From NCBI RefSeq assembly GCF_003443655.1, contig NZ_CP031941.1, forward strand, positions 5,965,001 through 6,029,000: DNA of 64,000 nucleotides, given 5' to 3'. Position numbers and translations under genes: made by a program. Source of the DNA: Nostoc sphaeroides (GTDB lineage Bacteria > Cyanobacteriota > Cyanobacteriia > Cyanobacteriales > Nostocaceae). Positions 1 through 64,000 of this stretch are shown here, piece by piece. The notes beneath the pieces were generated by a model, which ran no database searches, had not been told where the DNA came from, and worked only from the letters and a program-made list of their open reading frames with translations. Numbering within the stretch: position 1 is the first letter of the stretch; the number at the start of each line of letters is the position of its first letter.

Positions 1-919
<919 letters not shown>

Positions 920-1087
920 GAAGCGTTTGTAAGCTCAATTAGCTGCTCTTTTTTAACTTCAGCTTAGTTATCTTTATTTTCTTAGACCCAAACTACTTGC
1001 TGTATAATCGCTTTCAAACTATAATATTTTCAAGGTTCGGTTCACCTTTTGGCGTCGCTTTTCTCGCTCCGCTTCAGGCACTTATTC

Positions 1088-1116
1088 AATATAGCGAACC
1101 TACTTCACTGTGTCAA
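1088..1116 (-). promoter_or_regulatory. Sigma70-type promoter of the rRNA operon
   Basis: On the minus strand a perfect TTGACA (1116-1111) is followed after exactly 17 bases by TATATT (1093-1088). Transcription would start near 1081 and run into the 16S gene, giving a leader of about 160 bases. This is the only near-consensus promoter seen in the 310-bp gap between the divergent rRNA operon and glyQ. Basis: sequence match to the sigma70 consensus; start site inferred. Confidence 0.75.
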
Positions 1117-1229
1117 CCATTTTTCCAAATTATTTTGGGACTGTTTCTGATTCCCCATGAAACTCCCCACAGTGCCGGGTTGTAGGCAACAATGGTTTAT
1201 GCACTGTGCCAACTAAGCAAGGGGAAAGC

Positions 1230-2126
1230 GTGAATTTTCAATCTGTAATAGCTTTATTGCATCAGTTTTGGGGCGATCGCGGTTGTCTCATAGCCCAGCC
1301 CTACGATATAGAGAAGGGGGCTGGTACTAAGAATCCGCAGACATTTTTAAGAGCGCTGGGGCCGGAACCGTGGGCTGTTGCTTACGTTGAACCTTGTCGT
1401 CGCCCTACAGATGGACGTTATGGCGAAAACCCTAACCGTTTCCAACACTATTATCAGTACCAAGTTCTAATCAAGCCGTCGCCAGATAATATCCAGGAGA
1501 TTTATCTTGATTCCTTGAGGGCTTTAGGTATTCGTCCTGAAGACCACGATATTCGGTTTGTAGAGGATAACTGGGAAGATGCGACGGTGGGAGCTTGGGG
1601 CACTGGGTGGGAAGTATGGTTAGATGGAATGGAAATTACTCAATTTACCTACTTCCAGCAGTGTGGGGGTATTGATTGCCGTCCGGTGTCCATTGAGATT
1701 ACATACGGGTTAGAGCGGCTGACAATGTATCTCCAGCAAGTAGAGGCAATTACTAAGATTCATTGGACGGACAACATTACTTATGGTGATGTTTACCTTC
1801 AGGGAGAAATTGAGCAGTGTACATACAACTTTGAAGCGTCGAATCCTGAGTTGCTACTGACACTGTTTAATTTGTATGAGCAGGAAGCTACCCAATTGAC
1901 GGAGCGAGGATTGGTCTTGCCTAGCTTAGATTATGTAATGAAGTGTTCGCACACGTTTAATTTGCTGGATGCTAGAGGTGTAATTTCCGTGACGGAGAGA
2001 ACTCGCTATATTGCCAGGATTCGGCATTTAGCTAGGAAGGTAGCTCATTTATATGTTGAGCAAAGGGAGAAGTTGGGTTTTCCGTTACTCAAAGATACTG
2101 TAAGTTCAACAGGAAGCCCAATATGA
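1230..2126 (+). CDS. glyQ: Glycyl-tRNA synthetase alpha subunit
   Basis: Catalytic alpha subunit of the bacterial (alpha-beta)2 glycyl-tRNA synthetase, which charges tRNA-Gly in the cytoplasm. The protein is 298 residues, near the usual family length. It starts [18 protein letters not shown] and contains the family blocks [15 protein letters not shown]-like ([15 protein letters not shown] here), [11 protein letters not shown] and [13 protein letters not shown] at 1206 would add eight residues. I prefer GTG at 1230 because the family begins at this NFQS block and AAGGGGAAAGC provides a ribosome-binding site just before it. The beta subunit gene glyS is not in the window. The gene is divergent from the rRNA operon. 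Confidence 0.95.
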
Positions 2127-2629
2127 TCAAAGGTGCGGCTACTCTAACTAAGTACAGCTTTGTGTAAAAAGGCAAGGTTTTTAAACCCAGAGGAACGCAA
2201 AGTCAACGCATAGGCGCTTCGCCTTCCGGCAGGGTAGGTGCGCAGAGTCTTGCCAAGTTTATTCGCTACGATTTTGTGTTCTTTTTATCCATGCTGTGCT
2301 GAGGCTGAAGCTAGGTATATCTTTATACGGTTAAATATTGAGTCTAGAGCATTAAAGCTACAAGGATAAGGCCTGCCTGTGCGGGCTTTGTTTGTATAAA
2401 CTTGATGGACTATATTTCAACACAAGGATAAAAATTCTTCGCGGTTGCTGATTATAGAGATGAAAAACTCACGCAGAGGCGCTCTAAGCGCAGATAATAA
2501 GAGTTTGGAATATTTTATTTTTGAATTGCATAGCCAAATTCAGCAATGCTGATTTTTCTCTATTGCTGCCCTAACTATTTTTAAGTCAGCTGCAAATTCG
2601 GGTTGTCAGGTGCTTTTAGAAAAAATCTT
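2127..2629. other. Spacer without a recognised gene
   Basis: About 500 bases between glyQ and comEC. It holds a short G+C-rich repeat-like patch (2203-2245, GCGCTTCGCCTTCCGGCAGG and flanks) of the sort scattered in Nostoc spacers, and AT-rich sequence. No convincing terminator or ORF was seen. Confidence 0.5.
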
Positions 2630-4984
2630 ATGATTCAAACCAGTGGTGTAATTATTTGTCTTGGCTACATTTTTGGGTTGCTGTTTACAGCAGTTCCTTG
2701 GGGTGGTGTGTGGATTTTGGTTCTGGGGATAGTGGGAGCAATTCTTTTTAGAAGACGCACCACTTCACGGCAATTTGCTCAGAAACCAGAAAATACTGGA
2801 AGCAAAAATAAGACAGTGCCTAACACTTGGCAAATTACTCCCCATTCTAGAATATGGATAGCTGCTGGCTTGGTGGGATTATTGGCAACTCTATATTTTC
2901 TATGGCGAGTGCCGCAACCAGGTGCAAAAGATATTAGTCAGTTCGTTCCGCCTGGAAATAGCAGTAATCAAGAACAACTTGTAATTGTTCGTGGCGAAGT
3001 GGTGAGTAATCCCCGCTTAACTCGTAGTCAGCGAGGACAATTTTGGCTGGAAGCGACTCAGCTAGATGAAGTCAAAAATGACAAAGGTTCAGCAGGTGTG
3101 CCAAAAGGAGTTACAGGTAAATTGTATGTGACAGTGCCTATACTTCAGGCTACTGGGTTATACCCTAGTCAACAAATTGCTGTGACTGGGATTTTGTACA
3201 AACCAAAGGCGGCTTCCAATCCTGGTGGTTTCGATTTTCAGAAGTTTCTCAAGCAGGAAGGAACGTTTGCTGGTTTGATTGGAAGACAAATAAATGTTTT
3301 GGATCAGGAACGTAAATGGGGATGGTGGCAAATTCGGGAGCGAATTGTGCGATCGCAAGTTCGTTGGTTGGGTATCCCTGAAGGGCCTCTTGTCAGTGCT
3401 ATGGTGTTGGGAAGCAAAGCTGTTGATTTACCTTACGATATCCGCGACTTATTTGTACAAGCTGGATTAGCTCATGCTTTAGCAGCTTCTGGGTTCCAAA
3501 CTTCTTTGATTTTAAGTGTAATCTTACAGTTAACGAGGCGGGCAAGAAAAGGAACGCAATTTACCCTTGGCTTTTTGGCTTTAATTATTTTTTTAAGTTT
3601 AACAGGTTTTCAACCTGCGGTTCTCAGAGCGGTAATTATGGGTTTTGCGGCATTAGTTGGTTTGCTATTAAAAAGGAAGGTAAAACAGTTCGGCTCATTA
3701 TTATTAGCAGCAACTCTGTTATTAGTGTTTAATCCTCTATGGATTTGGGATTTAGGTTTTCAATTGAGTTTTTTAGCAACATTGGGATTAGTTGTAACAG
3801 TACCTGCATTAGTCAATCGCCTAGCATGGTTACCACCTGGGATCGCAGCTTTGATTGCTGTTCCCCTAGCTGCCACTATTTGGACTTTACCTGTGCAACT
3901 TTTTGTCTTTGGAGTTGTACCATCTTATAGTTTGTTGCTGAATGTGGTTAGTACTCCATTCATTTCGATAATTAGTATAGGTGGAATCATCAGTGCCTTA
4001 GTGGGTTTAGTTTGGACTCAGGCAGGAAGCTTTTTAGCTGCGGTGTTGCATTACCCGACTGATTGGCTAATTAAATTAGTAGAATTTTTTAGCAAGCTGC
4101 CAGGGAATTCTGTTGCTGTAGGTAGTATATCTACTTGGCAACTTTTGGCGATTTATGCACTGATTATATTAGTTTGGTTAGTGCCTTGGTGGCAGAGGCG
4201 GTGGTGGTTTGCTAATGTGATTGCGATTGGTTTAGTATTCATTCCCCTTTGGCATTCTACAAATACATTGTTTAGGATAACGGTATTAGAATCTGGTACG
4301 GAACCAATTGTAGTTGTTCAAGATAGAGGTACTGTAACTGTAATTAATAGTGGTGATGAAGGTACAGGACGTTTTACAATTTTACCGTTTTTGCAACAAC
4401 AGGGTGTAAATCAAATAAATTGGGCGATCGCAACTGATTTTCAAGGCAATGAAAGTAATGCTTGGTTGGAATTACTGCAACGTTTACCAATTAAAAACTT
4501 TTATGAATATTCACCTAAGCCAGAAAGTTCTATTGCAACTCAGGCAATTCAACAAGAACTACAAAAGTATCAAGGATCTTACCAGCCGTTAGCAGTTGGT
4601 CAAGCTGTGAAAACGGGTTCAATTGTGGCACAATTAATCAATGATCAATTACCCATCTTACAATTGCAAATTTTAGATCAGAATTGGTTATTAGTAGGTA
4701 ATATCAAGTCTAAAGAGGTACAGCAACTAGTTAAGAGTGGGAGTTTGCCTCGTCCCCAAGTACTGTGGTGTGCCCCTCAGTCATTAAAAGATTTAGTTAT
4801 TGCTCTGCAACCACAAGTAGCGATCGCTTCTTCTGCCAACTTTGATATAAAAGCTTTATCGGAACTAAATCAAAGCAAAACCAAACTGTTTTTTACAGGA
4901 CGAGATGGGGCTATTCAATGGACGCCTAACGGTGAGTTTGAGGCATTTATTGAAGCTACGGAAAATAAGTCTTCTGTCTTATAA
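2630..4984 (+). CDS. comEC: ComEC/Rec2-type DNA uptake channel
   Basis: Inner-membrane channel that carries transforming single-stranded DNA into the cytoplasm. 784 residues from ATG 2630; a TTG at 2603 would add nine residues, but family members start with a hydrophobic segment as here (IQTSGVIICLGYIFGLL). Order: two N-terminal membrane segments, an OB-like region (about 110-225), the Competence domain with many membrane helices (about 230-520, including HALAASGFQTSLIL), then a C-terminal metallo-beta-lactamase-like region. The usual HxHxDH metal motif is absent there (the equivalent stretch reads ATDFQGNESNAW), so the C-terminal domain may lack nuclease activity. It stands alone; other competence genes are not adjacent. 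Confidence 0.88.
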   Translation: MIQTSGVIICLGYIFGLLFTAVPWGGVWILVLGIVGAILFRRRTTSRQFAQKPENTGSKNKTVPNTWQITPHSRIWIAAGLVGLLATLYFLWRVPQPGAKDISQFVPPGNSSNQEQLVIVRGEVVSNPRLTRSQRGQFWLEATQLDEVKNDKGSAGVPKGVTGKLYVTVPILQATGLYPSQQIAVTGILYKPKAASNPGGFDFQKFLKQEGTFAGLIGRQINVLDQERKWGWWQIRERIVRSQVRWLGIPEGPLVSAMVLGSKAVDLPYDIRDLFVQAGLAHALAASGFQTSLILSVILQLTRRARKGTQFTLGFLALIIFLSLTGFQPAVLRAVIMGFAALVGLLLKRKVKQFGSLLLAATLLLVFNPLWIWDLGFQLSFLATLGLVVTVPALVNRLAWLPPGIAALIAVPLAATIWTLPVQLFVFGVVPSYSLLLNVVSTPFISIISIGGIISALVGLVWTQAGSFLAAVLHYPTDWLIKLVEFFSKLPGNSVAVGSISTWQLLAIYALIILVWLVPWWQRRWWFANVIAIGLVFIPLWHSTNTLFRITVLESGTEPIVVVQDRGTVTVINSGDEGTGRFTILPFLQQQGVNQINWAIATDFQGNESNAWLELLQRLPIKNFYEYSPKPESSIATQAIQQELQKYQGSYQPLAVGQAVKTGSIVAQLINDQLPILQLQILDQNWLLVGNIKSKEVQQLVKSGSLPRPQVLWCAPQSLKDLVIALQPQVAIASSANFDIKALSELNQSKTKLFFTGRDGAIQWTPNGEFEAFIEATENKSSVL

Positions 4985-5890
4985 AAAACTCAAACCCAAG
5001 TAAATTTAAAAACACGATATTTTTTAAGCAAAACTAACTAAAGATAAATGTATAGCTATTTGGAAGAAAGTAACCTCTCAAAAGGTCTGAGAAAGGTCGA
5101 TTTCCTGAGCAGGCGCTAACCGTATGCTTGGGGTAATACCAATTTTGTATGAAGATGTGCTAAAGCCTATTTAGGTATAAGAAAGAAAGCGAACTGCGTA
5201 CTACTGCTGAGAAGCAAGCTACGCGCAGCATCTCGCAGAGAAGGACTCAAAGGACACAAAGAAAGAAAGAAGTTAAAAGGGTTTGGTGCAGCCTCACAAA
5301 TAAATGGTATAAGTAAGTGGTTATGAAGAATTCAAAGTTTGTAGTAAGTACTGAAGCTCTTACTAGGAGAGAATTTAGTACTGCAAGGCGGAAGTCACGC
5401 ATTCACGCATTCAAAAGTATTATGCAATAAGCTCTTTAGGGATAGGACTTACGCAAAAATTGCCGAAAAGCTTAATTTATCGAACCGCAAAGACGCCATC
5501 GCGCAGCGTCTCGTTAGAGAAGGACGCCAACGCGTAGCGTCTCGTAGAGAAGAATTCGTAGAGTGTGCGTAAGTCCTAAGGGATTTTAAATGATTGCTCT
5601 ATTTCCGCCGTCGCGTACTAAGCTAATCTTCATTCATTTTTCCAAACTGACTCGCTTGTAGTAAGGGCTTCAGCCCTAGTTTTATGCAACTTAAATGCTC
5701 GTTAGATTAGTTACTTTTAAATTGCGTAAGATAGTTTGATTTATTATTGCCTATTTACAAGGCTCCTGATTTACTTAGTCTCCTAGAGTGCAATGCGTAG
5801 GAGCAAAGATGATTCTACATCCAGCTTGATGGCTGTGATATTATGGGAGACTGCTACATACATTTAGAAAAACTAGAAATTGAATCGATC
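4985..5890. other. Repeat-rich spacer upstream of rpsO
   Basis: About 900 bases with no gene. It carries two patches of a dispersed repeat built on CAGCGTCTCGTAGAGAAG variants (5219-5247 and 5497-5555), a miniature inverted-repeat element (5443-5578, listed separately) and AT-rich sequence before rpsO. The rpsO promoter must lie within it but I cannot place it. Confidence 0.6.
5443..5578. mobile_element. Miniature inverted-repeat element, 136 bp
   Basis: Perfect 13-base terminal inverted repeats: taggacttacgca at 5443-5455 and its complement at 5566-5578. The pentamer aggga lies directly outside both ends (5438-5442 and 5579-5583), consistent with a target-site duplication. The interior carries repeat-derived patches (cgaaccgcaaagacgcc and gcgtctcgtagagaag types) and no ORF. 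A non-autonomous transposon is inferred; the mobilising transposase is not in the window. Confidence 0.7.
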
Positions 5891-6160
5891 ATGGCTCTGA
5901 CGCAACTGCGGAAACAAGAAATAATTTCCAACTACCAAGTTCACGAAACCGACACTGGTTCGGCCGATGTCCAAGTTGCCATGCTAACTGAGCGCATTAA
6001 CCGCCTCAGCGAACATCTCCAGGCAAATAAAAAAGACCATTCTTCCCGGCGGGGACTGTTGAAGCTAATTGGTCAGCGCAAGCGTCTTCTAGCCTATATA
6101 TCTCAGGAAAGCCGGGAAAAGTATCAAGCTTTGATCGCTCGTCTCGGTATTCGTGGATAG
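5891..6160 (+). CDS. rpsO: 30S ribosomal protein S15
   Basis: Binds 16S rRNA in the small-subunit platform. 89 residues, the standard length, with the family signature spanning [19 protein letters not shown] and [21 protein letters not shown] 5891 is chosen rather than ATG 5843 because the family begins MALT-Q-RKQEII; the 16 extra residues would be atypical. A PAM68-like gene follows 12 bases downstream on the same strand and is probably cotranscribed. Confidence 0.97.
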
Positions 6161-6172
6161 GGACTACCGCTT

Positions 6173-6643
6173 ATGTCTGCTGAAGAATCTGAACGCAGTC
6201 GCTTGCCCTTTGAACCAAACAAAAAGCGCCAAAAACCCGCAAAAACTCAAAGTAAACCAGCAGCACAGCTACAAGAATCTGGCAAACAGGCTGATAGAAA
6301 ACGGCCTTACACCAAACAAGAGATGGCTATTCCCCAAGTAGTCAGCCAGCGCATGATCCGCCGGGTAGCTGGGTTCTGTGGTGTACCAACAGCTTTGGGC
6401 ATTAGCGTCCTGGTTGTTAGCTATCTGCTTGCTATCTACTCTAAGATCCAACTACCTCCCATCGCCGTGTTATTGGTGAACATGGGATTATTTGGTTTGG
6501 GGGTTTTAGGGATAACTTATGGCGTTCTTTCTGCCTCTTGGGATGAAGAAAGAGTCGGAAGTTTGCTGGGTTTGGGTGAGTTCAACACCAATTGGGGACG
6601 AATGGTGGCAGTTTGGCGCGAAACTCGGCAAAAAAACTCATAA
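6173..6643 (+). CDS. PAM68 family photosystem II assembly protein
   Basis: PAM68 proteins (Synechocystis Sll0933, Arabidopsis PAM68) are thylakoid membrane factors for early photosystem II assembly. This 156-residue protein has a charged, Lys/Gln-rich N-terminal half (1-55), a conserved block beginning AIPQVVSQRMIRR, two membrane helices (about 68-88 and 98-118) separated by a short loop, and a conserved tail SWDEERVGSLLG followed by NW. Length and order fit the family. It sits 12 bases after rpsO, suggesting cotranscription with ribosomal gene expression. Confidence 0.85.
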   Translation: MSAEESERSRLPFEPNKKRQKPAKTQSKPAAQLQESGKQADRKRPYTKQEMAIPQVVSQRMIRRVAGFCGVPTALGISVLVVSYLLAIYSKIQLPPIAVLLVNMGLFGLGVLGITYGVLSASWDEERVGSLLGLGEFNTNWGRMVAVWRETRQKNS

Positions 6644-6695
6644 TTAACGGCGCTCAGGGATTAGATAACTGCGGTATTGGGTAGATGAAGAAGTG

Positions 6696-6729
6696 AATGT
6701 TGAAGTTGAAATTTTATAACTTCAACATT
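6696..6729. terminator. Perfect 12-bp hairpin after the rpsO-PAM68 pair
   Basis: aatgttgaagtt (6696-6707) pairs with aacttcaacatt (6718-6729) around a 10-base loop. It lies about 50 bases after the PAM68-like stop codon. No T run follows, so it may be a 3' end stabiliser rather than a classical intrinsic terminator. Confidence 0.45.
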
Positions 6730-6903
6730 GCTAGTTAATATATAATCTTTTTATACCCCATATTCAGTTATTTAGCAGTAAATATACTGACTGAGCGCTA
6801 TATTTTGTAAATAAATTTGATTTTTAAGTATTCATAATTAGACTAATAAGCAACAATAAAGTTAGTCAATTTACAGAAAATTTTACTAATCAGGAACTTT
6901 CAG

Positions 6904-7962
6904 ATGATTATAGTAATGAAAAGTGGTTCCCCAGAGGCGGAAATAAACCGCATTGATGAGGAATTAACTAGCTGGGGGCTAACTCCAGAAAAAATTATTG
7001 GTCAACACAAAGTAGTTATTGGTTTAGTAGGTGAAACCGCCAGCTTAGATCCACTACAAATTCAGGAACTTAGCCCCTGGATTGAGCAGGTATTGCGGGT
7101 AGAGCAGCCTTATAAACGAGCCAGCCGTCAGTACCGCCACGGTGAAGCTTCAGAAGTGGTGGTTAATACTCCTAATGGAGCGGTGGTGTTTGGTGAACAC
7201 CAGCCTTTAGTAGTCGTTGCCGGGCCTTGCTCCGTAGAAAATGAAGAAATGATTGTGGAGACAGCACGGCGCGTCAAAGCTGCTGGAGCTACATTTTTAC
7301 GCGGCGGGGCATACAAACCCCGGACTTCACCTTACGCCTTCCAAGGACACGGCGAGAGTGCTTTGGATTTGTTGGCAAAGGCGCGGGAAGTAAGCGGACT
7401 AGGTATTATTACAGAAGTGATGGATGCTGCTGACCTGGATAAAATTGCGGAAGTTGCTGATGTAATCCAGGTGGGGGCAAGAAATATGCAGAATTTCTCC
7501 TTGCTCAAAAAAGTGGGAGCGCAGCCGAAACCAATTCTGTTGAAGCGGGGAATGGCGGCTACTATTGAAGATTGGTTGATGGCTGCCGAGTATATTCTGG
7601 CATCTGGCAATCCCAATGTAATTTTGTGCGAAAGGGGAATACGCACCTTTGACCGCCAGTATACGCGAAATACGCTGGATTTATCAGTAGTGCCAGTGTT
7701 GCGAAAGCTGACTCACCTGCCAATTATGATTGACCCTAGCCACGGCGTAGGTTGGTCTGAGTTTGTGCCTTCAATGGCAATGGCTGCGATCGCAGCTGGT
7801 ACAGATTCCCTGATGATAGAGGTTCACCCCAATCCTGCCAAAGCCTTATCTGACGGGCCCCAATCTCTCACACCAGACCGTTTCGATAACTTGATGCAAG
7901 AATTAGCAGTGATTGGTAAGGCGGTGGGACGCTGGCAACAACCAGCAGTAGCTCTAGCTTAA
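6904..7962 (+). CDS. aroF: 3-deoxy-7-phosphoheptulonate (DAHP) synthase, type I-beta
   Basis: First enzyme of the shikimate pathway: condenses phosphoenolpyruvate with erythrose 4-phosphate. 352 residues. The N-terminal 70 residues form the ferredoxin-like regulatory domain typical of the Thermotoga/Bacillus type I-beta enzymes; the TIM barrel follows with VVAGPCSVE, RGGAYKPRTSPYAFQG, VQVGARNMQN, LLKRG, CERGIRTF and DPSHGVG. These contain the expected PEP-phosphate and metal ligands (Cys of GPCS, His of DPSHG). ATG 6904 is preceded by AGGAACTTTCAG. The gene appears monocistronic with its own terminator at 8117. Confidence 0.94.
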   Translation: MIIVMKSGSPEAEINRIDEELTSWGLTPEKIIGQHKVVIGLVGETASLDPLQIQELSPWIEQVLRVEQPYKRASRQYRHGEASEVVVNTPNGAVVFGEHQPLVVVAGPCSVENEEMIVETARRVKAAGATFLRGGAYKPRTSPYAFQGHGESALDLLAKAREVSGLGIITEVMDAADLDKIAEVADVIQVGARNMQNFSLLKKVGAQPKPILLKRGMAATIEDWLMAAEYILASGNPNVILCERGIRTFDRQYTRNTLDLSVVPVLRKLTHLPIMIDPSHGVGWSEFVPSMAMAAIAAGTDSLMIEVHPNPAKALSDGPQSLTPDRFDNLMQELAVIGKAVGRWQQPAVALA

Positions 7963-7994
7963 AATTCAGTTGCAACTTTGCGACCATAACTCCA

Positions 7995-8060
7995 AGTTTG
8001 TAGTAAGGACTTTAGTTCTGATAGACCTTACCATGAGCGATGAATCGCTCACTACAAACT
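7995..8060. repeat. Dispersed hairpin repeat (agtttgtagt type)
   Basis: agtttgtagt (7995-8004) and its complement (8051-8060) bracket two internal small inverted pairs, including gagcgatgaatcgctc. A related copy lies at 47943-48000 and a half copy near 25158-25190, so this is a dispersed family and not part of aroF. No coding content. Confidence 0.6.
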
Positions 8061-8116
8061 CGGATTTTATCGTATGTTTAATGATGCCTACCTATTTATT
8101 GTAAATATCAAATATG

Positions 8117-8146
8117 CCCCTTTAGAAATCTTCTAAAGGGGATTTT
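8117..8146 (+). terminator. Intrinsic terminator downstream of aroF
   Basis: Perfect 11-bp stem cccctttagaa (8117-8127) with its complement (8131-8141), three-base loop, followed by ATTTTT. It lies about 155 bases after the aroF stop, past the hairpin repeat. Confidence 0.85.
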
Positions 8147-8209
8147 TAAACACTACGAAAGCTATGAAAAAATAAACAAATCTGCAATCAATATTGAATA
8201 TATACCTAT

Positions 8210-8250
8210 AAATAAAGCCCTCCTACTAATGACAGGACGGCTTTATTTTG
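8210..8250. terminator. Probable bidirectional terminator between aroF and the Deg protease
   Basis: aaataaagcc (8210-8219) pairs with ggctttattt (8239-8248); both arms end in A/T-rich tracts so a transcript from either side forms a stem followed by U-rich sequence. It lies about 85 bases beyond the stop codon of the minus-strand protease gene. Confidence 0.7.
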
Positions 8251-8331
8251 AGCTTTCTTTGTTTTCTTTAATTTAGTCAGAAGCTACTCATTTACTACTC
8301 AAAAATCGTTCAAAACGGCTCACTACACCGA

Positions 8332-9594
8332 TTATTGTACTTGCGAGGGGAAAGCACCAGGTTGCACGGCTATGTTAAGACTTTGCCCATTGCGACGTAA
8401 TTCCATACGTAAATCGCCCCCGACTTGGCTATTTTCTACTGCTCTTTGAACACTGCTGGCATCTGTGACTGCTTGGCCGCCAAGCTTTTGGATCACATCC
8501 CCAGCACGTATCCCTGCTTTAGCAGCTGGTGAATTTGGCACAACTTTCACAACTAATACACCTTTATCTTCATTCACACTCAAACCGCTATTGGGATCTG
8601 AGTTGATATTTTGTTTTAGCTGAGGTGTTAACCCTACCATCTGAATTCCCAGATAAGGATGTTGTACTTTGCCTGTAGCTATTAGTTGATTGGAAATACG
8701 TTGGACTGTTTTGATAGGAATAGCAAAGCCTAATCCTTGTGCCCCTTGGATAATTGCTGTATTCATGGCAATCACCTCGCCACGAGAATTTAGCAGGGGG
8801 CCACCGGAGTTACCGGGATTAATGGCTGCGTCAGTTTGAATATACTCTACTCGCCTATCGGGAGCGCCGATTTGATTGCTACTGCGTCCGGTAGCACTGA
8901 TGATTCCGGTAGTTACTGTATTATCTAGTCCAAGGGGGTTGCCGATCGCGATCGCCCATTCTCCCGCTTGCAGTTGATCTGAGTTACCCAAGGCTACAGA
9001 AGGTAGATTCTCTGCCTGAACCTTGATAACAGCGACATCGGTTAATTCATCTTTTCCTAACACCTTACCTTGCAAGGTGCGCCCATCCTTGAGTGTGACT
9101 GTCACTGTATCAGCACCATCTACCACATGGGCATTAGTAAGAATTCGACCATCGGCACTGATGATAAAACCTGAACCAGTACCCCGTTCTACTCTTTCTC
9201 TTGATTCTGGCAGTTGGGAGCCAAAAAAGCGGCGAAAAAACGGATCGTTAAATTCATCTGGTATCCGGCTTCTTACCGTTCGGGAAGAGTTAATCCTCAC
9301 TACTGCTGGCCCAACCTTTTGCACCACCCGTGTTACAAAGTTAGGATCTGTGGCAGCTGGTAATGGAGGAGCAGCATTTACTCGACTTACTGCCAAATTA
9401 GATGCACTCTCAGACACCTGCCGAGAATGTCCAGCCATATAGCCGCCTGCTAATGTCATACCTGATCCCAGAAGCACCAGCGATAGAGAGGCGGCAGCCT
9501 TTTTCCAGGGCGCTTGATTACGGTATTTGGCTTCAGCAGTGTTATGTGAAATGCTATTTGATGGGTGTTCTCTGTCGCAAGATTCGTTTTTCAT
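8332..9594 (-). CDS. Deg/HtrA-type trypsin-like serine protease with PDZ domain
   Basis: 420-residue periplasmic or lumenal protease/chaperone of the HhoA/HhoB/HtrA group that degrades misfolded proteins. A cytoplasmic tail (1-33) leads into one hydrophobic segment (about 36-54), then the protease domain with triad His156 (TNAHVVDGAD), Asp186 (ELTDVAVIKV) and Ser263 (AAINPGNSGGPLLN), and one PDZ domain (about 300-410, with KAGIRAGDVIQKLGG). One PDZ domain and the membrane segment match cyanobacterial Deg proteases; I cannot say which of the three paralogues it is. It is divergent from the Ap4A phosphorylase gene with a 184-bp gap for both promoters. Confidence 0.92.
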   Translation of the reverse strand: MKNESCDREHPSNSISHNTAEAKYRNQAPWKKAAASLSLVLLGSGMTLAGGYMAGHSRQVSESASNLAVSRVNAAPPLPAATDPNFVTRVVQKVGPAVVRINSSRTVRSRIPDEFNDPFFRRFFGSQLPESRERVERGTGSGFIISADGRILTNAHVVDGADTVTVTLKDGRTLQGKVLGKDELTDVAVIKVQAENLPSVALGNSDQLQAGEWAIAIGNPLGLDNTVTTGIISATGRSSNQIGAPDRRVEYIQTDAAINPGNSGGPLLNSRGEVIAMNTAIIQGAQGLGFAIPIKTVQRISNQLIATGKVQHPYLGIQMVGLTPQLKQNINSDPNSGLSVNEDKGVLVVKVVPNSPAAKAGIRAGDVIQKLGGQAVTDASSVQRAVENSQVGGDLRMELRRNGQSLNIAVQPGAFPSQVQ

Positions 9595-9778
9595 TGCTCT
9601 CTGGAAAGATATTTAGATGTATTACTAATGTAGATATGATTTGTGACGGTTTTGTTGCAGAGGTATTGCGTTCTTGTGAAAGGTTTGGTATTTTACTAAA
9701 CCGTATTTGAATTATAGTGATTCGTAAAGGCGCACAGCTTTACACTGCGTGTTCTCTACCATGCCTGAAGGAATAAAA

Positions 9779-10699
9779 ATGGCACAGGGGAAAATCTTAC
9801 TTAAACCTGGCACTTTATGGACAAGTGTTAAAGAACGGACTGAACATGCTTTGCAATGCGGGGCGCTACTATCGATTCCGACAGAATTTGAATTTGTTGA
9901 ACAGGATAGCGTGCGCTTTTTGGTGCGGATTTTGTCTAACCTGAATCGCAAAAAAGCAGCTAAGGAGAAACACCAAAAACAATCTGCTACTTCTGGTCAA
10001 GAGTTTAATCCTTTTTTGCCCTACGAAGAGGATTTATTTGTAGCGGATATTTCCGAGACTCATGTATGTATCTTGAATAAATTCAATGTTGTTGATTATC
10101 ACCTGCTAATCATCACCCGTGCCTTTGAGGAACAGGAAAGCTTACTCACCCTGGAAGATTTTACGGCTATGTGGGCATGTTTGGCTGATTTCGATGGTTT
10201 AGCATTTTACAACAGTGGTAAAACCGCAGGTGCGAGTCAGCGACACAAGCACTTGCAATTAGTGCCGCTACCACTTACACCTTCGGGGCCGCAGATACCT
10301 ATTGAACCTCTGCTAACAGCAGCACAATTTCAGGAATCAATACCTTTTGATGCATCCGCTACGCCAACGGTGGGCTTTAGCAACGCAATACCAAAACTTC
10401 CTTTTGTACACGCTTTCGCACCATTAAATCCCCATTGGGTGCGATCGCCATTGGCAGGGGGACAAGCAACTTTGGAAGTTTATCGGACTTTGCTACATTC
10501 TGTGGGAACTGGTGCTTACAATCTGCTAGCGACAAGAGAATGGATGTTGATCGTACCGCGATCGCAAGAGCATTTCCAGTCTATCTCTGTGAATTCATTA
10601 GGATTCGCTGGTGCTTTACTAGTGCGGAATGCAGCAGAAATGGAGATTCTCAAAGCCCAAGGCCCGATGACTATCCTCAAAAGTGTTGCTGTATGCTAA
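9779..10699 (+). CDS. ATP adenylyltransferase (Ap4A phosphorylase)
   Basis: Splits diadenosine tetraphosphate with phosphate to ATP and ADP; HIT superfamily, Apa1/Apa2 type. 306 residues from ATG 9779, which has GAAGGA seven bases upstream; an ATG at 9749 would add ten residues. Family blocks: LPYEEDLFVADI, HVCILNKFNVVDYHLLIITR, FYNSGKTAGASQRHKHLQ with the HxHxQ-type active-site triad (HKHLQLV), and a C-terminal ATP-adenylyltransferase domain containing NLLATREWMLIVPRS. A segment around residues 193-203 (SATPTVGFSNAIP) coincides with a dispersed DNA repeat and may be an in-frame insertion. Confidence 0.9.
   Translation: MAQGKILLKPGTLWTSVKERTEHALQCGALLSIPTEFEFVEQDSVRFLVRILSNLNRKKAAKEKHQKQSATSGQEFNPFLPYEEDLFVADISETHVCILNKFNVVDYHLLIITRAFEEQESLLTLEDFTAMWACLADFDGLAFYNSGKTAGASQRHKHLQLVPLPLTPSGPQIPIEPLLTAAQFQESIPFDASATPTVGFSNAIPKLPFVHAFAPLNPHWVRSPLAGGQATLEVYRTLLHSVGTGAYNLLATREWMLIVPRSQEHFQSISVNSLGFAGALLVRNAAEMEILKAQGPMTILKSVAVC
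10357..10386 (+). repeat. Dispersed repeat inside the Ap4A phosphorylase gene
   Basis: cgctacgccaacggtgggct and the ten following bases match 43991-44020 (inside vapC) at about 23 of 30 positions by eye. The reading frame stays open through it. A repeat insertion that became coding is the simplest reading; chance similarity in a G+C-rich stretch is possible. Confidence 0.5.
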
Positions 10700-10826
10700 G
10701 TGAAGTAAACGAGAAGCACAGTGGTTTGTCCTGATAGACTTTTATCTAAATTTGAGTGTATACCCTGATGACGTAGGATTCTCTGACGGTGAAAATTTGG
10801 TATAGGTAAATGCGTATCTTTCCTGG

Positions 10827-10861
10827 CTCCAGATTTGTCAAAAATATTTCTGGAGTTTTTT
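10827..10861 (+). terminator. Intrinsic terminator after the Ap4A phosphorylase gene
   Basis: ctccaga (10827-10833) pairs with tctggag (10849-10855) around a 15-base loop and is followed by six T. It lies about 130 bases after the stop codon. The remaining spacer to 10996 is AT-rich with no other feature seen. Confidence 0.65.
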
Positions 10862-10996
10862 CATTATTTGAGTTTAAAATTACCCATCTAATCTAAACTA
10901 CAGTGGATATTTTACTTTTATTATGAACATCTATGTTATGGCTGTGCAGTAAAATAAATATAAATTAGGAATTGTTATAAAAATTACTGAGAAAGT

Positions 10997-11215
10997 ATGG
11001 AAATCTCAAATTCTACTCCTCAGAGAGACATGCCACAGCCACAAGCTTCGGAAACACTTGTACAAGCTAAGAGTATCAGCCGTCGGGAGTTTATGAAATT
11101 GTCATTAGAAGAACGGCGATGCATATTAGCAGCACAGGCTGAGTTAATGTTATTACATTACGAGCAAGATAGAGAATGGCAGGAGTTACAGACAGGAGAC
11201 TTGATTGATTATTAA
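10997..11215 (+). CDS. Small protein, probable antitoxin of the MazF pair
   Basis: 72 residues with no family I can name from sequence alone. The C-terminal half is helical and charged (RREFMKLSLEERRCILAAQA, then EQDREWQELQTGDLIDY). Its 3' end overlaps the next gene, a MazF/PemK toxin, by 11 bases, and that arrangement is the evidence for an antitoxin role. The short N-terminal stretch is rich in Ser, Gln and Pro. Confidence 0.65.
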   Translation: MEISNSTPQRDMPQPQASETLVQAKSISRREFMKLSLEERRCILAAQAELMLLHYEQDREWQELQTGDLIDY

Positions 11216-11567
11216 ATATCCATCTCCTAAACGGGGTGATATTTGGCTTGCTAATTTCGATCCGACAGTGGGAGCAGAAATTAAAAAAGTCCGTCCTGCT
11301 ATAGTAGTAAGTTCTGATGGTGTTGGCAAGCTACCCATTAAGTTGATTGCACCAATTACAGACTGGAAAGAATATTATGGTGGCAATATTTGGCACGTTA
11401 AAATCGAACCAGACAGTGCAAATAGTCTAACAAAAACTTCTGCTGTAGATATTTTGCAACTGCGCGGTATGGATATACAAAGATTTATCCGTAAAATTGG
11501 AAGATGTTCGAGTGAAATTATGGAGGAAGTTGCTGCTGCTATTGCTGCCGTAGTTGAGTATTATTAG
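11205..11567 (+). CDS. Type II toxin, MazF/PemK family endoribonuclease
   Basis: 120 residues. MazF toxins cleave single-stranded RNA at short motifs to halt translation. Family blocks are clear: KRGDIWLANFDPTVGAEIKKVRPAIVVSSD at the N-terminus (conserved RGDIW and RPAIVVS), LIAPIT, and the KTSAVDILQLRGMDI segment with the usual Ser/Thr-x-x-Asp site. TTG 11205 is the start used here: AGGAG lies six bases upstream (11194-11198) inside the antitoxin gene, implying translational coupling. Confidence 0.9.
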   Translation: MIIKYPSPKRGDIWLANFDPTVGAEIKKVRPAIVVSSDGVGKLPIKLIAPITDWKEYYGGNIWHVKIEPDSANSLTKTSAVDILQLRGMDIQRFIRKIGRCSSEIMEEVAAAIAAVVEYY

Positions 11568-11650
11568 TGATTTGTATAATTCATTTATTAACGTGCATAT
11601 TGAAACTATAGGGTGCGTCAACACCATGTAATGCACCTTGAATTACCTTA

Positions 11651-12037
11651 CTATTTTTTGTTTTCTTTCCCGAAGTGATAGGCTCCTAAAGCAGCCCCTA
11701 TTCCTAATACGGCAGGAGCAGCAACGCCAACAGCAATAGCAATAGCAGCACCTCCTCCTACAATAAGAGCAGCAGCTCCTCCGGCTACTCCTCCAGCGAT
11801 TGCTCCCAGTTTTCCTACATCTCTACCATTTTTCCTAGCTTCACGTTCATCTTCAGATAAGTTTTCATCATCTTCTAGAACTTTACCGACTACCAAATCA
11901 GTCGCTAGACCACTTACTAAACCTCCTACACCCGCAATACCACCAGCCACACGCCCAGCAACCGTAGGAGCTTGTTTAATTCCTACATTTATTAAAACTT
12001 TTGATATCGGGTCTATAGAGTTCTTTGCAGTTTCCAC
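11651..12037 (-). CDS. Small Gly/Ala-rich hydrophobic protein of unknown function
   Basis: 128 residues. Two hydrophobic Gly/Ala-rich stretches (about 27-50 and 78-118, with repeated G-x-x-x-G spacing such as AGGVAGGAAALIVGG) flank a charged segment (EDDENLSEDEREARKNGRD). The glycine-zipper-like pattern suggests membrane insertion or oligomerisation. It follows the 133-residue gene on the same strand after 24 bases, so the two may form a unit. No known family recognised. Confidence 0.6.
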   Translation of the reverse strand: METAKNSIDPISKVLINVGIKQAPTVAGRVAGGIAGVGGLVSGLATDLVVGKVLEDDENLSEDEREARKNGRDVGKLGAIAGGVAGGAAALIVGGGAAIAIAVGVAAPAVLGIGAALGAYHFGKENKK

Positions 12038-12061
12038 TGCTGTTGCATCGTGACTCTATTT

Positions 12062-12463
12062 TCAGACATACATTTGCGTCTGAATTCCTAAATTTTCCAT
12101 CAAAGCAATGAGTGAAATACCACGCAGACGCGCCAACTCTGCTAAATATTCAATGCGTTGTGCTTGCAGTTTTTCTATCTGTTCAGTTAAGTTCAATAAC
12201 TCTCTATATTCATTGCTTGTGATATTTTCAGCCTCTCTTTTACTAAGTAATTCGTTGTAATGGTTCTGAGTATCTGAAGGAATACCTTGATTAATTTTAA
12301 GTAACAATTCAGCCTCGGTTTGCGGCAAGCTAGAAGCTTTTCGTTGCGCTTGTAAGGCGAGAACTTGAGATACAAATCGCTCTAAATCTGGTTGATTTAA
12401 CTGCTCAACTGCCTTTAGTAGTTCTTCAGAAGATAGTTGTACTTCAACTCTAACTGTTGACAT
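12062..12463 (-). CDS. Conserved cyanobacterial protein of unknown function, coiled-coil
   Basis: 133 residues: an N-terminal beta-like segment (STVRVEVQLSSEELLKAV), then long helices rich in Gln, Leu and Glu with heptad character (RELLNLTEQIEKLQAQRIEYLAELARLRG). I recall similar proteins in Nostocales lying directly before an HNH endonuclease gene; here the downstream gene is instead the Gly/Ala-rich protein, so the usual partner may be missing. That recollection was not checked. Upstream lies a HIP1-containing spacer. Confidence 0.7.
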   Translation of the reverse strand: MSTVRVEVQLSSEELLKAVEQLNQPDLERFVSQVLALQAQRKASSLPQTEAELLLKINQGIPSDTQNHYNELLSKREAENITSNEYRELLNLTEQIEKLQAQRIEYLAELARLRGISLIALMENLGIQTQMYV

Positions 12464-12603
12464 TTATTAGATTTAACCAGTAACTTATTGATATTCTATC
12501 AACTGACTCATAACAGTGAGTGTTACGGGCAAAGCAAAATAGTTAACCGATCGCACTCTTAATCTTGACTCCATCAAAGCGCGATCGCATCTAATACAAG
12601 TAC

Positions 12604-13506
12604 TTATTTAGTTGTATATGTCACAAAAATATCCTTTTTCATCTCTACTTCTGCTGGAGCATCTGGATTATAAGCCGGTGATAATAAAAAACTAGCAAAT
12701 GATGGTAAAGGAACTCCAGTTTTAGAACTACATGAGGGATATAGTAATGTATAAAATGGTTCGGCTACAGAAGGAGTACCAAGTTTAGCACCCATAGCAG
12801 TTGCTAAAGCCTGAGCGCGACTTTGAGCGTCTTTCATTGCAGATTGGTAAACTGAACTCTGCAAAGCCTGACAGTCATTGACTGCGTACTCAACGCCCAC
12901 ACTCTTGACGGAAAGGTTTTCAATTTCGCTTGTTGCTTTATTCGCTGTACCGACAATTTCCTGGACGCGATCGCGTGTTGGTTTTTCTAGTCTCACCAAT
13001 ATCTTGGCGTTATTTTCACTGGAATTAGGGTTAATTTGCACTTGAATTTTATCAGCACTAATCCCTTTGGCAACTAGGCTATTAACTACAGGCTGGAGAG
13101 TTGCTTTAGTTAGTGATTTTTTGCTTGTTAAAGATTCTGCTGCTGTTTCGTAATTTAAAAGTTGAGTCGGTGAGGCAGCCCGGTCTTGTTGTTCCAACAA
13201 AGAGGGACTGCCGTTCGCCCTTGGCGTGCCGGAGGCATACCCGGAGGGTGAGGATATGCGGCGGGTTTGGGGTAGAGATGATGGTTGTGTTTCTAACTCA
13301 TCATTGCTAGCTGCGCTACTGAATACTAATTCAATATCGGCTGTATCTGCTGGCACTCTCACCACACCTTGACCGATTACCATTAATGAATGGCGATCGC
13401 TTGCTGGTGGGTAAAATAATTGGGCATTAGTGACTTTGGGCGTTAATGCTCCCACCCCGACAGCCACGGTAATACTTACCACCATTAGAGCAGTTATTTT
13501 TCTCAT
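12604..13506 (-). CDS. Secreted SIMPL (DUF541) domain protein
   Basis: 300 residues from ATG 13506, chosen over 13542 because MRKITALMVVSITVAVGVGA forms a signal peptide ending near TNA-Q. The mature protein has the SIMPL pattern: SLMVIGQGVVRVPADTADIEL near the start, a central Ser/Pro-rich low-complexity segment, then VEYAVNDCQALQSSVYQSAMKDAQSRAQALA and a C-terminal strand. SIMPL proteins are periplasmic or surface proteins of poorly defined role. The low-complexity region (near residue 80-105) includes repeat-derived sequence, listed separately. Confidence 0.85.
   Translation of the reverse strand: MRKITALMVVSITVAVGVGALTPKVTNAQLFYPPASDRHSLMVIGQGVVRVPADTADIELVFSSAASNDELETQPSSLPQTRRISSPSGYASGTPRANGSPSLLEQQDRAASPTQLLNYETAAESLTSKKSLTKATLQPVVNSLVAKGISADKIQVQINPNSSENNAKILVRLEKPTRDRVQEIVGTANKATSEIENLSVKSVGVEYAVNDCQALQSSVYQSAMKDAQSRAQALATAMGAKLGTPSVAEPFYTLLYPSCSSKTGVPLPSFASFLLSPAYNPDAPAEVEMKKDIFVTYTTK
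13205..13256. repeat. G+C-rich repeat patch inside the SIMPL gene
   Basis: A G+C-rich, partly palindromic stretch (contains tgccggaggca and acccggagggt) within an otherwise average-composition gene. It encodes SPSGYASGTPRANGSPS on the minus strand, right in the low-complexity loop of the protein. It looks like one of the small dispersed palindromic repeats of Nostoc that has been tolerated in frame; a wider genome comparison would decide. Confidence 0.5.
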
Positions 13507-13725
13507 GTCCTGGGAATATCCTTTGAACCTAGTAATTGTCAAAGTTTACACCTCAAGAGGAATATACGTAAAAAAAATATTAACTAATCCCACGCCTACG
13601 AAAACATCACAAGTCTTTCCGACACGCTGCCGCGATCGCTGGTTTTCATAACCGTGGGTAAATCGAAGTCATTAGTCATTCATACCAATGACTAAGGACA
13701 AATGACTAATGACTAAAGATTTTCG

Positions 13726-14103
13726 TTAACCAAACCAGTGAGAGGGTTCACAAGCTGGTTGAACTGTTTCACAAACACGATCGCTAATCCAATCTGACTT
13801 TTCTTGAACAATTAAACAAATGCCTTGGTGAATCAAATTTTGTAAATGCAGTTGCTGCTCTAAGGGTTTACGAGGCAATTTGTAATAAGCCAAGCTTCCT
13901 TCTTCAGCCTCCGCTAGCGGAATATGTCCGTCAGACATGGCGCTGTAAAAGGAGGGAATGCGGTTGAGGACGAAAGTAATTAACTTTTGGCGTAAGTCAG
14001 GAATCGCAAAGGCTTCTTGATATGGATGGTATGGATATGTATCCAAAACGCTTTCAATCTCTCCTACTATCGATTGCTGTGTTAAATTGACTAACGTTTT
14101 CAT
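13726..14103 (-). CDS. Small protein with ComFB-like segment, function unknown
   Basis: 125 residues. The middle (IPDLRQKLITFVLNRIPSFYSAM) resembles the ALNRLPPLY segment of the cyanobacterial ComFB family, which has been tied to competence and to cyclic-nucleotide signalling; the match is short and weak. The rest is helical with a Trp/Gly C-terminus (PSHWFG). ATG 14103 is preceded by AAGGAGTTTAAAAATC, a strong ribosome-binding site. No operon partner: its neighbours are divergent or separated by repeats. Confidence 0.6.
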   Translation of the reverse strand: MKTLVNLTQQSIVGEIESVLDTYPYHPYQEAFAIPDLRQKLITFVLNRIPSFYSAMSDGHIPLAEAEEGSLAYYKLPRKPLEQQLHLQNLIHQGICLIVQEKSDWISDRVCETVQPACEPSHWFG

Positions 14104-14747
14104 GATTTTTAAACTCCTTTTTTAATCCCAATAGGCTTGGTGTTCGTGATATTTTGCCCTGAAATATCCCCCCAACCCCCCGATAAAAAGGGGGGCTAAA
14201 TTCCCTCCTTTTTAAGGAGGGTTAGGAAGGATCAAGTCTTAACCCAATCGTATTGCTAAAAACAAATTTTTTAGATGGCAACGTCGTCATGACAATCAGT
14301 TAGAAGTTATTCAACTGATAGATGCAATAGACACTGAAACTAGCCTTTTATCTTGGTAGAATCTCAGACATTTGGCTTCGCTTATTTTAGTTAAATTTTA
14401 TACTGTTTCACAGCATAAATTATTAAAATAGCGTCCAATATGCTGGTAAATTCGCAACATTTTATGTTTATAATCCTAATTATTTCAAATTTCTGCCTTT
14501 TTGGCATAAATCTACATAAAATGCAGCATCAAGGCTAGGGGATCAAGATTAACGGCAATAAAACGACTTGAATTAGTTACAAGTTTTTAATGAAGTTAAG
14601 CTCTGTTTTTAATTTACATCACTTTTTAGAGTTGCGGCAAAATTTGCTGTTTCATCTAAAAAACTTATTTCTTGCAGTTGATTTAGTAACTCAGAAAAAT
14701 AGCGACTCGCTAGAGGGCAAAATTCAGTCTAGCGACAGATGAAGGGA
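14104..14747. other. Spacer with a poly-C/poly-G hairpin repeat
   Basis: About 640 bases. At 14167-14232 two nested inverted pairs (cccccc...gggggg and ccctcctttttaaggaggg) form the hairpin repeat common in Nostoc spacers. The rest is AT-rich. No ORF or RNA gene recognised. Confidence 0.5.
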
Positions 14748-15812
14748 TCAGACAAAAACGTTTAGAAAGTTCACATTATCTAAAGGTAGATGACGCAACT
14801 GATGATTAATTTCATCAGCAGCAGCTAATCCAGAAAGCATCGCATCTTCGGCAAGATTGCCGCCACACCAATCACCACAGCAAACTAAAGGTAAGGGAGT
14901 TCCGGCAGACAAAAAAGCTTCATGCCAAGGACGGCTAGGAAAGGCATAACGCCAACGATGTACTTGTATCCATTCGGGTGTATTCAGCCACGGAAGGGAC
15001 AGAGATTCAGATGCTCGTTGCAACATAAGCTGTCCAACAGGTTGTAAATCCTGGGATTCTAGATGGCGTTGAGCAAAATCAGCACTACTTTGCACTACAA
15101 AATGTGGTTGTTGAGGGTTAGGACGCTTGCTACTGTCCAAACCAATCCATGCTAAATCAGGATCATCTACAAAAGTTAGAGCTTTCCACTGAGGGAGTGG
15201 TTGGGATGTGGGAGAATATCCAGCGATCGCACTAATGGAAGGGTAAAATTCCACAGAACGCAGATTTTCAAGAAAGACTGCATCCAATCCACTTTCACCC
15301 AAAGGTTCCAACAGCATTACAGCTTGGGGTGCAGGAATGGCGACGACTAAAGCTTTTACAGTTAATTCTTCATTACTAGATTCGAGAGTCAAACGCCAAC
15401 TATTTTCAGGAGTTGGGGTAATAGCGATGACACGCTGATTCAGTAATATTTCTAAACCTGGGGCGAGGGATTTAGCGATCGCACTCATTCCCCCAGGTGC
15501 AACATATCGCGGACTGCGGTTTTTGGGTTGAGATAAAGGAGTGCCTGCGGTGAGTTCGTAAACCTCCTCTGTCCAAACTTCGAGGATATGGCGCGATCGC
15601 AATATCTCCACAAAACGTTTAAATAATTCACCCTTTGGCTTCAGGTAACAAGCCCCATGATCCGCGCAAGTTCCATGCAAGCGGCGTGTAGCTAGCCTTC
15701 CTCCCAAACCACGGGACTTCTCCACCACTAGCACCGAATATCCAGCTTGACTTAACTGCTGGGCGCAGACTAAACCGGCGATTCCGGCACCAATCACTGC
15801 AATATCAGTCAT
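14748..15812 (-). CDS. FAD-dependent oxidoreductase, renalase/amine-oxidase-like
   Basis: 354 residues. The N-terminus has the dinucleotide-binding fold VIGAGIAGLVCAQQLSQAGY followed by VVEKSRGLGGRLATRR, the pattern of renalase-like flavoproteins; a second family block is YVAPGGMSAIAKSLA, and the C-terminal FAD-contact segment reads LVCCGDWCGGNLAEDAMLSG. Likely a soluble NAD(P)H- or amine-oxidising flavoenzyme; substrate unknown. It is divergent from the YaaW-like gene with a 144-bp gap containing TTAGTTATT-type short repeats. Confidence 0.85.
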   Translation of the reverse strand: MTDIAVIGAGIAGLVCAQQLSQAGYSVLVVEKSRGLGGRLATRRLHGTCADHGACYLKPKGELFKRFVEILRSRHILEVWTEEVYELTAGTPLSQPKNRSPRYVAPGGMSAIAKSLAPGLEILLNQRVIAITPTPENSWRLTLESSNEELTVKALVVAIPAPQAVMLLEPLGESGLDAVFLENLRSVEFYPSISAIAGYSPTSQPLPQWKALTFVDDPDLAWIGLDSSKRPNPQQPHFVVQSSADFAQRHLESQDLQPVGQLMLQRASESLSLPWLNTPEWIQVHRWRYAFPSRPWHEAFLSAGTPLPLVCCGDWCGGNLAEDAMLSGLAAADEINHQLRHLPLDNVNFLNVFV

Positions 15813-15956
15813 GAGTCAATAGTCCCTAGTCATTGGTTATTAGTTATTGGTCATTAGTTATTCGTTATTATCAAAGGACAAAATTACTACTAATGACTGC
15901 TGAAAGCTAATAGTAGAATAAGGTACACAAAGCTGCATGGAAGGGAGGAAGGGAAA

Positions 15957-16799
15957 TTGGATGAAATGAGGGCGGCGCTAGAGTTAGCGACCGAAGAAGA
16001 ATTGCAAGATTTAACAGCAATTTTATTTAGTCGTAAGTTCAATCCCCTAGACTATGTACACACACCCGAACCCATCGAAGTACAAAGCCAAGACCGCAAA
16101 GCTTGGCTAGATTCATTAGAGGGTCGCTTTCGCTTTTTGGCGGCAGATGGGATGACAGTATTACGGGGACGCACAGGCCAGGTAACTTACCGACAAGCAT
16201 TAGTTCACGTATGTAAGTATCTCAAAATTCCCTATTCTAATCGGCTGGCAACCATTGATTTAGAAGCAGAAGTATTTTTGCATCTGCTAGGACAGGTGTG
16301 GAAAAAATTACCTGAACAGGAAAAACAAAAATTGACTCTCCGAGTACAGCGTCAGCTTGTCAAATCAGAACTAAAAGAACCGCTACCACTTTTATTGCAA
16401 CGTGACCCCTTAGGGTTACTTTTCAAAGGCGGTAGTGCGATCGCTGTTACTTCCATGCTCCAGCCATTTGTACTTAAGCAAATTGCCCGTCAATTTGCCA
16501 TCCACTTTGCTACTTATGAAGTCGCCAAACAAGCGGCAATTACAGGCTCAGAAGCAGCTGCAACGCAATTTCAAAGCTATGTAGCTATGCAAATGGCGCA
16601 ACGGGGTATGACTGTGAGTGCGGCTCGTTATGGGGCAGCCCGCACTATGTTTGCTGTGATTGGGCCGATAATGTGGACTTGGTTTTTTGCAGATTTAGGC
16701 TGGAGAGCGATCGCCACTAACTACGGTCGGATCATCCCGACTATTTTCACCTTAGCTCAAATTCGCCTCACTCGTGAGGAATGTTGGGAGCCAGCTTGA
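15957..16799 (+). CDS. YaaW family (UPF0174) protein
   Basis: 280 residues of the YaaW/UPF0174 family, whose function is unknown. N-terminal helical region (LELATEEELQDLTAILFSRKFNPLDYV), middle segment with the DPLGLLFKGGSAIAVTSMLQP block, and two hydrophobic stretches near the C-terminus (about 215-260, including VIGPIMWTWFFADLGWR). TTG 15957 is taken as the start because GGGAGG lies eight bases before it and the family begins DE-RAALELATEEEL. The next gene starts inside its last seven codons, so the two are translationally linked. Confidence 0.78.
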   Translation: MDEMRAALELATEEELQDLTAILFSRKFNPLDYVHTPEPIEVQSQDRKAWLDSLEGRFRFLAADGMTVLRGRTGQVTYRQALVHVCKYLKIPYSNRLATIDLEAEVFLHLLGQVWKKLPEQEKQKLTLRVQRQLVKSELKEPLPLLLQRDPLGLLFKGGSAIAVTSMLQPFVLKQIARQFAIHFATYEVAKQAAITGSEAAATQFQSYVAMQMAQRGMTVSAARYGAARTMFAVIGPIMWTWFFADLGWRAIATNYGRIIPTIFTLAQIRLTREECWEPA

Positions 16800-18151
16800 A
16801 CAAGGTTTTTGACTATTTTAAGTCTCGTTGGCAATCTTCTTGGAACTACTCTCTATGGGCGCTGTTAATCTTCCCATTGAGTCCTTTGGTGGGGGCTGTG
16901 ACTATCGGGTTTGTCTCATTAATCACTTGGCTGAAACAATCCCGCAAAATTAGTCGCCGCCCCCTCAACTGGGGATTTGCCCTTTTGAGTCTCTTGCTGA
17001 TCGTGAGTGCTGGGTTGGCCGATGACAAGACAGCAGCTTTCCTCGGCTTATTTAATTTATTACCCTTCTTTTTACTTTTTGTTGCCCATAGCGCCCTGAT
17101 TCAAACATTTACCCAATTGCGGCAAATGGCTTGGGTTTTGGTGATCGGTTCTATGCCCCTGGTAATTATCGGCTTGGGGCAGTTATTTTGGGGCTGGAGT
17201 TTGAATTTAGAAATTTTATGGGTTGTATTGAATTGGATAATCGTACCAGGAGGAAATCCGCCAGGTCGCATAGCCTCACTCTTCTTGCACGCTAACACCT
17301 TCGCAGCTTATCTAGCGGTAATTTTCATTCTTGGTTTAGGGTTGTGGCTAGAAAACTATCAGCAACTAAGATTCAAAAATAAACAGTCATTTCCCCCCCG
17401 TCTCTCTCATCTCCCCCTCCTCTTCCTAACCGTGGCGATGATTACAAATTTCATCGCCTTGATTTTTACCAACTCGCGCAATGGGTGGGCGATCGCTATT
17501 TTTGCCTGTTTAGCTTATGCACTCTACCAAGGTTGGCGCATTCTTGTGGGTGGCGTTGGTGCGATCGTTTCTAGTGTGCTTTTGGCAGCTTTTGCTCCCT
17601 CGCCAGTCGCTCAATTTTTTCGTCAGTACGTTCCTGCCTTCTTTTGGGCAAGGTTAAATGATGACATGTATCCAGATAGACCAGTCGCTTTAATGCGAAA
17701 AACTCAGTGGCAGTTTGCCTGGTCTTTAGCTCAGGAACATCCTTGGTTTGGCTGGGGCTTACGCAGTTTTAGCGGACTCTACCAAGCTAAGATGCAGATT
17801 CCCTTAGGTCATCCCCATAACTTGTTTTTGATGTTATCTGCTGAAACTGGTTTTCCCAGTACTCTGTTATTTTTTGGCTTACTAACTTGGATTTTGATTA
17901 CAGGTGTGCAATTACTCCGAAAGTCAAAATATATAAATAAAGAAGACAGATTGATATTGTTCAGTTATCTTCTGGCTTTTGTTGGGTGGATTCTATTCAA
18001 TACAGTTGATGTAACCATATTCGATTTTCGTTTAAATGCGTTTTCATGGTTAATTTTGGCTGCTATTTGTGGAGTCGTATATCGTTATAACCTACATGAT
18101 AGGCTTGCATCTCATCCAAATGAGTTAGGAAATGACAAACAGCAACTTTAA
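16781..18151 (+). CDS. O-antigen ligase/polymerase-like membrane protein (Wzy_C, IctB-like)
   Basis: 456 residues, about eleven hydrophobic helices. The hallmark is the large periplasmic loop of the Wzy_C family, with the GWGLRSFSGLYQAKM and GHPHNLFLMLSAETG blocks in the second half. Cyanobacterial members include IctB, once proposed to be a bicarbonate transporter; the family chemistry is transfer or polymerisation of lipid-linked glycans, which I consider more likely. It overlaps the YaaW-like gene by 19 bases and ends at a clear terminator. Confidence 0.82.
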   Translation: MLGASLNKVFDYFKSRWQSSWNYSLWALLIFPLSPLVGAVTIGFVSLITWLKQSRKISRRPLNWGFALLSLLLIVSAGLADDKTAAFLGLFNLLPFFLLFVAHSALIQTFTQLRQMAWVLVIGSMPLVIIGLGQLFWGWSLNLEILWVVLNWIIVPGGNPPGRIASLFLHANTFAAYLAVIFILGLGLWLENYQQLRFKNKQSFPPRLSHLPLLFLTVAMITNFIALIFTNSRNGWAIAIFACLAYALYQGWRILVGGVGAIVSSVLLAAFAPSPVAQFFRQYVPAFFWARLNDDMYPDRPVALMRKTQWQFAWSLAQEHPWFGWGLRSFSGLYQAKMQIPLGHPHNLFLMLSAETGFPSTLLFFGLLTWILITGVQLLRKSKYINKEDRLILFSYLLAFVGWILFNTVDVTIFDFRLNAFSWLILAAICGVVYRYNLHDRLASHPNELGNDKQQL

Positions 18152-18315
18152 ATATCCATCATTTCATTTTCAGTGTATGCACTGGGGACATTTAGAGTTT
18201 CAAGTTAATAAGATTACTATATTCACGTCTGTGAGTGTGACTAATACATAATTAGTTACTGTTGCTGATTGTTGGGAAGGTGTAGGGACAACCCTTAAGG
18301 GTTTTCCTGCATGAC

Positions 18316-18340
18316 GGGCATCTCTTGTAGATGCCCTTTT
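18316..18340 (+). terminator. Intrinsic terminator after the YaaW/O-antigen-ligase operon
   Basis: gggcatct (18316-18323) pairs with agatgccc (18329-18336), five-base loop, followed by TTTT. It lies 165 bases after the stop codon. Confidence 0.8.
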
Positions 18341-18439
18341 GTATATTTATTATTTCTCTTCAGTTAAAGCACAATTTTAAAATCTATTGATTTGACGGAA
18401 TCTCCGAAAAATTTTATCTTTCCTAAAGGAATGTAAAAC

Positions 18440-18952
18440 ATGGTTGCTGAAATGAAATTAGGTCTTTGTAACCCGCCAGAACCTATTTATTTGTATGTAA
18501 AAAGTGGAGAATTAAACGGGGAATCATACTTGTGGTATAACTACGATAATGATAAAACTATTCCTGTACAACAAACAGGGCTAACTGGGTATATATCCGA
18601 ACTTAAATTAACGACGAAAGAATTTAGAGAAAGGGACAACATTAAGTTAGATATCGTTGTTAGGGCGGATGAAGTTTATGTTGTTAGGACTGGGATAGAA
18701 ACAAACTTTGCTAAAACGTTCCTTTTAGCTGTATCATGTGTCCAGGATTTTTCCAAGCCCCTGATTATCGCTGCAATTGCTGGAAAAGAGAATGTGGTTT
18801 TTTGTAACCTCTACGACGCGGCGACTAAAACCAGAATTCGTTCTGAATGGAATAAAGATGCCGATTGGCTGGCAATCATTGATAGTGTTCAAACTAGATT
18901 GCAGACATTTAAAAATTCTCATATTGTCTCTGGTGAGCCAATACTATTCTAG
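18440..18952 (+). CDS. Hypothetical protein, 170 residues
   Basis: No family recognised. Soluble, mixed alpha/beta composition, with a Tyr-rich N-terminal region (YLYVKSGELNGESYLWYNYD) and no signal peptide or membrane helix. AAAGGAATGTAAAAC precedes ATG 18440, a good ribosome-binding site. It stands alone between a terminator and a convergent small gene. Codon use looks like its neighbours, so I accept it as a real gene. Confidence 0.6.
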   Translation: MVAEMKLGLCNPPEPIYLYVKSGELNGESYLWYNYDNDKTIPVQQTGLTGYISELKLTTKEFRERDNIKLDIVVRADEVYVVRTGIETNFAKTFLLAVSCVQDFSKPLIIAAIAGKENVVFCNLYDAATKTRIRSEWNKDADWLAIIDSVQTRLQTFKNSHIVSGEPILF

Positions 18953-19061
18953 AAAAATTGTGGAGGCTGGGGAAGTTGGTTAAGCAATTTCTTTCCCAGC
19001 TTTATTCGCTACAACCTAACAAAATCGCATTGCTCCCTAACGGAGTGATGATTTTTTTTAG

Positions 19062-19250
19062 CTATGGCTCTAAACCTTGGTTACGTTTTTCTTGGATGAC
19101 TTGTTGTAGTTCATCTACTGAATTGAGACGTTTGCCATTAGACTGAACGTGTAATGCTAGGGCGTGAATTGCTTCGGTATCGCCACGATTTTGTAAGACA
19201 TAATCTCGCAATTGCTTGCGTGTCATTTCTCTAAAGTTAGGCTTATTCAT
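19062..19250 (-). CDS. Small DUF6887-like protein
   Basis: 62 residues from ATG 19250. The N-terminus NKPNFREMTRKQLRDYVLQNRGD and the acidic helix LNSVDELQQVIQEKRNQ match a family of small Nostocales proteins (I believe DUF6887) usually found immediately after a DUF6888 gene. Consistent with that, the ATG overlaps the stop codon (19243-19245) of an upstream DUF6888-like reading frame by eight bases. Function unknown; the paired, overlapping arrangement resembles toxin-antitoxin modules. Confidence 0.65.
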   Translation of the reverse strand: MNKPNFREMTRKQLRDYVLQNRGDTEAIHALALHVQSNGKRLNSVDELQQVIQEKRNQGLEP

Positions 19251-19398
19251 AATCAACCTCTGCTTCTGGATTAATTACTACAACTGTCTCTTCACCTGCT
19301 ATTACTACGATGTTATTTGTTCGCTCATCTAAGGTAACTAGGTAAACCGGGAGATACATTTGCGTTAGCCAAGTCAAGACTCGGTATAACTGTTTCAA
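19243..19398 (-). pseudogene. 5'-truncated DUF6888-like reading frame
   Basis: An open frame of 51 codons from TTG 19398 reads LKQLYRVLTWLTQMYLPVYL then VTLDERTNNIVVIAGEE and ends IN-PEAEVDYE. The LDERTNNIVVIAGE block resembles the core of small DUF6888 proteins that partner DUF6887. An in-frame TGA lies about nine codons upstream and no good start or ribosome-binding site is visible, so the N-terminus looks lost. It may still be translated and couple the downstream gene. Confidence 0.4.
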
Positions 19399-19597
19399 TT
19401 GTTCTGAGTTGGCTCCATTTCACCGCTCAACTTAGGCTAAACCAAGTTTAAACTTTATTATGACTGCGATATAGCTATAGCAATCCTAAATGAGTCGTGA
19501 AAAATATAGATAAGGAAACGAACCGCCAAGAACGCCAAGGACGCAAAGGGAAGAAAGAAGAAAGGGATGTATAATTTTCACAAATGATTTAGGACTG

Positions 19598-19701
19598 CTA
19601 TAGCACTTCTCGTTTACGTGAGGTACACTCGTAGGGGCACGGCACTGCCGTGCCCCTACACCCCGCTATATAATGTTGTACCGCATCTGAATGGGAACCG
19701 C
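19598..19701. mobile_element. Palindrome-centred miniature element, uninterrupted copy
   Basis: About 104 bp. The centre is the perfect 14-bp inverted pair gtaggggcacggca / tgccgtgcccctac (19631-19659) with a one-base axis. Outer arms (tatagcacttctcg on the left; gaatgggaaccgc on the right, which complements tatagcggttcccattc seen at 32459-32475) define the element. The same outer sequence, split at its central nine bases (19641-19649, ggcactgcc) by another element, occurs at 32.5 and 35.7 kb, so this is the empty-site version. Confidence 0.7.
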
Positions 19702-19815
19702 GATCGCACCCAATATTTTGATTGGCATTAAAGACTACGATAACCAGTATGGTGTAAGCTCTCGGTAAAATGGGTGTGTCGGTAACGAAAAAAAGACGCA
19801 TCCATAGCCAACCTT

Positions 19816-20337
19816 ATGTTCACAACAGCTAACTTTCTTCAGTACACCCAATGGTCAGGTATAGCTACCTTGCTATTTGCTGCCTTAACATTTTTGGCTT
19901 TTATTCTCAAATGGGGCATCCGCTTTCGGCTGGTGGGTACGACTGGCTTTATGCTGGTGCTGACGGGTGGTTTATTTGCACTGTCGATAGTCCCCTTGAG
20001 TCGGACTGTGATTCCAGGAGCAGCCCGGTACACTTTAGTTTATGACAATGGGTCAACACAAGCAGTGATTGCCACATCACCCCAAATTACACCCACACAA
20101 TTAGATGCAACTTTACGTCAAGCAGTTAGTAATCTGTTTTCTTCTGGTCGGTCAGGTACACGGCAAGACGATAACTTAACGGTTCGCGCTCGTACCATTA
20201 TCCACCCAGAGCCAGGGACTTCTGTACCAGTTTATTTGGGTGAGGCCAAGCGATCGCTCGTTTCTCGTGAAAATTCTGCGATCGCAATCGAAATTTACAC
20301 AGAAAAATTCGCCCAATTGTCAAAACCTACTGCTTAA
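19816..20337 (+). CDS. ycf51: Ycf51 family protein
   Basis: 173 residues. Ycf51 (DUF2518) is conserved in cyanobacteria and some plastids; function unknown. Two N-terminal membrane helices (about 15-35 and 40-62: GIATLLFAALTFLAFIL, GFMLVLTGGLFALSIVP) are followed by a soluble domain with VIPGAARYTLVYDNGSTQA and PQITPTQLDATLRQAV, matching the family layout and length. A palindromic repeat element lies just upstream, so the promoter must be in the last 100 bases before it. Confidence 0.85.
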   Translation: MFTTANFLQYTQWSGIATLLFAALTFLAFILKWGIRFRLVGTTGFMLVLTGGLFALSIVPLSRTVIPGAARYTLVYDNGSTQAVIATSPQITPTQLDATLRQAVSNLFSSGRSGTRQDDNLTVRARTIIHPEPGTSVPVYLGEAKRSLVSRENSAIAIEIYTEKFAQLSKPTA

Positions 20338-20851
20338 GAGGCAGGGGGCAGGGGAAGCAGGGGAAGAAAATACTTCCTCATCTTCCTCATCTTCCTCATC
20401 TTCCTCATCTTCCTCATCACCCTTATCTCCCTGCCTTCCTCGATAATAATTTACCTGTTATCAGGATGACATAATTTATTTTGTATTTACCGATACATTA
20501 ATTGTTATTTTTAGATTAAGATATTCACACTTTTAGTGGTTACACTCTGGTAAAAAGTTAATTATCGATAGATTATTCAGTTCTCAATCTCTTTTATTGA
20601 GAATCTGAGAATGGTAATGTTAATTAATTATATGGTTATTCAAAACTTTGATAGTTCGGAATTTCAGACTAATGGGCATTATAGATTCAAGCAACTTCGT
20701 GAAGCTACTCTGTATAGTTTATTGCTTGGCTCATATCCAAATGAGTCGGGTGTAAGCTTGGAGCCATCCAAAAAACAGTTATGTCTTCAAGTATTCCTTG
20801 TCACCAGTCTATTAGATTAAGAAATATCAAGGTTTTGGCAAACTAGATTAT
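20338..20851. other. Spacer with (ttcctcatc)5 tandem repeat
   Basis: The 3' side of ycf51 carries a purine-rich stretch (ggcagggggcaggggaagca) followed by five perfect copies of the nonamer ttcctcatc (20374-20418) and ccctgcc, so the flanks pair around the tandem block. The rest is AT-rich. A 69-codon ORF at 20611 lacks a family and a good ribosome-binding site and was not accepted. Confidence 0.7.
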
Positions 20852-22045
20852 ATGTCTAATCAAATTTCTACTCAACCTTCTTTGTCTACTCAAACCTCTA
20901 GTTCATTATTTACCCTCACAGTTGCCCCAGCAAAAGTAATCCGTGGTTCTGGTGTGTTGCAAGCAAAAGCAGCAGAGATAGCCTGTTTGGGAAGTCGTCC
21001 CTTAATTGTGGCAGGTGATTCTACTCTCGCCATCAGCCGAACAAATTTGCTCCCAGTTTTAGAAACGCAACAGTTACATGCTGCCCAAGCTTCATACAGT
21101 GCAGACTGCTGTGAAGCTAGCCTGAAATCTTTACAGAAGAAAGCAAAAGAACATAAAGCTGATGTAATTATCGGTGTTGGCGGTGGCAAAGCCTTAGATA
21201 CGGCGAAATTAGTCGCGCATCAGTTACAGTTACCAGTGGTGACAATTCCGACATCAGCGTCTACTTGTGCAGCTTGGAGTGCCCTGTCGAATGTTTATTC
21301 GGAAGAGGGGGCGTTTCTATACGATGTGGGGCTGTCTCGTTGTCCCGATTTATTGATACTTGATTATGACTTGATTAAAACTGCACCACAACGGACTTTA
21401 GTAGCTGGAATTGGTGATGCGATCGCTAAGTGGTATGAAGCCTCAGTTAGCAGTGGGCATTTGCAAGACACTTTAATTATTGCTGCGGTGCAACAAGCGC
21501 GAGTTTTGCGAGATATCTTGTTGCAAAAGTCTGCCACCGCCCTGAAAGAACCAGGTAGTGAAGTTTGGCGAGAAGTCGTAGACGCGACTGTTTTATTAGC
21601 TGGGGTAGTTGGAGGACTTGGAGGGGCGCAGTGTCGTACAGTTGCGGCCCATGCCGTGCATAATGGTTTAACGCACATTTCAGGACATGGCAGTATTCAT
21701 GGCGAAAAAGTTGCTTTTGGAATTTTGGTACAACTGCGTTTAGAAGAAATGCTACAAGGCAATCAACTAGCAGCATCAGCACGGCAACAGTTGTTAAAGT
21801 TCTACACAGAAATTGGACTGCCCCAAAAATTAAGCGATCTGGGATTGGGCAATATTACATTAGGCGAGTTGCAAACAGCTGCTGAAATTGCCTTAGTTCC
21901 TAATTCTGACATCCATCGACTACCGTTTAAAGTCGCGTTGGAACAGTTGATGGCAGCAATGGTTTCTACCACTGCACCTATAGATAGTAGAGATACTATA
22001 AATCGAGTTTCGCCCAAGGGAATCAGTGACGAGGTTGAAGCATGA
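20852..22045 (+). CDS. Iron-containing alcohol dehydrogenase family (glycerol-dehydrogenase-like)
   Basis: 397 residues, Fe-ADH superfamily near GldA. NAD-binding GVGGGKALDTAKLVA (about 109-123), substrate/metal region TIPTSASTCAAWSALS, and metal ligands Asp (GIGDAIAKWYEA) and His (AAHAVHNGLTH, GHGSIHGEKVAFG). It would reduce or oxidise a small polyol or keto compound with NAD(H). Its stop codon overlaps the start of the following aminotransferase gene (ATGA), so the two products are made together and may act in one pathway. The first 25 residues are a Ser/Thr-rich extension. Confidence 0.85.
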   Translation: MSNQISTQPSLSTQTSSSLFTLTVAPAKVIRGSGVLQAKAAEIACLGSRPLIVAGDSTLAISRTNLLPVLETQQLHAAQASYSADCCEASLKSLQKKAKEHKADVIIGVGGGKALDTAKLVAHQLQLPVVTIPTSASTCAAWSALSNVYSEEGAFLYDVGLSRCPDLLILDYDLIKTAPQRTLVAGIGDAIAKWYEASVSSGHLQDTLIIAAVQQARVLRDILLQKSATALKEPGSEVWREVVDATVLLAGVVGGLGGAQCRTVAAHAVHNGLTHISGHGSIHGEKVAFGILVQLRLEEMLQGNQLAASARQQLLKFYTEIGLPQKLSDLGLGNITLGELQTAAEIALVPNSDIHRLPFKVALEQLMAAMVSTTAPIDSRDTINRVSPKGISDEVEA

Positions 22046-23274
22046 GTTTAAATTGGATTGTCCCAGCAGAACGGATACAAAAACTACCGCCCTATGTATT
22101 TGCCCGTTTAGATGAACTAAAAGCTAAAGCACGGGAACAAGGGTTAGATTTAATTGATTTGGGTATGGGAAACCCCGATGGTGCAACACCAGCACCAGTT
22201 GTAGAAGCTGCGATCGCCGCCTTGAAAGATCCCGCCAATCACGGTTATCCTCCTTTTGAGGGAACTGCTAGTTTCCGCAAGGCGATTACTAACTGGTATC
22301 ATCGCCGTTATGGTGTAGTTCTCGATCCTGATAGTGAAGCTTTGCCACTACTGGGTTCTAAAGAAGGATTAACCCATTTAGCGATCGCCTACGTTAACCC
22401 TGGCGATTTAGTTCTAGTTCCTTCCCCAGCTTATCCCGCCCATTTTCGGGGGCCAGCGATCGCAGGCGGGAAAATTCACAGCTTGATTCTCAAACCAGAA
22501 AATGACTGGTTAATTGATTTAGCTGCAATTCCAGATGAGGTTGCAAGACAAGCTAAAATTCTCTATTTCAACTATCCCAGCAATCCCACCGCCGCCACAG
22601 CACCACGCGAATTTTTTGAAGAAATCGTCGCCTTCGCCCGCAAATATGAAATTTTGCTGGTGCATGATTTGTGTTATGCCGAGTTAGCTTTTGATGGTTA
22701 TCAACCCACTAGCTTACTAGAAATTCCCGGCGCGAAAGAAATTGGTGTAGAATTTCACACCTTATCTAAAACCTATAATATGGCTGGTTGGCGCGTTGGG
22801 TTTGTGGTGGGTAATCGCCATGTAATTCAAGGTTTACGGACACTAAAAACTAACTTGGATTACGGCATTTTTGCCGCATTACAAACAGCAGCCGAAACCG
22901 CTTTGCAATTGCCAGATGTGTATTTGCACGAAGTACAACAACGCTACCGTACCCGCCGCGATTTCCTGATTCAAGGGTTAGGAGAGTTGGGTTGGGATAT
23001 CCCCAAAACCAAGGCGACTATGTATCTTTGGGTGAAGTGCCCTGTGGGTATGGGTTCCACGGATTTTGCCTTGAATGTGTTGCAGCAAACTGGCGTTGTT
23101 CTTACCCCAGGTAATGCCTTTGGGGTTGCAGGTGAGGGTTATGTCAGAATCAGTTTAATTGCCGACTGCGATCGCTTGGGTGAAGTTTTACATCGCTTCA
23201 AGCAAGCGGGTATCCGCTATCAACCTGAAAGCGTAGTTTCTCCTTCAGGAGCGATCGCTGATCTCGTTAGTTAA
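22042..23274 (+). CDS. Class I/II PLP aminotransferase (AlaC/LL-DAP-aminotransferase-like)
   Basis: 410 residues, fold-type I PLP enzyme. The Schiff-base Lys is in HTLSKTYNMAGWRVGF (about residue 243); other ligands are Asn in YFNYPSNPTAATA, Asp-Tyr in VHDLCYAELAFDG and the carboxylate-binding Arg in GYVRISLIAD. The pattern is closest to E. coli AlaC and LL-diaminopimelate aminotransferase. Because the gene overlaps a GldA-like dehydrogenase by four bases, a shared pathway is inferred, not shown. Confidence 0.87.
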   Translation: MSLNWIVPAERIQKLPPYVFARLDELKAKAREQGLDLIDLGMGNPDGATPAPVVEAAIAALKDPANHGYPPFEGTASFRKAITNWYHRRYGVVLDPDSEALPLLGSKEGLTHLAIAYVNPGDLVLVPSPAYPAHFRGPAIAGGKIHSLILKPENDWLIDLAAIPDEVARQAKILYFNYPSNPTAATAPREFFEEIVAFARKYEILLVHDLCYAELAFDGYQPTSLLEIPGAKEIGVEFHTLSKTYNMAGWRVGFVVGNRHVIQGLRTLKTNLDYGIFAALQTAAETALQLPDVYLHEVQQRYRTRRDFLIQGLGELGWDIPKTKATMYLWVKCPVGMGSTDFALNVLQQTGVVLTPGNAFGVAGEGYVRISLIADCDRLGEVLHRFKQAGIRYQPESVVSPSGAIADLVS

Positions 23275-23359
23275 TTAGAGTCAGGAAACCCAACATTATA
23301 TCACTAAAATGATTGCTGATCGTGTTTGGTATAATGTAAAAAAATAGAAAGAGTTAACA

Positions 23360-23644
23360 ATGATTGGTACTAATATTTACATCAGTCAAGAAACTCAAGA
23401 ATCTCTAATTAAAGCTGCGGCTTTAAAAAAAGTGTCTGTTGAAGAACTAGCTTCTTCTATTTTGAGTGAAAGTATCCAAGAAAAGTTGGGGCAAATCAGG
23501 TGTTATTCGGAAAATAAAAGCAAATTTGCCGTTAATCCTCTTGGAGAAATGCAACCCTATGCTTATTTGGCAGATCCTAATGAACCCGTTATTTCTGATG
23601 ATGATTGGGAAATGAATCAAAATTATGAAGTGAACGATTTGTGA
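23360..23644 (+). CDS. Antitoxin-like protein upstream of vapC
   Basis: 94 residues. N-terminal half resembles ribbon-helix-helix or CopG-like antitoxins (TNIYISQETQESLIKAAALK, then VSVEELASSILSESI); C-terminal half is acidic (SDDDWEMN) and could wrap the toxin. The last four bases overlap the vapC start (GTGA). Role inferred from position and size. Confidence 0.72.
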   Translation: MIGTNIYISQETQESLIKAAALKKVSVEELASSILSESIQEKLGQIRCYSENKSKFAVNPLGEMQPYAYLADPNEPVISDDDWEMNQNYEVNDL

Positions 23645-24036
23645 TCGTTCTTGATACTCATATTTGGGTTTGGTGGAATCACAATGATTCAAAGTTGACT
23701 CCTCCCCACCGTGAAGCAATAAATAGGGAAAGACCTCATGGTTTAGGTGTCTGCTCCATAAGTTTGTTAGAGATTAGCAGACTTGTTACCCAAAATAAGT
23801 TAATTTTTCCCTGTTCGATTCAAGAATGGTTTGATATTGCTTTGGCACAAGAGGGAGTAATTCTTTTATCAATCACTCCCCAAATTGCCATTGATTCATA
23901 CTCCCTTCCAGGAAATTTTCATCAAGATCCAGCCGATAGAATTATCGTTTCAACAGCAAGAATGTATGATGTTCCTTTGGTGAGTGTAGATGAAAAAATA
24001 CTTGCCTATTCTAATGTAAAAAGAATTCTGCCTTGA
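23641..24036 (+). CDS. Type II toxin, PIN domain ribonuclease (VapC-like)
   Basis: 131 residues. PIN-domain acidic residues visible: Asp in IVLDTHIWVWW, Glu in CSISLLEISRLV, Asp-Arg in NFHQDPADRIIVSTA and Asp in SVDEKI. VapC toxins cleave tRNA or rRNA; substrate here unknown. GTG 23641 is used because it overlaps the antitoxin stop. A miniature inverted-repeat element begins two bases after its stop codon. Confidence 0.88.
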   Translation: MIVLDTHIWVWWNHNDSKLTPPHREAINRERPHGLGVCSISLLEISRLVTQNKLIFPCSIQEWFDIALAQEGVILLSITPQIAIDSYSLPGNFHQDPADRIIVSTARMYDVPLVSVDEKILAYSNVKRILP

Positions 24037-24037
24037 T

Positions 24038-24191
24038 GTTAAGTAGTCGGACAAAAATATTTACAGTCATTGCGAGCGTTCGCGCAGCGTCTCGTAGAGA
24101 AGCGAAGCAATCCCAGCCCTTGCGATTGCTTCATTCCGCTTCGCTCCATTCGCAATGACATTGTGTAATTAATTCTGTCTGACTACTTAAC
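24038..24191. mobile_element. Miniature inverted-repeat element, 154 bp
   Basis: The ends read gttaagtagtc from both sides and the match extends to 19 bases with two mismatches (left arm 24038-24056, right arm 24173-24191). The interior is another dispersed repeat: cagcgtctcgtagagaagcg (24082-24101) followed by mirrored ttgcgattgcttc / cattgcgag sequence. No ORF. It starts two bases after the vapC stop codon. Confidence 0.68.
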
Positions 24192-24194
24192 TGC

Positions 24195-24290
24195 GAGCGC
24201 TGGAATTGTCCCTCCCATTTCTGGTGATACAAATACGCTAGCTTTTACGTTAGGTTGATACGTATGGGCATTGCGCCTTGCCCCTACGAG
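24195..24290. repeat. Relic junction: receiver-domain scrap plus right end of a 200-bp element
   Basis: On the minus strand 24195-24243 reads SPEMGGTIPALA, nearly the same as the SPEQGGTILAIA segment of the response-regulator domain encoded at about 25410-25445. It is joined to sequence (24241-24266) matching the right end of the 35.7-kb inserted element, then a degraded palindrome half (cccctac). A decayed hybrid-kinase fragment next to element debris is inferred. The rest of the gap to 24487 holds one more gcgtctcgtagagag repeat patch at 24349-24362. Confidence 0.45.
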
Positions 24291-24487
24291 AAATCTATAT
24301 GTATCAGGATTTTCGTGAATTGGTATTAGACTTGTCCATGTTCGCGCAGCGTCTCGTAGAGAGCGTCTGAATAATCAGTATAAATTAAGTTGAAAATTAT
24401 CCGGATTAACGGACAACAGCAGTGTAATTACTAAATACAGAGTGTTCTATAACTCACAACACTAGTTGATTTAGTATAAGCAATTTT

Positions 24488-25039
24488 ATGTTGTCTGATT
24501 TAGATTTAGTTCGAGAGTTCGTATCTAGCTCTATCCAAAAAAAAGATATTTTATTGGCAAATCGTTCTTTAACAGCACAAACAGTTTATAATACTAACCG
24601 TCTGGCAACAAAGACTGAAGGCGTAATTGCCACTGCCCAATTAAATACTACACAAACTGAATTCTTGATTTTGTCTAACTCATCCCATTGGGAGTTACTA
24701 AATCAAGCTTTACCAGAATCTAATTATCTCCTGAAAGGAAACATAGATCGTAGTGGTTTCTATCACTATCAACACTGCGAAATACCTAAAGACTATAAGT
24801 TGCAATGTACTAAATCTGTGTTTTTATGGCAAGCTTGGTGGAAATATCGCAAAAATACTTTACAACGAGGAATTCCATTGGATATTTTAATCCAGACAAG
24901 AGATTTATGGTATCCAATCAAAGATTTAACCATTAGTAATGGAATTCTGTATGTCAAAACTTTAGTAAGTGAGATAGAAATTTATGCAGATGATTTAGTG
25001 ATTTGGTTAAGTAAAAGTGAAGTAAATTCTCAAAATTAA
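24488..25039 (+). CDS. Hypothetical protein, 183 residues
   Basis: No family recognised. Soluble; mixed alpha/beta with Trp-rich segments (SVFLWQAWWKYRKN, TRDLWYPIKDL) and no signal peptide. ATG 24488 has only a weak ribosome-binding site. Base composition and codon use are like its neighbours. It is isolated: repeats lie upstream and a convergent histidine kinase gene downstream. A half copy of the agtttgtagt-type repeat lies in the 170-bp gap after it. Confidence 0.6.
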   Translation: MLSDLDLVREFVSSSIQKKDILLANRSLTAQTVYNTNRLATKTEGVIATAQLNTTQTEFLILSNSSHWELLNQALPESNYLLKGNIDRSGFYHYQHCEIPKDYKLQCTKSVFLWQAWWKYRKNTLQRGIPLDILIQTRDLWYPIKDLTISNGILYVKTLVSEIEIYADDLVIWLSKSEVNSQN

Positions 25040-25210
25040 TCATTAGTCAAAAACTTCACCCCTCCCTATTTTTCATCAATCAGTTCCCGATCGCCTTAGT
25101 GGCCTGTCTCATTAATTTTGATGAGTTATTATTAAGTATAAAACTTGCTGAAAAATACAGGACTAAAGTCCTTACTACGAACTTTTTCAGCACGAGTTTT
25201 TTCAAGCGTG

Positions 25211-28200
25211 CTATTGGTCTGTGAGGGAATTATATCTTTTTCTAGCTTCCAAGGATTGTAAGTTAGTTTTCACATCGCTACAACTATAAATCAGGTTAGC
25301 GATCGCTCGAACTAATTTAGCTGGCTCCACAGGCTTGGTGATATGCAGCCCAAATCCGGCAGCGATTACCTGTTGGGAATCAGCCTCAGATGCATAAGCT
25401 GTCAGAGCGATCGCTAGAATTGTCCCTCCTTGTTCTGGTGACATGGCTCTGATTTGACGCATTAGCATATAGCCGTCTACTTCCGGCATTCCAATGTCGC
25501 TTAACAGCAGATTTGGCTGAAACTCAGGCATAATTCGTAGTGCTTCCATAGCAGATGCGGTCTGAGTTACTACCGCGCCAGACTGCTCCAAAATGAAAGC
25601 AATTAACTCTCGCGTATCACGCTCATCATCCACAAGTAGAACTTTCACCCCATTTAGATCGGGCGAATCATCAAATTGTCTATCAATTTGATCACTATTG
25701 AGATGAATCTTCATTAGCGGTAGCATGACTGTAAAAGTTGCTCCCTGTTCTTCGCCCAAACTTTCTGCCTTAACTGTGCCGCCATGTAGCTCTACGATGT
25801 GACGAACAATAGCTAATCCTAATCCCAATCCCCCAAATTTCCTGGTAGTTGCGCCATCAGCTTGTCGGAAGTATTCAAATACGAATGGTAAAAAATCTGG
25901 GCTAATTCCCTTACCTGTATCACTGACTCGAAGTTGAGCCTGAGAACCAACAGACTGTAAACTGATTTCTACCTGTCCACCTTGGGGCGTAAACTTAATA
26001 GCATTGGAAAGTAGATTCCAGATAACTTGCTGCAAGCGACCTGAATCACCAGTTACTAGGAATTTTGGATCGCACCTTTGGAGTGCTGGAAGCGCAACTT
26101 GGATTTGGGATTTTAGATTGTCAGTTTGGTTGTTAAAATCGATATCTAAATTTATGTGAGAATTTTCTAATCCAAAATCTAAAATAGTAAATCGCAAATT
26201 GATAGATTTGGCTTGAGCAGCTAGACGGACTGTTTCTATTGCAGATGCGATCGCAGTTTCCAGATTCACAGGAGCAATATTCAGACTGAGTTTACCTTGC
26301 AAAATGCGAGAGACATCCAACAAATCTTCAATTAGTTGAGTCTGAAGCTTGGCATTACGCTCAATGGTTTCGAGAGCGCGAGTGGTGGTTGCTTCATCAT
26401 ACTTTTTAGTTTGTAATAACTTCGACCATCCCAAGATCGGGTTTAGCGGTGTGCGAAGTTCGTGGGAAAGAACCGCCAAAAATTCATCTTTGATCCGATT
26501 AGCTTGGACTAATTGCTCTTTTTGCTGCTGTAACGAATCCATCAACTGAGCGCGTTCCAGAGCAACCGCCACCTGATCGGAGGTTGCTTGTAATAGAGCA
26601 ATTTCCCCAGAAGTGAAGCGGGTACGTGTGCAACTGGCAAAGGAGAGGACACCAAGCAGCTTTCCCTGAGCAATTAACGGTTGACCGGCATAAGCTGTAA
26701 TTCCCAAATCTCTGAGGATGTCGGCATTGGGATAGGTAGAGTGCAGCACATCATTGAGGACAATTTGATGACGTTCTTGCGCCACTAGTCCGCACATCCC
26801 TTGATTAAATTCCAGGTATTCAATTGTTTGAAATACTTCATCAGTAATGCCGTTCCAAGCTACTAACCGAAGTTTCTGCTTATTTTCGTGCGTCTCAATT
26901 AAATAGTGAAAGTAAAAATGCAAATCCATCTGCGCCGAGAGCTTACTAAATAAGCTATTCATTAGATCCAAAGGGCGCTCGGTTGAAAGCAAATCGCTGG
27001 TTGTTTCAGAAAGCAGTTTGAGTAGTTCACTGCGCTCTCGCAAGACAAGTTCTGCAAGCTGGCGTTCACGAAGGATGCGTTCGCGTTCGGTGATGTCAAC
27101 TGCAACCCCTCCTACCAGACATTGCCCAGATGCATCGGCAATGGGAAACTTGTATATCAAAAATTCGCCGAGTGTGCCATCTGTGCGTGGGGCAGACTCG
27201 ATCGCTTCAATAACCTGATTGGTCTGGGCAACCATTCTAATGTTATCAAGGAAGGGTTGAGCGATTTGGGCTGGGTATAGGTCAAAAATGTTTTTATTAA
27301 TCGCCTTATTTGTTGGTACATCGAATGTACTTAAATAAGTGGGGCTGAGGTAAAGTACACGTCCGTCTACATTCGTAATCCATGCTGCGGCTGGAATATT
27401 GTCCATAAAAGCTTGAAATTGCTGTTGACTCTGACTCAGCGCTTTTTTAGCTTGGTGGAGATCACTAATATCAAGAATGAATGCAACTGAATTTTGTTGA
27501 GATTCGCCTAACACAGAGTAGCCAACTACAACCGGCACACTGGAACCATCCTTGCGAATGCATTCCTTCTCATAAGGAGTACAGGTTCCCTTCGCTGTTG
27601 CCTCGGCAATAGCCAGTTCATCTAAATACTGGTACTCAGGAGGCGTGATATCAGTCCAGCGTAGTCTGCCTGCCTGGATATCTGCTTGGGTATAGCCCAC
27701 AATTCGCAAGAACTCGTCGTTGGCTTCAGTGATGCTACCGTTCACATCACCAAAGAGAATGCCAACTATATTCGCTTTCACAAAACTTCTGAGGCGTTCT
27801 TCACTTGCTTGGACTGCCTTCTCTGCTTGCTTGCGTTCGCTGATATCTGTGGTGCTGCCAACTAAGCGGACTGGTTTTCCATCACCATCCCGTTGCACCA
27901 CTATTCCCTGATCCAGTACGTAGATGTACTGGTTATCCTGGTTGCGAATGCGATACTCGGCAGCATAGCGATCGCCATTTGCCAAAGCGATCGCCGCCTC
28001 CTCTTCTACACGTTGCAAATCCTCTGGATGGACAAGCTCACGCCACCAACTACCTGTTGGTTGGGCGATGTCGAGAGAATAACCCGAAATTCTGGTTAAC
28101 CCCTCGGTTCTTTCAACGGTATCCTGCTCTATATTCCAGTCATAAATGAGACAGTTGACCGCAGCAGATGCTAACTCAAAACGCTCGTTAGCTAATCTCA

Positions 28201-29002
28201 GGCGTTCCTCTTTCTCCCGCAAAGTTTGTTCTACTTGCTTGCGTTCGCGTAGTGCAGCTTGCTGTTCGCTCAAATCAACAACGAAGCCAATGACCTTTTC
28301 TTGAATATCTCTCAGGACGACAGAACCGAGTAGAACGGGAATGCGATCGCCATTTTTGCAGATATATTCCTTCTCAAAGGGTTTACATACTCCGGTTGTT
28401 CTAAGTTCTTTTACTGCACGTTCACTCAAAAGAATATACTCGTGTGGGGTGATATCGCGCCAGTTCATTTGGTTAGCGGCAAAATCTTCTCGCGTATAGC
28501 CGACCATTTTCAGAAAAGCATCATTGGCTTCTATGATGGAGCCGTTGTTCATATCAGTTACGATAACTCCAATGATGTTGGATTCTGCCAGTCGGCTAAA
28601 CCGCATTTCGCTATTTTGCAACAATTTTAGGCTCGTCTCTGCCTTGCCTCTGGCAGTTCGCAACTCTGAAGAGAGGGCGGTAATTAAGAAGGATACTAGT
28701 GAGAACGAGGTTAATCTTACCAAGACGTTCGGGCTGAGGAAATTGAAGGAGTAGACTGGCTCGATCAAAAAATACAGCGCAGTTGTAACAGAAAGAGCGA
28801 TCGCTAGTACTCCAAGTCTCATGCCACCATACCAGGCACTGATTGCCACGGCAGCATAAAAGAATGTAAATACGCTCGGATCGAAGGCTGGCAACAACAG
28901 TCGCGTCAGCAGCAACGCCGCTATAACTGCCAGAATCATCACGCTGTATGTTAGTAACCAAGAGCGCATTATCACAATTTTTTCGAGTACTTTCACCATC
29001 AT
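25211..29002 (-). CDS. Hybrid sensor histidine kinase with DUF4118, four PAS, GAF and receiver domains
   Basis: 1263 residues. Order: membrane region with about four helices, DUF4118 type (15-115, ending ISAWYGGMRLG and further); PAS about 130-250; PAS_3-like about 270-395; PAS about 405-515; PAS about 520-640; GAF about 655-815 (includes NQGMCGLVAQERHQIVLND); HisKA with phospho-acceptor His847 (AVLSHELRTPLNP); HATPase with NLLSNAIKF and DTGKGI and GLGLGLAI; C-terminal receiver with Asp1169 (LLLSDIGMPEVDG). A membrane-bound multi-sensor that passes phosphate to its own receiver. ATG 29002 lies one base after the stop of the upstream HTH gene, with GAGGA eight bases before it, so the two are coupled. 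No output regulator is adjacent. Confidence 0.92.
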   Translation of the reverse strand: MMVKVLEKIVIMRSWLLTYSVMILAVIAALLLTRLLLPAFDPSVFTFFYAAVAISAWYGGMRLGVLAIALSVTTALYFLIEPVYSFNFLSPNVLVRLTSFSLVSFLITALSSELRTARGKAETSLKLLQNSEMRFSRLAESNIIGVIVTDMNNGSIIEANDAFLKMVGYTREDFAANQMNWRDITPHEYILLSERAVKELRTTGVCKPFEKEYICKNGDRIPVLLGSVVLRDIQEKVIGFVVDLSEQQAALRERKQVEQTLREKEERLRLANERFELASAAVNCLIYDWNIEQDTVERTEGLTRISGYSLDIAQPTGSWWRELVHPEDLQRVEEEAAIALANGDRYAAEYRIRNQDNQYIYVLDQGIVVQRDGDGKPVRLVGSTTDISERKQAEKAVQASEERLRSFVKANIVGILFGDVNGSITEANDEFLRIVGYTQADIQAGRLRWTDITPPEYQYLDELAIAEATAKGTCTPYEKECIRKDGSSVPVVVGYSVLGESQQNSVAFILDISDLHQAKKALSQSQQQFQAFMDNIPAAAWITNVDGRVLYLSPTYLSTFDVPTNKAINKNIFDLYPAQIAQPFLDNIRMVAQTNQVIEAIESAPRTDGTLGEFLIYKFPIADASGQCLVGGVAVDITERERILRERQLAELVLRERSELLKLLSETTSDLLSTERPLDLMNSLFSKLSAQMDLHFYFHYLIETHENKQKLRLVAWNGITDEVFQTIEYLEFNQGMCGLVAQERHQIVLNDVLHSTYPNADILRDLGITAYAGQPLIAQGKLLGVLSFASCTRTRFTSGEIALLQATSDQVAVALERAQLMDSLQQQKEQLVQANRIKDEFLAVLSHELRTPLNPILGWSKLLQTKKYDEATTTRALETIERNAKLQTQLIEDLLDVSRILQGKLSLNIAPVNLETAIASAIETVRLAAQAKSINLRFTILDFGLENSHINLDIDFNNQTDNLKSQIQVALPALQRCDPKFLVTGDSGRLQQVIWNLLSNAIKFTPQGGQVEISLQSVGSQAQLRVSDTGKGISPDFLPFVFEYFRQADGATTRKFGGLGLGLAIVRHIVELHGGTVKAESLGEEQGATFTVMLPLMKIHLNSDQIDRQFDDSPDLNGVKVLLVDDERDTRELIAFILEQSGAVVTQTASAMEALRIMPEFQPNLLLSDIGMPEVDGYMLMRQIRAMSPEQGGTILAIALTAYASEADSQQVIAAGFGLHITKPVEPAKLVRAIANLIYSCSDVKTNLQSLEARKRYNSLTDQ

Positions 29003-29003
29003 C

Positions 29004-29258
29004 TTAAGAGTCCTCCCGTTGCTCCGCTTTTAGGAGATACTCCTTCAGTAGTCTTTTACCTGGTTCGCCCATCTTTCGTAACATTTCTTCAATTAGTTTT
29101 AGTGCCATCTGTGAAGGCACTGTAGATCCGTTCTCCCAGCGATTAACTGTTCGCAGGGAGACTCCCAACTTGGCTGCAAACTTTTCCTGAGAGAGATCAA
29201 GCTGCTGCCGCAGTTCACGGATTAAATTGGAAATTTTTAGTGACTTTCCTAGTTCCAT
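29004..29258 (-). CDS. XRE-family helix-turn-helix protein
   Basis: 84 residues, almost entirely one HTH_3 domain: LRQQLDLSQEKFAAKLGVSL, then RTVNRWENGSTVPS, the classic recognition-helix pattern. The C-terminal helix (LIEEMLRKMGEPGKRLLKEY) may dimerise. One base separates it from the large histidine kinase gene downstream, so it is probably the first gene of that operon and may autoregulate it. No receiver or ligand domain is present. Confidence 0.85.
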   Translation of the reverse strand: MELGKSLKISNLIRELRQQLDLSQEKFAAKLGVSLRTVNRWENGSTVPSQMALKLIEEMLRKMGEPGKRLLKEYLLKAEQREDS

Positions 29259-29734
29259 AGTAGGAAGAGTAGGACAAGTGTCTTGCCATTTGTCTCCAGC
29301 TTGAGGAAGAATTTAAACTATCGTTAGTTATTATCAATTTCATCTTTTGGCTAAATACCAATATTAGTTATTAGTCCTCATTAATTACTGTTCACTGATT
29401 GAAGTCTCCACCATACTTCTGATAACTGTTAACTGTTTTAAGATAGTGCCACAAAAAATTGTTGAGATAAAATAACTGTATCAGGTAACTATAAAATAAA
29501 AATTAAATTTTCTCAGGTGTGTGATACCAAAATAGTAGTATATTTATCTAATTTTGACAATTTAGATACAATTACTACTGATATGCTGGATATATAAGTT
29601 TTATCTAATACTTTATATTTATAAGTGTTTAAAATGATGTATTTAATTTTACTTCTAAGCTAATATACCAATGGTAAGGCTAGAAAGCTATAATAAGATT
29701 TAAATAAAGTTTTTGCCTAATTCATATCATTGTT
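29259..29734. other. AT-rich intergenic region
   Basis: About 475 very AT-rich bases between divergent genes. It must contain the promoters of the HTH/kinase operon (left) and the acyltransferase gene (right). No hairpin terminator, RNA gene or repeat element was recognised apart from short TTAGTTATTA-type runs near 29322-29390. Confidence 0.5.
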
Positions 29735-30784
29735 TTGATTAATCAACACTCCGAAAACTTTTTAAACACTCAACTGGAAAATGTACCAGGTGAAGGCTAT
29801 ATATTTAGCTGGTTTGATTGGTTTTGTCTTTGGTATCCTCCAGGCTGGTTAATTATATTCAACCGTCATTGGCAGCACTATCACACCGATTCAGACGGTT
29901 GGAATTGGCTTGAATATGGATTATTTTTAATTCCTGGCGGATTTTATCTGGCGATGCTAAGTCGTTGGTTGCGTCTTGGTTTTCGTTCACCTCGAAAAGA
30001 AGTTGGTGAATTTAATCCCAAATATCAAGAAGCTTTTCGCAAAGAAGTTCTCGCGCCCATCGTTAAATACTATTTTCGTGGAAAATTACAACAAGTCGAA
30101 AACTTGCCACAAACAGGGCCATTGATTGTGGCAATGAATCACGCAGGGATGAGTTTTCCTTGGGATTTTTTAACCTTGGGTTATTTATTAAGTGAAGCTA
30201 GAGGATGGGTGCTACAACCTGTAGCAAGTCCAGTATTATTTGAGCATCCTTGGATAATTTGGTGGTTACCACCTAAATGGTCGCAGGTTTTGGGTGGTGT
30301 GCGAGCCGAATTAGATGATTTTGAAGCAGCGATCGCTCCACCAACACCTACAGCGATCGCCCAAGGTAAAATTATCTTATATGCACCTGAAGGTATCCGC
30401 GGCCTTGTGAAGGGTTGGAGGAGACGCTATCAACTAGAAAAGTTTGATGTGAGTTTTATTAAATTGAGCGATCGCTATCAAATTCCTATTCTGCCAGTAG
30501 TTTGCATCGGTAGTGAATCTTTACATCCTTGGGCTGTTAATTTTAAAAAATTGCAACGACTAGTCAAATTACCCTTTTTTCCTATCTCGCCTTTAATGCT
30601 TGCCTTAATTCTGTTTCCTTCAATGGGAGTTTGGGCAATGAGAACTCGCCTACATTACTTTATTCAGCCTTTGGAACCAGCAGAATTGCACAACCATTCA
30701 AACAAAGGGCGTAAAGTAACTTATCGGCAGGCACAACAATTACGAGAAAAACTGCAAATTAAAATTAATCAGTTATTGAAATAA
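29735..30784 (+). CDS. Lysophospholipid acyltransferase family protein (PlsC-like)
   Basis: 349 residues. An N-terminal region with a hydrophobic segment (FDWFCLWYPPGWLIIFN and about 62-80) precedes the acyltransferase domain. Visible motifs: IVAMNHAGMSFPWDFL (the HX4D box is stretched to H-x7-D), YAPEGIRGLVKGWRR (motif with Glu-Gly) and IPILPVVCIGSESLHPW. Members acylate glycerolipid or other acceptors at the membrane; substrate unclear. TTG 29735 is the only long start available and the ribosome-binding site is weak, so the true start may be internal. Confidence 0.78.
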   Translation: MINQHSENFLNTQLENVPGEGYIFSWFDWFCLWYPPGWLIIFNRHWQHYHTDSDGWNWLEYGLFLIPGGFYLAMLSRWLRLGFRSPRKEVGEFNPKYQEAFRKEVLAPIVKYYFRGKLQQVENLPQTGPLIVAMNHAGMSFPWDFLTLGYLLSEARGWVLQPVASPVLFEHPWIIWWLPPKWSQVLGGVRAELDDFEAAIAPPTPTAIAQGKIILYAPEGIRGLVKGWRRRYQLEKFDVSFIKLSDRYQIPILPVVCIGSESLHPWAVNFKKLQRLVKLPFFPISPLMLALILFPSMGVWAMRTRLHYFIQPLEPAELHNHSNKGRKVTYRQAQQLREKLQIKINQLLK

Positions 30785-30929
30785 ATTTAATCCTACGAGT
30801 GGATTTAAGTCAATCTTTGAAAAAAATTAGGAACTTGCAATTTAATAATGTACCAATCTGCGCTTGAGCGGCTGCAAACAACCTCCGCTACCCACCAAGA
30901 TTTTTCGGCAGTCCGCTCCAAGCGAATTG

Positions 30930-31799
30930 TTAGGCTGTTTCTTGCTGTGATACAGTCTGCTTTTCTATCGCTTCAAGAATAACAGACCAGTCGTCGTGAT
31001 GCAGTTCGTGTCCTGTTCCGGGCAATGGTAGTAATACAGCATCCTGGATTTCTGCTTGCAATGCCAAGCTATGGGCATAGGGTAAAACACGATCTTCTGT
31101 GCCATGAATAACCAGAGTTGGTACAGCAATTTCATGGAGGCGGTTAAACCATTTTTCTCCGCCTTGCAACAAGGCATGATTAAAGGTCGTCATGAGATTG
31201 CGAGTGCGATCAAAGTCAGCCCCAGCTAATTCGCGGATGGCTGATTCATCAAACGGATGAGCTGAACCGGAAAGCAATCGCCATGCACCAACCTGATACT
31301 CAATCACTGCCTCACGGTTTGCCCAATCGAGTTCACTGGCTTTTGCATGATATTCAAGAACAGATGGATCAATCCCTGGCATTGTCGAATCGGTTTGAGC
31401 CAAGCGTTCCGAGGCGATTAACGTCAGACTTTTGACCCGTTGAGGATGCTTGAGCGCCATCAGTTGAGCCAAGAATCCTCCTAGCGACATCCCCACTAAA
31501 TGAGCGATCTGAATTCCATAGCTATCGAGAACACAAAAAGCATCATCCGCTAGATCTTCAACGGAATAGTGAATGTGACCTGGCTCATAACTTGTTGAAC
31601 GCCCTGTGTCTCGGTGATCGTAGCGAATCACATAGCGTCCCAGAGCAGCCAATTGGCAGCAGAAATCTTCCGCCCACCACACGGCTGAAGCCATCGCTCC
31701 CATGATTAATAAAATTGGTGGATCGGTTGAAGCGCCAAAAGATTCGGAGAAAAGGCGAACTCCGTTATGGCTAATCCATTTACTTTCCATATCTTTCAA
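30930..31799 (-). CDS. Alpha/beta-fold hydrolase
   Basis: 289 residues. Nucleophile elbow GMSLGG (Ser about 105), oxyanion region [14 protein letters not shown], Asp in [12 protein letters not shown] and His in [13 protein letters not shown] complete the triad. Resembles aclacinomycin/rhodomycin methylesterase-type or general esterase sequences annotated in many bacteria; the substrate cannot be told. ATG 31799 is used; [12 protein letters not shown] follows directly. A GNAT gene lies upstream on the same strand 21 bases away, so the pair may be an operon. Confidence 0.87.
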
Positions 31800-31820
31800 A
31801 TAATATTTTTTTAATGTTTA

Positions 31821-32282
31821 TCAAATTGATTTTTCCATAATAAAATTTATCAGTTTTTGCCCTCTACGTTCTACCTCTTGCTGTTTCACAACAATAAAGC
31901 TCTGGCTTTCAAAAAAAGGTTTAGCTGTAATACTCGCTTCTGTAAATAACTTTTCCATTCCCAAAGACTTTGCTTTTGATTCAATCTGTTCTAAGATTTT
32001 CTTACCAATCCCTTTTCTTTGAAAATTTTTATGACAGTAAAAACGGTCAATATGTCCATTAGCCTCTAATTCACCAAAACCAATAATTTTACCCTTCTCC
32101 TCTGCTACATAAGTAAACTTACTTCCTAAACCTTTAATCCAAACGTCAATATCCATATTTGCTGGTGCCCAAGCATCTACTTGTTCTTGTGTGTAATCGT
32201 GAATATTCACTTCATGAACAGTGTCGTAGAACAATTTCATAATTTCTTCGGTATCAGCTATTTCGTATATTCTTAATTTCAT
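31821..32282 (-). CDS. GNAT family N-acetyltransferase
   Basis: 153 residues with the acetyl-CoA-binding core: ITAKPFFES at the C-terminal strand, KIIGFGELEANGHIDRFYCH in the middle and the pyrophosphate-binding loop FQRKGIGKKILEQI. Closest in pattern to YafP-type enzymes. It would acetylate an amine of unknown identity. The start at ATG 32282 is supported by the family beginning with a short basic strand KLRIYEIAD. The gene is unusually AT-rich compared with the neighbouring hydrolase, which could mean recent acquisition. Confidence 0.85.
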   Translation of the reverse strand: MKLRIYEIADTEEIMKLFYDTVHEVNIHDYTQEQVDAWAPANMDIDVWIKGLGSKFTYVAEEKGKIIGFGELEANGHIDRFYCHKNFQRKGIGKKILEQIESKAKSLGMEKLFTEASITAKPFFESQSFIVVKQQEVERRGQKLINFIMEKSI

Positions 32283-32504
32283 AAATAAGGTAATTAATCA
32301 CAAATAACTCTACTAGAAATTTTATCAGCGGTGGTGTGACTATTTCAGCTTCTGAGTGCAGTCCTTTTCGCTTATGGCGGTTCTCACGGAATCCCACCCT
32401 AAGAGCAAGCGATGAGGGGGCTAAGAAAGATGTACTTTATGTGATTAGGAAAGCTATATATAGCGGTTCCCATTCAAATGAGGTACAAAATTATATCGCA
32501 AGGT

Positions 32505-32736
32505 GTAGGGGCACGGCACTGCCCATTGGTGTCAACTTAACGTAAAAACTAGTCTAGAAAAAGCTTTTAGGATTGCCTCGTTCCCAGCCTCCGGCTGGGA
32601 ATGCCATCTTAGAGGCTCGGCCTCTCTGATTTGCGGCAGAGCCGCTATGATGAGCATTTCCAGCCGGAGGCTGGAAACGAGATTTGAAATGAGTTTTACC
32701 TTAAGTTGACACCTATGGGCACTGCCATGCCCCTAC
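32505..32736. mobile_element. Palindromic element interrupted by a 194-bp inserted element
   Basis: The palindrome arms gtaggggcac (32505-32514) and atgcccctac (32727-32736) match the uninterrupted copy at 19631-19659. Between them ggcactgcc occurs twice (32515-32523 and 32718-32726), exactly the nine central bases of the empty copy, and brackets an inserted element at 32524-32717. The inserted element starts cattggtgtcaacttaac and ends with its complement (24-base arms, two mismatches); its core holds several hairpins such as cccagcctccggctggg. This is a textbook insertion with a 9-bp target duplication. Confidence 0.8.
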
Positions 32737-32771
32737 GAGTGTACGTCACGCTTGCCGGGAAACGCTATACA

Positions 32772-32917
32772 TAGGACTAGCCCTTTCAAGGTGGTGAGAT
32801 TTAGAACGAGAATTGGTTATTTCAACCTTCAAAAAGCCCAAAATCTGAGCGGAGGATTCAAGATGGTAGCACTGAAACAACGTATCTTCGTTGGCCACCT
32901 TGAAAGGGCTAGTCCTA
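32772..32917. mobile_element. Miniature inverted-repeat element, 146 bp
   Basis: Perfect 23-base terminal inverted repeats: the left arm starts taggactagccctttcaagg (32772-32794), the right arm is its complement (32895-32917). The termini are TA, so a TA target duplication is possible. The interior has no ORF that makes sense; the 82-codon ORF across it is built mostly from the repeat. Lies 36 bp right of the interrupted palindrome element. Confidence 0.68.
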
Positions 32918-33027
32918 ATACAGCAGAATTTCTTAGATTAAACTTCATATACACAATTTATATAGTACAAGTATACTATTTAGCTGCTAAAATACTTTAG
33001 AAGTCAGCTAGCCTTGCTTGAGGTAGT

Positions 33028-33522
33028 ATGAAAAAAATCCAAGATACGGACAAAAAGCCCATTTTGCTGTTCCAGCCTACATCTGTAATTACTGCTATAG
33101 TGCCACTACAACCCCAAGAAAAAAAAATCATCAGTGAACGGGAGCGTTTTATAACACAAGTCGAACGCATAAATCAGATGGCGGTAGAGTTAGAAGCAGC
33201 GATATTAGAGTTGAAAGCGATCGCTAACACACTGAATACTCAAAAACCTTACCCATTCTTGATAAAGGAGCTATGCAAAAATATTTGTCAGTATTTCGCA
33301 GTTAGGGTGCCTTGGGTAAAAAGAAAGTCTAACGAATCATTTATTTTGACAACGCGAAAAGTTGATTTATTCCGAGCCGAAAGGGAAGCCGCACTGCTAG
33401 CACAGCAACTTCGTCAGCAAACCAAAAAAAGATTAGCATTGCAGCGATACAGAAAAAACAAGAATGGGGCTAAGGCTGACACAAAACGCTTCTTCAAAAA
33501 GGTATTAGTCAACAAATCTTAA
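33028..33522 (+). CDS. Hypothetical basic protein with coiled-coil segments
   Basis: 164 residues, no family recognised. Strongly basic, with a helical segment RFITQVERINQMAVELEAA at about 47-65 and a C-terminal helical tail rich in Lys, Arg and Gln (LLAQQLRQQTKKRLALQRYR). No signal peptide. GAGGTAG lies six bases before ATG 33028. Nucleic-acid binding would suit the charge but there is no domain to show it. Confidence 0.5.
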   Translation: MKKIQDTDKKPILLFQPTSVITAIVPLQPQEKKIISERERFITQVERINQMAVELEAAILELKAIANTLNTQKPYPFLIKELCKNICQYFAVRVPWVKRKSNESFILTTRKVDLFRAEREAALLAQQLRQQTKKRLALQRYRKNKNGAKADTKRFFKKVLVNKS

Positions 33523-33747
33523 TAATTATTAATATTCAACGGCAGATCACCCCGTCAGTTGTAACAGTTATGCTGATTGAAGTGGCAGAAGGAAATTCTG
33601 ACTCCAAATTACTCACCACACTGCCATTGCTAATTGCTACCAACTGTGGTAGTAAGTAGGCAAAGCTACCCTAATATTTGCACTTCCGTAAAATCAGAGT
33701 GCAACATCAGGGACAATCAATCAGCGCATAGAAGAGGTAAAAAGAAG

Positions 33748-34074
33748 GTGTTAAAGACACTTTTAGTGATTGCCGTTGGTTTTTTACCGTCCCTGATTTC
33801 TCTGTGGGCGATCCGCAAAACCCATGCGCGATCGCGCCTACGGCTCAGACAAGCAGCCATGAATTTTCCAGCGATGCAGAGAAGGCAAAACCTTAGACCT
33901 GTAGAAGGCGATCGCTATTATTTAGAAGGCGTGGGTTATCTAATTGGCGATATCAGCTGCAAATTTAATGCCCGATCTGGCTATATGCGTTGTGCTGTCA
34001 ATCCCGAAGGCCCCTGTAATGGTTGTCGTCACTACGAACCTAAGGAATTAGCTGGGAGTGAAAAAAGGGCTTAA
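33748..34074 (+). CDS. Small membrane-anchored protein, DUF6464-like
   Basis: 108 residues from GTG 33748; a TTG at 33634 would add 38 residues without a family match. The N-terminus LKTLLVIAVGFLPSLISLWA is a signal anchor; the conserved C-terminal part YYLEGVGYLIGDISCKF, then GYMRCAVNPEGPCNGCRHYE, has four Cys in a C-x(n)-C-x(7)-C-x2-C pattern that could bind metal or form disulfides. I believe this is a Nostocales family called DUF6464. AGAGGT lies about 11 bases before the GTG. Confidence 0.65.
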   Translation: MLKTLLVIAVGFLPSLISLWAIRKTHARSRLRLRQAAMNFPAMQRRQNLRPVEGDRYYLEGVGYLIGDISCKFNARSGYMRCAVNPEGPCNGCRHYEPKELAGSEKRA

Positions 34075-34090
34075 TAAGTTTTACCTGCCT

Positions 34091-34202
34091 AATACAGCAG
34101 ATTGCGCTCTAATCGAATACACGTAGAGACGAAGAAAAGCTACGTCTCTACAAGGTTTTGGGTTTTATATATGTACTTCATTTACCTAAAATCTGCTGTA
34201 TT
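34091..34202. repeat. Inverted-repeat element, 112 bp
   Basis: aatacagcagatt (34091-34103) and its perfect complement (34190-34202) bracket a smaller hairpin (cgtagagac / gtctctacg type, 34131-34151). No target duplication is evident. A matching single end (aatacagcagaatt) starts at 32918, directly beside the 146-bp element. Non-coding. Confidence 0.55.
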
Positions 34203-34327
34203 CAAACAATCTCAAATTACTAAAGAAGGGGAAGGGGATAACTCAGGAGAGAGCAATTTATCAAAGTGTTCGTTAACTGATGTCCTAAACTAAGCCTACC
34301 CTTCACCCTAGAGAAAAACCTCTGTAA

Positions 34328-35344
34328 CTATGGGCCAGCATTAACAAAAAGTGCATTATTGGTTCCAAGACCGGCACAGACAACCTGACTAGCACCTAAG
34401 CGAGTACAACTAGGATCTGAGGTGTATATACCTCCCAGACTCTGATACCCACTCCATGAAAAGCCATTAAATTGATTCACAAAAAGTGCATTATTGGTTC
34501 CGAGACCAGCACAGATAGCCTGACTAGTCCCTAAAGAAGTACAACTAGGATTTGAGACGACTATACCTCCCAGACTCTGATATCCACTCCAGGAACTGCC
34601 ATTAAACCGATTTACAAAAAGTGCATTATCGGTTCCTCGGACGGCACAAATAGCCTGACTACTACCTAAGGAAGTACAACTAGGATTTGAGACGACTATA
34701 CCTCCCAGACTCTGATATCCACTCCAGGAACTGCCATTAAACCGATTTACAAAAAGTGCATTATCGGTTCCTCGGACGGCACAAATAGCCTGACTACTAC
34801 CTAAGGAAGTACAACTAGGATCTGAGGTGACTATACCTCCCAGACTCTGATATCCACTCCAGGAACTGCCATTAAACCGATTCACAAAAAGTGCATTATC
34901 GGTTCCTCGGACGGCACAAATAGCCTGACTACTACCTAAGGAAGTACAACTAGGATCTGAGGTGACTATACCTCCCAGACTCTGATATCCACTCCAGGAA
35001 CTGCCATTAAACCGATTCACAAAAAGTGCATTATCGGTTCCTCGGACGGCACAAATAGCCTGACTACTACCTAAGGAAGTACAACTAGGATTTGAGGTGA
35101 CTATACCTCCCAGACTCTGATATCCACTCCAGGAACTGCCATTAAACCGATTCACAAAAAGTGCATTATCGGTTCCTCGGACGGCACAAATAGCCTGACT
35201 ACTACCTAAGGAAGTACAACTAGGATTTGAAGTGGCTATACCTCCCAGACTCTGAGGCCCACTCCAAACGGCAAGAACTGGTTGGCTTACCAGGGATAAA
35301 ATTACCGATGTTGTGCCTGCTAAAATTGTAAATTTCCTTTTCAT
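34328..35344 (-). CDS. Secreted seven-repeat protein, predicted beta-propeller lectin (PLL-like)
   Basis: 338 residues. Signal peptide 1-25 (RKFTILAGTTSVILSLVSQP). Residues 33-338 are six 45-residue repeats plus a seventh lacking its last strand; each repeat reads GGI-TS-PSCTSLGSSQ, AICAVRGTDNALFVN, RFNGSSWSGYQSL. The missing strand of repeat seven is supplied by VWSGPQSL at residues 26-32, as in a velcro-closed seven-bladed propeller. The VRGTDNALFVN and WSGYQSLGG pattern matches PLL/DUF346-type lectin repeats. Each repeat has two Cys ten residues apart (14 in all), probably disulfides. The DNA repeats (135 bp) are almost identical, so they arose by recent duplication. Likely carbohydrate binding outside the cell; ligand unknown. 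Confidence 0.8.
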   Translation of the reverse strand: MKRKFTILAGTTSVILSLVSQPVLAVWSGPQSLGGIATSNPSCTSLGSSQAICAVRGTDNALFVNRFNGSSWSGYQSLGGIVTSNPSCTSLGSSQAICAVRGTDNALFVNRFNGSSWSGYQSLGGIVTSDPSCTSLGSSQAICAVRGTDNALFVNRFNGSSWSGYQSLGGIVTSDPSCTSLGSSQAICAVRGTDNALFVNRFNGSSWSGYQSLGGIVVSNPSCTSLGSSQAICAVRGTDNALFVNRFNGSSWSGYQSLGGIVVSNPSCTSLGTSQAICAGLGTNNALFVNQFNGFSWSGYQSLGGIYTSDPSCTRLGASQVVCAGLGTNNALFVNAGP

Positions 35345-36412
35345 AGAATCTAATCTCTACCTCCTTAATACTGTTCTGTGTTTTGTTGCAAAAATTTAGA
35401 CAGATGTAAAGTTTTAATTCCTGAATTTTTCTTTCAGTTTGAGAGGTTGTTTGAAAAGTGGTTAACTGCGATTTTAAGGACTTATTGATTACCTCTAGCC
35501 CCCCTTAAGAAGCAGGGCTGATTCATTCCCTAAATAGCTATAAAAATCAAGGGTTTTAGAACATTTGGCTACCGACAAGATCACTTTTAAAACATCCTCT
35601 GGCTGGTATTGTACGATGAAACCATGTACCGAAAAAATCAGTTAGAAAACTTTACATTATCCAGTTACAGCAGTTTTCATGTATTTGAACCACATCTGTC
35701 GTAGGGGCACAGCAATGCTCATTGGTGTCAACTTAAGCTAGAAATCGCTTGTTGACTTCCACGCCCGCCCAGAAATAAATTTCAGGGCTAATAGCCCAAG
35801 TCTACTCAAGTAGACTAAAGATTTTTCAGATTATTTAGTCATCTAAAGATGACTTAAGCTATTATTCTTGGAACTTCAGTTCCTTGCGGGACATGGCTTT
35901 TACGTTAAGTTGACACGTATGAGCAATGCTGTGCCCCTACCGCGTGGTCTATTTACCTGAAAATAGCTGTAAAACTCATAATCTTCGTGCGATAGAACTG
36001 CTATTATTCAGCCGTTGCATTAACAGTGATCGAATTCAACTCTACTAAAGTAAACTTTAGGTAAAACTTTGTTTATACCAGACTTTAAGTCGGAATAAAT
36101 CATGCATCAACTTAGTCTGATACTCTGCCGTTATTCGGCTGCATGAGTTGAGACACTTAAGTTTTACTCGAACATCTGACACCTGAGGGCGCTCACGCTT
36201 AACGATTCCCAAGTTTTACCTGGGAATGGTAAAATTATGGCTAATTATAATTTGTATTTACAAACACTTTGAATATTTGTGTTTGCATGGTCAAATAAGA
36301 ATGATTTAATATGATTTGTGCAAAAGTGGAAATCTGTATCATTTTTTTTGCAGATGATGAAAATTACTATTAGCTTTTGCAGAATATCTAATAACTACAT
36401 GATTATCTAACG
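35345..36412. other. Long spacer upstream of the ABC transporter, with an inserted element
   Basis: About 1070 bases. It contains the interrupted palindrome at 35701-35940 (listed separately), a short imperfect hairpin near 36208-36230 (cccaagttttacctggg) and AT-rich sequence before the transporter gene. No ORF with coding character. Promoters for the propeller gene (left) and transporter operon (right) are expected here. I saw no GTA-N8-TAC NtcA site in the last 170 bases. Confidence 0.55.
35701..35940. mobile_element. Second interrupted palindrome: 202-bp element with different core
   Basis: Arms gtaggggcac (35701-35710) and gtgcccctac (35931-35940) enclose agcaatgct twice (35711-35719 and 35922-35930), an exact 9-bp duplication at the same site as at 32.5 kb. 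The inserted element (35720-35921) begins cattggtgtcaacttaa and ends with the matching arm, but its core is unrelated to the 32.5-kb copy. The core instead resembles a separate dispersed repeat at 53165-53275 in reverse orientation (shared agtctact-agtagactaaag hairpin and gttgacttcc edge). Confidence 0.78.
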
Positions 36413-37660
36413 ATGAACAACGCGATCGCTCAGACAACAGCATTATTATCAACTTGCGCTTTGCTACTAACAGGCTGTGGTGGTGGCGGTGGCTCTGTGG
36501 CAAATTCTTCAGATAGTACTACAAATAACACTACAACTAACACCACCCAGACTAGCACTACATCTGGTGCGATACCCATCGGTATTGCCTTAGCACAAAC
36601 CAGCAATGTAGCATTACTTGGTCAAGAGGGATTCGTGGGAGCCAGAATTGCCGAGAAGTATTTCAATAGTAAAGGCGGTATTAATGGCACTCCGATTAAA
36701 TTGGTAACCCAAGATACTAGCGGTGATGAAGCTGGAGCAATTAACGCTTTTCAAACTTTAATTAACAAAGATAAAGTAGTCGGTATTGTTGGCCCTACAT
36801 TATCACAGCAAGCTTTTAGTGCCGACCCCATCGCCGAACGGGCTAAAGTCCCAGTTATTGGCGCATCAAATACCGCAAACGGAATTCCAGAAATTGGTGA
36901 TTATGTAGCTCGCGTATCTGCTCCCGTCTCTATAGTTGCTCCTAATTCGCTGAAAGCTGCACTCAAACAGAATCCTCAAATTAAAAAAGTCGCAGTTTTT
37001 TACGCCCAAAATGATGCATTTAACAAATCAGAAACGGAGATTTTTCAAAAAGCAGTCAAAGAACAAGGGCTAGAATTAGTAACAGTTCAAAAGTTCCAAA
37101 CTACTGATACAGACTTTCAAGCCCAAGCTACCAATGCACTTAACTTAAAACCAGATTTAGTAATTATTTCGGGACTAGCTGCTGATGGTGGTAACTTAGT
37201 GCGACAACTGCGAGAACTGGGTTATAAAGGCATAATTATTGGTGGTAATGGTCTGAATACACCAAATGTTTTGTCAGTGTGTAAAGCACTTTGCGATGGT
37301 GTGCTGATTGCTCAAGCTTACAGTCCTGAATATCCTGGTGAGATTAATAAGGTATTTCGCCAAACTTATATTGAGCAATACAAGAAAGAACCAGCCCAAT
37401 TTACTGGTCAAGCTTTTGCTGCGGTGCAGGTGTATGTCGAAGCTCTTAAAGAATTGGATAAAAAAACCAAAATCAGCACATTACCTCTTGATAAACTGCG
37501 GACAGAATTGAACAAGCAAATACTAGCTGGAAAGTATGATACTCCTTTAGGTGAGATTGCTTTTACACCAGTTGGTGATGTGATTCAAAAAGAATTTTAC
37601 GTTGCCCAAATTAAGATGGATAAAGATGGAAATACTGGAAAATTCGTATTTATAAAATAG
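36413..37660 (+). CDS. LIV-type amino-acid ABC transporter substrate-binding lipoprotein
   Basis: 415 residues. Lipobox LLTGC (Cys22) followed by a Gly/Ser/Thr/Asn-rich linker to about residue 50, then the type I periplasmic binding fold: IPIGIALAQTSN, AEKYFNSKGGINGTPIKLV, VGIVGPTLSQQAFSADPIAE, PVIGASNTANGIPEI and GQAFAAVQVYVEALKEL. Captures branched-chain or neutral amino acids outside the membrane. The gene order (binding protein, two permeases, two ATPases) corresponds to the Anabaena Nat/E. coli Liv systems; which one cannot be settled here. The permease gene starts nine bases downstream. Confidence 0.9.
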   Translation: MNNAIAQTTALLSTCALLLTGCGGGGGSVANSSDSTTNNTTTNTTQTSTTSGAIPIGIALAQTSNVALLGQEGFVGARIAEKYFNSKGGINGTPIKLVTQDTSGDEAGAINAFQTLINKDKVVGIVGPTLSQQAFSADPIAERAKVPVIGASNTANGIPEIGDYVARVSAPVSIVAPNSLKAALKQNPQIKKVAVFYAQNDAFNKSETEIFQKAVKEQGLELVTVQKFQTTDTDFQAQATNALNLKPDLVIISGLAADGGNLVRQLRELGYKGIIIGGNGLNTPNVLSVCKALCDGVLIAQAYSPEYPGEINKVFRQTYIEQYKKEPAQFTGQAFAAVQVYVEALKELDKKTKISTLPLDKLRTELNKQILAGKYDTPLGEIAFTPVGDVIQKEFYVAQIKMDKDGNTGKFVFIK

Positions 37661-37668
37661 TTGCAATT

Positions 37669-38619
37669 ATGGATATAACTCTATTTCTGCAACAATTTTT
37701 GAACGGATTATCTATCGGTAGTATCTATGCAATTTTTGCATTAGGATATACCTTAGTTTATTCTATTTTGGGCATCATTAATTTAGCTCATGGCGCGATT
37801 TTTACCTTGGGTGCATATTTCACTTATGCACTCATGGGTGGCAATTTCGGATTTAACGGCTTGCTAGCTAATGCAACCTTGCCGATAAAATTACCATTTG
37901 CTATAGCCTTAATTTTAGCAAGTACATTGGCGGGATTGGTAGGGGTAGTGATGGAACGGGTTGCTTTTCAACCTTTGCGCCGTCAAGGATCTGATCCCTT
38001 GCTAACTGTTGTTTCCAGCTTAGGGGTAGGAGTAGTAATTGTAAATTTAATCCAGTATTTAGTAGGGGCAGAAAGCTACACATACCCCGCAAATACTTAC
38101 GGTAATCTGCCACCTGCGATTAATTTTGGTACTCCAGAAAACCCAATTCCAATTCGCAGCGTTCAGGTGGTAATTTTTGCTGTATCAGTGGTGATTGTGG
38201 CAATTCTTACCTATTTTATCAATCGGACTAAATATGGTAAGGCAATGCAAGCGATCGCAGAAGATCCAACTACAGCTAGTTTGTTAGGAATAAATAGCGA
38301 TCGCTTTATCATCTTAACATTTTTCATCAGCAGTTTTTTAGCAGGATTAGCAGGAACTTTAGTTGCTTCTAGTGTTAGTATAGCTGGGCCATATTTCGGC
38401 ATTGCTTTTGGTTTGCGGGGTTTAGCGGTAATTGTCTTAGGTGGTTTAGGTAGTATTCCCGGTGCAGTGGTGGGAGGCTTAGTAATTGGATTAGTCGAGG
38501 CGTTTGTTCCTTCGGAATTCTCTGGATATAAAGACGCAGTAGCTTTTGGAATTTTGTTTATCATGCTATTAGTTAGACCCCAAGGTTTGCTAGGGCGGCG
38601 GTTTATTCAAAAAGTTTAA
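37669..38619 (+). CDS. livH: LIV-type ABC transporter permease, LivH/NatD-like
   Basis: 316 residues, about eight membrane helices. Typical LivH blocks: FLNGLSIGSIYAIFALGYTL, INLAHGAIFTLGAY, ERVAFQPLRRQGSDPLLTVV and the ATPase-contact loop YGKAMQAIAEDPTTASLLGIN. Ends VRPQGLLGRR, as usual. The start at ATG 37669 lies nine bases after the binding-protein stop codon, so the two are cotranscribed. The other permease follows after an intervening repeat and a Uma2 gene. Confidence 0.9.
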   Translation: MDITLFLQQFLNGLSIGSIYAIFALGYTLVYSILGIINLAHGAIFTLGAYFTYALMGGNFGFNGLLANATLPIKLPFAIALILASTLAGLVGVVMERVAFQPLRRQGSDPLLTVVSSLGVGVVIVNLIQYLVGAESYTYPANTYGNLPPAINFGTPENPIPIRSVQVVIFAVSVVIVAILTYFINRTKYGKAMQAIAEDPTTASLLGINSDRFIILTFFISSFLAGLAGTLVASSVSIAGPYFGIAFGLRGLAVIVLGGLGSIPGAVVGGLVIGLVEAFVPSEFSGYKDAVAFGILFIMLLVRPQGLLGRRFIQKV

Positions 38620-38762
38620 AGAGACGTAGTAGGGCTATTTCATTCTCATCTAGCCCGCCTCAGAATGAATTCACCAGTCTAATAGCACTCATTCGTCTAA
38701 AGACGACTAAGAAAAGGTTATAGTCTGTTTGAACGGACTTTAGTTATGGGAGACGTAGTGCC
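38620..38762. repeat. Hairpin repeat between livH and a Uma2 gene
   Basis: Contains two inverted pairs, tcgtctaaagacga (38693-38706) and the agtctgtttgaacggact type (38721-38738), plus gcccgcctcagaatgaattc. Weak resemblance to the repeat at 53165-53275 and the core of the 35.7-kb element. It splits the transporter operon. Confidence 0.5.
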
Positions 38763-39365
38763 ATGAAAACATACACCAAACCTAAATTAACTTTTGAGCA
38801 ATTTTTAGAACAGTGTCCAGAAGAAGGTTTATATGAACTTGTAAATGGAGAAATTGTAGAGGTGCGTGCAACCAGAAATCATGATGATGTCGCTGACTTT
38901 ATGGCTGACTCTTTCAAAGATGAAATTAAACGTTTAAATCTGAATTACGTAGTAAAAAATACAGCAGTCTTTAAAACTATAACTGCCAATGGAATAGAGC
39001 AAGGGCGCAAGCCTGATGTAAGTGTCATAGATAAAGATACATGGCGCTCAAACCGTTCTACTTATGCTGCACTTGAAGAACCTATCCAGTTAGCTGTAGA
39101 AGTGACATCAACTAATTGGGAAGATGACTACATTGATAAATTGGATGAATATCAACGTTTGGGTATTACAGAATATTGGATTGTAGATTATTTAGCAATT
39201 GGGCTAAGAGAATATTTAGGAAATCCAAAAGTTCCGGCTGTATTTGTTTTTCTATTAGATGCTGAGGAAAAATATCAACGGACACTTTTTAGAGGTTCAG
39301 AACGAATTATATCACGAACTTTTCCTGAACTGGCGTTGACAGCAGACCAAATATTAACAGCTTAA
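38763..39365 (+). CDS. Uma2 family (DUF820) putative endonuclease
   Basis: 200 residues of the Uma2 family, abundant in cyanobacteria and assigned to the PD-(D/E)XK nuclease fold; biological role unknown. Visible core: TFEQFLEQCPEEGLYELVNG at the N-terminus, GRKPDVSVIDKD (catalytic Asp), LAVEVTSTNWEDD (Glu-x-x of the motif) and KLDEYQRLGITEYWIVDY. It sits inside the LIV transporter operon, between livH and livM, in the same direction, so it can be cotranscribed with them. Confidence 0.85.
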   Translation: MKTYTKPKLTFEQFLEQCPEEGLYELVNGEIVEVRATRNHDDVADFMADSFKDEIKRLNLNYVVKNTAVFKTITANGIEQGRKPDVSVIDKDTWRSNRSTYAALEEPIQLAVEVTSTNWEDDYIDKLDEYQRLGITEYWIVDYLAIGLREYLGNPKVPAVFVFLLDAEEKYQRTLFRGSERIISRTFPELALTADQILTA

Positions 39366-39414
39366 TAGGTGAGAATAGTGATAGTTTAATTAAGCTTAAT
39401 CACAATGTTTAACA

Positions 39415-40371
39415 ATGACTGATTTTTTAGCTACTTATGGTTCTCTAATTGTCTCTATGGTATTAGGGGCGCTAGTAGGGTTATCACTTTACTTACCGCT
39501 AATGACAGGGCAATTGTCTTTAGCTAGTCCAGGATTTTATGCTTTAGGTGGGTATATTGCAGCAATTTTATCTACCAAAGTCTTTACATCTAGCAGTAGT
39601 TTATTTCCCATTCCATTGTTGTTATTGGAGATGTTAATTGCTGGTGTAATTTGCGGTTTATTGGGTGTAATAGTGGGAATTCCAGCGTTGAGATTGCGAG
39701 GAATTTATTTAGCGATCGCTACTATAGCTTTTGTAGAAGTTCTGCGCGTCATCTCGCTCAATCTAGATATTACTGGCGGTGCTGTGGGAATTTTTGGCAT
39801 TCCTCAACCTTTCCAAACACCAATTGAATATTTATGGATTGCTTTGCCTTTACTATTAATTAGTATGGTGCTACTTTATCGTTTAGAACGTATTCGCGTC
39901 GGAAGGGCTTTTATCGCTATCCGTGAAGATGAATTAGCTGCGGGTGCAATGGGAATTGACCCCACTTATTACAAAGTTTTAGCATTTACATTAGGGGCTA
40001 TTCTTGCAGGGGTTGTAGGTGCAATTAGCGCCCACTTCCTTAATACCTGGAATGCTCGTCAAGGTACTTTTGATAGCAGTATTATATATTTAACTTTTGT
40101 TTTAATTGGTGGTTCAAGAACTTTTTTAGGGCCGGTAGTCGGAGGTATGGTGTTTACAGCTTTACCAGAGATTCTGCGAAGTCTTGCTGATACTGGTGGT
40201 TTACCTAATTGGTTAGCACAATTTTTGCGCGATGGAAGATTAATTATTTTTGGCTTACTAATAGTAATAGGTACAATCTTTTTTCCCCAAGGGCTAATTA
40301 CTCCAGATATTTTTCAAAGACGGAAAATCATGGAAAAACGAACCGCCAAGGACGCAAAGGGCGCGAAGTAA
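39415..40371 (+). CDS. livM: LIV-type ABC transporter permease, LivM/NatC-like
   Basis: 318 residues, about eight membrane helices. LivM blocks: GQLSLASPGFYALGGYIAAI, PALRLRGIYLAIATIAFVEV, IRVGRAFIAIREDELAAGAM and GSRTFLGPVVGGMVF. The body ends at FFPQGLITPDIFQRR; the last eleven residues (KRTAKDAKGAK) are read from a dispersed repeat (40337-40369, cgaaccgccaaggacgcaaa) that also occurs near 19518, so the native C-terminus was probably shorter. The frameshifted ATPase gene follows after 54 bases. Confidence 0.9.
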   Translation: MTDFLATYGSLIVSMVLGALVGLSLYLPLMTGQLSLASPGFYALGGYIAAILSTKVFTSSSSLFPIPLLLLEMLIAGVICGLLGVIVGIPALRLRGIYLAIATIAFVEVLRVISLNLDITGGAVGIFGIPQPFQTPIEYLWIALPLLLISMVLLYRLERIRVGRAFIAIREDELAAGAMGIDPTYYKVLAFTLGAILAGVVGAISAHFLNTWNARQGTFDSSIIYLTFVLIGGSRTFLGPVVGGMVFTALPEILRSLADTGGLPNWLAQFLRDGRLIIFGLLIVIGTIFFPQGLITPDIFQRRKIMEKRTAKDAKGAK

Positions 40372-40425
40372 GAAAAGTTTTAGAGAGTTATTGCCTAAGT
40401 TTTATATTCATAATAATATGTACAA

Positions 40426-41218
40426 ATGTCACATAGTATTTTAGAAAATAACAGCAGTATTGTCTTAGAAGCAAGAGCATTGACTCGCCGCTTTGGTGGT
40501 TTAGTGGCAGTAAATAATGTATCTTTTAGTGTAAATAAATATGAGATTTTTGGACTAATTGGCCCTAATGGTGCTGGGAAAACAACACTATTTAATTTGA
40601 TCACTGCTTTCATTCCCCCTTCTGGCGGTAAATTAATTTATCAAGGTGCAGAACTTTCTCAACTGCGTCCTCATCAAATTGCTGCTTTAGGTATCGCCCG
40701 TACCTTTCAAAATATCCGCTTATTTGGGGAATTGTCGGCGTTAGAAAATGTGATTATTGCTCGGCATTTACACACTAAAAGTAATATGATTGCAGGAGTT
40801 TTGGGATTACCACCAGCGCCTAGTGAAGAACTTAAAACTAAGCAGAAAGCTTTAGATTTATTGGATTTGGTGGGATTAAGCGAATCGCGCCCACGAAAAA
40901 GCCAAAAACTTTGCCTATGGCGATCAACGTCGGCTAGAAATTGCCCGTGCTTTAGCATTACAACCGCAAGTCTTACTTCTCGATGAACCTGCGGCGGGGA
41001 TGAACCCCAACGAAAAGCAGCTACTCAGTGAATTTATCCGTAGTCTGCGCGATCGCTTCGATTTGACGATTATCCTTATAGAACACCATGTACCCTTGGT
41101 TATGGGTTTGTGCGATCGCATTGCTGTATTAGATTTTGGGCAATTGATTGCATTGGGTGAACCATCTATAGTTAGAAATGATCCGGCTGTAATTGAAGCT
41201 TATTTAGGAAATGAATAA
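40426..41218 (+). pseudogene. livG: LIV-type ABC transporter ATPase, LivG/NatA-like, frameshifted
   Basis: Frame 1 (from ATG 40426) encodes RRFGGLVAVNNVSFSVNKYE, Walker A GPNGAGKTTLF and TAFIPPSGGK, then goes out of frame after VGLSE. The rest (NFAYGDQRRLEIARALALQP, Walker B VLLLDEPAAGMNP, IEHHVPLVMGLCDRI) continues in the next frame to 41218. Removing one base near T40885 restores a 263-residue protein of normal LivG length. Either a genuine one-base insertion (pseudogene), a sequencing error, or, less likely, recoding. Without it the transporter would depend on the second ATPase only. Confidence 0.85.
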
Positions 41219-41267
41219 GCGATTGAGAATGAGTTACAAAAAAATTAATTTCGGGATTCTAATGGCA

Positions 41268-41540
41268 TTATAGATTTTCGTACACCTCATCATCATTGCG
41301 CTTGCCAACTCGAAAAACTTCGATTACATCCTCGGAAATTGTATAGAGAATACGATACTCACCTTGATCAACTCGATAAACACCTGAATATCCCTTAAGT
41401 TGCTTACAATCTTGAGGTCTAGAATTTTCCGCTAGCAGCAAAATTTTAGTCATTACCTGCTTAAAAAACTTCGACTGCAAATCGACTAAATCTTTCCGGG
41501 CTGATTTTGTAATACGTAGAAGCAGTCCAGATTCAGCCAT
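41268..41540 (-). CDS. Type II toxin, RelE/ParE family
   Basis: 90 residues: ITKSARKDLVDLQSKFFKQV, KQLKGYSGVYRVDQGEYRIL and YTISEDVIEVFRVGKRNDDE follow the RelE/ParE fold, whose members cleave ribosome-bound mRNA or poison gyrase. Its start overlaps the 3' end of the Phd/YefM-like antitoxin gene by eight bases (41533-41540), as usual for such pairs. It runs against the direction of the transporter operon in which it lies. Confidence 0.88.
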   Translation of the reverse strand: MAESGLLLRITKSARKDLVDLQSKFFKQVMTKILLLAENSRPQDCKQLKGYSGVYRVDQGEYRILYTISEDVIEVFRVGKRNDDEVYENL

Positions 41541-41847
41541 TCAAAATATTTTCAACTGTGAAATTAGTACCATGAAGTTCGTTGTAGTCAGTAATCACTT
41601 CTTGTACCGAATAAGATTCACCGTCACTTTCAGTTATTGCACGTTGGAAATCTGCGACATCTCTTGCATCTTCCAATGCTTCTAATCGTTTTAAGTCGGC
41701 ATAGCTGATGACTGCTGCAATAATTTGTCCTTGTGATTCAATCACAATACGTTCCTGTCCTTCTTCCACAAGCGCAAGAAGTTCAGAAAACTTTTCTTGT
41801 GCTTGATCTGCTTCCACTTTTGTCATATTTATTTGAGGCAGTGCCAT
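41533..41847 (-). CDS. Antitoxin, Phd/YefM family
   Basis: 104 residues from ATG 41847; an upstream start at 41880 would add 11 residues without family support. PhdYeFM fold: INMTKVEADQAQEKFSELLA, EEGQERIVIESQGQIIAAVI and SYADLKRLEALED, then an acidic tail for toxin binding. It binds DNA to autoregulate the operon and neutralises the RelE-type toxin encoded directly downstream. Confidence 0.86.
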   Translation of the reverse strand: MALPQINMTKVEADQAQEKFSELLALVEEGQERIVIESQGQIIAAVISYADLKRLEALEDARDVADFQRAITESDGESYSVQEVITDYNELHGTNFTVENILNG

Positions 41848-41908
41848 CAGCAGGATAATCCTGGTTTTAGGATAGCACAATGGCTTTGGGCGATCGCACC
41901 TGTAAAAT

Positions 41909-42760
41909 TTAAGCAGACAAACTTCGGATAAATTCTTCTAAAGAATTCACTGCGATCGCACTATCCATTAAATTTTCTAATTTTTCCACACTTTCGCTCT
42001 CAAGCCTTGCTTCCACTTCATGAGGAATTTCGCCAAAGCGTCGTCGCAATACTCGTACTAACTGCCGTTGTACACCCTGCTGGAGACCTAGCTGAATACC
42101 TCTTTGCTCAATTTCTTCATACCAAGGCGATTCTCGCAATACTGCCATATCCCACCTCATGATTTGTTGCACTAAAGGCGTGTCTAACACAAAGCTAGCA
42201 AAAAATGCCAGCAATGATTCTAACTCGTTCAATTGTGCATCTGCTCGTAGCGTCTGTAATGCGCGTTGCACAACTGATACCTCTCCCCCTCCTCGCAGGA
42301 TTGGCACAAAGGGTAACAACGATGGTAGTGATTGCTCAAATACTATTTCAGCATCGATTTCCCACAAATTAATCACGCGATAATCTTGGATGGCACGTAA
42401 TCCCAAAAATTCCTGCTCGTAACTATTGACAATATTTAAGGTGGACGGGGGCGGTAAAATGTTGATCAGTACTGGGTAAGTTGGCAATCGGTAGCGTTCT
42501 TGTGCCAAGGCAGCATAAGCTCTCATCCGTAGAGGCATCTGTGTCGTGTAACGCAACTGTAGTTCATTTAGTACCAAAAAATCACCGTGATTAGCACTGT
42601 ATGCCTTCACCAACACATCTGTTTCGCGGCTAATCCAGTGAAACTCAGAGCCGAGAATTTCTTTCGCCACGACTTCAGGACGCTGTGTCACCCATTTTAC
42701 CCATGCATCGGGAGCTAAATTAATTAGTCGTTTGCTACCAATATCTGCTACTTTTGCCAC
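41909..42760 (-). CDS. Rpn/PD-(D/E)XK nuclease family protein with C-terminal DUF4351
   Basis: 283 residues. The N-terminal two thirds resemble Rpn-family (recombination-promoting nuclease, transposase_31-like) proteins: VLVKAYSANHGDFLVLNELQ contains the acidic nuclease core, followed by PTYPVLINILP and LWEIDAEIVFEQ. The C-terminal segment (QRQLVRVLRRRFGEIPHEVE onwards) matches DUF4351. Often annotated as putative transposase; function in cyanobacteria unknown. Located, with the RelE pair, between the two ATPase genes of the transporter, on the opposite strand. Confidence 0.8.
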   Translation of the reverse strand: MAKVADIGSKRLINLAPDAWVKWVTQRPEVVAKEILGSEFHWISRETDVLVKAYSANHGDFLVLNELQLRYTTQMPLRMRAYAALAQERYRLPTYPVLINILPPPSTLNIVNSYEQEFLGLRAIQDYRVINLWEIDAEIVFEQSLPSLLPFVPILRGGGEVSVVQRALQTLRADAQLNELESLLAFFASFVLDTPLVQQIMRWDMAVLRESPWYEEIEQRGIQLGLQQGVQRQLVRVLRRRFGEIPHEVEARLESESVEKLENLMDSAIAVNSLEEFIRSLSA

Positions 42761-42921
42761 AGTCCGCTTGATATCTTGATCAGTAACTAATAGTACATCA
42801 TAAAGATTGCAGTATTCTGGCGTTAATTTTTAAGTTGAGGCAATGTCTACGCACTGTTTTAAGAAATGTATGATTGATGTATGTTAGGTTTTGAATCAAC
42901 ATTTCTGGATGCAAACCGCCG

Positions 42922-43653
42922 ATGAAAGCCGATAGTAAGCCAAACTATACAATTTTAGAAGTTCAAGAGCTTGATGTTAATTATGGCGGTATCCAAGCTC
43001 TGAAAAAGATTAATTTAATTATTCAAAAAGGCGAGGTAGTTACTTTAATTGGTGCTAATGGTGCTGGTAAAACTACTACACTCCGCGCCATATCTAAAGT
43101 AGTTAATCCTAAGAGTGGCGTAATTATTTATAATGGACATAATATTAATCGCCGCCAAACTCACGAAGTTGTCCAACTTGGTATCGCCCATTGTCCTGAA
43201 GGACGTAGAGTATTAGCACGGCAAACAGTATTTGATAATTTACTTTTGGGTGCTTATATTCGCTCCAATCAAGCTGAGGTAAAAGCAGATATTCAACGCC
43301 AATTTGAGCTATTTCCGCGTTTGTCACAAAGACGCAATCAACTAGCAGGAACCCTCAGTGGTGGCGAACAACAAATGTTAGCGATCGCTCGGGCTGTCAT
43401 GAGTAAACCACAACTCTTACTTTTAGACGAGCCTAGCTTAGGTTTAGCACCTGCGATCGTCCGAGAAATCTTCTCTATTATTGAAAATCTCCGGGCTACA
43501 GGCGTGACTATTCTGTTAGTTGAACAAAACGCGAATCTTGCGCTACAAATTGCCGATCGCGGTTATGTTTTAGAAGCTGGTTCTATTACCTTAACAGGGG
43601 CAGCATCAGAATTAATTAGTGATGAGCGAGTTAAAAAGGCTTATTTAGGGTGA
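42922..43653 (+). CDS. livF: LIV-type ABC transporter ATPase, LivF/NatE-like
   Basis: 243 residues, complete. Walker A GANGAGKTTTLRAI, Q-loop region, LivF-specific IAHCPEGRRVLARQTVFDNL, signature LSGGEQQMLAIARA, Walker B LLLLDEPSLGLAP and H-loop replaced by LVEQNANLAL as is normal for this family. It follows the rest of the operon after about 1.7 kb of opposite-strand toxin-antitoxin and Rpn genes, so it probably needs its own promoter (160-bp gap upstream). Confidence 0.92.
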   Translation: MKADSKPNYTILEVQELDVNYGGIQALKKINLIIQKGEVVTLIGANGAGKTTTLRAISKVVNPKSGVIIYNGHNINRRQTHEVVQLGIAHCPEGRRVLARQTVFDNLLLGAYIRSNQAEVKADIQRQFELFPRLSQRRNQLAGTLSGGEQQMLAIARAVMSKPQLLLLDEPSLGLAPAIVREIFSIIENLRATGVTILLVEQNANLALQIADRGYVLEAGSITLTGAASELISDERVKKAYLG

Positions 43654-43688
43654 TGATTATAGTAGAGTAATAATCCAATAAATTTCTT

Positions 43689-43928
43689 ATGAACTGGATT
43701 AGTGTCGATGAAATAAAACGTGACTTATTAGGCTATCTTCAGCGTGTTGAAGCTGGGGAAACTCTTGTAATTATACGTGGTGGAAAGCCAATTGCTGAAA
43801 TTAAACCGACGGTAAAAGCACCTGATCTCTCTAGACCATTCGGACTCTGTGCAGGAGAGTTTATTGTACCCGATGATTTTGATGAACCACTGCCAGAGAA
43901 TATTATAAGTGAGTTTGAGGGTAAATGA
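43689..43928 (+). CDS. Antitoxin, Phd/prevent-host-death type
   Basis: 79 residues: NWISVDEIKRDLLGYLQRVE then AGETLVIIRGGKPIAEIKPT is the Phd-type DNA-binding fold; the C-terminus (VPDDFDEPLPENII) is acidic. Its last four bases overlap the start of a VapC-like gene (ATGA), and it lies 35 bases after livF. Neutralises the PIN toxin and autoregulates by family analogy. Confidence 0.85.
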   Translation: MNWISVDEIKRDLLGYLQRVEAGETLVIIRGGKPIAEIKPTVKAPDLSRPFGLCAGEFIVPDDFDEPLPENIISEFEGK

Positions 43929-44359
43929 AACTCCTACTAGATACCCATATTTTTCTCTGGTTTATTAGTAGCGATGCCTTCTCTACGAGACGCTACGCGA
44001 ACGGCGGGCATAGCCAACGCCGTTTGTCAAATACGTTTATAGAGATTATTCGTAATACTGAGAATGATGTATATCTGAGTATAATTTCTATTTGGGAAGC
44101 AACCTTTAAGTATCAATTAGGCAAATTACCTTTGCCTCAATCACCTGAGATTTATCTGCCGATACAGCGTGAGCGGCATTTGATTACTAGTCTTCCTTTA
44201 ACAGAGGATAGTGTTGTACAACTTAGCAAGCTTCCTAATATCCATCGCGATCCGTTTGACCGAATGTTAATTTGTCAAGCTTTGCAGCATGACCTTACTA
44301 TTGTGACTGTCGATGATGCAATTCGTGCTTACCCAGTTAAAATTTTAAACGATACATGA
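43925..44359 (+). CDS. Type II toxin, PIN domain (VapC-like) with repeat-derived insertion
   Basis: 144 residues. PIN core: LLLDTHIFLWFIS (first Asp), YLSIISIWEATFKYQLGK (Glu), IHRDPFDRMLICQALQ (Asp) and TIVTVDDAI. Close relatives run directly from FLWFISxD to RRLSN; here an extra stretch of about 14 residues (AFSTRRYANGGHSQ) intervenes, encoded by a dispersed Nostoc repeat. All catalytic residues remain. Whether it is still toxic is open; the insertion sits just after the first catalytic strand. Confidence 0.86.
   Translation: MKLLLDTHIFLWFISSDAFSTRRYANGGHSQRRLSNTFIEIIRNTENDVYLSIISIWEATFKYQLGKLPLPQSPEIYLPIQRERHLITSLPLTEDSVVQLSKLPNIHRDPFDRMLICQALQHDLTIVTVDDAIRAYPVKILNDT
43978..44022. repeat. 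Dispersed repeat inserted in frame in vapC
   Basis: cttctctacgagacgctacg (43978-43997) followed by cgaacggcgggcatagccaa. The first part is the complement of the gcgtctcgtagagaag repeats at 5497-5555, 24082-24101 and 24349-24362. Length divisible by three keeps the frame open. Confidence 0.7.
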
Positions 44360-44393
44360 TTTTTGTATGTAAAAAATTAGGAAGTACAAGCAG

Positions 44394-44957
44394 ATGGTAA
44401 AATCACCAACTAAAACCCTAACTTTAGAAGAGTTTTTAAAACTACCAGAAACAAAGCCTAGCTCAGAATATATCAATGGTAAAATTATTCAAAAACCAAT
44501 GCCTCAAGGAAAACATAGTATTCTTCAGGGTGAACTAGTCAGTAATATCAATTCTATAGCCAAACCTCAAAAAATTGCCCTTGCATTTCCAGAATTGCGG
44601 TGTACTTTTGGTGGACGTTCAATTGTTCCTGATGTAGCTGTGTTTGCTTGGGAACGGATTCCCATAGATGAACGTGGAGATGTGGCTAATGTCTTCAAGA
44701 CATATCCAGATTGGACAATTGAGATTCTTTCACCAGAACAAAGCCAGACTAAAGTAACCGGAAATATTCTACATTGTTTAAAACATGGTAGTCGTTTAGG
44801 TTGGTTAATTGATCCAGGCGATCGCTCTGTCTTAATCTATCCACCAAAGCAGCAACCAGAACTTTTACAAGAAGAACAAGAAATATTACCAGTTCCCGAT
44901 TTAGTTTGCGATTTTAAATTAACTGTAGGGCAATTATTTGGATGGTTGAAGTTATAA
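44394..44957 (+). CDS. Uma2 family (DUF820) putative endonuclease
   Basis: 187 residues, intact. TLEEFLKLPETKPSSEYING, RSIVPDVAVFAWERIP (catalytic Asp), DWTIEILSPEQSQTKVTGNI (Glu) and HGSRLGWLIDPGDRSVLIY (the usual C-terminal core). A second Uma2 gene near the LIV operon; 34 bases after the vapC stop, probably part of the same accessory insertion. Function unknown. Confidence 0.86.
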   Translation: MVKSPTKTLTLEEFLKLPETKPSSEYINGKIIQKPMPQGKHSILQGELVSNINSIAKPQKIALAFPELRCTFGGRSIVPDVAVFAWERIPIDERGDVANVFKTYPDWTIEILSPEQSQTKVTGNILHCLKHGSRLGWLIDPGDRSVLIYPPKQQPELLQEEQEILPVPDLVCDFKLTVGQLFGWLKL

Positions 44958-45025
44958 GCGATTGTAGAAATTCATCATATTTATCTTAATCTTATTTGAT
45001 TTGTAAGAATTGCAACCCAGAGATG

Positions 45026-45048
45026 CCCGACTTCTTTAATAAGTCGGG
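45026..45048. terminator. Hairpin downstream of the second Uma2 gene
   Basis: cccgactt (45026-45033) pairs with aagtcggg (45041-45048), and the stem can extend over a mismatch to agat/atct. The run after it is only weakly T-rich (gatcttgttt). It could terminate the accessory operon, but this cccgacttc hairpin is also a dispersed Nostoc repeat (see 47741-47770). Confidence 0.45.
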
Positions 45049-45255
45049 GATCTTGTTTCTGCGCGTTTGATTCAGGATGGCTATAGCCAATTGTGATGAA
45101 TAAAACTACACTAACGCCATTGATAACTTTTCCAAATCATTTATATTATTACAAATTATTACGATTTTTGTCCTATATTAATATTTGCAGCCCTCCTTGC
45201 AGATATCTATATATTTGTTTAGCGGCGAATTCTATTCACCGGAATAATTAAACCC

Positions 45256-45903
45256 ATGAGTCAAATAGTTTGGATAGCAAGACACGCTAACCGCCTCGAT
45301 TTCGTAAACCCCGATTGGTTTCTCACCGCCGAACGACGCTACGATCCACCCTTGTCTGATGATGGTATGCTTCAGGCACAGCAGTTAGCGAAACGATTGA
45401 AAAAAGAAAATATTGGCCATATTTTCGCCTCCCCCTTCCTGCGAACCGTACAAACGGCAAACGCAGTTGCAGAAACGCTCAAATTGCCGATCAAACTCGA
45501 AACAGGTTTGAGTGAATGGCTAAACCCAGTTTGGATGACAGAAGAACCCGAAAGACTTTCAACTCCAGCCTTAGCAGAGTTATTCCCCAGAATTGACACC
45601 AGCTATACTTCGCGCATCGCCGCCAAATTTCCTGAAACTCACGAAAAAGTGCGAGAACGTTCTGGGCAAACTGCGAGATGTTTAGCTACTGAGTTTTTTC
45701 CAGAAGATATCCTGCTAATAGCACACGGCGCATCTGTGTTGGGGGGAGCAATGGGGTTAGTGGGGGAAATTGCCAAAACAGAAGTTAAAGCTTCTTTATG
45801 TTCTTTGGTAAAAGTGGTACGCCAGGAACCAGAATGGTTATTGGAACTAACGGGAGATACTTCCCATTTAACCCACATAGAAGAAGTTATTCGATTTGCT
45901 TAA
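45256..45903 (+). CDS. Histidine phosphatase superfamily protein
   Basis: 215 residues, phosphoglycerate-mutase-like fold. The N-terminal catalytic motif is RHANR instead of the common RHGxT/R; SPFLRTVQTANAVAETL and DILLIAHGASVLGGAM supply the second Arg and His. Likely phosphatase on a small metabolite or a protein; no evidence for glycolytic mutase activity. Ends 15 bases before a weak in-frame start of the glucokinase ORF, so the two are probably cotranscribed. Confidence 0.85.
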   Translation: MSQIVWIARHANRLDFVNPDWFLTAERRYDPPLSDDGMLQAQQLAKRLKKENIGHIFASPFLRTVQTANAVAETLKLPIKLETGLSEWLNPVWMTEEPERLSTPALAELFPRIDTSYTSRIAAKFPETHEKVRERSGQTARCLATEFFPEDILLIAHGASVLGGAMGLVGEIAKTEVKASLCSLVKVVRQEPEWLLELTGDTSHLTHIEEVIRFA

Positions 45904-45987
45904 ACCTCTGATAGAGATTTGCGTTCATTGCTTCTGCTAGGTTGGGTATATCCTACAAAAAAAGTAATTAATTCACGAATAAGTTTT

Positions 45988-47013
45988 ATGACTTTGTTGC
46001 TAGCAGGAGACATCGGCGGTACGAAAACTATTCTGCGATTGGCTGAAACATCAGATTCATCAGCAATACATACTATTTATCAGGAAAGTTATCACAGTGC
46101 TGATTTTCCCGATTTAGTACCAATAGTACAGCAGTTTTTGGTCAAAGCTAATACACCAATACCAGAAAAGGCTTGTTTTGCGATCGCAGGCCCCATTGTC
46201 AAAAATACTGCCAAACTAACCAATTTAGTCTGGTTCCTGGATACCGAACGTCTACAACAAGAATTGGGTATCCCGCATATTTCTTTGATTAACGACTTCG
46301 CCGCCGTTGGCTATGGCATTTTAGGTTTACAAAAACAAGACTTGCTGACGTTGCAAGTTGGCAAGCCTCAACCCGAAACCCCCATTGGAATTATTGGTGC
46401 TGGTACTGGCTTAGGGCAAGGATTTTTAATTAAACAGGGAAATCACTATCAAGTCTTTCCCTCAGAAGGTGGACACGCTGACTTTGCGCCTCGCAACGAG
46501 ATCGAGTTTCAACTGTTGAGATACCTGTTGGGTAAACATGATATCCAGCGCGTTTCTGTAGAACGCGTGGTTTCTGGAATGGGAGTTGTGGCAATTTACC
46601 AATTTCTGCGCGATCGCAAATTTGCCGCCGAATCCCCAGATATTGCCCAAGTCGTCAGAACTTGGGAACAAGAAGCCGGACAAGAAGAGAAAAGTGTCGA
46701 TCCTGGTGCTGTCATTGGTACAGCTGCACTAGAAAAACGCGATCGCCTCTGTGAACAAACTTTGCAATTATTTATAGAGGCTTACGGTGCAGAAGCTGGC
46801 AATCTAGCCCTTAAACTCCTACCTTATGGTGGCTTATATATTGCTGGTGGAATTGCGCCCAAAATCCTCCCCTTAATTCAAAACAACGGTTTCTTATTAA
46901 ATTTCACCCAAAAAGGCAGGATGCGCCGCCTCCTTGAAGAGATCCCCGTGTATGTTATCCTCAACCCGCAAGTGGGGCTAATAGGTGCTGCTTTATGTGC
47001 TGCTAGGTTATAA
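45988..47013 (+). CDS. glk: Glucokinase
   Basis: 341 residues from ATG 45988; the frame is open from 45919 but family members begin at LLAGDIGGTKTILRLAE. ATP-dependent phosphorylation of glucose to glucose 6-phosphate. Motifs: phosphate-1 LAGDIGGTKT, ISLINDFAAVGYGI with the catalytic Asp, adenosine/phosphate-2 IGIIGAGTGLGQGFL, substrate loop FPSEGGHADFAPRNE and GGLYIAGGIAPKIL. E. coli-type (non-ROK) glucokinase as in other cyanobacteria. Confidence 0.92.
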   Translation: MTLLLAGDIGGTKTILRLAETSDSSAIHTIYQESYHSADFPDLVPIVQQFLVKANTPIPEKACFAIAGPIVKNTAKLTNLVWFLDTERLQQELGIPHISLINDFAAVGYGILGLQKQDLLTLQVGKPQPETPIGIIGAGTGLGQGFLIKQGNHYQVFPSEGGHADFAPRNEIEFQLLRYLLGKHDIQRVSVERVVSGMGVVAIYQFLRDRKFAAESPDIAQVVRTWEQEAGQEEKSVDPGAVIGTAALEKRDRLCEQTLQLFIEAYGAEAGNLALKLLPYGGLYIAGGIAPKILPLIQNNGFLLNFTQKGRMRRLLEEIPVYVILNPQVGLIGAALCAARL

Positions 47014-47058
47014 CAGCTAGCATCATCGGTGAGATCAGCATCTCAAAGGGCAAAAAAT

Positions 47059-47670
47059 ATGACAACTAAAACTCTGTTGCCACTAATCGCCGCCACACTC
47101 GTTTGTGGTGGTTCTGTTTTTGTGGAAGCGCGTCAATCTAAACCTACCACGGCTGTTGTCAAACCAAAAGTTTCTCAACCCGTGCAGCCACAATGGAAGC
47201 TATACACTGCACCAGATGGGCGTTTTAGTATTTTGATGCCGGGTAGCCCCAACAGAAATACTCAATCCCAAAAAACTTACATGGGGGAAATTACCTTACA
47301 AATATTTGTCGCTCAACCACCAAAACAGCAAGTAGCTTATGTGGTTGCTTATAATGATTTTCCTTATAGTTATGGTCAAATAACCGACCCCCAAGCTTTA
47401 CTTAATAATGCACGGGATATGGCTTTAAAGACTACAAAAAGTAATTTAATTAGTCAAAGGAATATTCGGAGTTATAATAATCATCCTGGCAAAGAAATTG
47501 AGTATATCAATTCTGGAGGAAAAATCACTAAAAGTAGAATGTATGTTGCCGAAGGAAGATTATATCAAGTAATGGCAATAACTACAAAAAAACAGCAAAA
47601 GACATTAGCTAAAACCATTACGGGATATTTAAATTCTTTCCATGTAGTTTTGAAAAAGCCAAATAACTAA
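47059..47670 (+). CDS. Secreted hypothetical protein
   Basis: 203 residues from ATG 47059, preceded by CAAAGGG. Signal peptide TKTLLPLIAATLVCGGSVFV with cleavage near VEA-R. The mature part starts with a Lys/Pro/Val linker, then a compact domain with WKLYTAPDGRFSILMPGSPN and RMYVAEGRLYQVMAITTKKQ, the layout of many cyanobacterial periplasmic proteins of unknown function. It follows glk after 45 bases and may share its transcript. Confidence 0.72.
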   Translation: MTTKTLLPLIAATLVCGGSVFVEARQSKPTTAVVKPKVSQPVQPQWKLYTAPDGRFSILMPGSPNRNTQSQKTYMGEITLQIFVAQPPKQQVAYVVAYNDFPYSYGQITDPQALLNNARDMALKTTKSNLISQRNIRSYNNHPGKEIEYINSGGKITKSRMYVAEGRLYQVMAITTKKQQKTLAKTITGYLNSFHVVLKKPNN

Positions 47671-47775
47671 AACCTTTACTATATTACCCTTGCAATAGTG
47701 GTCTGTCCCAAAAGTTTTGAGAGGTTAGTGGTGTTCAGATACCCGACTTCGCGGAAGTTGTCGGGTATCTAGCAG

Positions 47776-47832
47776 CCCCGCAAAATTAATGGGACAGAGA
47801 AGGTAGTGGTCTGTCCCATTAATTTTGCGGGG
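47776..47832. repeat. Perfect 22-bp inverted repeat where two elements abut
   Basis: The right end of one element (47776-47797, starting ccccgcaaaattaatggg) and the left end of the next (47811-47832) are exact complements separated by 13 bases. The two elements, 47696-47800 and 47804-47912, share the outer sequence tagtggtctgtccc. A similar end occurs near 25098-25120. No ORF. Confidence 0.65.
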
Positions 47833-48100
47833 TTGTAGAGACGCGAAATTTCGCGTCTTTACAGGGTTTTGGTAACAAACTAATCAATCAGAATTAATGA
47901 GACAGAGCAGTAGTCTATAAAGTTTAAATTGATGGGTAACCAAGTTTGTAGTAAGGACTGAAGTCCTTATTTTCTAAGCACTAAAGTGCTTACTACAAAC
48001 CCTCAAAATTAGCTTAGACATTGTAGGAAGCACAAATAATCTATAATGCTTCACAGGTTCCGCGCCACGCAAACCGGATACAAACGAGTTGGGGGTTAGG

Positions 48101-48189
48101 CAATACGGTTCGGTTAAGCCAAAAGACGCGATAAATCGCGTCTTTGTGATTTATAATTTTCATCAAAAAACCCTAACCGAACCGTATTG
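48101..48189. mobile_element. Miniature inverted-repeat element, 89 bp
   Basis: Perfect 16-base arms: caatacggttcggtta (48101-48116) and its complement (48174-48189). Interior is an agacgcgat-aaatcgcgtct hairpin and AT-rich sequence. Arms resemble those of the 136-bp element at 52895-53030 (caatactgctcggttaag), so both belong to one family. No clear target duplication here. Confidence 0.6.
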
Positions 48190-48642
48190 CGGCGCAAGGT
48201 GTTTGGTTAAGTGACGGCTGCTATTAGGCAGGAAATTTAAGCCATCCTATTGTTGCCGATAAAGGAACTTGAGGACAGGGAATGGCAATAATTCTTTTGG
48301 TTAATTACGCAAATAGGTGGTTGCCAGATTAGTTTTTATTACGTTTTGTATCGTAGTCAATCAACTAATTTAGTAAATCAAACAACACTTTGCCATATTA
48401 AAGAAAGTTTTTCATCTAATTTCTAGCAAAAATCCTTCTTTTGGTACTTCTCTTTGTAACCACTCTTCTCCTCAAACAGAAGCTGCGCGTACCTCACTTA
48501 GAGTGGTACGGAAACGTTTCCAATGAATGCGCCTTTTGAGAGAAGCAACTAGAGACGCATTAGCGCCTCTAAGAGTTGCCCAGCGCAATTTCACACTACT
48601 TACCTTACGGATTTTTAAACCCACTTTGCACTTACAGCTTTA

Positions 48643-49131
48643 ATGGCAGGTCTTGTTATGAATTTAATCAATGGCTTTTGCTTGGCAGATGGGATACTCA
48701 AAGGTGTAGAAGTACTCGTTGTAGACAACGATCGCGATAGTAGAGATTTGTACGCAATTTTACTTCAAGGTCTGAGTGCAAATGTGATTACTGCTAGTTC
48801 AGTAAAAGAAGCTTTAGAAATTCTGAGTTGGTTTACACCCAACATTCTTGTCTGTGAAATTAGGTTTTTAGGTGAAAGTATTTATACATTGCTAAATACA
48901 TTGAGTGCTATGGAAGCAGACAATCGAAAGCATATCCCAATTATTGTGACTTCAACATCTACCACAGGTACTCATGACCAAATTCCAGATGTCGAGTTTG
49001 AAGAATATTTACTCAAACCATTCGACGTTGACAAATTTGTTTCCATGATTATAAATCAAGTAGAAGAAGATGTGGTGGAAAATTTTTGCCCAGATGTATT
49101 AGTTTACACTAATATACTAAGCACTTCTTAA
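48643..49131 (+). CDS. Atypical response-regulator receiver protein lacking the phospho-acceptor Asp
   Basis: 162 residues, one receiver domain. VEVLVVDNDRDSRDLYAIL carries the acidic pocket and YLLKPFDVDKF the conserved Lys125, but the phosphorylation strand reads ILVCEIRF, with Glu72 where Asp is expected. Glu often mimics a phosphorylated state, so it may be a constitutively active or protein-interaction module. The start could be ATG 48643 or 48658. No kinase or output domain nearby; the 3' end overlaps a convergent permease gene by 15 bases. Confidence 0.8.
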   Translation: MAGLVMNLINGFCLADGILKGVEVLVVDNDRDSRDLYAILLQGLSANVITASSVKEALEILSWFTPNILVCEIRFLGESIYTLLNTLSAMEADNRKHIPIIVTSTSTTGTHDQIPDVEFEEYLLKPFDVDKFVSMIINQVEEDVVENFCPDVLVYTNILSTS

Positions 49132-50334
49132 AGCCACAATCGGGTCGAGTTTAGCAGCCCGACGCGCGGGAACAACACCAAAAAATAAACCAATACCACC
49201 AGAGACACCAACTGCCATAGTAATCGCTGTTGGAGAAAGTGCCGCTTCTAAGGGAGTCAAGGCTCCCACTAATAGAATGCCACTGACGCCAACCGCAGTC
49301 CCAACTAAACCGCCAGCTGCGGAAACTATTACAGCCTCAATGATGAACTGTAGCAAAATATCTTGCTCAGTTGCGCCGATCGCTTTTCTCAATCCGATTT
49401 CTTGGGTGCGTTCGGTGACGGATACAAGCATAATATTCATGATGCCAATGCCACCGACAAACAAAGATATGCCAGCGATCGCTGCTAGCATAATTGTCAA
49501 TGCACCTGTAATTTGACCGACAGTTTGCAAAGCATCTTTTTGAGAACGGATAGTAAAGTCATCTTCACCATTAATTTTGTGCCGTAAACGCAGTAAATTA
49601 GTAATTTGAAACTCTGCTGCATCCACACTCTCGGAATCACGAGCCGCAGCCACAAAATAATCTAAGGCGATACCATAGGGAGAATTCTTTCCCACTAATC
49701 GGTTTGCTGAAGTCGTGATTGGTATTAAAGCAGCATCATCATAATCTGCTCCCACGCTGGAACCTTTGGCTATTAACGTCCCAATCACTTGAAAGCTAGT
49801 ATTTCCGATTCGTAATTGTTGACCGATAGCGTTACTATTACCAAATAGTTTTTCTGCCAAGTCTCCACCTAACACAACGACTTGGTTACTTCGTTTGATG
49901 TCTACCTCAGAGAAAAACCTACCTTTATCAGTTTCAAAATCACGCACTGATAGAAAGCTTGGAGTTGTGCCAATGATGTTAACATCGGTGTTTCTGTTGC
50001 GGTATACAACTACTTGTCTCCTGTTTAACTCCGGCGCAACTCCTACTACTGTTGGAACCTGAGAAGCGATCGCTTCCGCATCTTGTAACACCAGATTTTT
50101 TGGTACTTCAAAGGAGATACGCTGAGTTTCTCGATTCCCTGGCAGCACAAATAGCACATTTGGCCCTAATGACTCCAGTTGTTTATTAACGTACTTTTGC
50201 CCACCTTCGCCAATACCAATCATGGCAATCACTGAGGCGTTACCAATAACTATACCCAACATCGTCAGGGCGCTACGCAGTTTATTCGACAGCAGGGTTT
50301 TCCCCGCCATTTGAATACTTTCTAAAAAATTCAT
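49117..50334 (-). CDS. MacB-like ABC transporter permease
   Basis: 405 residues. MacB/FtsX layout: N-terminal helix (about 20-42, LTMLGIVIGNASVIAMIGIG), a large periplasmic MacB core domain (about 45-280), then three helices (about 285-305, 335-355, 370-390) with GGIGIMNIMLVSVTERTQEI and GLRKAIGATEQDILLQF. It lacks its own ATPase domain. The adaptor gene lies upstream on the same strand; the ATPase is probably the 54.3-kb gene on the other strand. Likely exports a peptide, lipid or macrolide-like compound. Confidence 0.87.
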   Translation of the reverse strand: MNFLESIQMAGKTLLSNKLRSALTMLGIVIGNASVIAMIGIGEGGQKYVNKQLESLGPNVLFVLPGNRETQRISFEVPKNLVLQDAEAIASQVPTVVGVAPELNRRQVVVYRNRNTDVNIIGTTPSFLSVRDFETDKGRFFSEVDIKRSNQVVVLGGDLAEKLFGNSNAIGQQLRIGNTSFQVIGTLIAKGSSVGADYDDAALIPITTSANRLVGKNSPYGIALDYFVAAARDSESVDAAEFQITNLLRLRHKINGEDDFTIRSQKDALQTVGQITGALTIMLAAIAGISLFVGGIGIMNIMLVSVTERTQEIGLRKAIGATEQDILLQFIIEAVIVSAAGGLVGTAVGVSGILLVGALTPLEAALSPTAITMAVGVSGGIGLFFGVVPARRAAKLDPIVALRSA

Positions 50335-50389
50335 GTCTTAAAAATTACGAATTACGAACTTGTGCCGAGCGAAGTCGAGGTATTACGAA

Positions 50390-51859
50390 TTACGAATTAT
50401 TCTGTTCTTTCGCCTTCTCGATTTTGTAGTCTTTGGGTGGATTAATAAAAACGCGATCGCCTTCTTTAACTCCCTCTAAAATCTGAGTTTGGTTTTGGAT
50501 TTGTGCCCCAATTGTCACTTCGCGGAACTGGGGTTTATTCTTTGCATCAGGTACAAGTACGCCAGTTTGACCCTTTTCGGTGACGATTGACACCGTTGGT
50601 AACACCAAGGCATTATTGACGCGATCGCCTAAAAAAGTCAGATCCACATTTAAGCCAGAACGCAGTTTATCTGTACCAGTATTCAGAGCAACCCGTACCT
50701 GGAAGGATGTCACACCTTGTTCCACCACTGCTTCTGGAGCAATTAAACGCACATTACCTTTAAAAACTTGATCGGGATAAGCATCAGCGACAATTTCCAC
50801 CTGCTGTCCCGGTTTAATTCTGCCAAGATCAGCTTCGGGAACTTGAGCTAATATTTCTAACCCACGGGCTACAGCGACAATTGAACTAGAAGTTGCTGAT
50901 GCACTAGCAGAAGCGGAGGTTGTGGGTGTGACAAACGCCCCAGGATCGGCATACTTTTGGGTAACAATTCCCGAAAGAGGAGCGCGAATAATTGTATCTT
51001 CCAACTGCACTTGTACACCCTTCAATTGAGCCTTAGCCGCTTCAACAGCTGCTTGACGCTGGACAATTTCTTCAGAACGAGTCCCATCTTCTAACAGTAT
51101 CAATGCTGCCCGTGCTTCATTAACTGCTGCTTGACGTTGGGCGATTTCTTCAGTCCGACTACCACTTTGGACTAACGACAATCGTTTTTTAGCTTCTTCT
51201 AAATTAGCTCTAGCACTTTTGTCTTCGCTGAGGGCTTGATCGAATAATTGTTTTTTCTCTGCTCCCTGTTGATATAGATATTGATAACGCTTTACTTGTT
51301 CACTGGTATAATTCACCTTCGCTTGAGCCGCATCCACTTGGGATTGAGATTGAGCAATCTCTTGGGGACGATTACCAGCCTTAGCTTGAGTTAGCTGGGC
51401 TTGAGCTTGTGCTAACCGGGCTCTTGCTTGAGCAATTTCTTGAGGACGACTACCAGCAATAGCTTCGGCTAATTGTGCTTGACTTTGGGCTAAATTAGCA
51501 CGGTATTGGCTCCTTTGAGCTTCAATACCTGCGCTATCCATCCGCGCGAGAATTTGCCCTTGTTGAATGCGATCGCCTTGTTGGACATATAATTGCGACA
51601 GCACTCCAGGATTCTTGGGACTAATATTTACGGTCTGAACTGGCACAACTTTACCACTAGCTGTAATCCGCAACGTGACATTTTTCGCTGCTACTGGCAC
51701 AGTTAATTGAGCAATGTCTTCTTTACTTGCCCCTTGATTTACCAGAGTATAGGTTGTGGTTGTACCAACAACCAAGACACCCCCTGCTATCAGCCCCATC
51801 AGCCAGCGTAATGGATATTTAACTTTGCCAACAACAGGAATTTCTATGTGCGTAGCCAT
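50390..51859 (-). CDS. MacA/HlyD-type periplasmic adaptor protein
   Basis: 489 residues. N-terminal membrane anchor (about 18-40), biotinyl-lipoyl half domain (VVPVQTVNISPKNPGVLSQL, then QQGDRIQQGQILARMD), a long alpha-hairpin built from repeats of RPQEIAQxxxxxxxAQ type (about 115-285: RPQEIAQARARLAQAQ, RTEEIAQRQAAVNEA), second half domain IIRAPLSGIVTQKYADPGAF, and beta-barrel region to the C-terminus. Bridges the inner-membrane MacB-like permease to an outer-membrane channel. The permease starts 55 bases downstream; the gap holds TTACGAATTACGAA heptamer repeats. Confidence 0.9.
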   Translation of the reverse strand: MATHIEIPVVGKVKYPLRWLMGLIAGGVLVVGTTTTYTLVNQGASKEDIAQLTVPVAAKNVTLRITASGKVVPVQTVNISPKNPGVLSQLYVQQGDRIQQGQILARMDSAGIEAQRSQYRANLAQSQAQLAEAIAGSRPQEIAQARARLAQAQAQLTQAKAGNRPQEIAQSQSQVDAAQAKVNYTSEQVKRYQYLYQQGAEKKQLFDQALSEDKSARANLEEAKKRLSLVQSGSRTEEIAQRQAAVNEARAALILLEDGTRSEEIVQRQAAVEAAKAQLKGVQVQLEDTIIRAPLSGIVTQKYADPGAFVTPTTSASASASATSSSIVAVARGLEILAQVPEADLGRIKPGQQVEIVADAYPDQVFKGNVRLIAPEAVVEQGVTSFQVRVALNTGTDKLRSGLNVDLTFLGDRVNNALVLPTVSIVTEKGQTGVLVPDAKNKPQFREVTIGAQIQNQTQILEGVKEGDRVFINPPKDYKIEKAKEQNNS

Positions 51860-52105
51860 ATCTAGAAACCTATAAATCTTGCTCTATGGGAGTAGCCTTT
51901 AGTTATATTGATGATGCCCATCAAATTGCCCATAGTAAAACCACCCCTTCAGAGCAAACAGCTGCGCTTTTGCTCCCCTCCGCGCTTGTGGGGAGTGGTT
52001 GGGGGTTCCTTTTAACTATGGTTAATTGAGGGGACATAAATATTAAAAGGCAGGTGCTGGAATACGGACTTGTTAAAATTTTTGGGTTAAATCTTTATTA
52101 ATGAA

Positions 52106-52267
52106 CTAACAACTAGACGCATAGTGAGCTTCATAGTTGCTTAATCTTACTTCATAATAGGTGTTGGATGTCTGTATGCCTTCACCTGAATGGGTGACTT
52201 TAGCCACATTGTGATGTAGAACTTCGTCAGCAGAAAGACTATAAACCTCATCTAAGTTGAGAACCAT
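52106..52267 (-). CDS. Small hypothetical protein beside a repeat insertion
   Basis: 53 residues from ATG 52267 (VLNLDEVYSLSADEVLHHNV, ending SNYEAHYASSC). No family recognised. The frame is open further upstream to 52384, but that part (52274-52375) is a dispersed hairpin repeat (ccctcaccc...gggatgaggg) and the extra residues such as PHPPTPSPKIG are typical translated repeat. Either a small real gene whose 5' region took a repeat insertion, or chance. Low confidence. Confidence 0.3.
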   Translation of the reverse strand: MVLNLDEVYSLSADEVLHHNVAKVTHSGEGIQTSNTYYEVRLSNYEAHYASSC

Positions 52268-52688
52268 AGTTTTCGCCCTCACCCTAAATCCCTCTCCCAA
52301 GCTTGGGAGAGGGACTTTGAAGTTGGCTCCCCTTCTCCCAATTTTGGGAGAAGGGGTTGGGGGATGAGGGCAAATCTTTTTCATCAGAGAAGAACTACAG
52401 GTTTCAAGATAGACGTGGTTTAAGTGCTTTATTTTTCCTCAATCACATCTTGCACCAGGCGATTAGAAATCGCGGCTACACAGACAAAACCCGCGTGCGC
52501 GGGTTCAAACTCTTGATTCCCTCTTAATCCGCGTAGGTGGACTTCGTTTGTATGGCCGCGATTTCTAATCGCTTGGATTATTCTCTCTCCAGAGTCATAG
52601 AAGAGCGCTAGTTACTTCATCAAAAAAACAAATAAAGTCGAATTGCAATAAGTAAAATACCGAAATGAAAAAGCATTTAGACTAAATG

Positions 52689-52840
52689 CTTTCTCAAACC
52701 CCAGTTTGCTTTCTCATTTCAGTAGATTTAGCAAGTAAAAAGGCATATTACTTTCTCAAACCCCAGTTTGCTTTCTCATTTCAGTAGATCGCGCACTCAT
52801 TTTAGTGTTTTGGGCAAGCAAAAAAGCATATTACTTTCTT
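52689..52840. repeat. Tandem repeat with 62-bp period
   Basis: A 39-base block beginning ctttctcaaaccccagtttg is repeated exactly at 52689-52727 and 52751-52789; the linker gcaagtaaaaaggcatatta recurs, slightly changed, at 52815-52834 before a partial third unit (ctttctt). No spacer diversity, so not a CRISPR array. Confidence 0.7.
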
Positions 52841-52894
52841 AATTCACCTGATTGCTGACTCATGGGAACTCCAAAAAATAAACTATTCCACATT

Positions 52895-53030
52895 CAATAC
52901 TGCTCGGTTAAGCCTAAAAAAGCACTCTGAGGTAGGTTGGGTTGAGGAACGAAACCCAACATTTTCAGGGCTTTGTTGGGTTTCACTCCGTTCAACCCAA
53001 CCTACAAATCTTCTTAACCGAGCAGTATTG
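52895..53030. mobile_element. Miniature inverted-repeat element with exact 10-bp target duplication
   Basis: 18-base perfect arms: caatactgctcggttaag (52895-52912) and its complement (53013-53030). attccacatt directly flanks both ends (52885-52894 and 53031-53040). The interior is a long hairpin: taggttgggttgagg... pairs with ...caacccaaccta. 136 bp, no ORF. A clear non-autonomous transposon insertion. Confidence 0.85.
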
Positions 53031-53046
53031 ATTCCACATTAAAGTC

Positions 53047-53088
53047 GTTGACTGTTGACTGTTGACTGTTGACTGTTGACTGTTGACT
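53047..53088. repeat. Heptanucleotide tandem repeat (GTTGACT)6
   Basis: Six perfect head-to-tail copies of GTTGACT. Short tandemly repeated repetitive (STRR) heptamers are a known trait of heterocyst-forming cyanobacteria. Directly followed by a mirrored stretch (cgtcaacggtcaacag). Confidence 0.9.
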
Positions 53089-53164
53089 GAAAACTCGTGA
53101 ACCGTCAACGGTCAACAGTGAACAATAGCAATGGAATATTTTTTTACTTGGAAGTCCCCATAAC

Positions 53165-53275
53165 ATCTGAATATGACTAAATATACTCAAAAATCTTTAG
53201 TCTACTTAAGTAGACTTTTGCTATTAGCCTTGAACTTTAGTTCCAGGCGGGTGAGGAAGGAAGTCAACAATCATT
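53165..53275 (-). repeat. Dispersed hairpin repeat (agtctact-agtagact family)
   Basis: Contains ctttagtctacttaagtaga and, further on, actttagttccaggcgggtg and ggaagtcaac. In reverse orientation it resembles the core of the 35.7-kb inserted element over roughly 100 bases by eye. It lies just after the broken Uma2 gene. Confidence 0.55.
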
Positions 53276-53288
53276 TAAACTAGTATTG

Positions 53289-53892
53289 TCAACTCCAGAC
53301 TTCGGTTAAATCTAATACAAACCCAGGTAAAATATCTTCCCCTGACAGATTTGCAGGTTTATTCAGAACTTCTACATCTTGACTTTGGCGATAAATTTCC
53401 ACCTTTTGATTTTTCCGCTCAATTAACCAACCTAAGCAAGCGCCATTTTCTATATATTCTCTCATTTTGGCGCGTAACTTTTCTATGGAGTCATTTTTAG
53501 AACGTAGTTCTAGTACGAAATCAGGGCAAATTGGAGCAAAAATTTCTTGCTGTTCTAAAGTCAGAGCATCCCATCTTTCTTGACGTATCCAAGCAGCATC
53601 AGGAGAGCGAATCGCTCCCATTAGGTAGATAAAAACCAGTAGATGAGTCAAAAGCTACACCTAATTTTGTTTGACGGTTCCATAACCAAAGTTGTCCGGC
53701 AATGTCAGAGTTTCGCTTCCCTGTATCGCTGCCGGTTGGTGGCATAACAATTAACTCTCCCGTAGCAGTTCGTTCTAATTGTAAATCTCGGTTAGCTAGT
53801 GCTAACTGAACAAACTGCTCATGGGTAACTGTGAGTGTAAGTGTGGGTGGAATATTGACGGCTAGAGTTTGAGATAAGTCGGCTTGTGTCAT
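53289..53892 (-). pseudogene. Uma2 family gene, frameshifted
   Basis: The 5' part (from ATG 53892) encodes LTVTHEQFVQLALANRDLQL, LIVMPPTGSDTGKRNSDIAG and VAFDSSTGFYLPNG, then shifts. The remainder, AIRSPDAAWIRQERWDALT, then CPDFVLELRSKNDSI and GACLGWLIERKNQKVEIYR, is in the next frame. One surplus base in the GGG at 53619-53617 accounts for it; with it removed the protein is a complete Uma2 of about 200 residues. Pseudogene or sequencing error. A third Uma2 copy in the window. Confidence 0.8.
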
Positions 53893-54333
53893 TGTTCCGT
53901 CTTTAAACTAGAAGCCAAATGTTACAGAAGACTAAAATAGTTTCTCCTCTGATTATTTCCAAAGTAGCATCCAAAAGTTGTCAGGTGCTTCTTCGCATTC
54001 TACGTTAGGAATTTGCAGCTAGTGATTTCCCAAGCAAAAACCTCTGTGGTTGCGATCGCAGATTTAGGCGATATGCTCAGTGCTGACATCACAAAGTTTG
54101 TTACCAATAGCAGGGCGATCGCAACGACAACCCGAAAATTTTTCTTGTAACGGTGGTTACTATAGAAATAATTGGATAATACCAATTTGAGCAATGATTA
54201 CAACAGACGGAGCGCTCAAAGCAATTACCAGCAACTCTTTCTCTACCAGCCGCACTGGCGTTCACAATCCAAAATCTAAAATCCAAAATAGTATAAACTA
54301 CTCTCTTCCCAGTCCCAGATTACCTATTTTTTT
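53893..54333. other. Spacer upstream of the MacB-type ATPase gene
   Basis: About 440 bases. A 64-codon minus-strand ORF (54194-54000) with a hydrophobic segment has no recognisable family or ribosome-binding site and was not accepted. Two HIP1-like GCGATCGC cores occur at 54051 and 54117. The ATPase promoter should lie near 54200-54330 but was not identified. Confidence 0.45.
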
Positions 54334-55098
54334 ATGGCAAACACTATTACAATTACCGATTCTCTGGTTCCTAATGCTGTACCGAAACCAACAATCATTC
54401 GACTAGAAAACATTTTCAAAATTTATGGTAGTGGCGAAACAGAAGTACGAGCGCTAAATGATGTCAACCTAATCGTGGAACAGGGCGAATATTGTGCAAT
54501 CATGGGGCCTTCTGGTTCTGGTAAATCCACAGCCATGAATATTATCGGTTGTCTCGACCGTCCCACAGACGGACATTATTATTTAGATAACCTCGATGTA
54601 GCTCAAATGGACGATCGCTCATTAGCACACATCCGTAATAAAAAGCTGGGGTTTGTGTTCCAACAATTCCATCTATTGCCCCAACTAACAGCCCTAGAAA
54701 ACGTGATGTTGCCAATGGTGTATGCTAGTGTGAATCCAAAAGAAAGAAGCGATCGCGCCATCGAAGCTTTGACGCGGGTAGGTTTAGCAAATCGCCTCAA
54801 CAACAAACCAACTCAACTATCTGGTGGACAACAACAACGAGTAGCGATCGCGCGGGCGATCGTTAATCGTCCTGTGGTACTCTTAGCCGATGAACCTACA
54901 GGCGCACTTGATTCGCGCACAACCCAAGAAGTCTTAGATATTTTTAGCGAACTCAATGCTAGTGGAATTACCGTTGTCATGGTAACTCATGAACCAGAAG
55001 TTGCTCGTCAAACCCAGCGCATCGTTTGGTTCCGTGATGGTCAAGTAGTACACTCTAATCTCACACCATCTGACTTGAGTAGCGTTGCTATGTCATAA
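54334..55098 (+). CDS. MacB/LolD-type ABC transporter ATP-binding protein
   Basis: 254 residues. Walker [18 protein letters not shown]-loop [20 protein letters not shown], signature [15 protein letters not shown], Walker [15 protein letters not shown]-loop [10 protein letters not shown]. The MacB/LolD group couples to FtsX-like permeases. It is the likely partner of the MacB-like permease at 49.1 kb and adaptor at 50.4 kb, although it is on the opposite strand beyond a 2.5-kb repeat-rich gap. ATG 54334 is followed by a variable 20-residue leader before [10 protein letters not shown]. Confidence 0.88.
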
Positions 55099-55143
55099 CT
55101 TAATTAACGTCAATTCGATGAACCTCTCCCTCCCAACCTCCCT

Positions 55144-55344
55144 CTCCTACAAGGCGCTACGGTGTACACACAAGTCTGAAATAGCTGAAAAACCCAAGGT
55201 TTTACCCCACCCTAACCCTCCCCTTATAAAGGGGAGGGAACTAGATTTCTTATTACCCCCCCTTATTTCTTATTTCCCCCCTTTATAAGGGGGGATTAAG
55301 GGGGGTAATTCGACTTGTGTATACACCGTAGCTCCTACAATGCG
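55144..55344. mobile_element. Miniature inverted-repeat element with target duplication
   Basis: Arms start ctacggtgta on both sides and match over about 20 bases with one mismatch (55157-55176; complement 55312-55331). ctcctacaaggcg (55144-55156) and ctcctacaatgcg (55332-55344) flank it, a 12/13 direct repeat consistent with a target duplication. The interior is a poly-C/poly-G hairpin (cccctccttataaagggg type). It lies between the ATPase gene and the carotenoid-protein gene. The rest of the gap to 55536 holds another hairpin repeat. Confidence 0.7.
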
Positions 55345-55536
55345 AGGGAGGAGTAACGAAAAATTAGGTCTTTTGCTCCCCTCTCCGTGTCGGAGAGGGG
55401 TTGGGGGAGAGGTCAGAAAAGTACTTGTCGTCACGTTAACTGATAACTGTTCAAAACAGCCAGAAAGCCCAAAATTAAAGCATGTGTAACTTTTGACTTT
55501 TGACTTTTGCCTTGCGCTACTAGTCGCCAGTCCCAA

Positions 55537-56067
55537 TTACAAACTGGACGTTTTTCCAGTTTCTGCTTGCGTCTCAATTGGCTTAACATCGGTGTAACCC
55601 ACTTCACCAGCTATTGTCCGAAACACCGAAATTTGCTCGTCAAAATCTAATCCTTCAATCTGGGAAACCAGATCATTAATTGCTTTAGTTGGTTCATAGC
55701 TAGCTGGTAAGTCAACCACCGTATCCCCCATAGCTACTGCCCAAGCATACCAAACTAACAGTTGATTGTTTTCTTTTATCGCCCCATAAGCGCGGGAATA
55801 TTCTGTATCTTTGCGGTTAACTATATCCCGCATAATATCTAGTTGTTGCTCATCTGATAACTCAAAATAGTCTCCTAACAGAAGTGGTGCTAACTCAGGT
55901 TCGGCCGCAGCAGGAACGGCGGGTGTGATAGAATCACCCATTTTTTTATAAACTAAATAGAACCAGGCTAATTTTGCATCGGTATCTAAATTGTTAAAAG
56001 CATCTACCAAATTTTGAGATTCATTGCTCTGGGCTTGAGAAATAGTTTTATCGTAACTTGCAGTCAT
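55537..56067 (-). CDS. Helical carotenoid protein (OCP N-terminal domain homologue)
   Basis: 176 residues, a free-standing version of the all-helical carotenoid-binding domain of the orange carotenoid protein. LVDAFNNLDTDAKLAWFYLV then YKKMG corresponds to the OCP segment with carotenoid-contacting Trp and Tyr; LSDEQQLDIMRDIVNRKDTE and QLLVWYAWAVAMGDTVV follow. Such HCPs quench singlet oxygen or phycobilisome energy depending on clade. The CTDH carotenoid donor is encoded 3.2 kb away. The C-terminal 20 residues are variable. Start ATG 56067 with TCGCAATAAAATT upstream, no strong ribosome-binding site. Confidence 0.9.
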   Translation of the reverse strand: MTASYDKTISQAQSNESQNLVDAFNNLDTDAKLAWFYLVYKKMGDSITPAVPAAAEPELAPLLLGDYFELSDEQQLDIMRDIVNRKDTEYSRAYGAIKENNQLLVWYAWAVAMGDTVVDLPASYEPTKAINDLVSQIEGLDFDEQISVFRTIAGEVGYTDVKPIETQAETGKTSSL

Positions 56068-56288
56068 AATTTTATTGCGAAAGAAATTTTACAGGCTAAA
56101 CTAAGGGTTACAAAGTTTGAGCATCACCCTCTACTATCGAGAGAAAGAGTTATATTAATTGCAAATTGCAGCTTTAATCTATCTTTTAATAGAGGTAAAG
56201 TCTCTCCTAAAGGAACATAAAAAGAACTAATTACTTTGTTATGCTTTTTCAAGTAAGCAATAAAAAATTTAATCTAAGGATTTTAATT

Positions 56289-56663
56289 ATGCCTGATGAA
56301 GTAAAGCCCAATGTTAATGAAGCTTCCACCCATGATGCTCAATTAGCTGCCGAAAGCATAGCTAGTGGTGAAGAAAAAGCTCCAAACGTCGATTTTGATG
56401 CTGATTATAAAACTGCACAACAATTCAGCGTTAGTGATGTTGATCGCACAGGTGAAGGCGCAGCAGCAGCCGAAGCAGCTACTGCACCTAAATATCAAAC
56501 TTCTCAACCAGTAGAGACAAAAACTCAAGCGCAGTCAACTGGTAATCCTGATGATTTTCTCGAGTTAGCAAAGGAAGTTGGGAATTCTAAGACTGAGGGT
56601 GTAACTAATGTCAGTGATGATCTAGTAAAACAAGCTTTGGAAAAGGGTGAACGGAAAAATTAA
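56289..56663 (+). CDS. Small acidic, probably disordered protein
   Basis: 124 residues from ATG 56289 (AAGGATTTTAATT precedes it; an upstream ATG at 56241 would add 16 hydrophobic-basic residues). Rich in Ala, Glu, Asp, Thr and Gln with no hydrophobic core; a last helix reads NVSDDLVKQALEKGERKN. No family recognised. It is divergent from the carotenoid-protein gene with a 220-bp gap, so the two may share regulation. Confidence 0.62.
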   Translation: MPDEVKPNVNEASTHDAQLAAESIASGEEKAPNVDFDADYKTAQQFSVSDVDRTGEGAAAAEAATAPKYQTSQPVETKTQAQSTGNPDDFLELAKEVGNSKTEGVTNVSDDLVKQALEKGERKN

Positions 56664-56805
56664 GTTTTCCTGATATTTTGCTATTTTGTAGGGTGGGCAT
56701 TGATATACATGGCCCACCCTACTGTTTTAGTGAATCGCCAATAGTTAAGATGACTAATGACTAATACTTCGGCTCCGCTCAGTACAAGTGACCAATGACT
56801 AATGA

Positions 56806-57444
56806 CTAATTACCACCATTCATCACTTCTAGTAGTTCGCTAGGCCGCTGAATTAAAAAATCTGGATTTTGCTTGGCTAGTACTTCCGGTGAATTAAAGC
56901 CCCAAGTTACTGCAATCACTTGGATATTTGCTTTCTTTGATGCTTCGATATCTCTGGTTTCATCTCCAACATAAATCACTTCTTGAGGTTGGAGTTGATT
57001 TTGCCTTAATACATTATTGATTATGGTTGTTTTACCAAAAATCGTAATTCCTGAGTAGATAAAATCAAATAAGTGATTTAAATCATTTATTCTCAGGAAT
57101 TGCGTCACATTTTCTTTAGAATTAGAAGTGATAATTCCCAGCTTATATCCTTCATTTTGGAGTTCGATTAATGCTTCTTTAATTCCCGGAATTGGCTTTA
57201 ATTCTGGGATTTTGTTTTTTAATTCTCCTTTAACTTTTTTAACTAAAAAAGGTATCTTAAATAGAGAAACTCCTGAGTACTTAATAATTTCCCTAGATGT
57301 TAAGTTTTTAAGTAGGGATAATTGCTCTGGGCTTATGTGTCTATAACCAAAGTCTACAGCTAGACGATTGGCAATACTTACAAGGGCATCTACTGTATCA
57401 GCAATAGTGCCATCAAAATCAAAAATAATTACTTTCGGGGTCAT
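56806..57444 (-). CDS. HAD family phosphatase
   Basis: 212 residues from ATG 57444. HAD motif I IIFDFDGTIADT, motif II LGIITSNSKENV, motif III/IV VIYVGDETRDIEASKKANI and the cap domain between. Phosphoglycolate-phosphatase-like layout; substrate unknown. The start lies 26 bases inside the end of queG (57419), so it is translationally coupled; an upstream start at 57465 is less like the family. Confidence 0.86.
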   Translation of the reverse strand: MTPKVIIFDFDGTIADTVDALVSIANRLAVDFGYRHISPEQLSLLKNLTSREIIKYSGVSLFKIPFLVKKVKGELKNKIPELKPIPGIKEALIELQNEGYKLGIITSNSKENVTQFLRINDLNHLFDFIYSGITIFGKTTIINNVLRQNQLQPQEVIYVGDETRDIEASKKANIQVIAVTWGFNSPEVLAKQNPDFLIQRPSELLEVMNGGN

Positions 57445-58393
57445 TATTTCGCCGGGATGCGTCAAGATTAGCTAGGGCGTTGCGTCGTAACATTTCTGGC
57501 TTAATCCGCCGCAAGGCAGATGCTGGAAATCGTTTATTCCACTCGTGATCTGAGATTTGGGCTAATTCTAGCAGGTGGGGAGCAATATTCGCTGGATTTG
57601 GCCCAAACTCTGCAATATCAGTTGTTTGGGAAAAACGTTGATTCCAAGGACAAACATCTTGGCAAATATCGCAACCAGCAACCCAGCCTTGTAAATTGGG
57701 TGTGATTGTCTCTGGCAATTCCTTTGCCCGATTTTCAATAGTATGATAAGCAATGCAGCGATTAGCATCCACGACAAAAGGCTGAGTAATTGCACCCGTA
57801 GGACAAGCCTGAAGACAACGAGTACAGCTACCGCAGTGTTCTGTATGCGGGCGATCGCTCTCTAATTCCAAATTAGTTAACACTTCTCCCAAAAATACCC
57901 AAGAGCCATATTCTGGTGTAATCACATTACCATTTTTGGCAATCCAACCAATTCCGGCAAGTTGTGCTAACACTTTATCTTGCACCGGGCCAGTGTCTGC
58001 ATAATAACGAGCTAATACATCTTCACCAAGTGATTTTAACCATGTAGCTAGCTGCTTGAGTTTTTTATGCATCACCTTGTGATAATCCCTTCCCCAGCCA
58101 TAACGAGAAATTTTGGCGTATTCCTCGCCTTCGGGACGTTGATCTGGTGTGTAATAATTTAGCGCCACACACACAAGCGATCGCGCCTCTGGCATAACTT
58201 TGCGAATATCCTGGCGTTTTGGGTTAGCCATCCATTCCATATCAGCGTGATAACCCAGTTCAATCCATGCTTGTAACCTCTGCGCTTCTATAGCATCTAC
58301 TCTATCTACAGCAGCAATTCCCACTTTGTGAAAGCCCAACTCGCCAGCTTTCTCTTTCACTACATTGCTGCTTGTTACGGAATACTGATTCAT
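57419..58393 (-). CDS. queG: Epoxyqueuosine reductase
   Basis: 324 residues. Catalyses the last step of queuosine tRNA modification, reducing epoxyqueuosine with a cobalamin and two [4Fe-4S] clusters. N-terminal ALNYYTPDQRPEGEEYAKIS and RYGWGRDYHKVMHKKL, then cobalamin-binding domain with RYYADTGPVQDKVLAQLAGI, cluster motifs CGSCTRCLQACP (about 191-202) and CDICQDVCPWN (about 246-256) and a C-terminal helical region. Full length. The HAD gene overlaps its 3' end. Confidence 0.93.
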   Translation of the reverse strand: MNQYSVTSSNVVKEKAGELGFHKVGIAAVDRVDAIEAQRLQAWIELGYHADMEWMANPKRQDIRKVMPEARSLVCVALNYYTPDQRPEGEEYAKISRYGWGRDYHKVMHKKLKQLATWLKSLGEDVLARYYADTGPVQDKVLAQLAGIGWIAKNGNVITPEYGSWVFLGEVLTNLELESDRPHTEHCGSCTRCLQACPTGAITQPFVVDANRCIAYHTIENRAKELPETITPNLQGWVAGCDICQDVCPWNQRFSQTTDIAEFGPNPANIAPHLLELAQISDHEWNKRFPASALRRIKPEMLRRNALANLDASRRNNDPESNYF

Positions 58394-59229
58394 TTTTTTA
58401 TCTGGATTTTGCCTAAATAAAGGCGATTTTATTTTACATTACGTAGTCAATATCTTTGATTAACATTTGTTGCTTATTCTAATTAGGTCGGCATAAATAA
58501 TTATGGTTGGGATAAGGCAGGGGGTAGGGGGCAGTTCTGGGTGAGGGAAAAAGGGTTTAAGCCTTGTTTACTTTTCTTAACATAGGTTGCTTTTATTGTG
58601 CTGACTTACTTATAAATTTTACTTATAGCAGTTTTCGTTTGGATTCAAAACATGCTTTGGGCACAGCATTGCTCATAGGTGTAAACTTAACGTAAAAGCC
58701 AGCCTAGACAGAGCTTTAAAAGATTGCCTCGTCAAGAGTCTCCGACTGGGAATGCCCATCGTTGAGGCTCCGCCTCCCGAACTCGCGGCAGCAGCCCAAC
58801 GATCAGCATTTCCAGCCTCTGGCTGGAAACGAGATTTGAAAGGAGTTTGAGCTTAAGTTGACACCAATAAGCAAAACTTAACCCCTACGAGTGGTCTGTA
58901 TCCATACAATTGAGAACCGCTATATTGCAAAATCTCAACCATCGTCAGGAAGATTTATACAAATGTGGCAATCTATCTCAACAGCAGGTTTCTTTTTAGC
59001 TATTTTTGTATTGAAATTAATATTTAGGTAGCATATAGCGGTTATCGATTGGATGAGAACACCAAAATCCTTGCTGTCAAATCATTCCAGCATTTTTTTT
59101 GTATCTTACTGAACTGCACACCGCTATAATACAAATAATTATCTGACCAAAGTTAAAAAAGGATACAATCTCCATAAATAAATTTATGGAGATTGTTAAT
59201 TTTAAATTTTGAATTTGGAGCGAAGCGAC
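58394..59229. other. Spacer with a third inserted-element copy
   Basis: About 835 bases. It holds the interrupted palindrome remnant (58661-58887, listed separately), AT-rich sequence and, near 59172-59195, the hairpin atctccataaataaatttatggagat just upstream of the carotenoid-transfer gene. This hairpin could be a terminator or regulatory element; it lies about 35 bases before the gene start. Confidence 0.5.
58661..58887. mobile_element. Third, degraded interrupted palindrome with 196-bp element
   Basis: Left arm gcac then agcattgct (58665-58673); right copy agcaaaact (58870-58878) then acccctac. The inserted element (58674-58869) starts cataggtgtaaacttaac and its core is clearly homologous to the 32.5-kb copy (gattgcctcgt, gcggcag, ggctggaaacgagatttgaa shared in order). 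The target copies agree at six of nine positions, so this insertion is older or mutated. Confidence 0.6.
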
Positions 59230-59646
59230 GTGACCTCTGCTGAACAGTTGAAAAAAGAATTCCAGATTGAGGGAATTACAGAAACAAGTGTACTGCGTTA
59301 TTTTGAAACCTTAAATGCAGGAGAATTTGAGGCAACAGCTGCCTTATTTGCGGTAGATGGTGTGATGCGTCCACCATTTGAATCTGATATTGTGGGGAGA
59401 GATGCGATCGCAGTCTACTTAAAACAAGAATGCCAAAACATTAAAGCTTATCCTAACACCGGAATAGCGGAGGCTTTAGAAAACGCTACGATTCAAGTCC
59501 AAGTAACAGGCAAAGCACAAACTTCGTGGTGTAGTGTGAATGTCTTGTGGTTATTTATCCTCAACGAACAACGGCAAATTTCATATACTAAAATCAAACT
59601 TTTAGCTTCTCCCCAAGAGCTACTTTCTTTACGTCGTGAAAAGTAG
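59230..59646 (+). CDS. OCP C-terminal domain homologue (CTDH), carotenoid carrier
   Basis: 138 residues from GTG 59230, with GGAG about 11 bases upstream; a TTG at 59209 would add seven residues. NTF2-like fold equal to the OCP regulatory domain: LRYFETLNAGEFEATAALFA, GVMRPPFESDIVGRDAIAVY and SWCSVNVLWLFILNEQRQIS. CTDH dimers extract carotenoid from membranes and hand it to helical carotenoid proteins. Cys101 (SWCSV) lies where the Anabaena homologue has a redox-active Cys that links the dimer. Same neighbourhood as the HCP gene, not the same operon. Confidence 0.9.
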   Translation: MTSAEQLKKEFQIEGITETSVLRYFETLNAGEFEATAALFAVDGVMRPPFESDIVGRDAIAVYLKQECQNIKAYPNTGIAEALENATIQVQVTGKAQTSWCSVNVLWLFILNEQRQISYTKIKLLASPQELLSLRREK

Positions 59647-59729
59647 CAAATAAGTATAAAAAGTTAGGCAATGTTTGAGCGTACCCCAAACAAAATCCAA
59701 TCACAGTAAATTCACATAACACATTACGT

Positions 59730-60155
59730 CTATTTTACTAATTCGGGTAAAGTAGCTTCTAACTTTAGACAGTTGGCACCATCAATCTGCAACTGGTAGT
59801 CTACTTTATCCATGAGACGATTCATAATTAGCCAACCATAACCCCCTTCTTGTTTTTCCAGAGGGTTCGGAGCATAGTAGTTAGACATATCAAAGCCTTC
59901 GCCGTAATCCCAAATTTCGAGGGCAAGATCCCGATTTTTAACTTCCAAACGCAGTAAAATTGGTAAATTTGGTTTATCCTTGTGGGCATGACGGACTGCA
60001 TTTGAGTAGGCTTCTACTAAAGCCAGCCTCAAACGACTTGATTGCCGTGACCAATCCACAGATTCTCCTAGCTGGATTTTCAAACATCCCAGCAGCCAGG
60101 TTTCGACAATATTAAGAAAACTTAAGTCACTTGGTACGTGAAGCTCACTTTTCAT
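59730..60155 (-). CDS. Anti-sigma regulatory factor (HATPase_c_2 family)
   Basis: 141 residues, RsbW/SpoIIAB-like ATPase domain. N box RLRLALVEAYSNAVRHAHKD (Glu and Asn), G1 region IWDYGEGFDMSNYY and G2 EGGYGWLIMNRLMDKVDY. Such kinases inactivate antagonist proteins by serine phosphorylation in partner-switching. It starts three bases after the stop of the SpoIIE phosphatase gene, so they form an operon and probably one switch; the antagonist itself is not visible nearby. Confidence 0.87.
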   Translation of the reverse strand: MKSELHVPSDLSFLNIVETWLLGCLKIQLGESVDWSRQSSRLRLALVEAYSNAVRHAHKDKPNLPILLRLEVKNRDLALEIWDYGEGFDMSNYYAPNPLEKQEGGYGWLIMNRLMDKVDYQLQIDGANCLKLEATLPELVK

Positions 60156-60158
60156 TAC

Positions 60159-61832
60159 TTACAAAATCTCCAGTGAAAGTATAGTTTGATCATCTTCTTG
60201 AACCTGATTATCTGCCTGGATGCGAGCTAGTAAATGGTTTAGAGAAAGCGGTTGTTCCTCTTGTTGCAAGAGTTGCCAAAGACCATCTTGATTCAGCATC
60301 GAACGGTTAACCGGGTCAACGCCAGACTCGCTTTTTACTGTAGAATCAAAATTATTTGATACCGTAGCTTCTGTAATTCCATCGCTAGCTAGTAACAATG
60401 TGTCTCCAGGCGCGAGAACCAAGCGACCAGACTGTGCCTGCCACTTAGGCAAGATCCCTAAAGGAACGCTGCGAACTTTCAGGTAATTGGGATTGTCGGC
60501 TAAAGCACCTTGGCGTGACCATAACAGTGGATAAATATGACCGGCATTAGTGTAGACGAGTTCCTTAGTGGTAGGGGTATAACAGGCTAAGACAAGGGTG
60601 ATGAAATAATTGTTGCTAATTAAGTCTTCACTGAGAGCGTGGTTGAGGTTCTGCATGACCACATTTGGCTCGGCTGGTGCTTCTTGAGATAGTTCTCGGC
60701 GCAAAACTGAAATAATACTAGCCATAAATAAAGCAGCTGGAACGCCCTTGCCAGAGACATCACCCACTGCCAGCCACAAGTCGCCTTTGGGATGGACAAA
60801 CACTTCAAAAAAATCGCCTCCTACTTCCCGCGCTGGGTAACAGCAGGCTTGCACCTTCACACCTTTGATGTCAGGTAAAGTTTGGCGTAGCAAGTTGTAT
60901 TGAATTTGGCGGGCTACTTCCAACTCATTGTGAATTTGCTGTTGCTTTTCTTGAAGGCGCTGGTAGAGTTTTGCTTGAGAGAGGGCTAAGGCTGCTTGTT
61001 CGGCAACACCTGCAATCAGTTGAATGTCTTCGTCTTGCCAAGGGCGATCGCGTCCCCATTGATGAAGAACCAGCACAGCCAATAATTGCTGCTGATAGCT
61101 AAGTGGTACTACTAGGTGGTGAGAAGGATTACCCTCATAGACATCTTGAGCGAGTTGATAATGACGGGTTTCCAGCACTTTTTCAATTAAAACACTGGGG
61201 TCGAATAAGCAATCTGATACATCAGATTTCGGATCGCGGTATGAGAACTCGTCTTGTGTGAGGCGATCGCCCTCTACTGGTCTGAGTAAGCAATTGCTAG
61301 CTTCAAATGTTTGTCCAATAGTTGCGACAATTTTTTGCAGCATACTGTCGTAGTCTAAAGACTCTCGAATTGCCGTTGTTACAGCATTAAATAAAGATTC
61401 TCGCTGTAGGGCCCGACCCAATTCTTGCGTGCGCTTCTTAACTAGACGATATGTATCAGTAGCTTGCTCAACTAAGGCTCTGAGCCGTTCAGGATTCCAG
61501 GGTTTGGTAATATACTTAAATACCTGACCAGAGTTAATCGCATCCACCAAATCTTCGACATCAGTAAAACCAGTTAACAAAATCCGAATCGTGTCTGGAA
61601 AGCGCTCTACGGTGCGACTAAAAAATTCAGTGCCATTCATTTCTGGCATTCTTTGGTCAGAAATAATCACCGCCATTTCACCAAACTGATCCAAGATTTC
61701 TAGAGCGCCAAAGGCATGATTGGCTTTATATACTTGAAAATCTCGCCTAAAAGTGCGGTAGAGTAAATCTAAGTTATCTGGCTCATCATCTACCACCATG
61801 AGCTTAAGTTTTCCCACTCCGATATCAGCCAT
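60159..61832 (-). CDS. SpoIIE-type PP2C phosphatase with receiver and GAF domains
   Basis: 557 residues. Receiver domain 8-125 with phospho-acceptor Asp59 (VIISDQRMPEMNG) and Lys in YITKPWNPE; GAF domain about 150-300 (LFNAVTTAIRESLDYDSML); short coiled coil; SpoIIE/RsbU phosphatase about 320-557 with REVGGDFFEVFVHPKGDLWL, AVGDVSGKGVPAALFMASI and LLLASDGITEA (metal-binding Asp residues). Phosphorylation of the receiver would control dephosphorylation of an antagonist, opposing the anti-sigma kinase encoded next. Similar to RsbU/IcfG-type regulators. Confidence 0.92.
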   Translation of the reverse strand: MADIGVGKLKLMVVDDEPDNLDLLYRTFRRDFQVYKANHAFGALEILDQFGEMAVIISDQRMPEMNGTEFFSRTVERFPDTIRILLTGFTDVEDLVDAINSGQVFKYITKPWNPERLRALVEQATDTYRLVKKRTQELGRALQRESLFNAVTTAIRESLDYDSMLQKIVATIGQTFEASNCLLRPVEGDRLTQDEFSYRDPKSDVSDCLFDPSVLIEKVLETRHYQLAQDVYEGNPSHHLVVPLSYQQQLLAVLVLHQWGRDRPWQDEDIQLIAGVAEQAALALSQAKLYQRLQEKQQQIHNELEVARQIQYNLLRQTLPDIKGVKVQACCYPAREVGGDFFEVFVHPKGDLWLAVGDVSGKGVPAALFMASIISVLRRELSQEAPAEPNVVMQNLNHALSEDLISNNYFITLVLACYTPTTKELVYTNAGHIYPLLWSRQGALADNPNYLKVRSVPLGILPKWQAQSGRLVLAPGDTLLLASDGITEATVSNNFDSTVKSESGVDPVNRSMLNQDGLWQLLQQEEQPLSLNHLLARIQADNQVQEDDQTILSLEIL

Positions 61833-61982
61833 ATTTGACTTTAGTTTTCACATATTTGAATGGCGAGATAATATAATTTTTATCCCACCTGAGAAACAAC
61901 AAAAAATTAATAACTAATCATTTTCAACAGCTATTCAGTTATCAGTGTTTTAAAACTTGATAACTGTTCGCTCAATTTAACC

Positions 61983-62702
61983 TTATCCTACTAACCCAGA
62001 ACGCAAGGCGCGGACTGCTGCTTGGGTACGGTCATCGGCACATAGCTTATTCAAAATATTGCGAACGTGAGTTTTAACAGTCCCAACAGTGATATAAAGC
62101 CTTTCGGCAATTACTGCATTACTACAACCTTCGACAATCAACTGTAGCACTTCCAATTCCCTTTCTGTCAGGGTGTAAGGTTGAATTCCTTCCAGATTCT
62201 CGACATAATCAGGGTTAGAGGCAATGGTCTTGGTATTTACAAAAGTTGACTCCAACTTTTGGGGATTTTGTTGCGCTTGTTGTAATACAATCCGAGCGAT
62301 CGCGGGATCGATCCAAGCGTTGCCATTGTAAGTTACTCTTATTGCTTCCAGCAAATTATCGAATTTGATATCTTTCATACAGTAAGAGTCTGCACCAGCC
62401 GCAAAAGCTGCCAATACAGCTTCTTTGTTATCCCGCAGCGTCAAAATTAACACCTTTGTGATTAGCTGCTGCCCATTAGCAGTAGATTTTACCTCCCGTG
62501 TCAGTTCAATGCCATCCTTATCTGGTAAACCAATATCGACAATGGCAATATCTGGTTGTACCATTTTTAACATTTTTAGCCCTTCAGCAGCATTGGCAGC
62601 TTCACCTACAACTTCAATGTCATCTTTTTGCAGTAGTGCTGTCCTAATACCTACACGAGTTAGGTCATGATCTTCAATCAGAGCGATACGAATTTTACTC
62701 AT
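61983..62702 (-). CDS. NarL/FixJ-type response regulator
   Basis: 239 residues from ATG 62702 (MAM- at 62708 is an alternative). Receiver domain with IRIALIEDHDLTRVGIRTAL, Asp56 (IAIVDIGLPDKDG) and Lys in SYCMKDIKFDNLLEAI; linker; LuxR-type HTH LTERELEVLQLIVEGCSNAVI, AERLYITVGTVKTHVRNIL. Phosphorylated form should bind DNA and regulate transcription. No kinase adjacent; it lies 150 bases upstream of the SpoIIE operon on the same strand and may be linked to it. A 315-bp gap to wecG shows no feature other than AT-rich sequence. Confidence 0.9.
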   Translation of the reverse strand: MSKIRIALIEDHDLTRVGIRTALLQKDDIEVVGEAANAAEGLKMLKMVQPDIAIVDIGLPDKDGIELTREVKSTANGQQLITKVLILTLRDNKEAVLAAFAAGADSYCMKDIKFDNLLEAIRVTYNGNAWIDPAIARIVLQQAQQNPQKLESTFVNTKTIASNPDYVENLEGIQPYTLTERELEVLQLIVEGCSNAVIAERLYITVGTVKTHVRNILNKLCADDRTQAAVRALRSGLVG

Positions 62703-63024
62703 AGCCAACTTCAGACCGTTACACTACCTTAACCAGAAAGTCGAGTTTCGTGACATACTCCCACACTAACTGCAAGTAGTATAGTGGGGGCTTCTGTCCC
62801 CGGAACCAGAGTTACGAGTTGAGCGTTTTATACTTAGTAGAGTATTACACTTCAACAATCAAATTTGGACTGGTTCAGCCCAAGTACAAGTGCCCAAGAT
62901 TAATTAGTTATGCTTTCTATTGTTGCAGGGCAATGGGAATCTCTCGTGCTTAAGTTCTAATATAAAAAATTTGATAAACTTAACATTCAAGTAAATCTGG
63001 TGTGAGGTTAATCCAGAATAGGCT

Positions 63025-63780
63025 ATGTCTAAAGGCAATGAAGCATTTTCAGTGTTAGGAATACCAGTTCATGTGATGGCTAACTATCCAGGCTGGTTGT
63101 TAGAATGCCTGCGTGCAGGCAAAGGAATTCATGTAGTAACGCTCAATGCAGAAATGACTATGCAGGCAGAGCAGAATCAATTCTTAGCTCAGGTGATTAA
63201 AAATGCTGAACTAGTGATTCCAGATGGAGCCGGGGTTGTTCTGTATTTGCGATGGCTGCTATGGCAAAAAGTGCAGCGTTTTCCGGGGATTGAACTAGCA
63301 GAAAAACTTTTGCAAGAAATCGGGCAACAGAAGACAGGGGCAAAGGTTTTTTTCTATGGAGGTGCGCCTGGAGTGGCCTCAACTGCGGCAGATTTTTGGC
63401 AGCAGCAAATTCCAGATTTGAGTATAGTAGGCACTCACTCAGGCTACCATTCCCCAGAAGAAGAAGCACAATTGCGAGAAACTCTGGTTCAATTGCAGCC
63501 ACAAGTGATTTTTGTCGGTTTGGGAGTTCCACGTCAAGAGTTATGGATTGCCGAAAACCGCCATTTGTGTCCTCAAGCAATTTGGATTGGTGTTGGTGGT
63601 AGTTTTGATATTTGGTCGGGAACTAAAACTCGCGCTCCCGCCTGGTTAGGAAATAATAATTTGGAATGGTTGTATCGGCTTTATCAAGAACCTTGGCGTT
63701 GGCGGCGGATGTTGGCTTTGCCAGCGTTTGCGGTGAAAGCTTTTGTTTATCGTTTGACAGCAAGGGGTGCAATTAGTTAA
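63025..63780 (+). CDS. WecG/TagA/CpsF family glycosyltransferase
   Basis: 251 residues. Family blocks: VVTLNAEMTMQAEQNQFLAQ, LVIPDGAGVVLYLRW, FPGIELAEKLL, VFFYGGAPGVASTAADFW, VIFVGLGVPRQELWIAENRH and WIGVGGSFDIWSGTKTRAPA. These enzymes transfer an N-acetyl-mannosamine(uronate)-type sugar to a lipid-linked carrier in cell-envelope polysaccharide synthesis. Preceded by a clear AT-rich promoter region; no obvious operon partner in the window. Confidence 0.9.
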   Translation: MSKGNEAFSVLGIPVHVMANYPGWLLECLRAGKGIHVVTLNAEMTMQAEQNQFLAQVIKNAELVIPDGAGVVLYLRWLLWQKVQRFPGIELAEKLLQEIGQQKTGAKVFFYGGAPGVASTAADFWQQQIPDLSIVGTHSGYHSPEEEAQLRETLVQLQPQVIFVGLGVPRQELWIAENRHLCPQAIWIGVGGSFDIWSGTKTRAPAWLGNNNLEWLYRLYQEPWRWRRMLALPAFAVKAFVYRLTARGAIS

Positions 63781-63839
63781 GAGAGACGCGATTAATCGCG
63801 TCTGTACAAGAGGAGAGACGCGATTAATCGCGTCTGTAC
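63781..63839. repeat. Two direct copies of a 27-bp hairpin unit
   Basis: gagagacgcgattaatcgcg plus tctgtac occurs at 63781-63807 and 63813-63839. Each contains the perfect 20-bp palindrome agacgcgattaatcgcgtct. Variants (agacgcgataaatcgcgtct, agacgcgaaatttcgcgtct) occur at 48124 and 47838. It directly follows the wecG stop codon and could also act in termination. Confidence 0.75.
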
Positions 63840-63905
63840 TGGGTGCTATTACTTAGTTAGTATTGAAGTCTTCAAAAAATTTAAATTTTCTTTGTTAAAT
63901 TTTCA

Positions 63906-63938
63906 ATTCCCAGGCGAAACCTGGGAATCCTTATTTTT
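63906..63938 (+). terminator. Hairpin downstream of the glycosyltransferase gene
   Basis: attcccagg (63906-63914) pairs with cctgggaat (63920-63928), loop cgaaa, followed by ccttattttt. Plausible intrinsic terminator; the cgaaa loop and stem also occur in a Nostoc repeat (36208-36230 carries a relative). Confidence 0.5.
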
Positions 63939-64000
63939 GAGAGGAATATCAAATCTAAACCCGTAAGCTATTTGGTTGTGGGGATAAGGAAAATTTAACA

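What the first reader, a model, noticed from the sequence alone, without database searches (positions are those of the whole stretch)
32505..32736. Element inserted into the exact centre of a palindrome, duplicating its nine central bases
The uninterrupted palindrome element at 19631-19659 reads gtaggggcac - ggcactgcc - gtgcccctac. At 32.5 kb the same arms enclose ggcactgcc twice, with a 194-bp element between, whose long terminal inverted repeats start cattggtgtcaacttaac. A 9-bp duplication of precisely the palindrome centre is seen directly. Repeated use of the same site (see 35.7 and 58.7 kb) implies a transposase that recognises the cruciform or palindrome, comparable in principle to insertion sequences known to target REP palindromes. 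I do not know this pair as a described system.
Basis: partly seen in the sequence, partly recalled or inferred. Interest (0 to 1): 0.72.

Follow-up and report, generated by a model that had tools for sequence, protein, structure and literature searches.

The report
Miniature transposon targeting centres of palindromes
A small jumping DNA element in a Nostoc cyanobacterium sits precisely in the middle of a repeated mirror-image DNA sequence, as do full-length relatives with a transposase gene in related species, while more distant cousins sit at ordinary sequences, so this group can show how jumping genes choose where to land.

Summary
At 32505-32736 a 194-bp non-coding element (32524-32717) splits the palindrome GTAGGGGCAC-GGCACTGCC-GTGCCCCTAC at its axis and duplicates the central nine bases. 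The palindrome is intact elsewhere: 72 near-exact copies in this genome, one in the same surrounding repeat (98% over 117 bp). The element is a MITE. Relatives with the same ends (1412-1458 bp) encode an IS4-family transposase; 14 of 15 sites with near-perfect duplications lie exactly on a palindrome axis. A sister lineage uses another palindrome, GTGGGGTGGGCATCTTGCCCGCC (9 of 13). More distant IS4 relatives show none (0 of 21). The lineages keep to their own palindromes in genomes holding both kinds, which favours sequence-specific reading of a symmetric target over reading of any hairpin; the numbers are small. The closest known case is ISRm22, an IS4-family element at the axis of Sinorhizobium REPs, so the principle is known; the cyanobacterial lineage, the MITEs and the split in palindrome choice are additions. 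Caveats: some copies spread as passengers of larger repeats; one arm variant was never found empty (15 of 15); no movement was observed.

The parts
19631..19659 (.). uninterrupted (empty) palindrome GTAGGGGCAC-GGCACTGCC-GTGCCCCTAC
   Evidence: folds as one stem, -17.4 kcal/mol
32505..32514 (+). left palindrome arm
32515..32523 (+). target duplication GGCACTGCC, copy 1
32524..32717 (.). 194-bp MITE with IS4-type ends (CATTGGTGTCAACTTAA / TTAAGTTGACACCTATG); near-perfect hairpin; no ORF of 90 aa or more overlaps it
32718..32726 (+). target duplication GGCACTGCC, copy 2
32727..32736 (+). right palindrome arm (ATGCCCCTAC, one change)
32458..32769 (.). outer repeat TATAGCGGTTCCCATTC...GGGAAACGCTATA, palindrome at its centre (edges read by eye, approximate)
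   Evidence: uninterrupted paralogue L014, 98% over 117 bp; the 540-bp intergenic stretch that holds it is absent in relative G128
35720..35921 (.). 202-bp MITE in a palindrome; duplication AGCAATGCT at 35711-35719 and 35922-35930; arms 35701-35710 and 35931-35940
   Evidence: axis offset 0, 14 of 14 arm pairs
35665..35972 (.). second kind of outer repeat TTACAGCAGTTTTCA...TGAAAATAGCTGTAA around the palindrome (edges read by eye, approximate)
   Evidence: absent at the orthologous place in three relatives, L288, L289, L290
58674..58869 (.). 196-bp MITE; decayed duplication AGCATTGCT (58665-58673) / AGCAAAACT (58870-58878)
24250..24287 (-). one-ended remnant: TIR 24250-24266 and arm variant 24267-24287 (read on the minus strand: GTAGGGGCAAGGCGCAATGCC)

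Best explanation
The 194-bp element is a non-autonomous derivative (MITE) of a cyanobacterial IS4-family insertion sequence. Shown: the transposase-bearing element (1412-1458 bp, 18-bp ends CATTGGTGTCAACTTAAG, one ORF with D-D-E and Y(2)R(3)E(6)K) and the MITEs share their ends, and both sit at the exact dyad axis of REP-like palindromes with a 9-bp duplication centred on the axis; empty palindromes exist. Inferred: the transposase works by cut and paste with staggered 9-bp joining and reads a long symmetric target (about 10 bp of arm on each side of RGCANTGCY) as duplex DNA, probably through a symmetric transposase dimer; the MITE was moved in trans by a transposase no longer found in this genome. 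A sister lineage follows the same axis rule with another palindrome sequence; a more distant lineage lacks the rule.
For: Anatomy. Empty sites: 72 in the genome; the alignment test gave paralogous uninterrupted matches for 10 of 23 intact insertions, 98% for the window's own (L014), but 5 of the 10 are only 71-76% identical and one of these is a non-palindromic site (3579037). Full-length IS with the same ends. Axis test, offset within 0.5 bp and at least 10 of 14 arm pairs: 18 of 23 MITEs, 12 of 15 class A, 1 of 4 class B, 1 of 13 class C (its palindrome is shorter), 0 of 21 class D, 7 of 5000 random places; offset exactly 0 with 9 or more pairs: 14 of 15 class A. Tree: a 100/100 branch parts A, B, C and L169 from the other class D rows; A is one clade at 98/99, C at 100/98. 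Palindrome choice: see rival 2. IS4 membership: NF033592 203.9 bits, cut-off 115; motifs; Tn5 transposase best fold match, E 5.8e-9.
Against: 32 of 55 own-genome pairs lack a perfect direct repeat, and at least three (845703, 1181093, 2534424) have inverted 9-bp flanks instead; recombination between copies is assumed, not shown. One arm variant was never empty. Insertions are not all independent: units spread inside outer repeats, and the four class A sites of G067 share one outer context with two different duplications. Some copies miss palindromes: class A L164/L184 (CCCTTAATT), MITEs 1405746, 3579037 and 4376682 (the last has class D-like ends), class B L221 and L222, class C L188, L189 and L231. 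No class A transposase in this genome at E <= 1e-60; no orthologous empty/filled pair of one and the same palindrome; no movement seen. Model confidence is moderate, pLDDT 71.
Confidence: 0.86

Rival explanations
1. The whole 230-bp unit (palindrome arms plus inner element) is one transposon with extended ends; no targeted insertion happened.
For: True in effect for the arm variant GTAGGGGCAAGGCGCAATGCC, joined to the TIR in 15 of 15 places and carried inside an outer repeat in most of the 17 listed cases; among the 23 perfect cases seven fall in two groups of units 71-92% alike including 70 bp of flank.
Against: 72 empty palindromes; direct rather than inverted central 9-mers in 23 of 55 pairs; different MITE families in one palindrome type; full-length IS in the same kind of site in other genomes.
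Confidence: 0.05
2. The transposase recognises any extruded cruciform or hairpin, not a sequence.
For: Exact axis in two different palindrome families; arms differ in sequence (CAC/GTG, TTT/AAA, CAA/TTG) while staying complementary; the palindrome folds well. L170, a 59%-identical relative left out of the counts, has one class C-like end but lies in a GTAGGGG palindrome.
Against: G085 holds 38 GTAG-type and 28 GTGGGG-type empty palindromes, yet 5 of 5 fetched near-full-length class C copies are flanked by the second type (four with perfect duplications, L187 without): 0.014 under free choice. G127 and G067 each hold both classes, each class in its own palindrome. In the own-genome sample 66 ends abut the main palindrome and 7 the GTGGGG type, with 29 and 18 empty copies there and 78 and 88 in the whole genome. 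Limits: ends and sites are not independent, the patterns differ in stringency, and the GTAG pattern cannot match the arm variant (right arm TTGCCCTCTAGA) that the G067 class A copies occupy, so the G067 values are not valid and are not used.
Confidence: 0.13
3. A protein or process at the palindrome (REP-bound factor, supercoiling, stalled fork) attracts a transposase with only a weak 9-bp preference like that of IS10.
For: The core RGCANTGCY is symmetric, as is the IS10 target (recalled). The three window sites lie between ORFs of 90 aa or more.
Against: Position is fixed to the base, and two related transposases choose different palindromes in one genome (G067, G127), which a shared host factor does not explain simply.
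Confidence: 0.1
4. Chance or assembly artefact.
For: None found.
Against: 3 of 20,000 random places against 104 of 162 ends; the junction pattern occurs in 46 of 53 genomes of the genus.
Confidence: 0.01

Closest known systems
ISRm22 of Sinorhizobium meliloti (IS4 family; PMC1525189, passages read)
   Same: IS4 family, 10/10 copies in REP palindromes, insertion at the palindromy axis, some copies with imperfect direct repeats laid to recombination
   Different: 6-bp direct repeats reported there against 9 here; another phylum and other palindromes; no MITEs or sister lineage with another palindrome in the passages read
IS1397, ISKpn1, ISPsy8 (IS3 family) and IS621, ISPpu9, ISPpu10 (IS110 family), as given in PMC1525189 (passages read)
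   Same: insert specifically into REP palindromes; ISPsy8 at the axis of a predicted hairpin
   Different: other transposase families; IS110 elements are guided by a bridge RNA (abstracts in the search listing)
IS4 family subgroups IS231, ISH8, IS4Sa (PMC2266710, passages read)
   Same: CA/CAT ends, YREK motif, about one helical turn of duplication; IS231 and ISRm22 (placed in IS4Sa) show target specificity
   Different: IS231 and ISH8 make 10-12 and 10 bp repeats; IS4Sa (8-10) fits, but subgroup phylogeny was not tested
GTAG-tagged REPs of cyanobacteria (GTAG-12, -15, -16; PMC3733652, passages read)
   Same: short palindromes with a GTAG tag in filamentous cyanobacteria; GTAG-15 dimers reported inside longer palindromes in A. 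variabilis
   Different: their consensus sequences are not in the text held, so identity with our palindrome is untested; no IS4 insertion in the passages read
Nezha MITE of cyanobacteria (named in PMC3733652; its own paper not read)
   Same: non-coding TIR element in cyanobacteria
   Different: sequence not available here; relation untested

Membership tests
IS4 family (class A element) | Y(2)R(3)E(6)K motif with DDE triad | tested here: met
   D161, D230, Y323, R326, E330, K337 invariant in 17 of 17 rows; spacing D(68)D(99)E against D(60-110)D(100-150)E in PMC2266710, the second one residue short of the stated range
IS4 family (class A element) | curated family model | tested here: met
   NF033592 203.9 bits, cut-off 115
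IS4 family (class A element) | single ORF, TIRs, duplication of about one helical turn | tested here: met
   439-445 aa in three copies, 16 of 16 matching end bases in class A rows, 9-bp repeats
IS4 subgroup IS231 | 10-12 bp direct repeats | tested here: not met
   9 bp, although the end consensus CAT-------AA--TAA fits
IS4 subgroup ISH8 | 10 bp direct repeats | tested here: not met
   9 bp
IS4 subgroup IS4Sa | ends CA------T, repeats 8-10 bp | tested here: met
   CATTGGTGT, 9 bp
IS4 subgroup IS4Sa | transposase clusters with IS4Sa | not testable with these tools
   ISfinder sequences not on hand
MITE | short, non-coding, ends of a known IS, target duplication | tested here: met
   pairs 107-472 bp apart, ends shared with class A IS, 23 perfect repeats of 55; no ORF of 90 aa or more in the window copies
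REP-targeting IS (type 1 of PMC1525189) | broken REP halves flank the copies | tested here: met
   class A 14 of 15, class C 9 of 13 among sites with near-perfect repeats; 104 of 162 own-genome ends
GTAG REP / REPIN | association with a RAYT (TnpA-REP) gene | not tested
   only the GTAG tag and palindromy were seen

The most novel reading that the evidence does not exclude
Within one IS4-family clade of cyanobacteria the transposase itself carries a palindrome-reading module: exact-axis targeting arose in the stem of, or within, the clade of classes A, B and C, is absent in the related class D, and switched from one REP family to another, so that REPs act as evolving landing pads. Because each landed element is itself a long hairpin, further elements nest in it and the stack spreads as a passenger of outer repeats.
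Probability: 0.3. Interest if true: 0.72.

Novelty: new variant of a known kind. Interest (0 to 1): 0.56.

Why it matters
REP targeting by IS elements has been described case by case. Here one clade offers a natural contrast: two lineages with the same axis rule but different palindromes (55-56% identical transposases), and a related lineage without it (37-40% identical). That makes the part of an IS4/Tn5-type transposase that chooses the target open to mapping by chimeras. It may also help explain how Nostoc genomes gather large numbers of MITEs: landing in palindromes between genes could do little harm, which was not tested.

Tried and rejected
Rejected: one-unit transposon for the main palindrome (empty sites); chance. 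The search for an autonomous element in this genome by TIR pairs and by PF01609 loci gave no class A element; a class D transposase with a related end (P0001) led to it in relatives. The 2.1-kb interval 369807-371915 proved to be two separate MITEs. Orthologous places in relatives showed the outer repeats missing rather than an intact palindrome, so no orthologous empty/filled pair was obtained. PDB sequence search found no relative (two weak coiled-coil hits). Structure prediction (pLDDT 71) matched Tn5; I did not analyse it for a target-reading part. Literature: ten searches listed no report of IS4 elements in cyanobacterial palindromes; three papers were read in passages only, most subscription papers are not held, and the papers on very small mobile repeats (Elhai) and on Nezha were not read.

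Dropped rows. Of 16 named loci, 10 gave element ends. One search kept rows with 15 or more of 16 matching end bases or a perfect duplication, and so left out L170 (ends 14 of 16, duplication 8 of 9, flanks GTAGGGGCAT and TTGCCCCTAC). Rows with under 8 of 9 matching duplicated bases were left out of the axis test: class A 8 of 23, B 1 of 5, C 5 of 18, D 9 of 30. Of the dropped class A rows, L145, L163, L194, L208, L212 and L213 still have a palindrome half on at least one side. Classes were named by end sequence, not by protein; some class A copies have broken or no open frames (L174, L180, L209 and others). L169, named D, falls in the A/B/C clade of the tree and has no palindrome. L226 gave no ends.

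The notebook's '16/16' for the never-empty arm is wrong: one search gives 15 of 16, 15 of 15.

Full report
The observation. The palindrome at 19631-19659 and the interrupted copy at 32505-32736 are as described. The inner element is 32524-32717 (194 bp), bounded on both sides by GGCACTGCC. Because the nonamer has an odd central base, a direct repeat (GGCACTGCC twice) can be told from an inverted one (GGCACTGCC/GGCAGTGCC); it is direct. The copy at 35.7 kb is equally clean (AGCAATGCT twice), the one at 58.7 kb is decayed. A fourth, one-ended remnant lies at 24250-24287.

Host. The window is C1:5965001-6029000 of a 6.68-Mb genome in 5 contigs. It belongs to the genus of G059, whose match coordinates on C7 coincide with those on a plasmid of Nostoc sp. 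UHCC 0926; so it is a Nostoc, by inference.

Within-genome census. The uninterrupted palindrome occurs 72 times with up to 2 mismatches. The 13-bp core of the end occurs 135 times without mismatch, of which the first 100 were listed. I took 65 stretches around the listed copies, which with the window give 1.31 Mb. There, 162 TIR-like ends (up to 3 mismatches in 17) form 55 pairs, 107 to 472 bp long, and 52 single ends; 23 of 55 pairs have a perfect 9-bp direct repeat. Of the 162 ends, 104 abut a half-site of one of five palindrome types, against 3 of 20,000 random places. In 18 of the 23 perfect cases the duplication centre lies within 0.5 bp of the axis of a palindrome with at least 10 of 14 arm pairs, against 7 of 5000 random places.

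Empty sites. The window insertion has an uninterrupted paralogue in the same outer repeat, L014 at C1:5701228, 98.3% over 117 bp. By that alignment test 10 of 23 intact insertions had such a match; five of the ten are only 71-76% identical, some with a different centre, and one of the five is the non-palindromic site 3579037. It is met for the variant arm GGGGCAAGGCGCAATGCC: 15 of 15 whole-genome places (up to 1 mismatch) run straight into a TIR, and 15 of 16 in the sample at up to 2 mismatches. Most of these lie inside a third outer repeat, TATACCAATTCAC...GTGAAATGGTAT, and are best read as passengers.

Independence. Units including 70 bp of flank fall in two groups (four and three members, 71-92% alike) among the 23 perfect cases; the other 16 are separate by that test. 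The 23 inner elements form six groups by sequence, with the same kind of ends. The counts above therefore overstate independent events.

The autonomous element. None was found in this genome (none at E <= 1e-60 except the class D gene). A class D transposase here (P0001) led to relatives: L145, L147 and L148 are 1412-1458 bp with perfect 18-bp ends CATTGGTGTCAACTTAAG and one ORF. The protein matches the IS4 model NF033592 at 203.9 bits against a cut-off of 115, carries D161, D230, E330 and the Y(2)R(3)E(6)K motif, and its model (mean pLDDT 71) has Tn5 transposase as best fold match.

Target sites of the full-length elements. Sites came from searches of 60 and 217 genomes of the family, 16 named loci and 60 further stretches. 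They were de-duplicated by flank, classed by end sequence, and tested for axis position if at least 8 of 9 duplicated bases agreed. Class A (the window's ends): 14 of 15 at offset 0 with 9 to 14 arm pairs, the arms differing in sequence, such as GTAGGGGTTT/AAACCCCTAC and GTAGGGACAC/GTGTCCCTAC; the exception is CCCTTAATT (L164/L184). Class B (four sites in one genome): 1 of 4 at offset 0 with full arms and 1 within 1 bp. Class C (ends GGTGTCAAGTTAAG): 9 of 13 at the axis of another repeat, GTGGGGTGGGCATCTTGCCCGCC or near it, and one more (L154) at the axis of a weaker palindrome. Class D (ends GGTGACAAG, GGTGAGAGG and others): 0 of 21 reach 10 arm pairs. In a tree of 26 transposases (midpoint root) a 100/100 branch parts A, B, C and L169 from the other class D rows; A (98/99) and C (100/98) are each one clade. 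L169 and three of four class B sites lack a palindrome exactly at the axis, so one origin of the axis rule for A and C is possible but not shown.

Sequence or shape. If any hairpin served, A and C should use both palindromes. G085 has 38 empty GTAG-type and 28 empty GTGGGG-type palindromes; its five fetched class C copies all have flanks of the second type, four of them with perfect duplications. Under free choice that has a chance of 0.014. In the own-genome sample 66 ends abut the main palindrome and 7 the GTGGGG type, with 29 and 18 empty copies in the same sample. I withdraw the G067 values: the pattern cannot match the arm variant TTGCCCTCTAGA that its class A copies occupy, and those four copies share one outer context. 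L170 (59% identical, one class C-like end, GTAGGGG palindrome) blurs the match between end type and palindrome. On balance this favours reading of a sequence with dyad symmetry over reading of a cruciform as such; hairpin recognition combined with sequence contacts is not excluded.

Spread. Interrupted half-sites occur in 46 of 53 genomes of the genus and empty palindromes in 46 of 53, not wholly the same ones: G129, G143 and G162 show interrupted but no empty copies at that stringency.

Nesting. At both clean window sites the palindrome is itself the centre of a larger repeat, and relatives lack that repeat at the orthologous place: one relative at 32.4-32.9 kb, three at 35.7 kb. The window unit 32505-32736 folds as a near-perfect hairpin (-80.3 kcal/mol, z -15.2), and some MITEs hold another TIR element inside them.

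What is known. PMC1525189 (passages read) reports ISRm22, an IS4-family element, in REPs in 10 of 10 cases at the palindromy axis, with imperfect repeats laid to recombination. That is the same principle, so this is not a new kind. PMC2266710 (passages read) supplies the IS4 criteria; PMC3733652 (passages read) describes GTAG REPs in cyanobacteria. None of the passages describes IS4 insertions into cyanobacterial palindromes.

Open points. Inverted flanks in some copies, the never-empty arm variant, the missing transposase in this genome, and the lack of any observed movement.

Noticed in passing
window 32772-32917: A separate ~146-bp inverted-repeat element (ggactagccctttcaaggtgg ... ccaccttgaaagggctagtcc) with 99% copies at C1:2843172 and C1:6522133 and copies in several relatives.
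   Followed up: no
L148 and L163, transposase residues about 369-384: Two class A transposases carry the same in-frame insertion of about 15 residues (FALAKPLAEKRVRST in L148), possibly a small dispersed repeat inserted in frame.
   Followed up: no
own genome C1:2109010 and C1:2851399: MITEs that carry another TIR element inside them (TAGGACTTACGCA...TGCGTAAGTCCTA; CAATACGGTTCAGTTAAG...CTTAACTGAACTGTATTG): hairpins nested in hairpins.
   Followed up: no
own genome C1:1301065-1301468 and C1:1405746-1405974: Tandem MITEs separated only by a 9-bp target-like nonamer, as if a second copy had landed in the first one's duplication.
   Followed up: partly
own genome C1:845703, 1181093, 2534424: MITEs whose outer 9-bp flanks are exact inverted rather than direct repeats; recombination or inversion between copies is a guess.
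   Followed up: partly
L118 (G000:C5) and C1:4376682: Class D relatives in this genome: an IS4 transposase gene with left end CATTGGTGACAAGTTAA and right end not found, and a 240-bp element with related ends and a non-palindromic 9-bp repeat GTCATTAGT.
   Followed up: partly
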